This document shows positions 1 to 36,160 of a stretch of DNA of 36,160 bases, piece by piece; the first letter of the stretch is position 1, and each line of letters starts with the position of its first letter. Made by a program: the position numbers and the translations under genes. The stretch spans positions 1 through 36,160 of IMG/VR virus record IMGVR_UViG_3300031565_000172; one strand, 5' to 3'. The notes under the pieces were generated by a model. The model made no database searches. It was not told where the DNA came from and was given only the letters and a program-made list of their open reading frames with translations. Source of the stretch: a virus.

Positions 1-1
1 G

Positions 2-307
2 CAGCGCCATGACGTGACCACGATGGTGGAACGGCTCAGGATGGACAGGGACAGGAAAACGGTGGATATGAGTGTCGGGGACAGACAGCTTGTCCTGAAT
101 CGGCTACGGTCTCTCCTGCTGTCTCCTGAGGGAACAGCGGCTGAGAACATAGCGTTGAAGGCAGCATCCCTGCTTGGACAATCAGTCGGTCTCTTTCAGA
201 AGCGTATCGAAGTGGATGACAAGCGGGACAGGTCACCCGATGAAATACGGAGAGAGATCGAAGACCGCATCTCAATGCTGGAACTGGATGACACGAACAT
301 ACACTGA
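2..307 (+). CDS. Terminase small subunit, C-terminal part (5' partial)
   Basis: The reading frame is open to the left edge, so this is probably the end of a longer gene; GTG at 14 and ATG at 23 are only internal alternatives. The visible part is a charged, helical protein. The stretch ALKAASLLGQSVGLF followed by QKRIEVDD resembles the end of phage small terminases, where a helix of the type KALELLGKHLGMF precedes a short beta strand. In that family the protein binds the packaging site and hands DNA to the large subunit. Its place just upstream of the large terminase agrees. The N-terminal DNA-binding domain is not visible, so the call rests on the C-terminal motif and gene order. Confidence 0.6.
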   Translation, partial: QRHDVTTMVERLRMDRDRKTVDMSVGDRQLVLNRLRSLLLSPEGTAAENIALKAASLLGQSVGLFQKRIEVDDKRDRSPDEIRREIEDRISMLELDDTNIH

Positions 308-562
308 CGAATCCCTGTTCGTGAATCCCAATGCAGGAACTCTGCGTCAGGTGATTTCCTGCTGACTCGTCAAATGATAGGTGTCCCGCCACGGCACCCT
401 GCCGACCCCGCCACCCCCCTGTGGCATGGTCGGAGTCCCACGCACATATATACTATTCCAGCCTCTCAAATAGCTGTTTTTAGACTATTTTGTCTATGCC
501 GTTAGCCAACAATGTCTAAAAAATTTTCTATATAAATTACCAGTACTTACTGCTGACTTGTT

Positions 563-582
563 GTTGACATTCTTTTGTCAAC
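563..582. promoter_or_regulatory. Inverted repeat, operator-like, over a -35 box
   Basis: GTTGACA and TGTCAAC form a perfect 7-base inverted repeat separated by 6 bases. It covers the candidate -35 hexamer TTGACA at 564-569, a position where a dimeric repressor could block RNA polymerase. An RNA hairpin is an alternative reading. Confidence 0.4.
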
Positions 583-592
583 CCCCTAGACT
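564..592 (+). promoter_or_regulatory. Candidate sigma70-type promoter P1
   Basis: TTGACA (564-569) is a perfect -35 box; TAGACT (587-592) matches four of six -10 bases, with the ideal 17-base spacer. Transcription would start near 599 and run at once into the terminator hairpin at 604-629, so this promoter would be productive only if termination is relieved. An overlapping weaker pair, TTGTCA (575-580) with CATAAT (596-601), has a 15-base spacer. Confidence 0.4.
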
Positions 593-603
593 CTCCATAA
601 TCG

Positions 604-636
604 AGGAGAGTTCTGTTTGGGACTCTTCTTTTTTTT
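604..636 (+). terminator. Rho-independent terminator after terS
   Basis: Bases 604-613 pair with 620-629 in a 10-bp stem (two G-U pairs) with a 6-base loop, followed directly by a run of eight T (629-636). It would stop transcripts coming from the small terminase side. The left arm (605-611, GGAGAGT) can also pair with ACTCTCC at 590-596, which would disrupt the terminator in read-through transcripts. Confidence 0.7.
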
Positions 637-664
637 GACCTGAAGTTTGTTATCTGTATATATA
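635..664 (+). promoter_or_regulatory. Candidate sigma70-type promoter P2 for the terL operon
   Basis: TTGACC (635-640) matches five of six -35 bases and overlaps the end of the terminator T-run. TATATA at 657-662 or 659-664 lies 16 or 18 bases downstream as a four-of-six -10 box and falls inside the first CTGT-N6-ACAG palindrome (654-667). The transcript would start near 670 and carry a leader of about 120 bases before the large terminase. Confidence 0.4.
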
Positions 665-667
665 CAG
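654..667. promoter_or_regulatory. Palindrome CTGTATATATACAG, operator-like, copy 1
   Basis: A perfect 14-base palindrome that covers the candidate -10 box of the promoter facing the large terminase gene. Repeated exactly at 744-757. A half-site relative follows at 669-680 and CTGTATAC lies at 680-687. Confidence 0.5.
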
Positions 668-707
668 TCTGTATATTTACTGTATACAACTTACGGAATA
701 TTATTCT

Positions 708-741
708 CTGTAAGTTACAGGGATGCCCTGAGTGGGCATCC
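708..741. promoter_or_regulatory. Leader hairpins upstream of terL
   Basis: CTGTAAGTTACAG (708-720) is an odd-length perfect palindrome. It is followed directly by a hairpin with an 8-bp perfect stem, GGATGCCC/GGGCATCC (721-728 and 734-741), and a 5-base loop. There is no T-run, so this is not a terminator; an RNA-level role in the leader or a protein-binding role is possible. Confidence 0.4.
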
Positions 742-743
742 CA

Positions 744-757
744 CTGTATATATACAG
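744..757. promoter_or_regulatory. Palindrome CTGTATATATACAG, operator-like, copy 2
   Basis: Exact second copy of the palindrome at 654-667; with flanking bases (743-758) it is a 16-base perfect palindrome. A further half copy, TATATACAG, lies at 765-773, only ten bases before the ribosome site of the large terminase at 783-787. Confidence 0.5.
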
Positions 758-790
758 TACGGCATATATACAGATAGATTCTGGAGGTTT

Positions 791-2299
791 GTGAATCCGC
801 AGGTACTGCAAAAGATAAAGACGTTACCGCTGGATCAGCAGGCTGGTTTTTTGGACCTGCTGAAAGAGCTGGATCAGTCGGAACGTGTTTCCAGATGCCG
901 TCAGGATTATGCGACGTTTGTGAAAGAGCTTTGGCCCGGTTTTATTGAGGGCAGGCATCACAAGATCATGGAAGATGCTTTTCAGCGGATCGCGGATGGA
1001 ACGCTGAAGCGTTTAATCATCAACATGCCGCCGAGGCATACCAAGTCTGAATTTGCTTCGATACATTTTCCAGCTTATTACTTGGGGCGATATCCTGATC
1101 GGAAGATCATCCAGACTTCTCACACTGCTGAACTGGCCACTTCGTTTGGGCGCAAAGTTCGTAATCTGGTTGACAGCGAACAATATCAAAAAATATTTCC
1201 TGAAACGTCATTGGCGGTTGATGCCAAGGCGGCAGGGCGCTGGGACACCTCCAAGGGTGGCGTTTACTTTGCTATTGGTGTTGGCGGCAAGTTAGCTGGA
1301 TATGGCGCTGATCTCCTGATTGTGGATGATCCGCATTCCGAACAGGATTACATTCAGGCCCGTCAGGGTGATGTAGGCGTGTTTGATAAGGCATATGAAT
1401 GGTTTACCTCTGGCCCGAGGCAGCGTTTACAGCCGGGAGCGGCGATTGTCGTGGTCATGACTCGTTGGCACAAACGGGACATTACCGGCAGGATCGTTAA
1501 GCGAATGACCTCTGAAAAAGGGGTTGATGACTGGGAAATCATTGAATTTCCCGCTTTGATGCCAGAAACCGACAATTCGTTATGGCCGGAATACTGGCCA
1601 AAAGAAGAACTGATCGCCATTCGCAGTGAGTTACCGGTGGCGCAATGGAACGCCCAGTACCTGCAGAACCCCACGGGTGAAGAAGGGGCGCTGGTTCGGC
1701 GCGACAGTTGGCGGATGTGGGAAAAACCCGACCCACCGGAATGCGAATACGTGATCCAGTCATGGGATACCGCCTTTCTGAAGAAAGAACGCAGTGACCG
1801 TTGTGCCTGTACCACTTGGGGCGTGTTTTATCTGGAAGATGAAGAAGGTCTCAAGCGACCCAACATCATGTTACTGGATGCTCTGGCCAAGAGAATGGAG
1901 TTTCCGGAGCTTAAACGCACCGCATTCCGCATGTGGGAAGAACGTCAGCCAGATGCCTTCATTGTTGAAGCCAAGGCTTCTGGTCTGCCCCTGATACAGG
2001 AATTGCGCATGATGGGCATTCCGGTCGAGGAATATACTCCGCATCGCGGTACGGGTGACAAGTTTGCCCGCCTTAATTCGGTGGCGGATTTCTTTACCAG
2101 TGGTTTTGTCTGGTGTCCGGATACCCGCTGGGCGGAAGAGGTGCGCGAAGAGATGGCGGCTTTTCCACAGGGTGATTTCGATGATCTGGTGGATTCTTCT
2201 ACACAGGCATTACTGCGGTTTCGTCGTGGCGGGTTTATCTCCTTACGTGATGATTACGAAAATCCTGATCATATTCCAATCAAGGCGGCATATTACTGA
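791..2299 (+). CDS. terL: Terminase large subunit
   Basis: ATP-driven DNA packaging motor and nuclease that cuts and pumps phage DNA through the portal. The 502-residue protein has an N-terminal ATPase with an adenine-motif region, a Walker A variant MPPRHTKS (residues 79-86), Walker B LLIVDD (175-180) and a coupling-type motif VVVMTRWHKRD (about 220-230). The RNase H-like nuclease domain follows, with acidic motifs in QSWDTAF (Asp326), FIVEAKASG and FDDLVDS. Length and motifs fit the Terminase_6 type. The start is GTG at 791, preceded by GGAGG at 783-787; the frame is open back to 647, but that stretch consists of regulatory palindromes. The stop lies one base before the next start. Confidence 0.95.
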   Translation: MNPQVLQKIKTLPLDQQAGFLDLLKELDQSERVSRCRQDYATFVKELWPGFIEGRHHKIMEDAFQRIADGTLKRLIINMPPRHTKSEFASIHFPAYYLGRYPDRKIIQTSHTAELATSFGRKVRNLVDSEQYQKIFPETSLAVDAKAAGRWDTSKGGVYFAIGVGGKLAGYGADLLIVDDPHSEQDYIQARQGDVGVFDKAYEWFTSGPRQRLQPGAAIVVVMTRWHKRDITGRIVKRMTSEKGVDDWEIIEFPALMPETDNSLWPEYWPKEELIAIRSELPVAQWNAQYLQNPTGEEGALVRRDSWRMWEKPDPPECEYVIQSWDTAFLKKERSDRCACTTWGVFYLEDEEGLKRPNIMLLDALAKRMEFPELKRTAFRMWEERQPDAFIVEAKASGLPLIQELRMMGIPVEEYTPHRGTGDKFARLNSVADFFTSGFVWCPDTRWAEEVREEMAAFPQGDFDDLVDSSTQALLRFRRGGFISLRDDYENPDHIPIKAAYY

Positions 2300-2300
2300 A

Positions 2301-2495
2301 ATGGATAATTTGACAGAATTTGAACAGGTTGTTCTGGGCTGCATGGTTCTTGGACTGGATCACAGACTGAAGTTTGTACTTCAGGAAGACAGTACCGTGG
2401 CGATATACACGGGACAAAGACTTCTGACCCAGATTGAAACAGAACATTTTATTCAGCTGAAGCCACAAGAAGTTCTGGATTTGGCGGGAATTTAA
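2301..2495 (+). CDS. Small protein of unknown function (64 aa)
   Basis: A 64-residue acidic protein that starts one base after the large terminase stop, so it is probably made by reinitiation; no good ribosome site is visible. It has a hydrophobic segment VVLGCMVLGL near residues 9-18 and predicted helices (LKPQEVLDLAGI at the C-terminus). I do not recognise a family. Position and strand make it part of the packaging operon. Confidence 0.55.
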   Translation: MDNLTEFEQVVLGCMVLGLDHRLKFVLQEDSTVAIYTGQRLLTQIETEHFIQLKPQEVLDLAGI

Positions 2496-2521
2496 CGCAG
2501 GGAGCATTATCGAGGAAGATT

Positions 2522-2866
2522 ATGAGCATTATGAAAAAAATCAGCCCCTCTTACGCTATTCTCAAGAAGAACAAGGAGGACAGCGCCCTCAAGACATTGA
2601 GGAACTTCAGCGGTATTGCCACTGCCATGCATGATTCAAAAAATGGTGGCAGTGGGTTGAAAGGTTTACTCGATCCCGGCAACATCGTTCTGGACTCAAG
2701 AGGTCCGACCGATGAAGAACGCAAGGCCAGACGTGATGCAAACCGTATGAAAAGAATGTCTGGCGCAAAATCAGGCGGAGCCACCAAGAAAATGGCCAAG
2801 GGCGGCATGACATGTCGTGGTATGGGCGCTGCTACCAAGGGTGGACGTACCAAGGGAAGCTGCTGA
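2522..2866 (+). CDS. Small basic protein with MAKGG/CRGMGAATKGG tail (114 aa)
   Basis: A lysine-rich protein with ribosome site GAGGAAG at 2511-2517; ATG at 2531 is a possible second start. The first 75 residues are helical and charged; the last 30 hold KKMAKGG then CRGMGAATKGG, a Gly/Lys-rich tail. The next gene ends in almost the same tail, so the two share a C-terminal module. Similar tails occur in small proteins between terminase and portal in marine phages, as I recall; the function is unknown. DNA or RNA binding is possible from the charge, but is only a guess. Confidence 0.65.
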   Translation: MSIMKKISPSYAILKKNKEDSALKTLRNFSGIATAMHDSKNGGSGLKGLLDPGNIVLDSRGPTDEERKARRDANRMKRMSGAKSGGATKKMAKGGMTCRGMGAATKGGRTKGSC

Positions 2867-3336
2867 TGAAGAACCCGATTAAGATGCTGAAAGATTCAAA
2901 TGCCCGCAAGGGTAAGCAGAAAGAGATCATGGGCGAAGATTACCACCGGCAGGAGCGTATCCAGCTGAAGGGCAAGAATGCCGCCAAAGATACCATCCAG
3001 CGGGTTTCTGACTACAAGGCAGCCAAGCTCGAAAAAGCGCCCAAAATGGTTAAAAAAATGGCCAAGGGTGGAAAGACCAAAAAAACTCCTGAAATGCGTT
3101 CATCGACACGATGGGAACCAGCTTCCAACAAAATGGCTGCAGCTAATCCAGCAGGTCCGGTTGCTGACATCCTTCAGCGGGGTTACCACGCCATCCAACG
3201 AGAACGTGGCGAAGAAGTGCCTGAAGATAGTCCGTATGTCAGGGCTAAGAAGAAACCCAAGAAAATGGCCAAGGGCGGTCTGTGCCGGGGCATGGGTGCG
3301 GCCACCAAAGGTGGTGGATTCAAGGGGTCACGGTAG
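2866..3336 (+). CDS. Basic protein with three MAKGG-type motifs (156 aa)
   Basis: The start ATG at 2866 overlaps the preceding stop (TGATG), giving coupled translation; the frame is open further upstream without a ribosome site. The protein is very basic and helical at first (KMLKDSNARKGKQKE), has KKMAKGGKTKK near the middle, and ends with KKMAKGGLCRGMGAATKGG, almost identical to the end of the previous protein. The stop overlaps the portal start. No enzyme motif is seen. A packaging or portal-associated role is suggested only by position. Confidence 0.65.
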   Translation: MKNPIKMLKDSNARKGKQKEIMGEDYHRQERIQLKGKNAAKDTIQRVSDYKAAKLEKAPKMVKKMAKGGKTKKTPEMRSSTRWEPASNKMAAANPAGPVADILQRGYHAIQRERGEEVPEDSPYVRAKKKPKKMAKGGLCRGMGAATKGGGFKGSR

Positions 3337-5783
3337 TGATTGAAAACAACGCCATGGCGTTACACGCTGAAGAGCCACTGGAGGTTGAAGTAACCACTCC
3401 AGTCGGTCCTACCGATGACGGTGGAGCGGTGGTTCAGTTTGGTGAAGAACAGCAGGGTGAACCAGCTTTTGGTGACAACCTTGCCGAGTTCATAGAAGAA
3501 AAAGACCTGAGTCTGTTGGCCAGCGAACTGGTACAGGATTTTGAGTCTGATCGTGACAGCCGTTCCGAGTGGGAAAAGACTTACATCAAGGGACTGGACT
3601 TACTTGGTCTGAAGTTTGAAGAACGCAATCAGCCATGGGATGGTGCCTGCGGAGTATTCCATCCTCTGCTGGCTGAATCGGTGGTGCGTTTTCAGGCGCA
3701 GACCATTCAGGAAGTGTTTCCAGCGTCAGGTCCGGCCAAGACCTCGATTGTGGGTAACAAGTCACCAGAAAAGACCAAGCAGGCCATGCGGGTACAGGAA
3801 TACCTGAACTACATGACCACCAGCAAGATGAAAGAATATCGCACGGAGACCGAGAAACTGTTGTTCTCCCTGCCGCTGGCCGGATCATGCTTCCGCAAGG
3901 TCTACCACGACCAGACCTTTGGCCGTCCGTTCTCGATGTACGTTCCGGCAGAGGACTTCGTGGTTAATTACGGTACTGCTGATCTGAGTACCTGCGAACG
4001 CGCTACCCATCTCATGAAGAAAACACCCAACTGGGTGCGCAAACGTCAGGTCGCCGGTTTTTATCGGGACATTGATCTTCCGGATACCAAGCCGGAACTG
4101 ACCGAAATTGACAGAAAGTACAACGAACTGAAGGGTGAGTCCGCCGATCATGATCTGGATGACCGGCACATCCTGCTGGAAATGCAGGTTGATCTCGACC
4201 TGATCGGGTTTGAAGATGGGACGGGCATTGCCCTGCCTTACGTAGTGACGGTCGAGAAAGGTTCGCGGGAAATCCTGTCAATCTATCGTAACTGGAAAGA
4301 AGATGACCCGTTGCGTGAAAAGCGTGACCATGTGGTTCATTACCAGTATCTGCCGGGGCTGGGGTTTTATGGTTTTGGGTTGACCCACATGATTGGCGGG
4401 CTGTCCAAGAGTGCCACCTCGCTGTTGCGCCAACTGGTTGATTCCGGCACTTTGGCCAACCTGCCCGGAGGACTCAAGTCTCGTGGCTTGAGAATCAAGG
4501 GTGACGATACCCCGATTGCCCCCGGAGAGTTCCGTGACGTGGATGTCCCGAGTGGCGCAATCCGCGATAACATCACGTTCTTACCCTATAAAGAACCATC
4601 ATCAGTCCTGTACCAGTTACTGGGTGATCTGGTCAGCGAAGGTCGCAGATTTGCTTCAGCTGCTGATCTGAAAGCTGCTGACATGAATGCCGAAGCACCG
4701 GTTGGCACCACCCTTGCGATCCTTGAACGGGAAATGAAGGTGATCAGTGCGATACAGGCCCGCATCCATCATGCGATGGGTCAGGAACTGGTTATTCTGA
4801 CAGCTATTATCCGTGAGCAGGGGCCGCAGGAATATCCTTATGAGGTAGATGGCGAGTACACCATCACCGATGATTTCGATGCCCGTATCGATGTGATACC
4901 GGTCAGTGATCCCAATGCCGGGACCATGGCGCAACGCATCATGCAGTATCAGGCCGCACTGCAACTGGCAGCGTCCAAGCCTGAAATGTACGACCTGCCA
5001 TTCCTGCACCGGCAGATGCTGGAGGTGCTGGGGATTGGCGATGCCGACAAGATCGTGCCGATGTCTGAGGACATGCTGCCGCAAGACCCTATCACCGAGA
5101 CCCAGAGCCTGCTGACCGGTAAACCGATCCGGGCATTCCTGTATCAGGATCACGAGGCACACATTCAGGCACACTTGGCTGCTGCAGAACACCCACAACT
5201 GTTGGCGCTGATGGAGAAGAACCCGAACGCCAAACAGGTTGCCGCCTCCGCTGCAGCACATCTGGCCGAACATCTGGCGATGGCTTACCGGTATAAGATT
5301 GAGCAGGAACTGGGTGTGGAAATGCCCGATCCGGATATGCCATTACCGGAAGACATCGAAATACGCCTGTCACGTCTGGTAGCCCCTGCTGCAGCCCAGC
5401 TTACCGGCAAGGCCGCACAGCAGGCGCAAGCTGAAGAGAATGCCAAGAAACAGGAAGACCCGATTATCCAGCAAGCCAAGCGTGAACTGGACATCAAGCA
5501 GGAAGCGCAGGACTCCAAGGAAATGACGGCGATGGAAAAGATCAAGGCCGACTTGCAGAAGGCTTCCGACAAGATGAAGCTGGATCGCGAACGGCTGGAC
5601 TTGGAATGGGAGAAGCTCGAAGAGGCCAAGCGCAAGGCGCGTAAAGTCGAGGCACTGAGCGAAGACAAGCTGGATTTGGAAGAAGAGAAGATGCATGCCT
5701 CTGCTGAGACCGCCGGACTTCAATCTGGAGCAAATCTTGCCAGCGCCATCATCTCCAGTAAAAACAAGGATAAAAGTAAGTGA
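3336..5783 (+). CDS. Portal protein
   Basis: The 815-residue portal would form the dodecameric ring at the head vertex through which DNA enters and leaves. Supporting signs are its place behind the large terminase, its size, and the conserved early region around WDGACGVFHPLLAE (near residue 101), which I recognise from large P22-type portals of marine podoviruses. Residues 700-790 are a long charged coiled-coil-like tail rich in Glu, Lys and Ala, as in long-barrelled portals. The start is GTG at 3336, overlapping the previous stop (TAGTG) with AAGGGG about 8 bases upstream; ATG at 3354 has no ribosome site. Confidence 0.88.
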   Translation: MIENNAMALHAEEPLEVEVTTPVGPTDDGGAVVQFGEEQQGEPAFGDNLAEFIEEKDLSLLASELVQDFESDRDSRSEWEKTYIKGLDLLGLKFEERNQPWDGACGVFHPLLAESVVRFQAQTIQEVFPASGPAKTSIVGNKSPEKTKQAMRVQEYLNYMTTSKMKEYRTETEKLLFSLPLAGSCFRKVYHDQTFGRPFSMYVPAEDFVVNYGTADLSTCERATHLMKKTPNWVRKRQVAGFYRDIDLPDTKPELTEIDRKYNELKGESADHDLDDRHILLEMQVDLDLIGFEDGTGIALPYVVTVEKGSREILSIYRNWKEDDPLREKRDHVVHYQYLPGLGFYGFGLTHMIGGLSKSATSLLRQLVDSGTLANLPGGLKSRGLRIKGDDTPIAPGEFRDVDVPSGAIRDNITFLPYKEPSSVLYQLLGDLVSEGRRFASAADLKAADMNAEAPVGTTLAILEREMKVISAIQARIHHAMGQELVILTAIIREQGPQEYPYEVDGEYTITDDFDARIDVIPVSDPNAGTMAQRIMQYQAALQLAASKPEMYDLPFLHRQMLEVLGIGDADKIVPMSEDMLPQDPITETQSLLTGKPIRAFLYQDHEAHIQAHLAAAEHPQLLALMEKNPNAKQVAASAAAHLAEHLAMAYRYKIEQELGVEMPDPDMPLPEDIEIRLSRLVAPAAAQLTGKAAQQAQAEENAKKQEDPIIQQAKRELDIKQEAQDSKEMTAMEKIKADLQKASDKMKLDRERLDLEWEKLEEAKRKARKVEALSEDKLDLEEEKMHASAETAGLQSGANLASAIISSKNKDKSK

Positions 5784-5977
5784 GCGGAAGCTACGAGAAC
5801 GTGCTGGACACCCTGAAAGGGATGATCCGGCAGATCATGAACGACCGATCTGACCACATGTTGGGAGACGGTTGTGAGAGTTTTTCCGAATATAGGCACC
5901 AGACCGGTGTAATTGAAGGTCTGGCAATTGCTGAAAGAGAGCTTCTTGACCTGAAAGAGAGGATTGAGAATGCTTGA
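5780..5977 (+). CDS. Conserved small phage protein (65 aa)
   Basis: A 65-residue acidic helical protein; its GTG start overlaps the portal stop (GTGA). The pattern ending in YRHQTGVIEGLAIAERELLDL is one I recall from small proteins next to portal genes in many environmental phages. No function is known to me. The sequence suggests a helical hairpin, which could dimerise or bind the portal or terminase. Confidence 0.65.
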   Translation: MSGSYENVLDTLKGMIRQIMNDRSDHMLGDGCESFSEYRHQTGVIEGLAIAERELLDLKERIENA

Positions 5978-5988
5978 GGAGATATCCA

Positions 5989-6222
5989 GTGTTCATTGAA
6001 TTTCTGACCTCCAAGTTTTTCTTCATCGTGCCCATGCTGGTCGGTGCTTTCACCTTTTCCATCATCATACGCTGGGTATCGCTGGGGACGGGCATCACAC
6101 GCTCAGAGGCAAGAGAGGAAATCAAAAATGGCAACCAAGCGATGGCGATCTATTTCAGGGGCCGGATTATTGGCGTTGCTATTGTCGTTGCCGGGTGTGT
6201 GCTTGCAGGCGCAAGCGTCTAA
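5989..6222 (+). CDS. Small membrane protein, holin candidate
   Basis: A 77-residue protein with two hydrophobic segments (about residues 9-28, rich in Phe and Ile, and 60-77) joined by a charged loop with SEAREEIKNGN. The start is GTG at 5989 with GAGGAG at 5976-5981; a TTG at 5974 would place the ribosome site inside the coding region. Two membrane spans, small size and position directly before a secreted transglycosylase and spanins fit a class II holin. The region after the loop vaguely resembles DUF350-type membrane proteins. Its 3' end overlaps the next gene by 95 bases. Confidence 0.6.
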   Translation: MFIEFLTSKFFFIVPMLVGAFTFSIIIRWVSLGTGITRSEAREEIKNGNQAMAIYFRGRIIGVAIVVAGCVLAGASV

Positions 6223-6706
6223 TGACCAGTACGATGAGTGGTTTCAGGAATACAGCCTGCGTTATCTTTACGGGCTGGTTCCTGATGATGACTGGCGCTG
6301 GCTGAAAGCGCAGTGTTATCAGGAATCGAGGCTTAAACCGGAAGCAGTCTCCCCCGCTGGTGCGGTGGGTTTGTGTCAACTGATGAAAGGGGCGGCACAG
6401 GATGCTGGTTTGTCTCCACATGAACGTACCGACCCAAAGAAAAACATCAAGGCCGGGGCATATATCCTGCGGCGCAACATCAGGACATGGTGGCCCCGCG
6501 ATACGCGCTTCCTGCGTCTTCAGCTCGGTTGGGCTGGGTACAATGCCGGGGCCGGAAACATCATCAAGGCACAGAGTATTTGTGGGGGCATGCTGTGGCG
6601 GTTCATCGCGCCCTGCCTGCACAAGGTCACCGGACTGAATAACAGTCACGAAACGATCAGCTACGTGGCGTTCATCCCCGGCTGGTACAGAGGAATGGCG
6701 CAATGA
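6128..6706 (+). CDS. Secreted lytic transglycosylase (endolysin candidate)
   Basis: A 192-residue protein with an N-terminal signal peptide (basic start, hydrophobic core at residues 13-24, cleavage likely after AQA at 28-30) and an SLT/GH23 lysozyme-like domain. The catalytic Glu is Glu66 in CYQESRL, followed by the family pattern SPAGAVGLCQLM and later WAGYNAGAG. It would cleave peptidoglycan between MurNAc and GlcNAc. With holin and spanin genes beside it, an endolysin role is likely; the signal peptide suggests export by the host Sec system. The start ATG 6128 has GAGGAA 8 bases upstream. Its 5' end, coding for the signal peptide, lies inside the holin candidate. Confidence 0.88.
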   Translation: MATKRWRSISGAGLLALLLSLPGVCLQAQASNDQYDEWFQEYSLRYLYGLVPDDDWRWLKAQCYQESRLKPEAVSPAGAVGLCQLMKGAAQDAGLSPHERTDPKKNIKAGAYILRRNIRTWWPRDTRFLRLQLGWAGYNAGAGNIIKAQSICGGMLWRFIAPCLHKVTGLNNSHETISYVAFIPGWYRGMAQ

Positions 6707-7167
6707 GCATCTTCACCGGATTGTTTGCCCGGATAACCGGATCAGCCATTGGTGGCTGGTTCAGCACCAATCTCCTATGGATCGCACTGTCGGCCTTTCT
6801 GGCACTGGGCTTACTGACCGGATACTACAAATACACCTCGGTGCGTAATGCCGGACGGGCTGATCTCGCTGAAGAACAGTACAACAACCTGCGCCGGGAT
6901 TTTGATGGTCTGCTCATCTCGGTCGATATCAATGAAGCGGCATTGCAGGTTTGCCGGGTTGCCAATGCCGCTAACGCTGCTGCACTGGAACATCAGAAAC
7001 AGCTGGCACAGGACGCACTGACCACGATCAAGTTGTTACAGGCCGAATCGGTGCATACCGTGGAAACCATCCACGATGACGGAGAAAAACTGCGTGGACA
7101 GGATACCGAATGCCGGACTGTGGATGCTCCTCTTCCTGACTTTTTTATTGTTGGGCTGTGGGAGTAA
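6703..7167 (+). CDS. i-spanin, Rz-like inner membrane subunit
   Basis: A 154-residue protein with one N-terminal membrane span (about residues 22-42) followed by a long helical, coiled-coil-like periplasmic part (residues 45-130). It starts by ATGA overlap with the transglycosylase. In Rz-type systems this subunit reaches across the periplasm to the outer-membrane lipoprotein and fuses the membranes at the end of lysis. Identification rests on topology and on the out-of-frame overlap with a lipoprotein gene at 7076-7167, a hallmark of Rz/Rz1 pairs. Confidence 0.82.
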   Translation: MSIFTGLFARITGSAIGGWFSTNLLWIALSAFLALGLLTGYYKYTSVRNAGRADLAEEQYNNLRRDFDGLLISVDINEAALQVCRVANAANAAALEHQKQLAQDALTTIKLLQAESVHTVETIHDDGEKLRGQDTECRTVDAPLPDFFIVGLWE

Positions 7168-7384
7168 TCCTCCCAAGATCGTCACAGTCCACGACACGGT
7201 CGAGATATACCGGGATGTGTACATCACACCACCAGAGGAATTGCTGCGCTCTGTGACCGTTGTGCGGCTTTCCAAGCCGATAACCACCATTGATTTAAAA
7301 GTCGGCTTCTTGGAACAGAGGGAAGCAGCGAAACTGTGTAACAGTCAATTGTCTGAGATCAAAAATCTGGGAGATGCACCATGA
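7076..7384 (+). CDS. o-spanin, Rz1-like lipoprotein
   Basis: A 102-residue protein whose signal ends in lipobox LLGC (Cys28), so it should be a lipoprotein of the outer membrane. The mature part holds PPK, a Val-rich strand and an Rz1-like end with KLCNSQLSEIKN. It begins inside the Rz-like gene in another frame (92-base overlap). ATG 7076 is taken as start; ATG 7124 would give a very short signal. It partners with the i-spanin to disrupt the outer membrane. It is longer than the lambda Rz1 and not proline-rich. Confidence 0.82.
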   Translation: MTEKNCVDRIPNAGLWMLLFLTFLLLGCGSNPPKIVTVHDTVEIYRDVYITPPEELLRSVTVVRLSKPITTIDLKVGFLEQREAAKLCNSQLSEIKNLGDAP

Positions 7385-7941
7385 GTTATGACTACACTGA
7401 ATACCTCGCTAATTTCAAAAAGGGTTACATTGCCAATATGGATGCTAATGGCTTTTTGGTCAAGTATCGTCAAGCCATTTATGATGAAGTAGAAGACTAT
7501 CTGGAAGCCAACCAACCCCTGCCCAGAAGCATCTTTGATGCTCTGCCGAAATCAGAACGGCGCAAGATGGGGCGGACAATATGGCACGCTGGATGGCAGT
7601 CAGGTAGTGATGCCGCCAAATCTATTCGCGCAATCAAGCGTAAGTACAATGCTCTGGCACTTGCTGATGCCGAGGCTGAACGCAAAGCAGCAGGCTGGAC
7701 GGGGCACCGGCACATGACCGCACCCACGGGTCAAAAGATTAACCGTAACGGGATGACAATGGGCCAGTATGCTGGAGCCAATGACTATGAAGGCGGTAGT
7801 ACCCGTACCGATCCTTTTAGCAAAGAAGAGGTTCACAACCTGTTGTTGGGACTTGATGTTCGTATGACGGAACTTGTCGAGCAGATTGAAGACCTTAATG
7901 AAGACCTGACTGGTCGGATCGAAGTATTGGAAACAAAGTAA
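7381..7941 (+). CDS. Hypothetical protein (186 aa)
   Basis: A soluble protein of unknown function, coupled to the o-spanin gene by an ATGA overlap. The N-terminal 100 residues are helical and charged (SERRKMGRTIWHAGWQSG), the middle is glycine-rich, and the end (about residues 150-186) has regular leucines in VRMTELVEQIEDLNEDL, suggesting a coiled coil. No membrane span or enzyme motif is seen. It sits between the lysis and head genes and could be structural or accessory. Confidence 0.7.
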   Translation: MSYDYTEYLANFKKGYIANMDANGFLVKYRQAIYDEVEDYLEANQPLPRSIFDALPKSERRKMGRTIWHAGWQSGSDAAKSIRAIKRKYNALALADAEAERKAAGWTGHRHMTAPTGQKINRNGMTMGQYAGANDYEGGSTRTDPFSKEEVHNLLLGLDVRMTELVEQIEDLNEDLTGRIEVLETK

Positions 7942-7950
7942 AGCCCGACC

Positions 7951-8481
7951 ATGTCTCAGACTTCATTAGATTTCTTCACCTCCGCCGCACAGGCCGCGCC
8001 CGGTACGGCGGTATGGGCAAACCAGACAGATGGAGACACCGTTGCGCTGGGTGACGTATTGGTTAACAACAATGCGATCACGGTTTCTACGCCTGCCAGT
8101 TCTTCTTCCCAGACGGTCACCCTGACGGGTCCAAAGGCTGGTGCGGAATTGCCGCTGACAGCCCCCGGCCTGACCATCACCAACATATACTTGGAAGCGT
8201 ATCCGTGGATCGCGGCGTTAGGAACAAAGCCCCTTTATTTCTCCATTCAGGGAGGCGCGGCAGTGGCCATGTCAATAAACAGTAAACCACAGGTCCAGTA
8301 TCTGTCCGGAAACCCCGCTTACTGGGGGATTACCAATGTCCAAGCCCTGAGTTTTGCATCCGGCGGAACGGCGACCATGCAAGACGTAAACCCTGATACA
8401 AGTGGTCGTATTGTCGGTTGCGCGTATGTAAAGATACGTTTTGACTACCGGGCATCAACCCCGATGCCGGGGCTGTTTTAA
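7951..8481 (+). CDS. Hypothetical beta-rich protein, possible virion component (176 aa)
   Basis: Rich in Thr, Ser, Ala, Gly and Val, with alternating hydrophobic strands and no long helix, the composition of phage decoration or tail proteins. The family is not recognised. No strong ribosome site precedes ATG 7951, so coupling to the upstream gene (9 bases away) may help. Its location just before the head module supports a structural role, but this is inference. Confidence 0.65.
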   Translation: MSQTSLDFFTSAAQAAPGTAVWANQTDGDTVALGDVLVNNNAITVSTPASSSSQTVTLTGPKAGAELPLTAPGLTITNIYLEAYPWIAALGTKPLYFSIQGGAAVAMSINSKPQVQYLSGNPAYWGITNVQALSFASGGTATMQDVNPDTSGRIVGCAYVKIRFDYRASTPMPGLF

Positions 8482-8490
8482 GAGAATCAA

Positions 8491-8787
8491 ATGAAGTGGG
8501 CTGATATTCCCCTCGCCGCCAAGATGGCCGTAACCTCCGTAGCGGTCATTGTTGGCATAATGGGATATCTGACGACCTACCAGACCGATGCTGAAGCCCA
8601 GCAGTACCAGAAGCAGCATGGGGAACAACTGTCCCTGTCGCGGGTTCAGCAGCTTGAAGTAATTATCGAACAATACCGTTACCAGTTATTATCTGCTGAC
8701 TTGTCAGCAGCACAGCGTGAGTGGATCGTTGATGAAATAAATCGACTGAATAAACAGATTGCCTGCATCCGCGCAGGCACCTGCTAA
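8491..8787 (+). CDS. Small single-span membrane protein (98 aa)
   Basis: One N-terminal membrane span (about residues 8-29) is followed by a helical region with a coiled-coil-like pattern (VQQLEVIIEQYRYQLL) and two Cys near the C-terminus (CIRAGTC). The topology resembles spanins or antiholin-like proteins, but the canonical lysis genes are already present upstream. The function is unknown. The coding sequence ends with a GCCTGC/GCAGGC hairpin (8761-8778). Confidence 0.65.
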   Translation: MKWADIPLAAKMAVTSVAVIVGIMGYLTTYQTDAEAQQYQKQHGEQLSLSRVQQLEVIIEQYRYQLLSADLSAAQREWIVDEINRLNKQIACIRAGTC

Positions 8788-8799
8788 TAGCAAGCGAAC

Positions 8800-8817
8800 A
8801 CCGGACGCTTTTCCGGT
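8800..8817 (+). other. Small hairpin upstream of the GroES-like gene
   Basis: ACCGGA (8800-8805) pairs with TCCGGT (8812-8817) around a 6-base loop. There is no T-run. It lies 4 bases upstream of the ribosome site AGAGG and could influence initiation of the co-chaperonin gene, or be chance. Confidence 0.25.
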
Positions 8818-8830
8818 TGCAGAGGTAATG

Positions 8831-9202
8831 ATGGCAAAAGTAGAAAAACTACCTGCCGAAGAGGCGCAAGCAGCTTCGCAGCTTCCTGTACCCACAGGGT
8901 ACAAGTTATTGGTTGCACTTCCGGACCCCGAGGAAAAAACCAAGGGCGGGATCATCAAGTCGGTTGACACACTATACCGCGAAGAGATTGGTTCGCTATG
9001 TGGTTTTGTACTTGCCATGGGGCCGGATGCATACACTGGGGACCGTTTTCCGAATGGCCCTTATTGCAAGATCGGAGATTGGGTTTTGATGCGAGCCTAT
9101 TCGGGTACGCGGTTCAAAATCCATGGCAAAGAATTTCGATTGATTAACGATGAGTCAGTCGAAGCCGTAGTTGATGATCCGAGAGGAATCGTAAAGATAT
9201 GA
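8831..9202 (+). CDS. GroES-like co-chaperonin (Cpn10 family)
   Basis: A 123-residue protein with a Cpn10 domain from about residue 23 to 118: GYKLLVALPDPEEKTKGGII, then a barrel region with VLAMGPDAY, KIGDWVLMRAYSGTRFKIHG and EFRLINDESVEAVV. In GroES these correspond to the first strand, the mobile loop that grips GroEL (GGI at residues 39-41 here), the conserved V-G turn and the closing strands. It probably replaces or assists host GroES in folding capsid protein, as T4 gp31 does; it lies beside scaffold and capsid genes. ATG 8831 is preferred over adjacent ATG 8828 because AGAGG is then 5 bases away. Confidence 0.85.
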   Translation: MAKVEKLPAEEAQAASQLPVPTGYKLLVALPDPEEKTKGGIIKSVDTLYREEIGSLCGFVLAMGPDAYTGDRFPNGPYCKIGDWVLMRAYSGTRFKIHGKEFRLINDESVEAVVDDPRGIVKI

Positions 9203-10191
9203 CTACTCCAGAAGAAAATGTAACAACCTCACCCGAAGATCGATTTTTTGGCGTGAAGCACACGATTGGTGACGAGCCGAAAAAGACCGCACCCGTCGCA
9301 GATGACGTGGAAGTCGAAGAAGATATCGAATCCACCAAGGTAACCGTCAAGCCCGAAGCCAAGCCAAAGGCTTACGATGATGACGATGACGAACTTTCCA
9401 GCTACAGCGAGAAGGTTCAGAAACGTATCAACAAGATGACCTACCAATACAATGCTGAAAAGCGCAGAGCGGATGCTGCCGAGAAGGTTCGTGAAGAAGC
9501 TCTCAAGGTGGCGCAAAATCTTCACCAGCGTACCCAGCAGTATGAGGATGTCATCAACAAGGGTGAAGCTCACTTGGTGGCCCAGTTCAAGGGTCGTGCC
9601 CAACTGGCCGTGCAGCAAGCTCAGTCAGCGTACAGGAACGCTTACGAAAGCGGTGATACTGACGGAGTCATCAAGGCGCAGTCAGACCTGATTACAGCGC
9701 AGGCTGAGTGGCGTGAAGCGAACAATTACGAGGGTAATTACAACCAGCGTTCGCAACAGTACCAGAATCAGCGGCAATGGGCTGCGCAACAACGACTGGC
9801 ACAGACAGCAGCGAGGCCGAGCGTCCCTCCGCCAAGCTATGAGGCTTCAGCGTGGGCGGAAGAGAACAAATGGTTTGGTGATCCCAAGCACAAGGACATG
9901 ACTGCCTTGGCTTACGGGGTTCATGAAACCCTGATACGGGAGAAGGGTTTATCCCCTGACAGTCCCGAATACTTTCAGGAAATCGACCGCTCGATGCGGA
10001 CCCGCTTTCCCGAATACTTTGAGGGAAGTAAAACTACCTCAAGACCAAACACGGTGGTTGCCTCCGGTGAACGGAATAATGGCAGTAAGCCGCGCAAATT
10101 CAAGTTGACTTCGTCCCAAGTCCATATCGCGAAGAGATTGGGATTGACCAACGAACAGTACGCCAGACAATGCATAAAAGAAGGAATGTGA
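9199..10191 (+). CDS. Head scaffolding protein
   Basis: A 330-residue, highly charged, mostly helical protein without Cys. An acidic, disordered N-terminus (DDDDDE near residue 60) leads to a coiled-coil-like region (residues 70-200), a Gln-rich linker and a conserved helical C-terminus ending in LGLTNEQYARQC. Such composition and position upstream of the capsid gene are typical of podovirus scaffolds, which guide shell assembly and then leave. It starts by ATGA overlap with the GroES-like gene, linking co-chaperonin and scaffold production. Confidence 0.8.
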   Translation: MTTPEENVTTSPEDRFFGVKHTIGDEPKKTAPVADDVEVEEDIESTKVTVKPEAKPKAYDDDDDELSSYSEKVQKRINKMTYQYNAEKRRADAAEKVREEALKVAQNLHQRTQQYEDVINKGEAHLVAQFKGRAQLAVQQAQSAYRNAYESGDTDGVIKAQSDLITAQAEWREANNYEGNYNQRSQQYQNQRQWAAQQRLAQTAARPSVPPPSYEASAWAEENKWFGDPKHKDMTALAYGVHETLIREKGLSPDSPEYFQEIDRSMRTRFPEYFEGSKTTSRPNTVVASGERNNGSKPRKFKLTSSQVHIAKRLGLTNEQYARQCIKEGM

Positions 10192-10192
10192 T

Positions 10193-10645
10193 ATGTCAGA
10201 GCAGCGCAAATCTCGGGATTTAGACTCCCGCAAAGCCTCGGAACGTCCGAGCGATAAATGGGTTCCGCCGTCAATTTTGCCGGAACCGAACCCGATTGAA
10301 GGCTATGTTTTCCGCTGGATTCGTACCAGCGCACTCGGTCACGCCGACAACACCAATGTGTCCCAGAAGTTTCGTGAAGGCTGGGAGCCGGTGAAGGCGG
10401 AAGACCATCCCGAACTGCAAGTCATGTCCGATATCCACTCCCAGTTTAAGGGTAATGTTGAAATCGGCGGTCTGCTGTTGTGTAAAGCACCGGTAGAAAT
10501 TATGGCTCAGCGGGAAGAACACTATCAAGGCGTAGCCAAGCAGCAACTGGAATCAGTTGACCAGAACCTCATGCGGGAGAACGATGCCCGTATGCCACTG
10601 TTCCATGAGCGAAAATCAACACGAAGTAACTTTGGTAAAGGTTAA
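10193..10645 (+). CDS. Conserved head-module protein (150 aa)
   Basis: A conserved phage protein between scaffold and capsid genes; ribosome site AAGGAA lies at 10180-10185. Recognisable stretches are FREGWEPVKAEDHPELQV, GLLLCKAPVE and VDQNLMRENDARMPLF, which I recall from the same place in other environmental podoviruses. The role is not known to me; head completion or scaffold-related functions are possible. Its stop codon lies inside the left arm of a terminator hairpin. Confidence 0.7.
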   Translation: MSEQRKSRDLDSRKASERPSDKWVPPSILPEPNPIEGYVFRWIRTSALGHADNTNVSQKFREGWEPVKAEDHPELQVMSDIHSQFKGNVEIGGLLLCKAPVEIMAQREEHYQGVAKQQLESVDQNLMRENDARMPLFHERKSTRSNFGKG

Positions 10646-10673
10646 TCCCTGAACAGGGAGTAGCCTTTCTTTT
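10637..10673 (+). terminator. Rho-independent terminator before the capsid genes
   Basis: AAAGGTTA (10637-10644) pairs with TAGCCTTT (10661-10668); inside, after one mismatch, TCCCT (10646-10650) pairs with AGGGA (10655-10659) around a GAAC loop. This 13-bp interrupted stem ends in TTTCTTTT (10666-10673). It overlaps the stop codon of the 150-residue protein. It may partly separate scaffold from capsid expression. Confidence 0.65.
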
Positions 10674-10696
10674 AAACACAAAATGGAGACATTAAC

Positions 10697-11323
10697 ATGT
10701 CATCAGTAGCTACTCCCTTCGGTGCAAGGCCCGTGGGCACGATGAGTGCCAGCGGTTCTTTTACCGGGAAAGTGAACCATATGCCGATTGCAACGACTTA
10801 CGGGACTGCCATTTTCTTTGGCGATTTCGTTAAGCTGGCTGTAGACGGTACGATACAAAAGGATACGGGAACAGCAACTCTCGGCCTTTCTCTTATCGGT
10901 ATTTTCATGGGTTGTGCTTTCACAGACCCGACTTCCGGTCAGAAAACCTTCAGTCAGTATTGGCCAGCAGCAAATGCTGCCACCGATGCTGTTGCCTACG
11001 TTATGGACGATCCGTTTGTGGTCTTCCAGATGCAGGCTACTGGGGCGATGACCCAAGCATGGTTGCATGGCAACGCAGCGGTTACCCAGACAGCAGGAAC
11101 GACTGCTCTTGGGATCAGCAGAAATGCGTTGACTCAAAGCAGCACAACTGCGACTCAGACTCTGCCTATCCGGATCGTCGGCTTTGTTGACGGCCCTGAC
11201 AGCGCAGTTGGCGATGACTATACCGATGTACTTTGTCGGTTCAATGGTTATCACCTGAATCTTTCCTACTTCATAGATGCCAGCGGTAATGAAAATTACG
11301 GCCTTGGCCTCGCAACGTCATAA
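10697..11323 (+). CDS. Structural protein next to the capsid gene, head decoration candidate (208 aa)
   Basis: A beta-rich, Thr/Ala/Gly-rich protein starting ATPFGARPVGTM, with conserved-looking GTAIFFGDFVKLAVDGTI and VAYVMDDPFVVFQMQ. Proteins of this type stand directly before the capsid gene in several marine phage groups, as I recall, and are probably virion proteins, perhaps head decoration. ATG 10697 has GGAG upstream. It follows the terminator at 10637-10673, so it may need read-through or its own promoter; I see no clear promoter in the 24 bases between. Confidence 0.7.
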   Translation: MSSVATPFGARPVGTMSASGSFTGKVNHMPIATTYGTAIFFGDFVKLAVDGTIQKDTGTATLGLSLIGIFMGCAFTDPTSGQKTFSQYWPAANAATDAVAYVMDDPFVVFQMQATGAMTQAWLHGNAAVTQTAGTTALGISRNALTQSSTTATQTLPIRIVGFVDGPDSAVGDDYTDVLCRFNGYHLNLSYFIDASGNENYGLGLATS

Positions 11324-11335
11324 GGAGGCTTGGCA

Positions 11336-12247
11336 ATGGCTATTTCACGCGCTCAAATGCTGAAAGAACTGCTTCCCGGCCTGAATGCCTTATTTGGTCT
11401 GGAATACAAGAAGTACGAAGATGAACACACGATGATTTATGAAACTGAATCGTCCGAGCGTTCCTTCGAGGAAGAAGTGAAGCTGTCCGGCTTCGGTGCG
11501 GCACCGGTCAAAAATGAAGGCTCTGCCATCAGTTATGACACCGCGCAGGAATCGTACACTGCACGTTACAATCATGAGACTATCGCCATGGGCTTCAGCA
11601 TCACTGAAGAAGCTCTGGAAGACAATCTCTATGACTCCCTGTCTGGTCGCTACACCAAAGCCCTCGCAAGAGGCATGGCGTATACCAAACAGGTGAAAAG
11701 TGCGTTCCCACTTAACAGTGGGTTCACTACCGCTTTCGCTTCCGGCGATGGTGTTGCGTTGTTTTCTGACTCTCACCCGTTGGTGAATGGAGGAACCAAT
11801 TCAAACCGTCCGACCGTTGGCGCTGATCTGAACGAAACCTCACTGGAAGATGCCGTGATTAACATCGCAGCATTCACCGACGAGCGTGGACTGCTGATCG
11901 CCGCCCGACCAAGGAAGTTGATTGTTCCGCCTGCGCTGCAGTTCGTGGCAACACGTCTGTTGGAAACGGATGGCCGGGTCAGCACCGCTGACAACGACAT
12001 CAATGCCCTGCGTAACAACGGATCAATTCCGGAAGGGTATTCCATCAACCACTATCTGACCGATTCCAATGCATGGTTCCTCGTCACGGATGTGCCTAAC
12101 GGCATGAAACACTTCACCCGTGTTGCGCTGGAAACGTCAATGGACGGGGATTTTGACACAGGAAACGTCCGCTATAAAGCTCGCGAGCGTTATTCCTTCG
12201 GTGTCAGCGATCCACTGGGCATCTACGGAAGCCCCGGCACGTCTTAA
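11336..12247 (+). CDS. Major capsid protein (Mu gpT-like)
   Basis: A 303-residue HK97-fold candidate of the Mu major head subunit (gpT) type. Signs are the N-terminal helix region, TESSERSFEEEVKLSGFG, GFSITEEALEDNLYD, and the block GDGVALFSDSHPLVNGGTNSNRP that matches the gpT pattern of a loop with F-SxxHP. It would form the icosahedral shell. No N-terminal delta domain is obvious, consistent with the separate scaffold gene. ATG 11336 is chosen because AGGAGG (11323-11328) lies 7 bases before it; TTG at 11330 would be too close. Confidence 0.87.
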   Translation: MAISRAQMLKELLPGLNALFGLEYKKYEDEHTMIYETESSERSFEEEVKLSGFGAAPVKNEGSAISYDTAQESYTARYNHETIAMGFSITEEALEDNLYDSLSGRYTKALARGMAYTKQVKSAFPLNSGFTTAFASGDGVALFSDSHPLVNGGTNSNRPTVGADLNETSLEDAVINIAAFTDERGLLIAARPRKLIVPPALQFVATRLLETDGRVSTADNDINALRNNGSIPEGYSINHYLTDSNAWFLVTDVPNGMKHFTRVALETSMDGDFDTGNVRYKARERYSFGVSDPLGIYGSPGTS

Positions 12248-12268
12248 TCCTGACGTGTAAGCAGTAAG

Positions 12269-12304
12269 GAGTGGGGGCTTCGGCCCCCGCTCACCCCACC
12301 TTTT
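12269..12304 (+). terminator. Strong UUCG-loop hairpin after the capsid gene
   Basis: GAGTGGGGGC pairs with GCCCCCGCTC in a 10-bp stem closed by a TTCG tetraloop (12269-12292), an exceptionally stable RNA hairpin. Only a short T4 run follows, 8 bases later (12301-12304), so termination may be partial. It may instead protect the 3' end of the abundant capsid mRNA. Confidence 0.6.
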
Positions 12305-12413
12305 ATCGATGGTTCCACGTGGATCATTGCACCCCCCCGGATAACCCAGCGAAGCCGACAGTTCCGGCTGACTTCATACAGACGGCTCGCTACTCGTATG
12401 AGAGGAAATAAAC
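12305..12413 (+). promoter_or_regulatory. Leader region before the 192-residue structural protein
   Basis: A 110-base gap with TCCACGTGGA, a perfect 10-base palindrome (12314-12323), a run of seven C (12332-12338) and a small stem AGCCG/CGGCT (12353-12369). The ribosome site is in AGAGGAAA just before ATG 12414. No clear sigma70 promoter is seen. The long leader suggests separate control from the capsid gene. Confidence 0.3.
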
Positions 12414-12992
12414 ATGAGTTCCACAACTTTTTCAGGCCCAGTTACATCTACCAACGGTTTTATTGGTGATATCACTGGAGCGACACAGACGACAATGACG
12501 GCTGGAACCGGTATTACCACAGGTGTTGGCACGGTTGCCAATTCCAACGTGATCCAAATCGGCGGTCTGATCTACACCACGGTCCTGATGGACCTGACCG
12601 GGCTTAACTCGTCCACCAGTGACCTTGATGTGATCGGGGTTGATGGCACGGCTCTGGTTTGTCACTGGGGTCAGATCACCACTGCCGTAAACGGCACTCT
12701 GATCGGCGGGACACTGGCTTGTTACGAAACTCCGGCTGGTGGCGTTACCGATATCGACTTCTATTCAGCGACCGTGGGTACGGCTGTTGAATCTGATGGC
12801 ATCGCGGCGTTGGATGAACAAGCCCTGTATGCCAAGGGTTCGGCGGCAGCCGGTGCTGTGGCCACCAAGACGGCCCTGACCAACCTGCCAAGGGCGAATG
12901 ATTACCTGTACGTTGTAACTGGTACAACGGGCACAGCAGCCAAGTACACGGCAGGTATTTTCGTGCTTGAACTGGTCGGAATCCCGGCCTGA
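12414..12992 (+). CDS. Structural protein downstream of the capsid gene (192 aa)
   Basis: A Thr/Gly/Ala-rich, beta-type protein with GTGITTGVGTVANSN near the start, LIYTTVLMDLTGLNSSTSDLDVIG in the middle and YTAGIFVLELVG at the end. I recall the pattern from marine phage structural proteins following the capsid gene. Function is not established; a head fibre or decoration role is plausible. It is followed by a strong terminator, so it forms a unit bounded by two hairpins. Confidence 0.7.
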   Translation: MSSTTFSGPVTSTNGFIGDITGATQTTMTAGTGITTGVGTVANSNVIQIGGLIYTTVLMDLTGLNSSTSDLDVIGVDGTALVCHWGQITTAVNGTLIGGTLACYETPAGGVTDIDFYSATVGTAVESDGIAALDEQALYAKGSAAAGAVATKTALTNLPRANDYLYVVTGTTGTAAKYTAGIFVLELVGIPA

Positions 12993-13003
12993 GCGTAATC
13001 ACA

Positions 13004-13028
13004 GAGGGGCGCTGGTCGCCCCTTTTTT
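13004..13028 (+). terminator. Rho-independent terminator
   Basis: AGGGGCG (13005-13011) pairs with CGCCCCT (13017-13023) around a 5-base loop, followed by a T-run (13023-13028). This is a textbook intrinsic terminator closing the head-gene segment. Confidence 0.85.
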
Positions 13029-13042
13029 ACTGGAGAATTATT

Positions 13043-13246
13043 GTGGCAAAAGCCAAGAAAGTCGTAACCAAGAAGGCGGCCAAGAAGGCCGTTCCCGAAG
13101 TGGAAAAAAAGGTTCCCGTGAAGGCCGTTCCCGAGAAAGCTGTTGAAGCCCCGGTGGTTGACGTTCAGCCCGAAGCGGCTGAAGAGCCGGTAAGAAAGGA
13201 TGCGGCATATTACCGTATCCGGCGTATGGTCAAAGGCTGGCAATAG
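13043..13246 (+). CDS. Small Lys/Ala/Pro-rich protein, histone H1-like (67 aa)
   Basis: The first 45 residues are a low-complexity, strongly basic run of Lys, Ala, Val and Pro (KKVVTKKAAKKAVPEVEKK), like the tails of bacterial H1-like proteins; the last 20 are different (DAAYYRIRRMVKGW). The GTG start has GGAG 7 bases upstream. DNA binding is likely from composition, with a role in DNA condensation or as an internal head protein possible, but this is not shown. It is the first gene after the terminator at 13004-13028. Confidence 0.65.
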   Translation: MAKAKKVVTKKAAKKAVPEVEKKVPVKAVPEKAVEAPVVDVQPEAAEEPVRKDAAYYRIRRMVKGWQ

Positions 13247-13257
13247 GAGAATATATT

Positions 13258-13938
13258 ATGGCTTCAGGTTTAAAGAAATATGATATTGATCCAGCCGATC
13301 TGGATGACAACGGTATCGCTGAATCGCAGGCTGTGGTGGTTCTGACAACGCCCAATCTGGTATTGAATGGCGCACTTGCAGACGCAGGTACGGCGCTCCA
13401 GTTTGATATTGGCGATACCTATTCCGATGGCATTGGCGGTGTCAGGCTGTTATTTGACAGTGCCGGTGATATCAATACCAATGTTTTTACCATCACGGGC
13501 AAGGATCAGGACGGCAATTCGGTCACTGAAACGGTCACGGGCGTTACCACTATCCCAGTATCCACGGTGAAGTATTATTCACAGGTCACGGCGATCACGG
13601 CGAGTATTGATACCACCAGCAATGTCTGGGTTGGCACGGTTACGGGTGAACTGGTATCCCCGACTGTGCCGGTTAACCGTTATTCAGATGACGGGGCTGC
13701 GGTGGCTGTATCTGGACTGAGCGGAACCTGCCAGTATGATCTGGAACAAACCTTCGATGATCTGCGTCTGGGTTCGGTTTCGGCCAACTGGTTTGTCGTT
13801 TCAGCAGCAGGCACCGATGCCAGCACCGACATCGCCACTCAGGCGGCGGCTGGCGCAACTGGTGTCCGCCTGAAGATGGACTCCTACACCAATGCGGCGG
13901 AACTGCAGTTTCACGTCTCTTATAACCCGATTCGATAG
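13258..13938 (+). CDS. Probable virion structural protein (226 aa)
   Basis: A beta-rich protein with many Thr, Val, Asp and Gly residues, two domain-like halves (a domain with FTITGKDQDGNSVTETVTG and a C-terminal one with LEQTFDDLRLGSVS), and no membrane span. Ribosome site AGGAGA precedes ATG 13258. No family is recognised; the first half resembles immunoglobulin-like or jelly-roll strands found in head-tail proteins. A decoration or tail role is inferred from composition and position. Confidence 0.65.
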   Translation: MASGLKKYDIDPADLDDNGIAESQAVVVLTTPNLVLNGALADAGTALQFDIGDTYSDGIGGVRLLFDSAGDINTNVFTITGKDQDGNSVTETVTGVTTIPVSTVKYYSQVTAITASIDTTSNVWVGTVTGELVSPTVPVNRYSDDGAAVAVSGLSGTCQYDLEQTFDDLRLGSVSANWFVVSAAGTDASTDIATQAAAGATGVRLKMDSYTNAAELQFHVSYNPIR

Positions 13939-13966
13939 CCATGAATCTGGCCCAAGGTATGATGTG

Positions 13967-14521
13967 ATGCAGCAGCGTTCTGAACATGGTAATGGCAAAA
14001 ATAAAAATTCGGGTGACCGTTACCGCAAACTGGTTGAGCATGAACAACAGATGCTTGATAGCCTGTCCGAGAGGTTGGGCAGTCTGGAAACCTCTGGGGC
14101 ATCCACCCAATCAGATATTCGCAGCCTGTTTAATCTGGTCGAAAACATCGCCAACCAACTGGACCGGATTGTAGACCGCACTAGACCTAACATGCTGGGC
14201 ATGATTGTAGCGTTGATTGCGGCAGTCGGGTTGTTGGCCACTATCGGGATGCTGGCTTTTACTCCGGTATATAAGACTCTCGACAATATAGCTGCTAAAG
14301 ATACACACATGCAGGAACTGATGGAGGGTGTTATATCAAGCCGCTTTACCCCAGCAGACGGTGTTGCCCTTAGAGCTGAACTTCACCAAGACATCAAGGC
14401 CGTTTCTGATCTTTACAATGAACGGATTATTCGCAACGAAGAATGGATTACTGAACTGATGCGGGTTTCTTCCAAGCTGGAAGGGCTGCACGATACACGG
14501 TATGGGGCAAAAACAGACTGA
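13967..14521 (+). CDS. Membrane protein with coiled-coil flanks (184 aa)
   Basis: Residues 21-72 are a charged coiled-coil-like helix, 76-98 a single strong membrane span (MLGMIVALIAAVGLLATIGMLAF), and the C-terminal part is again helical. The start ATG 13967 has AAGG 9 bases upstream; the frame is open farther up but overlaps the preceding gene without a ribosome site. I do not recognise it. A late-expressed membrane protein away from the lysis cassette could act in lysis timing, superinfection exclusion or ejection; none can be chosen from sequence. Confidence 0.65.
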   Translation: MQQRSEHGNGKNKNSGDRYRKLVEHEQQMLDSLSERLGSLETSGASTQSDIRSLFNLVENIANQLDRIVDRTRPNMLGMIVALIAAVGLLATIGMLAFTPVYKTLDNIAAKDTHMQELMEGVISSRFTPADGVALRAELHQDIKAVSDLYNERIIRNEEWITELMRVSSKLEGLHDTRYGAKTD

Positions 14522-14766
14522 TGCCCAAGGCACGTAACTACGCCCACGAATACGCTTCGTACCATGCCAAGCCGGAGCAGCGTAAACGACGCTCCGAGCG
14601 TAATATGGCACGGCGTAAGATGGTGGAGGCCGGATTGGCCAGCAAGGGTGATGGCAGAGATGTTCATCACAAGAATCGTAATACTTCTGATAAGAGTTCC
14701 AAGAATTTAACAGTTATCAGCCAGAAGAAGAATCGTGGCTGGCGTAAGAACAAGCGAGGACAGTAG
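14521..14766 (+). CDS. HNH-like small basic protein (81 aa)
   Basis: The start overlaps the previous stop (TGATG). The N-terminal half is a very basic helix (RKRRSERNMARRKM). Residues 47-65 hold RDVHHKN and then SKNLTV, the pattern of the first part of an HNH nuclease fold (His pair at 49-50, Asn62). The final His of the HNH motif is not visible, so activity is doubtful or metal binding differs. Related small proteins recur in marine phages. DNA binding is likely from the charge. Confidence 0.6.
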   Translation: MPKARNYAHEYASYHAKPEQRKRRSERNMARRKMVEAGLASKGDGRDVHHKNRNTSDKSSKNLTVISQKKNRGWRKNKRGQ

Positions 14767-14767
14767 C

Positions 14768-15541
14768 ATGCCAATTAATTCACGTATAGACCCCCGATTA
14801 ATGAATGACGGAGCGGCTGGCAATCAGTGGGAACCCCCCATGACGACAGGGCCGATAAGCTATCCGTCCCCGTGGACACCTCCGTCTCCGATGCCCCCAC
14901 AGGGGCGGCCTCCGATGCCGCCACAGTCGAATCGTCCTCCTTGGGCCGGTAGTCCCGGCGGTCGTTTTGGTGAAATGCCTCGTCCTGACGGGCCTCCGGG
15001 CAGTCCGTTCCAGCCATCACCCTTGCAGACAGGTGGACTTGATCCAATGCCGCGTCCGATACCGGGGCCGATGCCGCCTTCACCGATGCCAACCAACCCC
15101 GACTGGTACTACCCAACGGGTGGAGCTGGTGAAGAGTTTCGGCCAACGGGTGGGGGTATGAGTATGCCTGTACCGCCACCAACACCCACGATTCAGCCAT
15201 CACCGTATCAGCCTTCACCAACGGGTGGAGCTGGTGAAGAGTTTCGGCCAACGGGTGGACATTTTGATAATCAAGTTCCGGTTGGCGGCTTCCCGACTCA
15301 GACATCACCTCATAGGCAGGCTCCGATGCCACGCCCAGAAGAGATTGGACAGGCACTCCAGCAACATTACGGTAGCAAGGGTGGTAATGCTTCACCCCCA
15401 CCTGCCCAATTCAGTGGACAGAGTCCGACTGCCGGTGGCAAAGGGGGTCAGCAGGCTCCGCCTTCCGGTGGTAAGGGTGGTAATCAAGGAAGTCAGGACT
15501 ACACCCCGTTGAGAAGCCGTAACGGTTACCGGGGAGGCTGA
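14768..15541 (+). CDS. Pro/Gly-rich low-complexity protein with GGKGG tail (257 aa)
   Basis: Unusually rich in Pro, Gly, Met and Ser, with no predicted globular core. TGGAGEEFRPTGG occurs twice, encoded by an exact 41-base repeat (15113-15153 and 15218-15258). The C-terminal part carries SKGGN, GGKGGQ and GGKGGN, resembling the end of the following protein. GAGGA at 14756-14760 precedes ATG 14768. Probably a disordered virion or assembly protein; function is unknown. Third-frame open stretches in the repeat area are composition artefacts. Confidence 0.65.
   Translation: MPINSRIDPRLMNDGAAGNQWEPPMTTGPISYPSPWTPPSPMPPQGRPPMPPQSNRPPWAGSPGGRFGEMPRPDGPPGSPFQPSPLQTGGLDPMPRPIPGPMPPSPMPTNPDWYYPTGGAGEEFRPTGGGMSMPVPPPTPTIQPSPYQPSPTGGAGEEFRPTGGHFDNQVPVGGFPTQTSPHRQAPMPRPEEIGQALQQHYGSKGGNASPPPAQFSGQSPTAGGKGGQQAPPSGGKGGNQGSQDYTPLRSRNGYRGG
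15113..15258 (+). repeat. Exact 41-base direct repeat pair inside the Pro/Gly-rich gene
   Basis: Copies at 15113-15153 and 15218-15258 are identical over 41 bases and 105 bases apart (35 codons, so in frame). Each encodes the TGGAGEEFRPTGG unit. Perfect identity at silent positions points to recent duplication. Confidence 0.85.
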
Positions 15542-15542
15542 C

Positions 15543-16820
15543 GTGGCAGGAACTGATACAACAGCATCTCTTCAACCCGCAGAACTCAATCCAGACTGGA
15601 ATTTTGTGGACGGGATGGGTTATTACAACCCGAAGACCGGAGACTGGTTTGACACCAGCGGTAATCCGATGGCGAATCCGCTCCAGACGCGAAAGGATGA
15701 GACGGGTAGCGCAACAGACGGTGAATGGGATGAAGGTACTCAACTGGGCTGGGTTAATCCATTAAATGGTGTCTGGACTGCCAATCCGCCCGGAGTAGAG
15801 GGTGGAGTTCCAAATCCTGCCCCTAATGGTGGGACTGTATATGGAAATGGTAATCCTGTTACTCCTGACTGGTTCGACTCAGACTCAGGTATGTGGTACA
15901 ACCCGGAAACGGGCCAATTAGAGCTGAAGTCAGTTAATTATAATCCAATCACTGAAGAATCAGAACTTGCCGGGAAAAATATCTGGGATATCCAAAAGGA
16001 GCAAGAAGCGCAGAAGAAACAGGATGCGGATGCAACATGGCTGGATGAACAAACCCGTTTGAATGATCGTGAACGGCAGTATTATCTGGATCACCCTGAA
16101 GAAAGGGTTGACCCTATGGGTCAAAACCGCTCGACCCTGCAGGATCAACAGGCCGAGTATGAGCGGCAGGTAAAACTCTCTGAGCGGCAGGCCTATAATC
16201 CGGCCCAAGGGCTGGGGGCAAGCCCTTATTCCGGATGGTGGAAGATGCCGGAAGGGTTTAATTACGGTGTGGATGAGAATCCTATACTCAACTCTCCTTA
16301 CGGGAAGATACAGTCGGGCACCCCTGCAGCAGTAAAGGCTTATGGAATGTATCTCCGGCATGCGCCACAGTCTGAATGGGACTCCTATATAGCTAATAAC
16401 CCTGATGCGCTGCAGCCTAGAACACAGGCAGCATCACCACCAGCGGTTGCTGCACCACCATCACCAGCGGCTCCTGCTGCTACGAACTGGTGGGACAACT
16501 TTGACCCCACGAACACCCCGTATGGCGATCTGACGCAGATTGATGTAGGTCAGGTTGGGCAAGGCAAGGGCGGCACCGGACAAACGTCACCGGCAGGCAA
16601 GGGCGGCACCAGCCAACCTCCCCAGATGGGGTACTACGGACAGCATGCTGCGGATGAAGAGGGGCCGCTGGCTTCTCTTGAGGAGATGAACGCTCCGCCC
16701 GCTGGCGGATATGGCGGCAAAGGTGGGTCAGGAACATATCAGCAGCCCACTGGGCAGTATGGCGGTAAAGGTGGTAACACGTCAGGTAACTATCCCGGCG
16801 GAAAAGGTGGATACAGTTAA
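15543..16820 (+). CDS. Modular protein with WYNPxTG motifs and GKGG-rich tail (425 aa)
   Basis: The GTG start follows the previous stop by one base, with GAGG just upstream. The N-terminal third repeats an aromatic motif three times: GYYNPKTGDW (residues 26-35), GWVNPLNGVW (69-78) and MWYNPETGQL (117-126). A charged helical middle follows (residues 140-220), then an Ala/Pro linker, and finally five KGG units (GKGGTG, GKGGTS, GGKGGSG, GGKGGNT, GGKGGYS). The tail matches that of the preceding protein, so the two probably act together. No enzyme motif. A virion or assembly role is inferred from position before the connector genes. Confidence 0.65.
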   Translation: MAGTDTTASLQPAELNPDWNFVDGMGYYNPKTGDWFDTSGNPMANPLQTRKDETGSATDGEWDEGTQLGWVNPLNGVWTANPPGVEGGVPNPAPNGGTVYGNGNPVTPDWFDSDSGMWYNPETGQLELKSVNYNPITEESELAGKNIWDIQKEQEAQKKQDADATWLDEQTRLNDRERQYYLDHPEERVDPMGQNRSTLQDQQAEYERQVKLSERQAYNPAQGLGASPYSGWWKMPEGFNYGVDENPILNSPYGKIQSGTPAAVKAYGMYLRHAPQSEWDSYIANNPDALQPRTQAASPPAVAAPPSPAAPAATNWWDNFDPTNTPYGDLTQIDVGQVGQGKGGTGQTSPAGKGGTSQPPQMGYYGQHAADEEGPLASLEEMNAPPAGGYGGKGGSGTYQQPTGQYGGKGGNTSGNYPGGKGGYS

Positions 16821-16822
16821 TT

Positions 16823-17506
16823 ATGGCAACCAGCGGAACTTATACGTTTGATCTCGATCTGGCCGATGTGCTGGAAGAAGCCTTTGAACGCTGTGGCAGT
16901 GAACTGCGTTCCGGTTATGACTACCGCACCGGCAGGCGTAGTCTTAACTTGTTATTGCTGGAATGGCAGAACAAAGGACTGAACCTGTGGACCATTGATT
17001 CGGCTTCGCAGGCGCTGACCGCAGGAACCGCCTCTTTTGCCCTGACCGGTGAGAAGCTGGATATCATTGAAGCGATGCTGCGCACCGGTAGCGGAACCAG
17101 CCAGAGTGACCTGTCCATGCGGCGTGTATCGATCAGCACCTTTGCCCAGCAAACCAATAAAAACTCCACCGGCAGGCCGATTCAGTATTGGCTGTCCCGC
17201 ACTTCCAGTGGTATCACGGTCAACCTGTGGCCGGTGCCTGACGCATCCCAGTCTTATACCTTTGTCTACTACTATATGAAACAAATAGAGGATGCTGGGG
17301 CATCTGGTGCAGCCACACTGGATGTTCCGACACGTCACCTGCCTGCACTGACGGCAGGGCTGGCCTATTACCTGTCACTCAAACTTCCAGAGGCCTCCGC
17401 TCGCAGCGAAGGGCTGAAGGCGGTCTATGACGAGCAATGGAATCTGGCGGCAGATTCGGTACGCGAGAAGGCTTCTTGGTATCTAAGGCCGGGAGGTGGC
17501 TATTGA
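16823..17506 (+). CDS. Head-tail connector, P22 gp4-like candidate (227 aa)
   Basis: Helical N-terminal half with DYRTGRRSLNLLLLEWQNKGLNLW, recalling the P22 gp4 pattern in which two helices meet around LxxMxxEW. The C-terminal half has strand-rich SGITVNLWPVPDASQSYTFVYYY and a final helix. Such proteins dock under the portal and extend the head-tail channel. It opens a run of three overlapping connector-region genes. Identity as gp4-like is from pattern and order only. Confidence 0.65.
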   Translation: MATSGTYTFDLDLADVLEEAFERCGSELRSGYDYRTGRRSLNLLLLEWQNKGLNLWTIDSASQALTAGTASFALTGEKLDIIEAMLRTGSGTSQSDLSMRRVSISTFAQQTNKNSTGRPIQYWLSRTSSGITVNLWPVPDASQSYTFVYYYMKQIEDAGASGAATLDVPTRHLPALTAGLAYYLSLKLPEASARSEGLKAVYDEQWNLAADSVREKASWYLRPGGGY

Positions 17507-17871
17507 GTACTTTCGCAAAGGGCAGTAAGGCTTTCGGATATTGTGACCGAACAGGTTTTCGTTATCCCCTGAAAGACCTCGTCCCCCAGTATAAAAACCG
17601 GGTACCAACGGGTTTGTTGGTTGGCAGGGACATGGTGGACATAGATCACCCCCAACTGCGGCTGGGTGAAGTTGATGCCAACGATCCACAGTCCCTGCGC
17701 AATCCCCGCCCTGACCAGAGCTTGACCGAAAGCCGCGCCCTGTGGGCATGGAACCCGGTAGGTGGCGGGATCACCGAACTGGGCAGCCGGACACTTGGTC
17801 TTGACATGTCATGTGTAATGGGCAGCGTCACTATTGAATACGCTGTTCATTTCTGGACAGGAGAGGACTGA
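17503..17871 (+). CDS. Conserved tail-region protein with degenerate zinc-ribbon motif (122 aa)
   Basis: TTG start overlapping the previous stop (TTGA), with GGGAGG 6 bases upstream; a longer frame is open but would overlap the upstream gene. The pattern YCDRTGFRYPLKDLV, then GRDMVDIDHPQ and LRNPRPDQSLTESR, is one I know from phage proteins where CDRCGFRY and a later Cys pair suggest a zinc ribbon. Here only one Cys of that set remains (Thr replaces the second, and the later pair is absent). Role unknown; position between two connector genes suggests head-tail joining. Confidence 0.65.
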   Translation: MSTFAKGSKAFGYCDRTGFRYPLKDLVPQYKNRVPTGLLVGRDMVDIDHPQLRLGEVDANDPQSLRNPRPDQSLTESRALWAWNPVGGGITELGSRTLGLDMSCVMGSVTIEYAVHFWTGED

Positions 17872-18485
17872 TGGCGCTCAATTACACACAACTCACACAG
17901 GCTTTGCAGGACTATATCGAGACCGACGAAGACACTTTCGTTGACCAGATACCGATTATTGTCCAGCAGGCCGAAGACCGCATCCTGAAGGAAGTCCAGC
18001 ATCCGGTTTTCCGCAAGAACGTGACCGGCAGCACCACCGGTAACGACCAGTACCTGAGTATCCCGGCTGATTTTCTGGCCCCGTATTCACTGGCGGTGAT
18101 TGACAGCGGTTACCAGTTCCTGATCTTCAAGGACGTGCATTTCATTCGTGCTGCCTATCCGCTGGTCGCTGATACGGGTGTACCGAAATATTACGGCATC
18201 TTTGATGATGAGTTCTTCATTCTGGCCCCGACTCCGGCCACCGGTTACAACGCGGAATTGCATTACTTTTACCGGCCCGAGTCGATTGTCACTGCAGGCA
18301 CCAGTTGGCTTGGTACCAATGCCGAAGCCTGTCTGTTGTATGGATGTCTGGTAGAGAGTGATAACTTTGTGAAGGGCGATCCGGATATGATGCAGCGTTA
18401 TCGCACCGACTACACCGAGGCGCTGGGCAAGTTGAAGTTGCTGGCGGAAGGCTATAACCGTACCGACAGTTACAGGGCAGGCTGA
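17871..18485 (+). CDS. Phage adaptor protein (SU10 adaptor-like)
   Basis: A 204-residue protein starting YTQLTQALQDYIETD, with VDQIPIIVQQAEDRILKEV, a pattern of phage adaptor proteins (SU10 adaptor type) that form a ring below the portal in podoviruses. A strand-rich insertion follows (residues 55-135) and a C-terminal helix ends in YRTDYTEALGKLKLLAEGYNR. It overlaps both neighbours (TGATG at each end). It would link the portal to the nozzle protein. Confidence 0.75.
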   Translation: MALNYTQLTQALQDYIETDEDTFVDQIPIIVQQAEDRILKEVQHPVFRKNVTGSTTGNDQYLSIPADFLAPYSLAVIDSGYQFLIFKDVHFIRAAYPLVADTGVPKYYGIFDDEFFILAPTPATGYNAELHYFYRPESIVTAGTSWLGTNAEACLLYGCLVESDNFVKGDPDMMQRYRTDYTEALGKLKLLAEGYNRTDSYRAG

Positions 18486-18943
18486 TGGCATTTACCGGAA
18501 ACACCATTTGTGACAGTTACCGGCGTGAGCTTATGGAAGCTGCGCATGATCACCGCACTCATGTGTTCAAACTGGCGCTGTACACGTCAGCCGCCACCCT
18601 GAATGCTGCAACCACAGATTACACCACCGCTGGCGAGGTCAGTGGAACCGGTTATACGGCGGGTGGATATACCCTGACTTCGGTTGTTCCTGCCTTGTCA
18701 GGGTCAGGCAAGGTGGCTTTTGCGGGTTTTGCCGACCTGATTATCGAGTTTGCAACCTTTGTTACAAGGGGCGCATTGATTTACAACACGACGGCTTGGG
18801 GCGGGACTGGCACCACCAATGCAGTCATGGTGCTTGATTTTGGTTTGGACCGGACATCGTCAGCCATTGGGCCGGATTACCGGGACTTTGTGATCCGTAT
18901 GCCTACCGCAGATGCCATCAACGCCATCCTGCGCATCCAATAA
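18485..18943 (+). CDS. Structural protein, paralogue A (152 aa)
   Basis: A beta-type protein starting MAFTGNTICDSYRRELMEAAHD, with FKLALYTSAATLNAATTDYT, TRGALIYN and VMVLDFG. The protein at 19262-19702 shares this framework (MAFT, CDxxKRE/RRE, MALY, GALIYNN, VLDFG), so the two are diverged duplicates. I recall similar proteins in marine phage structural regions; function is unknown. The start overlaps the adaptor stop (TGATG). Confidence 0.7.
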   Translation: MAFTGNTICDSYRRELMEAAHDHRTHVFKLALYTSAATLNAATTDYTTAGEVSGTGYTAGGYTLTSVVPALSGSGKVAFAGFADLIIEFATFVTRGALIYNTTAWGGTGTTNAVMVLDFGLDRTSSAIGPDYRDFVIRMPTADAINAILRIQ

Positions 18944-18956
18944 GAGAGGTATTTTT

Positions 18957-19262
18957 GTGATTCAAACAAATGGCTCGACCGTCCAGTTAGGTACGGTCAC
19001 AGTAACTACAACCAGCGGACGTGGACTACCTATTGAACACTGGGCAGATCGATGCTTGGAGCGAATTATTCACGTAGCGGACAACAGTAACTCGATCCTC
19101 AAGGATCAGGCTATTGCCTTTAAAGACGACATTCGCCAAGTGCTGATTCATTACATCGCACAGGCAATCAAAAGTGACAGAACTACCCTGTACAACCTGC
19201 TGAGTCGGCAAGGTGAAAGGGAAATGGCGGCACTACTTTTAACTTTGACAGGAGACAGATAA
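18957..19262 (+). CDS. Conserved small protein between the paralogues (101 aa)
   Basis: GTG 18957 with GAGAGGT upstream. A short strand-rich N-terminus (TNGSTVQLGTVTVTTTSG) leads to a helical domain PIEHWADRCLERIIHVAD, IRQVLIHYIAQAIKSDRTTLYNLL. The helical part is a recurring phage family in my memory, next to fibre or tail genes, with no assigned function. The stop overlaps the next start (TAATG). It splits two paralogues. Confidence 0.65.
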   Translation: MIQTNGSTVQLGTVTVTTTSGRGLPIEHWADRCLERIIHVADNSNSILKDQAIAFKDDIRQVLIHYIAQAIKSDRTTLYNLLSRQGEREMAALLLTLTGDR

Positions 19263-19702
19263 TGGCTTTTACAGTTACCGCAATGTGCGATACATTCAAG
19301 CGTGAGATTTTGGCAGCAGAGCATGACTTCACCAATGGTACGGGACACACGTTCACCATGGCTTTGTACGACAATTCAGCAACCCTGACCGCCACTACAG
19401 CGGTGTATACGGCAACTGGTGAATTGGCCGATGCCACGGGCAACTATTCCCGCCCCGGCAAGACCTTGGTTAATGTCACCCCAACCCTGAATGGTACTCA
19501 GGGGATTACCGACTTTGATGATGCGGTCTGGTCCACGGCGACGTTCAGTGCGTATGGCGCATTGATTTACAACAACACCCACGCAACCGATGCAGCAGTG
19601 GCTGTACTTGATTTCGGTGGGGTCAAGACCGCGACAGCGGGTGATTTTACCGTCCAGTTCCCCGTAGCAGCAACCGGCACTGCGATCATCAGGATCGCGT
19701 AA
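19262..19702 (+). CDS. Structural protein, paralogue B (146 aa)
   Basis: Same framework as the 152-residue protein at 18485: MAFTVTAMCDTFKREILAAEHD, FTMALYDNSATLTATTAVYT, YGALIYNN, VAVLDFGG, and a closing AIIRIA. Beta-rich with many Thr and Ala. Two different but related subunits may occupy equivalent positions in the virion, or one may have a new role. It leads by overlap into the tailspike gene. Confidence 0.7.
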   Translation: MAFTVTAMCDTFKREILAAEHDFTNGTGHTFTMALYDNSATLTATTAVYTATGELADATGNYSRPGKTLVNVTPTLNGTQGITDFDDAVWSTATFSAYGALIYNNTHATDAAVAVLDFGGVKTATAGDFTVQFPVAATGTAIIRIA

Positions 19703-21402
19703 TGGCTACCACCATCACAGTAACTCCCGTTGATGTAGGAACCACGCCCGGTGACAACACGGGCGATTCTGCGCGGGTGGCATTTCAGGCGGTCAACGCC
19801 AACGAGGCAAACTTCAAAGCGGGGATCGAGGCGATCCGTGAACCGCTGACGGCCAACCGCACCTACTACGTCAGGACGGACGGTAATGATTCCACCAACG
19901 ACGGCCTGACCGACAGCGCGGGTGGTGCGTTCCTGACCATTCAGAAAGCAGTAGATGTGACCTTAGACACGCTTGACCAGCGCGGTTATGTGGTAACTGT
20001 TAATGTAGCCGATGGAACCTACACGGCAGGGATTAACGTGCAGCGGTCTTTGCCTAAGGAAATGTACATAACAGGAAATACTACGACTCCTGCCAACTGC
20101 ATCATTTCTACAACAAGCGCCAACTGCGTTACCTATGGTAACGGTGGCTCTATGGGTGGTCACCCATTGATCTTGTCTGGATTTGAGTTTCGCACAACAA
20201 CATCTGGGTTTTGCATCCAAAACTCCGGAGGCCATATCTCATTGAATACCGCGATCAGGTTTGGCGCATGTGCGTTATACCATATCTACAATGCTGCGGA
20301 AGGCTCGGTAACGGCACTCAATAGTAATTATGAAATTACTGGCGCTGCCGATGAGCATATGTTGTGTGCAAGGGGAAACATCGTCAGTAATGCTGGAACC
20401 TGCACTATAACGGGAAGTCCAGCAATTGGTTTTTTTGCCAGAGCGACTGGCAAGGGTTACATCTATAGCGGAACTACCTACACGGGTGTGGTTACCGGAC
20501 AGCGTTATGCCTGTTGGGAAAACGGCACAATTGAAACAACGGGTGGAGCAAACCATTTTCCCGGCACTGTTGCTGGAAATGTCATAGATCAGGGCATGTA
20601 CAACGGTATCAGCAACTACCGTGAACCGCTGACGGCTAACCGTACCTACTACGTCCGTACCGATGGAGTGGATACCAATACCGGACTGGTTAATTCAGCT
20701 GGCGGTGCGTTCCTGACTATCCAGAGAGCGGTGGATGTGGTGTGTACTACCATTGATGGCAGAGGCTATACCGTGACCATTCAGGTCGGTGCAGGGACAT
20801 ACACGGCAGGAATAGTGCTGTATCCCACTAATGGTCTAGCTGACACTAATGACTTTATTATTAAGGGCGACACCACTACGCCTAGCAACTGCGTTATTTC
20901 AACTTCTGCGGATTGTTTTACCGCTTTCGGTGCAAACATTTATGGAAAAATTGAAGGATTTAAGTTTGTTTCTTCAGCAGGCAGCGGATTATCTGTTGGA
21001 AACGGGGCTTTGGTGCATGTCGGCGCGGTTGAGTTTGGGGCTTGCTCTTATGCACACATAGACCTATATGATGCGTCATTGTCCATGACCGCAAACTACA
21101 GTATTACAGGTGCTGCAACCTACCACATTAATGCAGATGGAACCTCTGGCTATTACTGCATAGGCAGAACGGTCACGATGTCTGGAACCTTGGCGTTCAC
21201 CACCTTCATAGTTATGTATGACGGTGCTTACGCTTTTTGTGGAACAACGACTTACACCGGGGGTACGATTACGGGTCAAAGGTATGCCGCAGAGGTTGGT
21301 GGTATCATAAGCGGTACAGGTGGGTCATCCACCTTCTTCCCCGGTAATGCGGCAGGTGGTGGAACCGACTACAACACAATTACCGCAGGGTTGTATTTAT
21401 GA
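19702..21402 (+). CDS. Tailspike-like protein with two tandem beta-helix-type modules (566 aa)
   Basis: Residues 1-45 (GDNTGDSARVAFQAVNANEANF) match the virion-anchoring segment of many phage tailspikes. Then come two homologous modules, residues 46-306 and 307-566 (261 and 260 aa), each opening with REPLTANRTYYVRTDG and containing AGGAFLTIQ(K/R)AVD, G-YTAGI and ITGQRYA-type strands. The ISTT/FTI pattern and Gly/Thr/Ser turns suggest parallel beta-helix, pectate-lyase-like folds for binding or cutting a host glycan. No catalytic residues are identified. The start overlaps the previous stop; the end overlaps the next gene (ATGA). Confidence 0.8.
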   Translation: MATTITVTPVDVGTTPGDNTGDSARVAFQAVNANEANFKAGIEAIREPLTANRTYYVRTDGNDSTNDGLTDSAGGAFLTIQKAVDVTLDTLDQRGYVVTVNVADGTYTAGINVQRSLPKEMYITGNTTTPANCIISTTSANCVTYGNGGSMGGHPLILSGFEFRTTTSGFCIQNSGGHISLNTAIRFGACALYHIYNAAEGSVTALNSNYEITGAADEHMLCARGNIVSNAGTCTITGSPAIGFFARATGKGYIYSGTTYTGVVTGQRYACWENGTIETTGGANHFPGTVAGNVIDQGMYNGISNYREPLTANRTYYVRTDGVDTNTGLVNSAGGAFLTIQRAVDVVCTTIDGRGYTVTIQVGAGTYTAGIVLYPTNGLADTNDFIIKGDTTTPSNCVISTSADCFTAFGANIYGKIEGFKFVSSAGSGLSVGNGALVHVGAVEFGACSYAHIDLYDASLSMTANYSITGAATYHINADGTSGYYCIGRTVTMSGTLAFTTFIVMYDGAYAFCGTTTYTGGTITGQRYAAEVGGIISGTGGSSTFFPGNAAGGGTDYNTITAGLYL

Positions 21403-21989
21403 AAAAACGTAGCACAGGATTATCCAATCATTACTGGGTCGTTGCCGGATCAACTACTGAAGTCTATTCCAGTGCCGCTGGCGACTATGTTCCGGTCACT
21501 GATCCGACTTATGTTGCATGGCTGGACAATGGAACCTATGTCCCGCTGCCGGTACCGACACAGGCCGAGTGGGAAGCCGGACAGGCACTGGCTGATTACC
21601 TGCTGCCCACCGATCCTCCGCGTGATCCGAACGTCGAGTTCACCTTTGAAGATTGGCTGCTGACACAGGATGCCACGGACTCCTATGCCCGCTGGCAGGA
21701 AGTCAATCAGCGTAAGGAAGATGCCAATTATCGGGAATGGCAGGATGGGGCCAACGCGCCAAGTCCGGTGGATAGCGAGATTGAACTGGGCAGAATCATG
21801 GCCCAGCTTGACCTGACCCCAATACCCGCTGCTATTCTGGATGCGTTCAAGGATAGTCTGTCTGACAAGTTACCTGTAAGGCTGCTGTTTGAAGTGTTCT
21901 ACAGCCACGAAAACCGTATCCGTACACTGGAGGGATTGGGCAACATCACCAAGGCGCAGTTCAAGACCGCACTCAAGAATTTGCTGTAA
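21399..21989 (+). CDS. Tail fibre-associated protein (196 aa)
   Basis: An N-terminal part with HYWVVAGSTTEVYSSAAGDYV, then TYVAWLDNGTYVPLP and a helical charged C-terminus with LLFEVFYSHENRIRTLEG. The start is like fibre-attached or fibre-assembly proteins that contact spike C-termini. It is coupled to the spike gene by ATGA. A fibre assembly or accessory role is likely by position; it could also be a virion protein. Confidence 0.65.
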   Translation: MKKRSTGLSNHYWVVAGSTTEVYSSAAGDYVPVTDPTYVAWLDNGTYVPLPVPTQAEWEAGQALADYLLPTDPPRDPNVEFTFEDWLLTQDATDSYARWQEVNQRKEDANYREWQDGANAPSPVDSEIELGRIMAQLDLTPIPAAILDAFKDSLSDKLPVRLLFEVFYSHENRIRTLEGLGNITKAQFKTALKNLL

Positions 21990-21992
21990 GTC

Positions 21993-22046
21993 ATGGCTAC
22001 CTGCCGTTTAGCCCCGCTGGTGCGCCAGATGAATCCGAGCAGGTAG
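21993..22046 (+). CDS. Possible 17-codon leader ORF before the repeat fibre
   Basis: ATG at 21993, three bases after the previous stop, opens a 17-codon frame (MATCRLAPLVRQMNPSR) whose TAG stop ends one base before the ATG of the next gene. Its start region is the left arm and its stop region the right arm of a 9-bp hairpin that covers the next gene's ribosome site. Ribosomes translating it would open that hairpin. The ribosome site for the leader itself is weak, so reinitiation is needed. The peptide may have no function of its own. Confidence 0.35.
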   Translation: MATCRLAPLVRQMNPSR

Positions 22047-22047
22047 C
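21996..22047 (+). promoter_or_regulatory. Hairpin burying the ribosome site of the repeat fibre gene
   Basis: GCTACCTGC (21996-22004) pairs perfectly with GCAGGTAGC (22039-22047), the bases just before ATG 22048 and including its only Shine-Dalgarno-like sequence, AGG. The 34-base loop carries a further CTGG-TGCG-CCAG stem (22017-22028). This would hold translation low unless the upstream ribosome enters. Confidence 0.5.
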
Positions 22048-24432
22048 ATGGCAACAGAAACCAAATATATTGATGGCGTAGTCTATTCCCTTACGGGATT
22101 GACGGGCGCGTACACCAACATTGATGACGACCCCGGTTCAGCCGACTCGCTGTGGGTTACAACCACTGCCAGTAACAGCATATTAAGGGCCAGCTTTCCG
22201 ACCCCGACCGATCTTCTGACACCCGGCGCGGGGCTGCAAACCTTCCGCTTGTGGGTACGCAAGGATGCTACCGGCGGCAGCGACCCGGCCATCGTGGTTT
22301 ACTTGCGCGAAACCGGGGGTGGCTCTAATCTTGCGACGGTCATCGCCTCGACCACCATCACAGTTGGGCCGACTACCGGCACTGCCGGTCAGTTAATCAG
22401 CGGTACATGGAACGCTTCGTTGCTTAGCGCGATCAGTGGTACTGGGGTCGAGATTTATTGCGTCTCAACCAAGGCCGGTGGCGGCCCGAATCTGCGCAAT
22501 GTAGAATTTGGCGCAATCGCTTGGGATGTCACTTACACCCCTTCGGTAGCGGTCACGGTTACACCAACAGGTGTCAGCGCGGCTTCGGCGGTAGGAACCC
22601 CTGCGGTTGGTGTGTTCAAGACCGTCACACCAACCGGGGTAGCGGCTACAGGATCGGTAGGCAGTACTACAGAATCAGGTAAAGCGGTAGTTACTCCTGC
22701 TGGCGTGTCAGCAACAGCCGCTGTCGGTACAGCCATTGCGCAGGTGGGCTGGACGGCAGACGCAGACCACTTCACCGTCGATGATGCCAGCTATCACACG
22801 GCGGACGGATGGCATGTAGACAACCCCGGTGCAGCAGGGGTAACGGTTACGCCTGCGGGGGTATCCGCGACCAGTGCAGTCGGCACGGTTACCGTGTCCG
22901 GCAAGGCGGTGGTTGTACCGGACGGAATATCGGCCACCGGCTCTATTGGTGATGTCACCGTTTCTTTACCCGCTGTTGTAACGGTTTCTGGCATTGCTTC
23001 AGCGGCTTCCGTTGGAACAGCAACAATTACCGGTAAAGCAGTTGTTCAGCCTACCGGAGTCTCTGCAGCATCAGCGGTTGGTACGGTGACGGTTGTTGGA
23101 AAAGCAATCGTTCAGCCAGCCGGAGTCTCTGCGGTTTCTGAAGTTGGCACACCAACAGTTCTTGCTGCCAGTGATGTCGCTGTTACCGGCGTTAGCGCAT
23201 CCTCAGAAGTTGGTGCTGTCACGGTAGAAGCGAAAGCGGTCGTGCAGCCCACAGGGGTCAGTGCAGCCTCTGCTGTCGGTACAGCCACGGTTGCAGTACA
23301 TCGAGACGTTGCGGTCACGGGTGTTTCGGCGGCATCAGCTGTTGGTACGACCACGGTTACCGGCAAAGCGGTGGTACAGCCTGTTGGAGTCACTGCCTCC
23401 GGTCTGGCGGGGAATGTATCGGTAGCCACTTCCGGAGCGGTCACGGTCGGAGTTAGCGGCGTTTCTGCGACCAGCGCCGTAGGCGCACCAACGGTTACCG
23501 GAATCGGTAACGTCACGGTGACCGGTGTAGCCGCCACTGGATCAGTTGGTAATGTCGCTGTTGCTGAAGCCAAGACGGTTACCGTTACTGGTGTAGAAGC
23601 GACCGGATCGGTCGGCAGCGTAACTGTAGATGCCGCTGCCAACATGTCAGTATCTGGCGTGGCGGCCACATCAGCCGTTGGAAGTGCCACCGAAACCGGT
23701 GATGCAAACATCCTTCCAGCCGGTGTATCTGCAACAGCTTCAGTCGGTGCCCCAGTCCTTGTAGGTCTGGGCAATGTAACGACCAGTGGCGTTGCCGCCA
23801 CAGGATCGGTTGGTTCAGTTACGGTAGTTGAAGGGGTCAGTGTCAGTTTCTCTGTTACTGGCGTTGCCGCCACAGGATCGGTTGGTTCAGTCACCGTAAT
23901 TGAGGCTGTCGGGGCTAATGTTTCGGTTACTGGTGTATCTGCCACAGGGGCTGTTGGTACAGCAACAGTCTCTGCCAAAGCGAACGTACTCGCCGACAGC
24001 TTACTGGCTAATGCGGCTGTCGGAACACCTTCGATACTCACGTCTGTAGTCGTTACGATTACGGGCGTTGCGGCAACGGGTGCGGTCGGTGATGTCAATG
24101 TTCTTGCCGGATTTGAAGTTGTAAGTGTCACGGGCGTTGGCGCGACCGGCTATGTGGGTATTATTGACCGGTATCCGCTGTGCATAGACCAGCCGTCACA
24201 GCAGGCGGCATGGATGGAGCTGACCCCATCTCAAGTTGCATCATGGGCTGATCTGGCCACCCTTGGCTGGACCGCCGATGCCAATCATTTCACCGTCGAT
24301 GATTCGGTCAATCATACGGCAGATGGCTGGCATGCAGAAGGCCAAAATACTGGCAACTCAAGCATAGAGCAGTGGACAGAAATTACCCCAACAGAAAAGG
24401 TTGCGTGGCGTGAAGGAACGTCCTGCAGTTAG
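22048..24432 (+). CDS. Fibre-like protein with 23 tandem 22-residue repeats (794 aa)
   Basis: Residues 1-171 are a Gly/Thr/Ser-rich N-terminal domain with TFRLWVRKDATGG and VEFGAIAWDVTY. Residues 172-706 hold 23 repeats of about 22 residues, consensus xVxGVsATgxVGxvTV plus a six-residue variable tail. Repeat 3 contains an inserted module GWTADADHFTVDD...HTADGWH (234-257) that recurs at 740-763 in the C-terminal 88 residues, which also hold WMELTPSQVASW and WTEITPTEKVAW. Such regular strands suggest a long rod or beta-solenoid fibre; no enzyme motif is seen. Position among spike and fibre genes supports a receptor-contact or host-surface role. Confidence 0.75.
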   Translation: MATETKYIDGVVYSLTGLTGAYTNIDDDPGSADSLWVTTTASNSILRASFPTPTDLLTPGAGLQTFRLWVRKDATGGSDPAIVVYLRETGGGSNLATVIASTTITVGPTTGTAGQLISGTWNASLLSAISGTGVEIYCVSTKAGGGPNLRNVEFGAIAWDVTYTPSVAVTVTPTGVSAASAVGTPAVGVFKTVTPTGVAATGSVGSTTESGKAVVTPAGVSATAAVGTAIAQVGWTADADHFTVDDASYHTADGWHVDNPGAAGVTVTPAGVSATSAVGTVTVSGKAVVVPDGISATGSIGDVTVSLPAVVTVSGIASAASVGTATITGKAVVQPTGVSAASAVGTVTVVGKAIVQPAGVSAVSEVGTPTVLAASDVAVTGVSASSEVGAVTVEAKAVVQPTGVSAASAVGTATVAVHRDVAVTGVSAASAVGTTTVTGKAVVQPVGVTASGLAGNVSVATSGAVTVGVSGVSATSAVGAPTVTGIGNVTVTGVAATGSVGNVAVAEAKTVTVTGVEATGSVGSVTVDAAANMSVSGVAATSAVGSATETGDANILPAGVSATASVGAPVLVGLGNVTTSGVAATGSVGSVTVVEGVSVSFSVTGVAATGSVGSVTVIEAVGANVSVTGVSATGAVGTATVSAKANVLADSLLANAAVGTPSILTSVVVTITGVAATGAVGDVNVLAGFEVVSVTGVGATGYVGIIDRYPLCIDQPSQQAAWMELTPSQVASWADLATLGWTADANHFTVDDSVNHTADGWHAEGQNTGNSSIEQWTEITPTEKVAWREGTSCS
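22561..24165 (+). repeat. Tandem coding repeats, 23 units of mainly 66 bases
   Basis: Each unit is 66 bases (some 69 to 72; unit 3 is 156 because of an inserted module). Units 18 and 19 are identical over 32 bases (23788-23819 and 23860-23891), while others differ at many silent sites, showing repeated rounds of duplication and drift. Confidence 0.85.
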
Positions 24433-24450
24433 GATCAATGAGGAAACATC

Positions 24451-25269
24451 ATGTCAAGTGATTACACAGTAAGTCTCGGTTTTGAAAAGCCCGGTTCCGG
24501 TGAACAGGCCGGGGCATGGGGCGACACGCTCAATCTTAATTTTGATAAATTGGATCAAGCAATCAGCGGATATGCTTCCGTTGCCCTGTCCGGAAATGGA
24601 ACTACCGGTGCGCCAAACGAAGTCAAGGTGAATAATACGACCATCCAAACGGAGCTTTCGGACGGGCGCAACATGTACATTGAGTTCACCGATGGTGGTG
24701 GTCTCTCGGGTGACGTTTATGTGCGGTTCACACCAGAGACCAGTAAAAAGATGGGTTACATCAAAAACAGTACAGGCTATGCCCTGTATGTCTTTCAAGG
24801 AACCTATGATGCGGCTCGCGATTTCGTAATTGCTGATGGCGATACATACTTGCTGCGCTTCAGCGGTGAAGGTGCGCCCAGCTCTACCGTAACATCCGTT
24901 GTAACGGCGACCGAGACCGTCACCAGCAGCCTGAAGCTGGCGGGTGAACTGGTCCATGCTCTGAACAACTCGGTGGCCATCGATGTGGGCAGTTACAACC
25001 GGCACCATGTCGCCTTCAATGGCAGCATCACGCTGACTTTCAGCAACGTACCTTCAGTCGCTGATGCTGATCTGGGCGTTACTTACCATAAGGAAGGCCA
25101 GATTGTCCTGTGGAACGGAGCAACCCCCGGTACGATAACCATCTCCGGTCTGGGCAGTTACCGGTCGGTGGGTTCATACACCACCGCAGCCAGTGTCACA
25201 CAGGTGCTGACCTACATCATCCAGCGTATTTCCGGCACCAACTACACCACGGTGATCTGGAGCAACTAA
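24451..25269 (+). CDS. Tail fibre or receptor-binding protein (272 aa)
   Basis: The N-terminus, SLGFEKPGSGEQAGAWGDTLN followed by NFDKLDQAISG, is a familiar phage fibre virion-attachment motif with the GAWGDTLNxNF pattern. The rest is beta-rich with repeated Gly and Thr (YVRFTPETSKKMGYI, GSITLTFSNVPSV) and ends in a strand-rich domain. It likely binds a host receptor or attaches the larger fibre. ATG 24451 follows GAGGAA 7 bases upstream. Confidence 0.75.
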   Translation: MSSDYTVSLGFEKPGSGEQAGAWGDTLNLNFDKLDQAISGYASVALSGNGTTGAPNEVKVNNTTIQTELSDGRNMYIEFTDGGGLSGDVYVRFTPETSKKMGYIKNSTGYALYVFQGTYDAARDFVIADGDTYLLRFSGEGAPSSTVTSVVTATETVTSSLKLAGELVHALNNSVAIDVGSYNRHHVAFNGSITLTFSNVPSVADADLGVTYHKEGQIVLWNGATPGTITISGLGSYRSVGSYTTAASVTQVLTYIIQRISGTNYTTVIWSN

Positions 25270-25270
25270 C

Positions 25271-27133
25271 GTGCCTCTGATCAAAACCAACTTCCTTCCC
25301 GGCTTCAGCAAGGAAGGAACCCAGTTCTCTACCGGGGCCAAGTGGTGGGACGGGGACAAGATCAGGTTCCGTAAAGGTAAGCCGGAAAAGATCGGTGGCT
25401 GGGTCAAGTATGCTGCTGGCTCGTTACTGGGCGTTCCAAGAACAATTCTGGACTGGGGTACGGCAGCCTCGCTGAAGTATCTGGGGATTGGAACCAGCCT
25501 GAAATTTTACGTGGAAACGGGTGGTGAATATTACGATGTCACGCCCCTGCGGTTCACGACAGGAATAGGCGATGTTACGTTTGCGGCATCCAATGGTTTC
25601 TCTACCATCACCGTAACCGATACCACCCACGGTGCGCTGCTGGGCGACTATGTCAGCTTTTCTGATGCGGAAGGTTTGGGTGGCTTGATTACCGCTGAAG
25701 TGCTGAATCATACTGAAGCTGGCTGGGTTGGTTACCAGATATCCAATATTGTGGATTCCAACAACTACGAGTTCATTGCGCTGGATGCGGCGGGTGCCAC
25801 GGTTACTGCTAATGGCGATGATTCGCTCACTGGCGGCACTATAGCGGTTGGTTATTACCAGCTCAGTGTAGGTACAAACACGTATGTCGGTTCGGTAGGT
25901 TACGGAGCGGGAACCTATGGCGAAATGCCATGGAATGGTTCAGTCAATGTTAACTTTGGGGGCCAGTTGCGGCTCTGGAGTCAGGACGCATTTGCTGATG
26001 ACCTGATCATCAATCCGCGTGGCGGAGGTGTTTACTTCTGGGATGAAAGCGATGGGGTAACGGTTCGTGCCATTCCGTTAACAGACCTACCAACCGCATC
26101 TGACGCACCGACAGCGGCATTACAGGTTCTGACCTCACCGGTTGATCGACATGTTATTTGTCTGGGCGTAAACCCTTTGGGGGAAGCATCCATTGACCCC
26201 CTGCTGATTCGCTGGTCGGATCAGGAAGATGCGGGTGACTGGTCACCAACAGCCATCAACAGTGCAGGTGGTCAGGTTCTGTCTTCCGGCACCCAGATCA
26301 TCGGTGGAGTCAAGACGCGGCAGGAAATCCTGATCTTTACAGACACTTCGATTCATTCCATGCGCTATGCGGGCGCACCCTACGTGTACCAGTTCGCAGT
26401 GATCGGTGAGAATGTGACGGTGGTTTCACCCGGTGCCGCAGTCAGCGCGGGTGATGCGGTGTTCTTCATGGGTTCTGAAGGGTTCTACGTGTACCAAGGA
26501 TCGGTTACCCGTCTGGTCTGTGATGTGCTGGATCATGTCTTCAACAACATCAACAAAGAACAGTATTACAAGGTTTTTGCGATCAACAATCCGGCCTTTT
26601 CGGAGGTGACTTGGTTTTATCCAGCGGAGACTAATGAAGTGACCCGCTATGTCACCTTCAACTACACCGAATTGATCTGGACGACCGGAACCCTGTCACG
26701 GGGCGCGTGGGCACTGGCACCCAGCCGCAGTTACCCAGTTGCCAGCACCAATAACAGCACGGGTGTGAACTACCTGTATAACCATGAATCCGGTTACGAT
26801 GCAGATGGTGCGGCGATGGGTGAATATCTGGAGTCAGGAACGATTCCGCTGGAAGACGGTAACTCGCTGATGTTTGTCAAACGGTTCCTGCCGGATTTCC
26901 GGATCGAGGGGACCGAGAACAACGCGAACTTCAACATCAGCATCAAGGGCAACATATTCCCGCAACAAGACCTGACCACCAAGGTCACCAAGGTGGTGAC
27001 AGCGAACACCAAGCAGTCACATGTCAGGGTCAGGGCGCGGGAGATTGCGGTACGAATTGAAGGCACTGGAACGGGCTATGGCTGGACCATGGGAGATTTT
27101 CGCTTTGACATGAGAACGGACGGAAGACGATGA
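25271..27133 (+). CDS. Tail nozzle-like protein (620 aa)
   Basis: GTG start right after the previous stop. The N-terminal block FLPGFSKEGTQFSTGAKWWDGDKIRFRKGKPEKIGGW is a recurring marine podovirus structural motif. The rest is strand-rich with repeated Gly/Asp turns, suggesting a beta-propeller; P22 gp10 and T7 gp12, the nozzle proteins, have comparable size, place and fold. Residues DLTTKVTKVVTANTKQSHVRVR near the C-terminus look like a final strand pair. Function is inferred by order after connector and fibre genes. Confidence 0.7.
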   Translation: MPLIKTNFLPGFSKEGTQFSTGAKWWDGDKIRFRKGKPEKIGGWVKYAAGSLLGVPRTILDWGTAASLKYLGIGTSLKFYVETGGEYYDVTPLRFTTGIGDVTFAASNGFSTITVTDTTHGALLGDYVSFSDAEGLGGLITAEVLNHTEAGWVGYQISNIVDSNNYEFIALDAAGATVTANGDDSLTGGTIAVGYYQLSVGTNTYVGSVGYGAGTYGEMPWNGSVNVNFGGQLRLWSQDAFADDLIINPRGGGVYFWDESDGVTVRAIPLTDLPTASDAPTAALQVLTSPVDRHVICLGVNPLGEASIDPLLIRWSDQEDAGDWSPTAINSAGGQVLSSGTQIIGGVKTRQEILIFTDTSIHSMRYAGAPYVYQFAVIGENVTVVSPGAAVSAGDAVFFMGSEGFYVYQGSVTRLVCDVLDHVFNNINKEQYYKVFAINNPAFSEVTWFYPAETNEVTRYVTFNYTELIWTTGTLSRGAWALAPSRSYPVASTNNSTGVNYLYNHESGYDADGAAMGEYLESGTIPLEDGNSLMFVKRFLPDFRIEGTENNANFNISIKGNIFPQQDLTTKVTKVVTANTKQSHVRVRAREIAVRIEGTGTGYGWTMGDFRFDMRTDGRR

Positions 27134-27333
27134 GATCACCCGAAACCATATCATTGCCCCAGCCACTGCAGCAGTACGAGCAGATGAACGAGCAGATGGC
27201 CAGACGTGCCATTGAACAAGCGATTCAGGATTTACGTTCGGATATCATCCAGAACCGTTCACAGCTTGATTCTGAAGCCTCCAATACGCTGCGCAGGCAC
27301 CAGTTCCTGCTGATGGGAGCGAAAAGTGACTGA
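27130..27333 (+). CDS. Small helical protein (67 aa)
   Basis: ATGA overlap with the nozzle-like gene. Helical, with PQPLQQYEQMNEQMARRAIEQAIQDLRSD, suggesting a coiled coil. No family name known to me; similar small proteins occur beside tail genes in marine phages. The next gene starts inside its last codons. Confidence 0.65.
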   Translation: MRSPETISLPQPLQQYEQMNEQMARRAIEQAIQDLRSDIIQNRSQLDSEASNTLRRHQFLLMGAKSD

Positions 27334-27655
27334 TACTTTAAAAGTTCTGGACCAACTGGCAGCGGCAGCGACTACCGCAGAGACCCTGTATACGGTCCCG
27401 GCAACGGCTCAGACCACGACCAGTTCGCTGGTGGTTTGTAATACAAGCGGCAGTGCGGCGACCTTTCGTGTGGCAATACGAAAAGCTGGCGAAACCCTGA
27501 CCACCAAACAATATATTTATTATGACCAAGCCCTTGCTGCCAACAGTACGTTTGCGTCGATACTGGGCATGACTCTGGGGCCAACCGATGTTGTTACCGT
27601 GTACGCCAGTGCCACCGGCCTGTCGTTTAATTTATTTGGAGTTGAGACCAGCTAG
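27326..27655 (+). CDS. Small beta-rich virion protein (109 aa)
   Basis: GTG 27326 lies within the end of the previous gene with GGGAG 7 bases upstream. The pattern LYTVPATAQTTTSSLVVCNTSG, FRVAIRKAGETLTTKQYIYYD, LGMTLGPTDVVTVYAS and FNLFGVE is a widespread small phage structural fold (jelly-roll-like). It is probably a decoration or fibre-accessory protein. Confidence 0.7.
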   Translation: MTDTLKVLDQLAAAATTAETLYTVPATAQTTTSSLVVCNTSGSAATFRVAIRKAGETLTTKQYIYYDQALAANSTFASILGMTLGPTDVVTVYASATGLSFNLFGVETS

Positions 27656-27664
27656 GATGAAATC

Positions 27665-29446
27665 ATGAACCAATACCCCGCAAAACACATTGCTGACGAA
27701 CTGGCCAAATACGGTAGGTTCGGCGATACGAGACTCATTCATGTTAATGAGATCGAGTTACAGGGCATTGCCTCGCTGGTCCCCGGCGGCAAGCTGACCA
27801 CCAACCCCGTGACCGGACAGCCGGAGGCATTCCTGCCACTGCTGATCCCGTTGCTGGCCAGTTATGGCGGCACCGCTGCTGCAGGCGCTCTGGGTGCCAG
27901 TGCAGTTACTGCGGCGATTGCCGGTGGCGCAGCCTCTGGTATGGCGACTACCGCGATCACGGGCGATCTGAAACGCGGTCTGGCTTCCGGCATCATGGGC
28001 GCAGGCATGGGTGCGGCAGTGGCCGGAGCGGGTGGTGCAGCGAATGCCGCTGTTCCCCCTGCTGACCTTGCGGTGGAGGGATTCAGTTCTGCCGTGCTGC
28101 CTGAAGGGATAAATGTTTCTCAAGCGTTGGCAACAGCGCCGGAAACAGCACTTGCCAGCCCAGCCACCAGCGTGATGGAAGACTCTCTCGCAACAGGTAT
28201 CGACAATGCGCTATCCCAGAAAGCCACGTTCGGAGAACAGTGGGCGGCGAACATGAAAGCGCCCTTCAAAGAAGGTAGCGGCTTCACTGGCGAAATGATG
28301 AAGACCAGTCACATGTTGCCGATGGGTATCGGTGCAGGACAGTTGGCGCAGTTTGATCGGGAAGATAAATGGGACAAGCAGGCCAAAGAACTTCAGGGTG
28401 ACAGGGATGCAGACATGAGTCGGGCCTATTCCAACCTGCAGGGCAGTTATCGGGACTCTCAGCCGAATGCCCGGACAGGAGCCAGTCCTTATCGAACCAT
28501 GATGAGCAGGAACACGCCTCCCCCAGTTGGTTATGCGCGGGGTGGACCTACAGAAGGCGGAAGCAGCAGGGGCCGCTACAACACCTATAGGGGTGTGGAT
28601 TACCGGCACAATAACCCAGATAATCCAAACTTCCAGCCAGCCGCTACTGGATACGACGCTTATACTGGAATCGATCCGGTCACTATTCAGCGCGGATTGA
28701 ATCCGGGTGTTCCGGTAGCCCCACCAGCCGGTTGGATTCCGGGGTTTAATCCTGAGTTCCGCTACAACCAGCTTGATCCTGAAAACGTCCAAGTACCGGC
28801 AGGTTCCGGTGGTCCGGAACAGTGGGTTCAAAAGTACGCAGGGTTCCCTTCATCCAGTGCGAATTTCAATCCCAGTGAGCCGTACTTCAAAAATGTCCTG
28901 CCAGTGCAGGAAAAAGCCGGTGGCGGCGAGGTTATGCTTAACTCGTCATCAGGAAGCATGCCGATTGCTGGTGGTGGTATTGCCGATGTTCCAACCGAGT
29001 TTTCACAGCCGCAACAGCAACCACAGGGTCAGCCTGCGCCAGAAGATGTACAGATGCTGGCACAAGCACTGACTGGTCAGGCAGACCAGCCAGACCAGAT
29101 CGTTGAAATGTTCGTTCAGAAGTATGGACCGGAAGTCTTTGCTGCGATTCGGGAGATGATCCTGCAGTCCATTCAGCCGGGATCACAGACCCAAGGAATG
29201 GTTCAGGGGCCGGGTGGAGGCATGGATGATCAGGTTATGGGCACTATTGGTGGCAATCAGCCGGTAGCGGTGTCTCCCGGCGAGTATATTGTGCCTGCGG
29301 ACGTAGTCTCCGGACTCGGAGATGGCAGCAGCGATTCAGGGGCGCAGGAACTGGATCAGATGATGAACAATGTACGCCAAGCGCGACAGGGTGGAATCAT
29401 GTCCCAGCCGGGGGCGGTTAACGCCAGAAGCATGATGCCTAAATGA
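27665..29446 (+). CDS. Internal virion (ejection) protein candidate (593 aa)
   Basis: N-terminus KHIADELAKYGRFGDTRLIHVNE, then a Gly/Ala-rich hydrophobic stretch (about residues 55-130), typical of proteins that enter the membrane during DNA ejection. The middle is disordered, with Pro, Asn and Gly, and contains YARGG; the C-terminal half has KAGGGEVMLNSSSG and GGGIADVP, then Gln-rich segments and PVAVSPGEYIVPADVVSGLGDG. GGIADVP recurs in the protein at 32196. No peptidase or lysozyme motif. The final ATGA overlaps the first GNAT gene. Confidence 0.65.
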   Translation: MNQYPAKHIADELAKYGRFGDTRLIHVNEIELQGIASLVPGGKLTTNPVTGQPEAFLPLLIPLLASYGGTAAAGALGASAVTAAIAGGAASGMATTAITGDLKRGLASGIMGAGMGAAVAGAGGAANAAVPPADLAVEGFSSAVLPEGINVSQALATAPETALASPATSVMEDSLATGIDNALSQKATFGEQWAANMKAPFKEGSGFTGEMMKTSHMLPMGIGAGQLAQFDREDKWDKQAKELQGDRDADMSRAYSNLQGSYRDSQPNARTGASPYRTMMSRNTPPPVGYARGGPTEGGSSRGRYNTYRGVDYRHNNPDNPNFQPAATGYDAYTGIDPVTIQRGLNPGVPVAPPAGWIPGFNPEFRYNQLDPENVQVPAGSGGPEQWVQKYAGFPSSSANFNPSEPYFKNVLPVQEKAGGGEVMLNSSSGSMPIAGGGIADVPTEFSQPQQQPQGQPAPEDVQMLAQALTGQADQPDQIVEMFVQKYGPEVFAAIREMILQSIQPGSQTQGMVQGPGGGMDDQVMGTIGGNQPVAVSPGEYIVPADVVSGLGDGSSDSGAQELDQMMNNVRQARQGGIMSQPGAVNARSMMPK

Positions 29447-29898
29447 ATAAACTCGCTGCGGTTTCAACTTCCAACAAGTTGACCTTTTCAGCGATCCTGC
29501 CGGTTCATCTACCTGAAATCTGGGCCACTGTTTCTGACTTGTTACGGCCAGCGGTAGATCGTTCAGACGGACGCTGGACAATTCAGGCGCTGTTCCATGC
29601 GCTGTATACCGGCGGACAGGAACTATGGGTGGGCTACGATGAGAACAAGATCGTTCTCGCCCTGACCACCCAGAGGGTCACGTATCCAAACTGCTCAATG
29701 CTGGCGATCCAGTTTCTGGGCGGCAGTGGGTATGACGAATGGAATGATGACCTGTTAGCCATGATTGAAACCCATGCCAAGAAAGTCGGTTGTGACGGAA
29801 TTGAAGCGGTAGCCCGCTTTGGTTTCTGGCCCATGTTTAAACGGCACCAGTACGTCCGGTCACATGTGACTTATGAAAAGATTTTCAGTGAGGAGTGA
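29443..29898 (+). CDS. GNAT-like acetyltransferase-type protein A (151 aa)
   Basis: Begins within the previous stop (ATGA). The shape is GNAT-like: helix LPEIWATVSDLLRPAVDR, strands QELWVGYDENKIVLALTTQRVTYP and MLAIQFLGG, then a helix and GCDGIEAVARFGFWPMFKRHQYV, as in the small phage GNAT-fold family. The acetyl-CoA loop (Q/R-x-x-G-x-G/A) is not clear, so enzymatic activity is uncertain. It is the first of three similar genes. Confidence 0.65.
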   Translation: MNKLAAVSTSNKLTFSAILPVHLPEIWATVSDLLRPAVDRSDGRWTIQALFHALYTGGQELWVGYDENKIVLALTTQRVTYPNCSMLAIQFLGGSGYDEWNDDLLAMIETHAKKVGCDGIEAVARFGFWPMFKRHQYVRSHVTYEKIFSEE

Positions 29899-29911
29899 CG
29901 GGGTACACATT

Positions 29912-30379
29912 ATGGATAATATTGTTGTTCGGCCTTTTGAAAAAAAAGATGGCCGTGCGTTTGTCGGCCTTGGTAAATGGCTGCAAGAAAACAGCGATTT
30001 TGCGGGATGCGGGTTTGATCAAGACAAAGTGGTTAGCCTTTTTGTAACGATAATTGAAGACCCTGATTATGTCGGGTTCATAGTGGAGAAGGATGATGAA
30101 GTTGTTGGCGCACTTTTTGGGGATATTCAGGAATATTACTTTTCGCACGAAAGGTTTGCTCGTGATATGGCCTTTGGAATCCTTCCAGAGTACAGATATC
30201 TGGCAAAAACCGTTTTACCCAGATTGATCTCTGCCTTTGAAGCATGGGCAATTGAAAGGGGCGCTGTGGAGACATGCCTCGCCACCAGTACCTTGGCGCA
30301 TGGTGACAAGTTAGAAAAGAAACTGCACGAGTATGGGTATAGAACTGTTGGATTCACCGTCAAGAAAAAGCTGCCATGA
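29912..30379 (+). CDS. GNAT-family acetyltransferase-type protein B (155 aa)
   Basis: Starts with VVRPFEKKDGRAFVGLGKWLQEN, then VGFIVEKDDEVVGALFGDIQEYYFS, and FGILPEYRYLAKTVLPRLISAFEAWAIERGA, typical GNAT secondary-structure order. The canonical R/Q-x-x-G-x-G/A loop is altered to EYRYLAKT. ATG 29912 is chosen; ATG 29873 would extend it into the previous gene. Substrate unknown. The gene is visibly more AT-rich than its neighbours. Confidence 0.65.
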   Translation: MDNIVVRPFEKKDGRAFVGLGKWLQENSDFAGCGFDQDKVVSLFVTIIEDPDYVGFIVEKDDEVVGALFGDIQEYYFSHERFARDMAFGILPEYRYLAKTVLPRLISAFEAWAIERGAVETCLATSTLAHGDKLEKKLHEYGYRTVGFTVKKKLP

Positions 30380-30735
30380 GTTATCCAATTGTCAGAAAGG
30401 TTCGTTCCATAGAAGAGCAGAAGGCCGCTGTTCAGGCGGCTATTGATGACAACGACATGATGCGAATCCCATCGCATGTGATTGTCAAAGACAACCAAAT
30501 AGTCGGGGCGTACAACATAGCGTCTCTTCCTCTTGTGGTTGGTTGGCACAGCACGACAGAGATGAAAGTCAGAGACACACTGATTGCTCTGAACGCGGTT
30601 GCTTCAATCATGAATGACCGGTCAGTGCATGGATATTTTATAGCGTCAAACAGTAACGCACCTGTATCTGAATACATGGAAAAATTAGGTCATGAGCGTA
30701 TGTGGCCGACAAATCTTTTTTACAGAAAATTATAG
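30376..30735 (+). CDS. GNAT-like protein C, short (119 aa)
   Basis: ATGA overlap with the previous gene. It has a strand pair IPSHVIVKDNQIVGAYNIASLPLVVGW and a terminal VSEYMEKLGHERMWPTNLFYRKL, the GNAT C-terminal strand pattern (LGxxxxxTxxFYRK). At 119 residues and without an acetyl-CoA loop it is probably a non-catalytic relative. It shares the AT-rich composition of the gene before it. Confidence 0.6.
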   Translation: MSYPIVRKVRSIEEQKAAVQAAIDDNDMMRIPSHVIVKDNQIVGAYNIASLPLVVGWHSTTEMKVRDTLIALNAVASIMNDRSVHGYFIASNSNAPVSEYMEKLGHERMWPTNLFYRKL

Positions 30736-30747
30736 AGGATTACTCTT

Positions 30748-32199
30748 ATGTGTGGTGGTGGTGGAGCAAAAGATACCTATTCGGAAGTTAATCAGACTAC
30801 CTCCAACTTACCTGAATGGGCGCGGCCCTATCTGGAAGACATGTTGTCTCGGGCCGGGGCTGAAACTTCCAAGCCCTATGAGTCCTATACGGGTGACCGC
30901 TTGGCCTATTTCTCGCCTGCCGAGCAGGAGGCTATGTCCAGAGGGATTCAGCTTGGCGTAAGTGGAACCCCAGAGGAACTGAATCAGGCTGGCCAGATGG
31001 CTTACAGTGCAGGTCAGCCATTCGACAGTAACAACGACATGACTGATTTCAGTCAGGGTTATGGGGCGAACAGCAGGAGATCGAATTTCCAAGCGGGTTC
31101 ACTGGGCGGTGACGCTTATTACGACCCCAACTCCAGAGAATCCCAGTATGTAGCTGGTCAGATGGGTGATGGCGCAAATTATAATGCAGGTTCCCGTCAG
31201 GTCGGCTTTGACCCCGGATCACTGGCTGATGCTGAAATGCTGGCCAAGTACTCCAGCCCGTACATGCAGAACGTGGTGGACATCCAGAAGCGCGAAGCGG
31301 GCCGTGATGCGGACATCCGCAACAAGAACATCGGTCTGGACTCGGCAGGGACCGGCAGTCTGGGCGGTTACCGTGAAGCCATCATGCGTTCCAACAATGA
31401 GCGTGATGTGATGCAGCAGATGGGTGACATTCAGGCACAGGGCTTACAGGCATCGTTTTCCGATGCCAAGCAGTCGTTTGAGGCAGATCGGGCAGCGCGG
31501 GCACAACTGGAACAGTTCGGGCAATCCCAGTTCGGTATGAATGAACAGTTCAGGCAGCGTCAGGCAGAGCTGGTGCAGCAAGGCTTCTCCGCACAGGAAG
31601 CCTCCCGCATAGCGCAGGAGCAGTTGTCGCAATCGCAGTTCGGCATGAATGAACAGGCTCGCCAGAAGGCGGCTGAATTGGTGCAACAGGGCTTCTCTTT
31701 GGAAGAGGCTTCACGTATTGCGCAGGAACAGATGACACAGAGTCAATGGGGCATGAACATGCAGGACCGGCAGTTCGGTGCTGATGTTGGTCTGAGAAGC
31801 GCGGACCTTCGCCTGCAGTCCCAGCTAGGAAAAGATCAGATGATGCTGGCACAGCAGCAGAATCAACTGGCTGGTGCTGGCATGCTGGGCGATTTTGCAG
31901 CCCAAAGACAGGGTATGGAACTGGAACGTCTGGGCCTGCTGAGCAGTATTGGCGAGGGCGAACGGCGTATGTTGCAATCCGGTCTCGATACCGGCTATCA
32001 GGACTGGATGCGTCAACAGGCTTATGGTGGAGAGCAACTTAATCTGTACAGTAGTCTGCTGAACGGACTACCTATAACACCGGGGTCAACCTCATCCATT
32101 TACGGACCACGGCCAAGTACCGCAGAGCAGTTCATTGGCAATGGTATTGTCGGGGTTGGTGCTTATAACGCCTTCAACAAAACGAGTACTACAAAATGA
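30748..32199 (+). CDS. Internal virion protein with 36-residue helical repeats (483 aa)
   Basis: Starts with MCGGGGAKDTYSEV and LPEWARPYLEDMLSRA, an opening seen in marine phage internal proteins. Residues 260-331 hold two exact-length 36-residue repeats (SQFGMNEQ-RQ, AELVQQGFS, EASRIAQEQ) and a third partial copy. The following region is helical and Gln/Met-rich. The composition suggests a long alpha-helical rod like those of ejection proteins. No catalytic motif. The end overlaps the next gene (ATGA). Confidence 0.65.
   Translation: MCGGGGAKDTYSEVNQTTSNLPEWARPYLEDMLSRAGAETSKPYESYTGDRLAYFSPAEQEAMSRGIQLGVSGTPEELNQAGQMAYSAGQPFDSNNDMTDFSQGYGANSRRSNFQAGSLGGDAYYDPNSRESQYVAGQMGDGANYNAGSRQVGFDPGSLADAEMLAKYSSPYMQNVVDIQKREAGRDADIRNKNIGLDSAGTGSLGGYREAIMRSNNERDVMQQMGDIQAQGLQASFSDAKQSFEADRAARAQLEQFGQSQFGMNEQFRQRQAELVQQGFSAQEASRIAQEQLSQSQFGMNEQARQKAAELVQQGFSLEEASRIAQEQMTQSQWGMNMQDRQFGADVGLRSADLRLQSQLGKDQMMLAQQQNQLAGAGMLGDFAAQRQGMELERLGLLSSIGEGERRMLQSGLDTGYQDWMRQQAYGGEQLNLYSSLLNGLPITPGSTSSIYGPRPSTAEQFIGNGIVGVGAYNAFNKTSTTK
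31525..31740 (+). repeat. Two tandem 36-residue coding repeats
   Basis: Units at 31525-31632 and 31633-31740 (108 bases each) encode the same helical motif with small changes; a third, diverged start of the unit follows at 31741. Confidence 0.75.
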
Positions 32200-34088
32200 A
32201 CATTCTCCAGCTTGAAGACACTATCAAAGGGTTGCCAGACGAGCGTTTGTTCTCCGAGGTAAAGCAACCTACAGGACAGCTTCCTCAGTATCTTCTGGTA
32301 TCGGAGATTCAGCGTCGAACGGACATGCGCAAGCGTACCCAGTCAGAGGGTGAGCAGTCAAATGGGACCATAACCGACCAGATTATGCAGGCCGGTATTG
32401 CATCAGCCAATCCACAGAACCAACCCGGCATGCAACAGGGCTTTGCACCACCACCACCTGATCCCCGCCAACAGCAACAGGCTGGGCCGCAGCAGCAGAT
32501 GCCACCACAGCAGATGGCGCGTGGTGGGGTGGTTCGGATGCAGGACGGTGGTGGCGTTCCTCGGGCGTTTACGTTCCCCCACAATGGGTACAACTACACA
32601 GTTATGGTGCCGCCGGGAGTGACCGATCAGCAAGCTGTTGACATGATGTTTGAAGGAACACTACCCATAGCTGATGAATCTAAGGTGGAACAAGAATATA
32701 CGGGTATGGGTGTGTCAGAAACATATCCACGAGGCGGAACCAAGACCCCGATGAAGGGATTTGATGACCTTCAGTTCGACTCTGATGGGCGGATGATCAC
32801 CACTGCTGACAGGCCAGAAGGACTGGCCGGTCTGCCGGTAAATGGTGATCTTGAAATGGGTTATGGCGGAACTTCGCCAGAAGGTGAATCCTACATGTGG
32901 CTAGGCGGCAGCGAAGCCCCGCAGGTCACCAGAACACCCACCACGAACCTTGGTGGACAGCCTGTGTCTGGCGGGATCGCAGATGTACCGGTGGATGGGA
33001 ATCTGGAACGTAAGTGGACATCTGAACAAACACCACAAGGTAAAATACAGGGCGAGATAAAAAACGCCTTCGGTAGACTCAATAGTGCCGCCGAAAAAGA
33101 ACTTGGCATCACAGATGAAGATGTCTGGAATGTCATATCGGGCAGTTCGCTAATTCAAGGTGGGTACGGAACGCCGGAGTCAGTGAAAAGAGAGTCAATA
33201 GGCCAAGGAACAGTCGCTACTAATTCAGCCACAAAGTATGAAAACGGACGTAACAGACTGCTTGAAGCTGGCTGGTCACCAAATGCTGTCGATTCATTAA
33301 CCCGTGAAGAAATTGAATTTTACGGAAGCCCACAAAATCAAGCCCTTAATGATCAGGCAACTCAGGGGCCAACCAAACATAAGCCGCCCCCGCCCCCGCA
33401 GGGACCGCCAGACACCAGAAAAATTGGGCCGCATCCACCGGAGGTTGAAGGGGGTATCGCCAGTGTTGATGCGAGCTTCCAGAATCGACTTGCCGGGTTG
33501 ATGGACAGGCCGAAACCGACCGCCCCGAATTATGAAGACCTGATCAACCAACAGTATAAGGATGCCGGTGCAATGGCGCTGATGCAGTTGGGTTCTGGTA
33601 TTGCTGCTGGTGACTTGTCAGGTGGCATCTCCAGAGCGGCCACGGCGGGCATGTCAGGTCGTGAACGGGCCAGAGAGATTGATGCGCAGGGACGAGCCGC
33701 AACATACAAGGCTGAAAATGACAATCTGGATCGGGATATTGAAATCCTGAGTAAGGCCGGTTTGCTGGAGGTTCAAAGTGCGGATACCCAGCAGAAACTC
33801 AACTATCAGGCAGCCAGAATAAAAGCAGATATACTGAAGTTGGACGGTCTGAACCGACGTAATTTTGATAAACTCACGGCAACGTATTACAAAACCCTGA
33901 TGTCTGGGATTGATCGAAACATGTACAGCCCAGAAGACTATAAGGCGCTGGAGGAACAGAATACGGCCCTGTCGATAATACGTGCCGGAGGTAAGATAAT
34001 CCAAGGCGCAGGTGGTGGGAGTGGCGCAGGTGGTGGGAGCGGAATGACTCCTGAAGAAAGAGCGGCCCTTGCAGCGCAGTTTGACTGA
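32196..34088 (+). CDS. Internal virion-type protein with Pro/Gln and MARGG regions (630 aa)
   Basis: N-terminal helix with LPDERLFSEVKQPTGQLPQYLLVSEIQRRTDMR, which I recall from marine phage internal proteins. Then a Pro/Gln-rich linker, QMARGGVVRMQDGGG, an extended loop-rich section with GGIADVP (near residue 260) and GGIASV (near 420), and a C-terminal helical region from about residue 440. Short glycine motifs match those in the 593-residue protein. Role likely in ejection or as a scaffold for other internal proteins; enzymatic function not seen. Confidence 0.65.
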   Translation: MNILQLEDTIKGLPDERLFSEVKQPTGQLPQYLLVSEIQRRTDMRKRTQSEGEQSNGTITDQIMQAGIASANPQNQPGMQQGFAPPPPDPRQQQQAGPQQQMPPQQMARGGVVRMQDGGGVPRAFTFPHNGYNYTVMVPPGVTDQQAVDMMFEGTLPIADESKVEQEYTGMGVSETYPRGGTKTPMKGFDDLQFDSDGRMITTADRPEGLAGLPVNGDLEMGYGGTSPEGESYMWLGGSEAPQVTRTPTTNLGGQPVSGGIADVPVDGNLERKWTSEQTPQGKIQGEIKNAFGRLNSAAEKELGITDEDVWNVISGSSLIQGGYGTPESVKRESIGQGTVATNSATKYENGRNRLLEAGWSPNAVDSLTREEIEFYGSPQNQALNDQATQGPTKHKPPPPPQGPPDTRKIGPHPPEVEGGIASVDASFQNRLAGLMDRPKPTAPNYEDLINQQYKDAGAMALMQLGSGIAAGDLSGGISRAATAGMSGRERAREIDAQGRAATYKAENDNLDRDIEILSKAGLLEVQSADTQQKLNYQAARIKADILKLDGLNRRNFDKLTATYYKTLMSGIDRNMYSPEDYKALEEQNTALSIIRAGGKIIQGAGGGSGAGGGSGMTPEERAALAAQFD

Positions 34089-34099
34089 GGTTAATCACA

Positions 34100-36160
34100 G
34101 TGCCGTATGACATCACAGGCGCAAGAAATGCGGGATTGTCTGATCAGGACATAGCCGAACACCTTGCAGGAAAAAATAAGTACAACTTAGCTGGCGCTCT
34201 GGGTGCCGGACTTGATTATTCTGACGTGGTGTCGCATCTGATGGAAAAAGAAGGCGACAGACCTGACGGTGAAACAACGTGGGGTGAGTTTGCCAAGGGT
34301 GCAGCCATCGACTTCGGCCTGCAGGGTGTTATGCGGGCAGGCCAAACCATTCCCGGTACGGTCAACTGGCTGGCACGGCAACTGATCCCCGGCGAAGACC
34401 CGATTGAAAAAGCCACTCAACCGGCGATTGATTTCTTCCAGCGTGGTATTGATGCAGCAGAAGAAATGAAGCCGGAAGCCTACCGGCGTGAACAACAGAA
34501 GACCTTCTTTGATTACGATGAAGAAGGCAATCCCATCGGCATGAAAGAAGGGTTCGGTGCTTCGGCTGAATCCATTATCGGAACCACCCTCCAGTCCATC
34601 CCCCAGATACCCTTCTTTATTATGGGCGGTGCTGCAGGCAAAGGAATCTCTGCCTTTGCCAAGGGCAAAAAGGCTCTGGAGATATTTGCCAAGCATCCCA
34701 AGCTGGCCGAATACCTCGGCTATGGCGCTACCAACGCACTGCTGGTTGCACCGGAGCAATGGCGGGAAACGTATCAGGAAGCCCTGAGCCGGAACGTCCC
34801 TGAAGACGAAGCCAAGAGCATGGCAGATGCCTCGTCCCTGCTGTCTGCTGCCGTATCTGGCACCACCGGCTTCTTGGGCGGTGCAGTGGCTTCCAAGCTG
34901 GGTGCATTGTCCAGTACAGTGCCCCGAGCGGTTGCCAAAGGTTTTGTCGCAGAAGCACCCTTTGAAGGAATTGAAGAGTTCGGCCAGTCCCTGTCCAATG
35001 ACATCGGGCTGGGCCGACCGATGAGTTTCATGCGGGCTGCTGACCGTGGCCTGCTGGGCTTTGTTTCAGGCGGTATTCCGGGTGCCGGTATTGCTGGATT
35101 TGAGAATGTCATGCAGCGGCAGTTCCAGCCGCTGGTTGATGCTGATGTTGAAAGGGAACGATTGGCACGACAAGCCGAAAGAGAGTACATGGAACGGTCC
35201 TCCAATGGCCTACCCACCCCCTCCTCACAGGCCGGTACGGCTCTGGTGCCTTTCGTTCCCCCTACCTCTCCAGATAACCCCGTACAGGCTGCTGCCCAGC
35301 ATGCCGCACGTATCCAGCAGAATCTTGGCTCTGACTTCCCCCTGACCCAGTATCAGGCGGTGGAAAACCCGAACCGTCCCGGTTACTGGCAGGTCAAGGA
35401 TGAACTCGGTCAGCCGCATGGTCCTGACATGTCACAGAAAGAAGCTGACATCCTGTCCAGCATGCTGACGGATCGGGCAGCAAACCGCATTGTAGAGAAT
35501 GATGTTGACACGTCAGTTAACAGGGCAGAAGCGGGCGGGATGAAATACACCCCGCTGCAAAAGCTGGGCATCAAGTTACTGGGTCGCAGAATCTTCCATC
35601 CGCGTGAAAACACTTTCACCGCCAAGCAGATTAATCTGGCGGCTGGCCAGCCGATAGCCACCGAACAACGAAGCTATTCTGTTACCGAAGCCAGACAAAT
35701 GCTGGGCAACAAGGCAGGCAGGCTGGACAATTATGCCCCTGTTCTTATTGGTGGTGGCCTGAAGAAAGTAAAGGTCGGGAAGAAAACGATTACGGGTAAA
35801 GAAACTTTTGTTCCCGTCAAGGTGAATATTAAGGGGGTTGAGACTCACGGAGTTCAGTCATCGTTTACTGGCGAGACCATTACAACTGGTTTCAATCCAG
35901 AAACTGGACGACGGACTCCTTTTGCAACTGCCAGTGATGCCCAACAGTATGCAGCCAACCTGAATTTTAAAATCAAGAATGAAGAAACGGTTTTTCGGGC
36001 AGAAATTGCTGAACCGGAAAAGATCACCAAGACCACCATTCAGAATCTTCTGAAGCAGAAGAACATCACTTCCGATCTGAACTCGCCAGAAATGGCCCCT
36101 ATTGTTCGCGCCACCACCGGACAGGAGAAGGTCAATAACCTGTCACAGCAGGATTTGCAG
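34100..36160 (+). CDS. Very large internal virion protein, N-terminal part (3' partial)
   Basis: An open frame of at least 687 codons running off the right edge. GTG 34100 has GAGG at 34087-34090. It begins with two copies of a short helical motif: DITGARNAGLSDQDIAEHL and NLAGALGAGLDYSDVVSHL (residues 4-47), which I recognise from the starts of giant phage polyvalent proteins. A Gly/Ala hydrophobic region at about residues 145-330, with segments like QIPFFIMGGAAGKG, resembles membrane-interacting parts of ejection proteins. The last 200 visible residues are mixed strand and helix. Enzyme domains, common in this class, would lie beyond the window. Confidence 0.75.
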   Translation, partial: MPYDITGARNAGLSDQDIAEHLAGKNKYNLAGALGAGLDYSDVVSHLMEKEGDRPDGETTWGEFAKGAAIDFGLQGVMRAGQTIPGTVNWLARQLIPGEDPIEKATQPAIDFFQRGIDAAEEMKPEAYRREQQKTFFDYDEEGNPIGMKEGFGASAESIIGTTLQSIPQIPFFIMGGAAGKGISAFAKGKKALEIFAKHPKLAEYLGYGATNALLVAPEQWRETYQEALSRNVPEDEAKSMADASSLLSAAVSGTTGFLGGAVASKLGALSSTVPRAVAKGFVAEAPFEGIEEFGQSLSNDIGLGRPMSFMRAADRGLLGFVSGGIPGAGIAGFENVMQRQFQPLVDADVERERLARQAEREYMERSSNGLPTPSSQAGTALVPFVPPTSPDNPVQAAAQHAARIQQNLGSDFPLTQYQAVENPNRPGYWQVKDELGQPHGPDMSQKEADILSSMLTDRAANRIVENDVDTSVNRAEAGGMKYTPLQKLGIKLLGRRIFHPRENTFTAKQINLAAGQPIATEQRSYSVTEARQMLGNKAGRLDNYAPVLIGGGLKKVKVGKKTITGKETFVPVKVNIKGVETHGVQSSFTGETITTGFNPETGRRTPFATASDAQQYAANLNFKIKNEETVFRAEIAEPEKITKTTIQNLLKQKNITSDLNSPEMAPIVRATTGQEKVNNLSQQDLQ

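Follow-up and report, generated by a model that had tools for sequence, protein, structure and literature searches.

A cis-acting RNA hairpin in a 58-nt intercistronic gap may couple the gene starting at 22048 to the translation of the gene upstream, in the 36160-base virus record that was analysed over its full length (hereafter the window) and that carries genes for a terminase, a portal and a podovirus-type virion structural ('stabilization') protein. This is the best explanation found for the arrangement, and it is put forward tentatively, at somewhat less than even odds. In such a scheme, the upstream gene and the 22048 gene would share one transcript, the hairpin would make the 22048 gene less able to start translation by itself, and this gene would depend on ribosomes coming from the upstream gene. 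Ribosomes terminating at 21987-21989 would melt the 5' arm of the hairpin, or restart 3 nt further on at a short leader frame and read it to 22046, or do both, and would subsequently start at 22048; the leader peptide itself would play no role.

If real, this would be a compact natural case of a phage keeping a structural protein proportional to its neighbour, with a micro-frame serving solely as a ribosome bridge. The opening of a ribosome-site hairpin by upstream translation is a long-known principle and the gain would be modest in this respect. That the device would tune the amount of fibre, as proposed in the initial annotation of this DNA, is pure conjecture.

Layout of the gap and predicted fold

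The gap lies between a 196-aa gene and a 794-aa gene, the second and third members of a three-gene cassette, and the relevant features are the following:

19702 to 21402, plus strand: 566-aa gene resembling tail fibre protein genes by tblastn, first gene of the cassette
21399 to 21989, plus strand: upstream gene, 196 aa, directly behind the fibre-like gene and ending with TAA at 21987-21989
21993 to 22046, plus strand: leader frame MATCRLAPLVRQMNPSR, 17 codons from ATG to TAG, same frame as the upstream gene
21996 to 22004, plus strand: 5' arm of the stem, GCTACCTGC, from sequence, pairing and predicted fold
22039 to 22047, plus strand: 3' arm of the stem, GCAGGTAGC, with the SD-like GCAGG, from sequence, pairing and predicted fold
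22048 to 24432, plus strand: gene of a repeat-rich 794-aa protein, described from repeats and position, with no family match

As read from the sequence, the leader ATG lies 3 bases beyond the upstream TAA and, the spacing being of three bases, the leader is in the phase of the upstream gene. Its 17 sense codons are closed by TAG (22044-22046), which is followed by a single C and then by the downstream ATG; the tiny frame described in the initial annotation as starting 3 bases past one stop and ending 1 base before the next start is thus exact to the base. Just as exact is the perfect stem reported there between the first and last codons of the leader, the two arms forming 9 Watson-Crick pairs from 7 nt past the TAA onwards. 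In the predicted fold, which reaches -22.9 kcal/mol over a 61-nt stretch, the stem is prolonged by CAUG/CAUG pairing around one bulged G and both start codons are therefore paired as well. The region preceding the 22048 gene (SD energy of -5.7 kcal/mol over 20 bases) has GCAGG as its sole SD-like bases and, these being located within the 3' arm, the only ribosome-binding bases of this gene are indeed covered, as had been claimed.

The scan for promoters and terminators is consistent with a single transcript. Neither promoter-like nor terminator-like sites were picked up in the plus strand from 21402 to 22048, nor was any terminator-like site at 21990-22047, and over 19500-25500 the promoter-like sites numbered 4 vs. 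4.3 in shuffles, i.e. without excess.

Modelled ribosome access and a possible path through the leader

The unpaired probabilities of the SD and ATG of the 22048 gene were estimated with a folding model in which the bases covered by a ribosome are forced to be single-stranded. When ribosome-free, the downstream site is predicted to be closed (SD 0.17, ATG 0.02). With a ribosome terminating on the upstream gene, the model gives 0.49 for the SD and 0.32 for the ATG if the edge of the ribosome is placed at +15, and 0.17 and 0.42, respectively, if it is placed at +12, the SD value at the latter edge arguing against coupling. For a ribosome at the leader start, the values are 0.62 and 0.33, and for a mid-leader ribosome 0.67 and 0.02. 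According to this modelling, the position of the stem would allow upstream translation to open the site, whether the leader is used or not. The idea that translation of the leader opens the stem, as initially annotated, survives in part: in the model, the site is free with a leader-terminating ribosome (1.00 for both SD and ATG, by construction as those bases are covered). The leader is perhaps dispensable, since the stem may be partly open as soon as a ribosome ends at the upstream TAA.

Regarding the translation of the leader itself, which was also part of the original proposal, no support was obtained. Its own SD energy is -0.2 kcal/mol, i.e. almost no SD, and its codon log-odds of -0.68 fall beneath those of 95% of 8925 same-length in-frame windows, a level reached by 23% of 7702 off-frame open windows. 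Both SD and codon use are unlike those of a translated gene, which counts against coupling. The leader does not look like coding sequence; a mere ribosome path would need no gene-like codons, and initiation through reinitiation would not require an SD.

The spacings are of relevance here. According to PMC10666635, coupling by reinitiation requires overlaps or very short gaps, about 20 nt being enough to almost abolish it. Because a bare 58-nt gap exceeds that range while the 3-nt and 1-nt spacings fit it, the leader is favoured as a bridge, if coupling exists. A fully self-contained relay, in which ribosomes terminating upstream reinitiate on a meaningless 17-codon frame, melt its own stem and reach 22048, is unlikely. 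If it were true, a 58-nt gap otherwise abolishing coupling would gate the 22048 gene to the output of its neighbour.

Coupling via a hairpin over the downstream ribosome site occurs in the RNA phage MS2, from coat to replicase and from coat to lysis, as well as in the L35-L20 operon. By analogy, the downstream ribosome site would here be held in a stem and released by upstream translation; unlike in these systems, the stem is local to the 58-nt gap and its fold is a predicted one. Hairpin-gated coupling, if real, is a known kind of device. The arrangement is also akin to termination-reinitiation at overlapping or close genes (PMC6728339 and PMC10666635), with 3 nt from the upstream gene to the leader and 1 nt from the leader to the next gene, but the bridge is here a 17-codon leader and the direct 58-nt gap is outside the reported range. 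Besides, a synthetic short 'nonsense' upstream frame is described as raising translation in PMC13255528. Like that genetic part, the leader is a short meaningless frame ending beside the target start, with the SD within the frame; that part, however, is engineered with a strong SD, whereas the SD in the window is of moderate strength and sequestered in the fold.

Coupling weighed against chance, insulation and coding remnants

When the gap is taken singly, the stem is beyond chance, dinucleotide shuffling of the 61-nt gap having produced a stem of at least 9 bp in 41 cases out of 20000, whereas over the whole window the excess over chance is only weak, with 13 nine-mer stem hits vs. 7.4 on average in shuffles, which spanned 1-14. 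The latter count favours the close rival of hairpin-gated coupling, ranked just after it and quite possible in its own right, namely that one of the few relatively long gaps in the genome happens to hold both an inverted repeat and a short reading frame, neither of them selected. The leader start would then be a by-product of a stem over the palindrome CATG; indeed, leader and stem are not independent because CATG is its own reverse complement and a stem over the downstream CATG yields an ATG in the opposite arm. The same direction is indicated by the probability of about 0.17 of meeting such an arm over the SD zone of one or more of 40 starts, by the closed frame of at least 10 codons that 18% of random 58-nt gaps contain, and by the codon use of the leader, which is not gene-like. 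Folding of 61 nt gives a z-score of -2.1 and folding of 111 nt one of -2.2 (overall -2.1 to -2.7 across calculations), and by this score 22048 ranks only third, after 17871 and 7951, among the 40 starts compared, these and the 41 starts used below being a subset of mechanical ORFs of our own choosing. Opening the 22048 start costs 13.2 kcal/mol, 9 of the 41 starts being costlier to open, and its region has the fourth lowest mean unpaired probability of the 41. This low unpaired probability and the fold z-scores count in favour of coupling. That stems of this length are near the window background and that the opening energy is not extreme both speak against coupling. What chance accounts for less readily is the conjunction, as the stem and the abutting leader are jointly rarer than each alone (0.2% and 0.7% per gap, an ATG frame abutting both neighbours being present in 0.68% of random 58-nt gaps), and the stem sits exactly on the ribosome site. 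A comparable stem elsewhere in the window (10655-10718, described below) was retained in 0 of 12 relatives, which favours chance and weakens the coupling reading, such stems appearing to come and go.

An opposite function for a similar anatomy has also to be considered, the evidence being compatible with coupling and with this alternative. According to PMC7518266, stable structures just past stop codons are enriched at gaps >25 nt and cut reinitiation in a synthetic operon; a hairpin of this kind would block drifting ribosomes and insulate the next gene instead of coupling it. By position and predicted fold, the anatomy in the window is of this type, with a stable fold directly past the stop, the stem setting in 7 nt after the TAA, and a gap of 58 nt, over 25 nt. 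However, unlike the structures of PMC7518266, this one takes in the ribosome site of the next gene, and pure insulation would then entail poor translation there; moreover, the spacing of the leader would invite reinitiation. Such a ribosome termination structure is an improbable reading. Still less probable is a coding remnant, where the gap would formerly have been protein-coding in the third frame (21989-22081, SHGYLPFSPAGAPDESEQVAWQQKPNILMA) or would bear the scar of a recombination at the border of a fibre gene. The codon use of this frame, unlike that of the leader, is typical of the genes of the phage, ranking at the 42nd percentile among in-frame windows, with a score attained by just 2.0% of the 7702 off-frame open windows, which is a weak hint of a coding remnant. 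Against this, the 30-residue peptide of the third frame had no tblastn match in phage records with E up to 10, and no ATG, GTG or TTG start was found in that frame ahead of the gap. Entry by a -1 frameshift was rejected, the upstream codons AAG AAT TTG CTG TAA containing no canonical slippery heptamer (X XXY YYZ).

The comparable stem is a perfect 10-bp pairing between AGGGAGTAGC (10655-10664) and GCTACTCCCT (10709-10718), which spans the 10697 start of a 208-aa gene with a fold z-score of -1.7. A relative of this gene was present in 12 of the 13 records searched, and the pairing, defined as a perfect helix of at least 9 from the leader to the first codons, was seen in none of them by eye from predicted structures. 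Among these predictions, one relative (L109) has a 10-pair stem formed from the ten bases immediately before the ATG, three others (L115, L117, and L120) have in common a 7-pair hairpin, TTTTAGAGGAATTCTAAAA, around the SD about 20 bases before the start, and some of the remaining ones exhibit shorter stems near the start. Predicted structure at starts is thus common in this phage group, a given long stem being not necessarily kept. Elsewhere in the window, the GTG start at 15543 (region 15523-15560) combines a strong SD (-10.5 kcal/mol) with an accessibility of 0.12, the lowest of the 41 starts, and an opening cost of 20.4 kcal/mol.

Gene content and relatives of the cassette

The protein of the 566-aa gene (19702) gave tblastn matches in 8 phage records, the best one being to Acidovorax phage AP1 (37.3% over 93%), and it resembles tail fibre proteins from Acidovorax phages and others. 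In AP1, the gene behind the fibre gene carries a tail fibre assembly annotation, and its position corresponds to that of 21399-21989 in the window; the similarity of the upstream protein to this positional analogue is not convincing, and family scans with this 196-aa protein came back empty. In four Acidovorax phages harbouring a relative of the 19702 gene, the next two genes are 1-2 nt apart and have no leader; the similarity of the second gene to the one in the window was unconvincing in the two phages compared and the parallel is thus positional only. As for the 794-aa protein, no match was found in PHROG, Pfam or NCBIfam, nor by tblastn in phages; from its repeats and position, it is likely to be a fibre or a decoration protein of the virion.

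In the collections searched, the junction was encountered in two other contigs only, namely IMGVR_UViG_3300031539_001027, where 5 of 9652 positions differ from the window, and IMGVR_UViG_3300031566_000724, where 30 of 14963 differ. No difference falls within 21990-22047 in either contig; both are near-identical fragments of the same phage and are uninformative on constraint, so that these copies, identical across the gap, bring no comparative support to the coupling reading. Exact searches for the start of the gap, and for the stem plus ATG with a loop of 25-50, returned the same two contigs only. Viral contigs were also scanned with protein patterns taken from the upstream protein, from the downstream protein in full and from its first 166 residues, and from the 566-aa fibre gene; beyond these two contigs, this yielded only matches in other contexts. 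Two sets of candidates were set aside as junction relatives, i.e. L005 and L006, where similarity is confined to the repeat part, and L024 and L025, where the match is a domain within another large protein and consequently has no orthologous start. No match was obtained with blastn of 21399-24432 against phages, nor with tblastn of the upstream or downstream protein against phages, and two scans of genome contigs revealed no relative. The upstream protein was absent from the records of all 20 relatives searched, and the downstream protein gave a single marginal match in these same records (E 0.0025, 32% over 56 residues). In plasmids, one short match (E 0.6) was taken as chance. Structural relatives reached via the 25271 and 647 genes have the backbone in common and this cassette was found in none of them; therefore, these backbone relatives provide no test of the finding. 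Across the whole window, Rfam returned 0 matches at the gathering threshold, and, within the titles and abstract starts of the open-library literature, no paper describing a leader of this kind ahead of a fibre gene was found.

Some observations concern the surroundings of the cassette. In L015, genes 19262 and 24451 have counterparts that adjoin directly (3-143 and 143-1087), and the three-gene fibre cassette (19702-24432) therefore looks inserted at this boundary. In L011 (3916-4347) and other relatives, one and the same ORF is matched by both the gene at 18485-18943 and that at 19262-19702, which suggests a tandem duplication over 18485-19702 in the window. The differences between the window and IMGVR_UViG_3300031566_000724 are clustered, 16 of the 30 occurring in 82 bases (13395-13476) and 8 in 428 bases (7860-8287), a pattern resembling the exchange of small patches. 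Within the ORF at 14735-15541, a 41-base direct repeat occurs in two identical copies (15113-15153 and 15218-15258).

Follow-up and report, generated by a model that had tools for sequence, protein, structure and literature searches.

A 22-residue repeat protein encoded in a podovirus tail module: predicted beta-solenoid fold and whole-unit length change in its family

The window, by which we mean the whole stretch of DNA that was analysed (36,160 bp), is a podovirus structural module. The features of the module and the parts of its 794-residue repeat protein, the subject of this study, are collected in Table 1. An identical copy of the protein is encoded in IMGVR_UViG_3300031539_001027 (L002). 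The gp10-like protein encoded further downstream matches 136 phage records. The antisense open reading frame at 23112-24131 was not counted as a gene; it reflects the period of the repeat. The upstream genes 18485 (phrog_644) and 19262 look like a duplicated pair, since relatives have one gene before the repeat gene and both match it. The spike-like protein (19702-21402) consists of two similar halves, each beginning REPLTANRTYYVRTDG, and had no relative among the fetched loci.

Table 1. Positions of the structural genes of the window and of the parts of the repeat protein.
Feature	Position	Strand	Remarks
Terminase large subunit gene	647		
Portal gene	3282		
Major capsid protein gene	11330		
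Tail adaptor-type genes	17871-19702		
Genes 18485 (phrog_644), 18912 and 19262	18485-19702	+	Homologous to genes just upstream in relatives
Tail-spike-like protein and companion gene	19702-21989	+	Between conserved upstream genes and repeat gene; beta-helix/spike reading by eye
794-residue repeat protein gene	22048-24432	+	Open reading frame
N-terminal non-repeat domain, residues 1-165	22048-22542	+	Occupies the place of the WG-rich N-terminus of most relatives
Repeat units 1-3, residues 168-233	22549-22746	+	
30-residue insert at units 3/4 junction, residues 234-263	22747-22836	+	Contains a WTADADHFTVDDxxxHTADGWH module
Repeat units 4-23, residues 264-713	22837-24186	+	
C-terminal region, residues 714-794	24187-24429	+	Tryptophan motifs QQAAWMEL and QVASWADL, family-typical
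Second WTADA(D/N)HFTVDDxxxHTADGWH copy, residues 741-762	24268-24333	+	Amid the tryptophan motifs
Fibre-like gene directly downstream of repeat gene	24451-25269	+	phrog_31104
gp10-like packaged-DNA stabilization/tail hub protein	25271-27133	+	phrog_3287, E 1.5e-66

The original prediction described 23 consecutive units at residues 172-706, and it placed these correctly at nucleotides 22561-24165. We found 23 anchors of the form G-V-x-A...V-G (residues 175, 197, 219, 271, 293 and onward to 447, 471 and onward to 581, 605, 629, 651, 673 and 696), so the count stands. The units are not strictly contiguous, since a 30-residue insert (GWTADADHFTVDDASYHTADGWHVDNPGAA) had been overlooked, and the degenerate unit 21 (DSLLANAAVG) had been missed. 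The units are tandem and take the form VxVTGVxATGxVGxVTV. The period is mostly exactly 22, as proposed: 17 of the 22 anchor spacings have this length, and the others are 52, 24, 24, 24 and 23. The autocorrelation at lag 22 was 0.352, compared with a maximum of 0.210 for the best of all lags in 500 shuffles.

The units share on average 52% of their residues over 17-residue cores. Where the shared residues are four-fold degenerate, their third codon positions match in 29.8% of cases, compared with 26.1% expected by chance. Because the residues are shared while the third positions are near chance, most of the units appear to have been duplicated long ago, with selection apparently maintaining the protein pattern. 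Units 18-19 are an exception, with 80% DNA identity; they sit within the only tandem repeat that TRF reported in the gene (23787-23962, 2.4 copies of 72 bp).

The 794-residue protein had no family match in Pfam, PHROGs or NCBIfam and no sequence match in the PDB, either by phmmer or with a profile. Weak Pfam matches to DUF4140 and Spt5 CTD lay below the curated cut-offs and were taken as composition effects, and a match of one relative (L018) to Pirin_C_2, which barely passed its cut-off and occurred in that member only, was regarded as chance. A tblastn search of the phage collection at 1e-5, a weak search under low-complexity masking, gave no match; at an E value of 10 it returned DSL-LC04 only. 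A literature search found no description of the 22-residue repeat, and none of the libraries searched has a name for the sequence family.

Given that alignment A2 was insufficiently conserved for a contig scan, we used a consensus peptide instead. At least 446 IMG/VR contigs encode relatives, so the earlier impression of a few marine phage proteins was too low; 80 of the 446 contigs were kept for comparison. Proteins of this kind are carried by hundreds of aquatic viruses. Applied to 84,980 bacterial and archaeal species genomes, the scan gave a single match, on a contig labelled Verrucomicrobia in a metagenome-assembled genome (MAG), with the gene order of these phages. Since this lone match is a phage contig within the MAG, the repeat is, at this sensitivity, nearly restricted to phages.

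The window repeats are 39-49% identical to those of relatives over eight units, ungapped, and the arrays of family members span roughly 5 to 33 unit lengths when inserts are counted as span. QxxxWxx[IVLM] motifs were present in all 47 distinct complete C-termini of the family, the window protein included. Of the other stop-to-stop open reading frames of the window, 2 of 106 had such a motif. Many family members have a WG-rich N-terminus, which is absent from the window protein and likewise from those of L039 and L073. As this feature is common and not universal, it was not treated as defining. The N-terminal domain of the window protein (residues 1-165) instead shares 46% identity with the C-terminal part of a 989-residue phage-contig protein (L095/L096). 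In two relatives (L036/L086) a glycine-rich domain lies inside the same family C-terminus (phrog_4474); we take it to be of a kind known from the adhesin tips of other phages.

Gene position was also conserved. Where the 80 kept contigs were long enough to show it, the repeat gene almost always lies between phrog_644-like and tail-fibre genes, with a gp10-like gene further downstream. It is preceded by homologues of the window genes 16823, 17437, 17871, 18912 and 18485/19262, and in L037, L048 and L049 it is immediately followed by a homologue of window gene 24451. The window has the same arrangement, with the spike-like gene and its companion intervening after the phrog_644-like genes. DSL-LC04 is a metagenome-assembled phage (PMC10611076), and its gene order is identical to that of the IMG/VR relatives. 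The repeat proteins of these podovirus contigs (WJZ48131.1 of DSL-LC04; L007-L086) share the unit, the tryptophan motifs and the gene position with the window protein. They differ in that many are WG-rich at the N-terminus and the WTADADHF module was seen in none, whereas the window protein has another N-terminus and two modules. The window protein thus belongs to this unnamed family by its repeat, its C-terminal motif and its position, though not by a WG-rich N-terminus.

An eight-unit HMM also picked up HTVC023P gp68, HTVC027P gp68 and CRP-902 gp53, all encoded in the tail module. Reversed copies of these proteins scored nearly as well or better, because the repeat unit is almost palindromic, and this weakens the profile evidence. 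Gene position makes the three proteins probable family members; in the cultured phages HTVC023P and HTVC027P, where gp68 is probably one of the same unnamed repeat proteins, the gene lies immediately before that of a 'putative tail protein'.

We compared the number of units between close relatives. L011 and L017 agree at 98.5% along 5.4 kb that extend into the repeat gene, with no shift in length up to that point. Further into the gene their lengths differ by 198 bp, made up of three 22-residue gaps. L018 or L054, compared with L044, shares 95-97% on either side of the gene, and one 66-residue block differs within it; the L018-type protein has 545 residues and the L044-type 611. A 66-residue block also distinguishes L012 from L050, along with three N-terminal residues. 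The difference of 66 residues, or 198 bp, corresponds to three units, and the flanking DNA is colinear and keeps its length. As phages that are nearly identical differ in the repeat gene by exactly 66 residues, whole units have been gained and lost, which supports the suggestion of an adjustable length. In more distant pairs the differences were not exact multiples of the unit, as expected when the ends change too.

We used AF2 to model an eight-unit segment with a 25-row ungapped alignment, and obtained a pLDDT of 73, a pTM of 0.69 and about three strand segments per unit. The full-length AF2 model was best around units 13-18, with pLDDT mostly 72-90 in blocks of ten, and its confidence was low at residues 1-270 and 710-794. 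VIA-align superposed both models on right-handed parallel beta-helices, with matches to the FHA secretion domain 1rwr (Z 14.0, rmsd 2.6 A over 161) and the HMW1 secretion domain 2odl (Z 17.3, rmsd 3.0 A over 266). Foldseek alone against the PDB gave a best E value of 0.06, which is not significant; against BFVD it returned two phage proteins of similar fold at 34-36% identity, one of which (34%) is a 'Glycine-rich domain-containing' phage protein. A left-handed helix was set aside: the left-handed helices LpxA and GlmU came first among the Foldseek matches, yet their superposition was at about 10 A. A match to curli CsgA (Z 26.5) was discounted for its rmsd of 8.8 A.

The models predict a parallel beta-solenoid with one unit per coil and three short strands, nearest to right-handed beta-helices. 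This agrees with the rod or solenoid that had been proposed, while the proposed single strand-pair per unit gives way to three predicted strands. The statement that no named fold was known holds for the sequence family but not for the fold, since the predicted parallel beta-helix has a name. A beta-solenoid usually rises about 4.8 A per coil, so 23 coils would give a rod of about 11 nm. As to the proposed fibre, the gene lies in the tail-fibre module, but the predicted length is that of a short spacer and not of a long fibre.

Beta-helices occur in podovirus tail modules in the P22-like, pectate-lyase-like tailspikes. The window protein differs from these in its near-exact 22-residue periodicity and in the whole-coil length changes; it had no tailspike family match, and the spike-like gene of the window is a separate one at 19702. 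FHA and HMW1, whose secretion domains resemble the predicted fold, belong to two-partner secretion adhesins, whereas the window protein is the product of a phage gene and its coils are far more regular. Searches of Pfam, NCBIfam and PDB sequences gave no match to a two-partner secretion-domain family. By analogy, and with no membership of their sequence family implied, the protein may work similarly to the beta-helix stalks of adhesins.

We consider it probable that the protein is a structural protein of the virion tail of an HTVC023P-like podovirus, in which a right-handed beta-solenoid of about 11 nm acts as a spacer between two ends. The virion location and spacer role, like the anchored end, the oligomeric state and the partner or receptor, are what we infer for it. 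The 22-residue units would stack one per coil into 23 coils, forming a stiff spacer in the short tail that would separate the N-terminal domain from the C-terminal tryptophan-motif region. The C-terminal region probably docks to the neighbouring fibre or the tail. The N-terminal domain is probably an anchor or a beta-sandwich binding domain; as the WG-rich N-terminus seen in the family is missing from the window protein, the anchoring role of this end is a guess. Insertion or deletion of whole units would alter the length of the rod and leave the fold intact, and extra modules would enter between coils or within the C-terminal region. More tentatively, and with the odds somewhat against it, the large and nearly phage-restricted family of regular 22-residue beta-solenoids could as a whole be the length-tunable tail spacer of HTVC023P-like podoviruses, with recombination adding and removing whole coils during adaptation to host cell surfaces.

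Most solved phage fibres are trimers, and the Gly turns and alternating hydrophobic residues of the units would also fit the three-chain shaft of an intertwined homotrimeric beta fibre, such as a triple beta-spiral or a trimeric beta-prism, to which every unit would contribute strands. We consider such a shaft unlikely, as in the prediction one chain forms a closed solenoid by itself, and the 22-residue, three-strand unit is unlike the roughly 15-residue repeat of the triple beta-spiral. A product acting outside the virion, for example a secreted or host-surface adhesin, would account for the secreted bacterial adhesins among the best fold matches. It is nevertheless very improbable, given that almost every kept contig has the gene within the tail structural module; moreover, the only match among bacterial and archaeal genomes carries the phage gene order, and no signal peptide was seen when the sequence was read by eye.

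The solenoid itself might be an artefact, with the array a flexible low-complexity linker. The residues V, T, G, A and S dominate its composition, and for perfect repeats AF2 has been documented to produce confident but spurious beta-solenoids, with internal charge as a warning sign (PMC11795689). We therefore tested the internal charge of the units, with the buried positions read from the alternation of the sequence and not from model coordinates. In 160 distinct natural 22-residue units, D, E, K or R never occurred at positions -4, -2, 0, 1, 3, 5, 7, 8 and 10, and position 12 was charged in less than 1%; charges fell mainly at -7, -5, -3, 2, 6, 9, 11 and 13. The hydrophobic residues alternate strictly, and units that are only 52% alike are not perfect repeats. 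The near-saturated third positions and the conserved protein pattern also point to selection on structure. The uncharged core and the degree of unit likeness argue against an artefact, short of proof, and we regard a flexible linker as less likely still than a trimeric shaft.

The rare, His/Asp-rich 22-residue module WTADADHFTVDDxxxHTADGWH occurs twice in the window protein, at 22750-22815 and 24268-24333. When IMG/VR was scanned with a DNA pattern for the first eight residues of the module, only three contigs matched, namely the window, L004 and L005. In L005 the module lies in a free 62-residue open reading frame (1908-2096). In L004 it lies within the array of a different protein with TQTYAVTGVD repeats of about 20-22 residues, as it does in the window, and that gene has a phrog_644 gene and a tail assembly chaperone in its vicinity. 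The L004 unit differs in sequence from that of the window; the likeness is one of layout. The module is possibly a mobile metal-binding one.

If the family were named, a conserved tail gene could be annotated in hundreds of genomes. Near-identical phages that differ by whole coils form a natural series in which a role of rod length in host attachment could be examined, and the regularity of the repeat, together with its uncharged core, makes the protein well suited to testing the prediction of solenoid structures.

Other repeat proteins were also seen. In the window, an ejection-type protein (30748-32199, phrog_4287) has 36-residue repeats SQFGMNEQARQKAAELVQQGFSLEEASRIAQEQ, and the protein at 14735-15541 has a repeat spaced by 35 residues PTGGAGEEFRPTGG. 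In L090 (MW202879), the gene at the same position (9703-10383) encodes a YG-rich protein with repeats of about 20 residues and tryptophan motifs, possibly a further variant.
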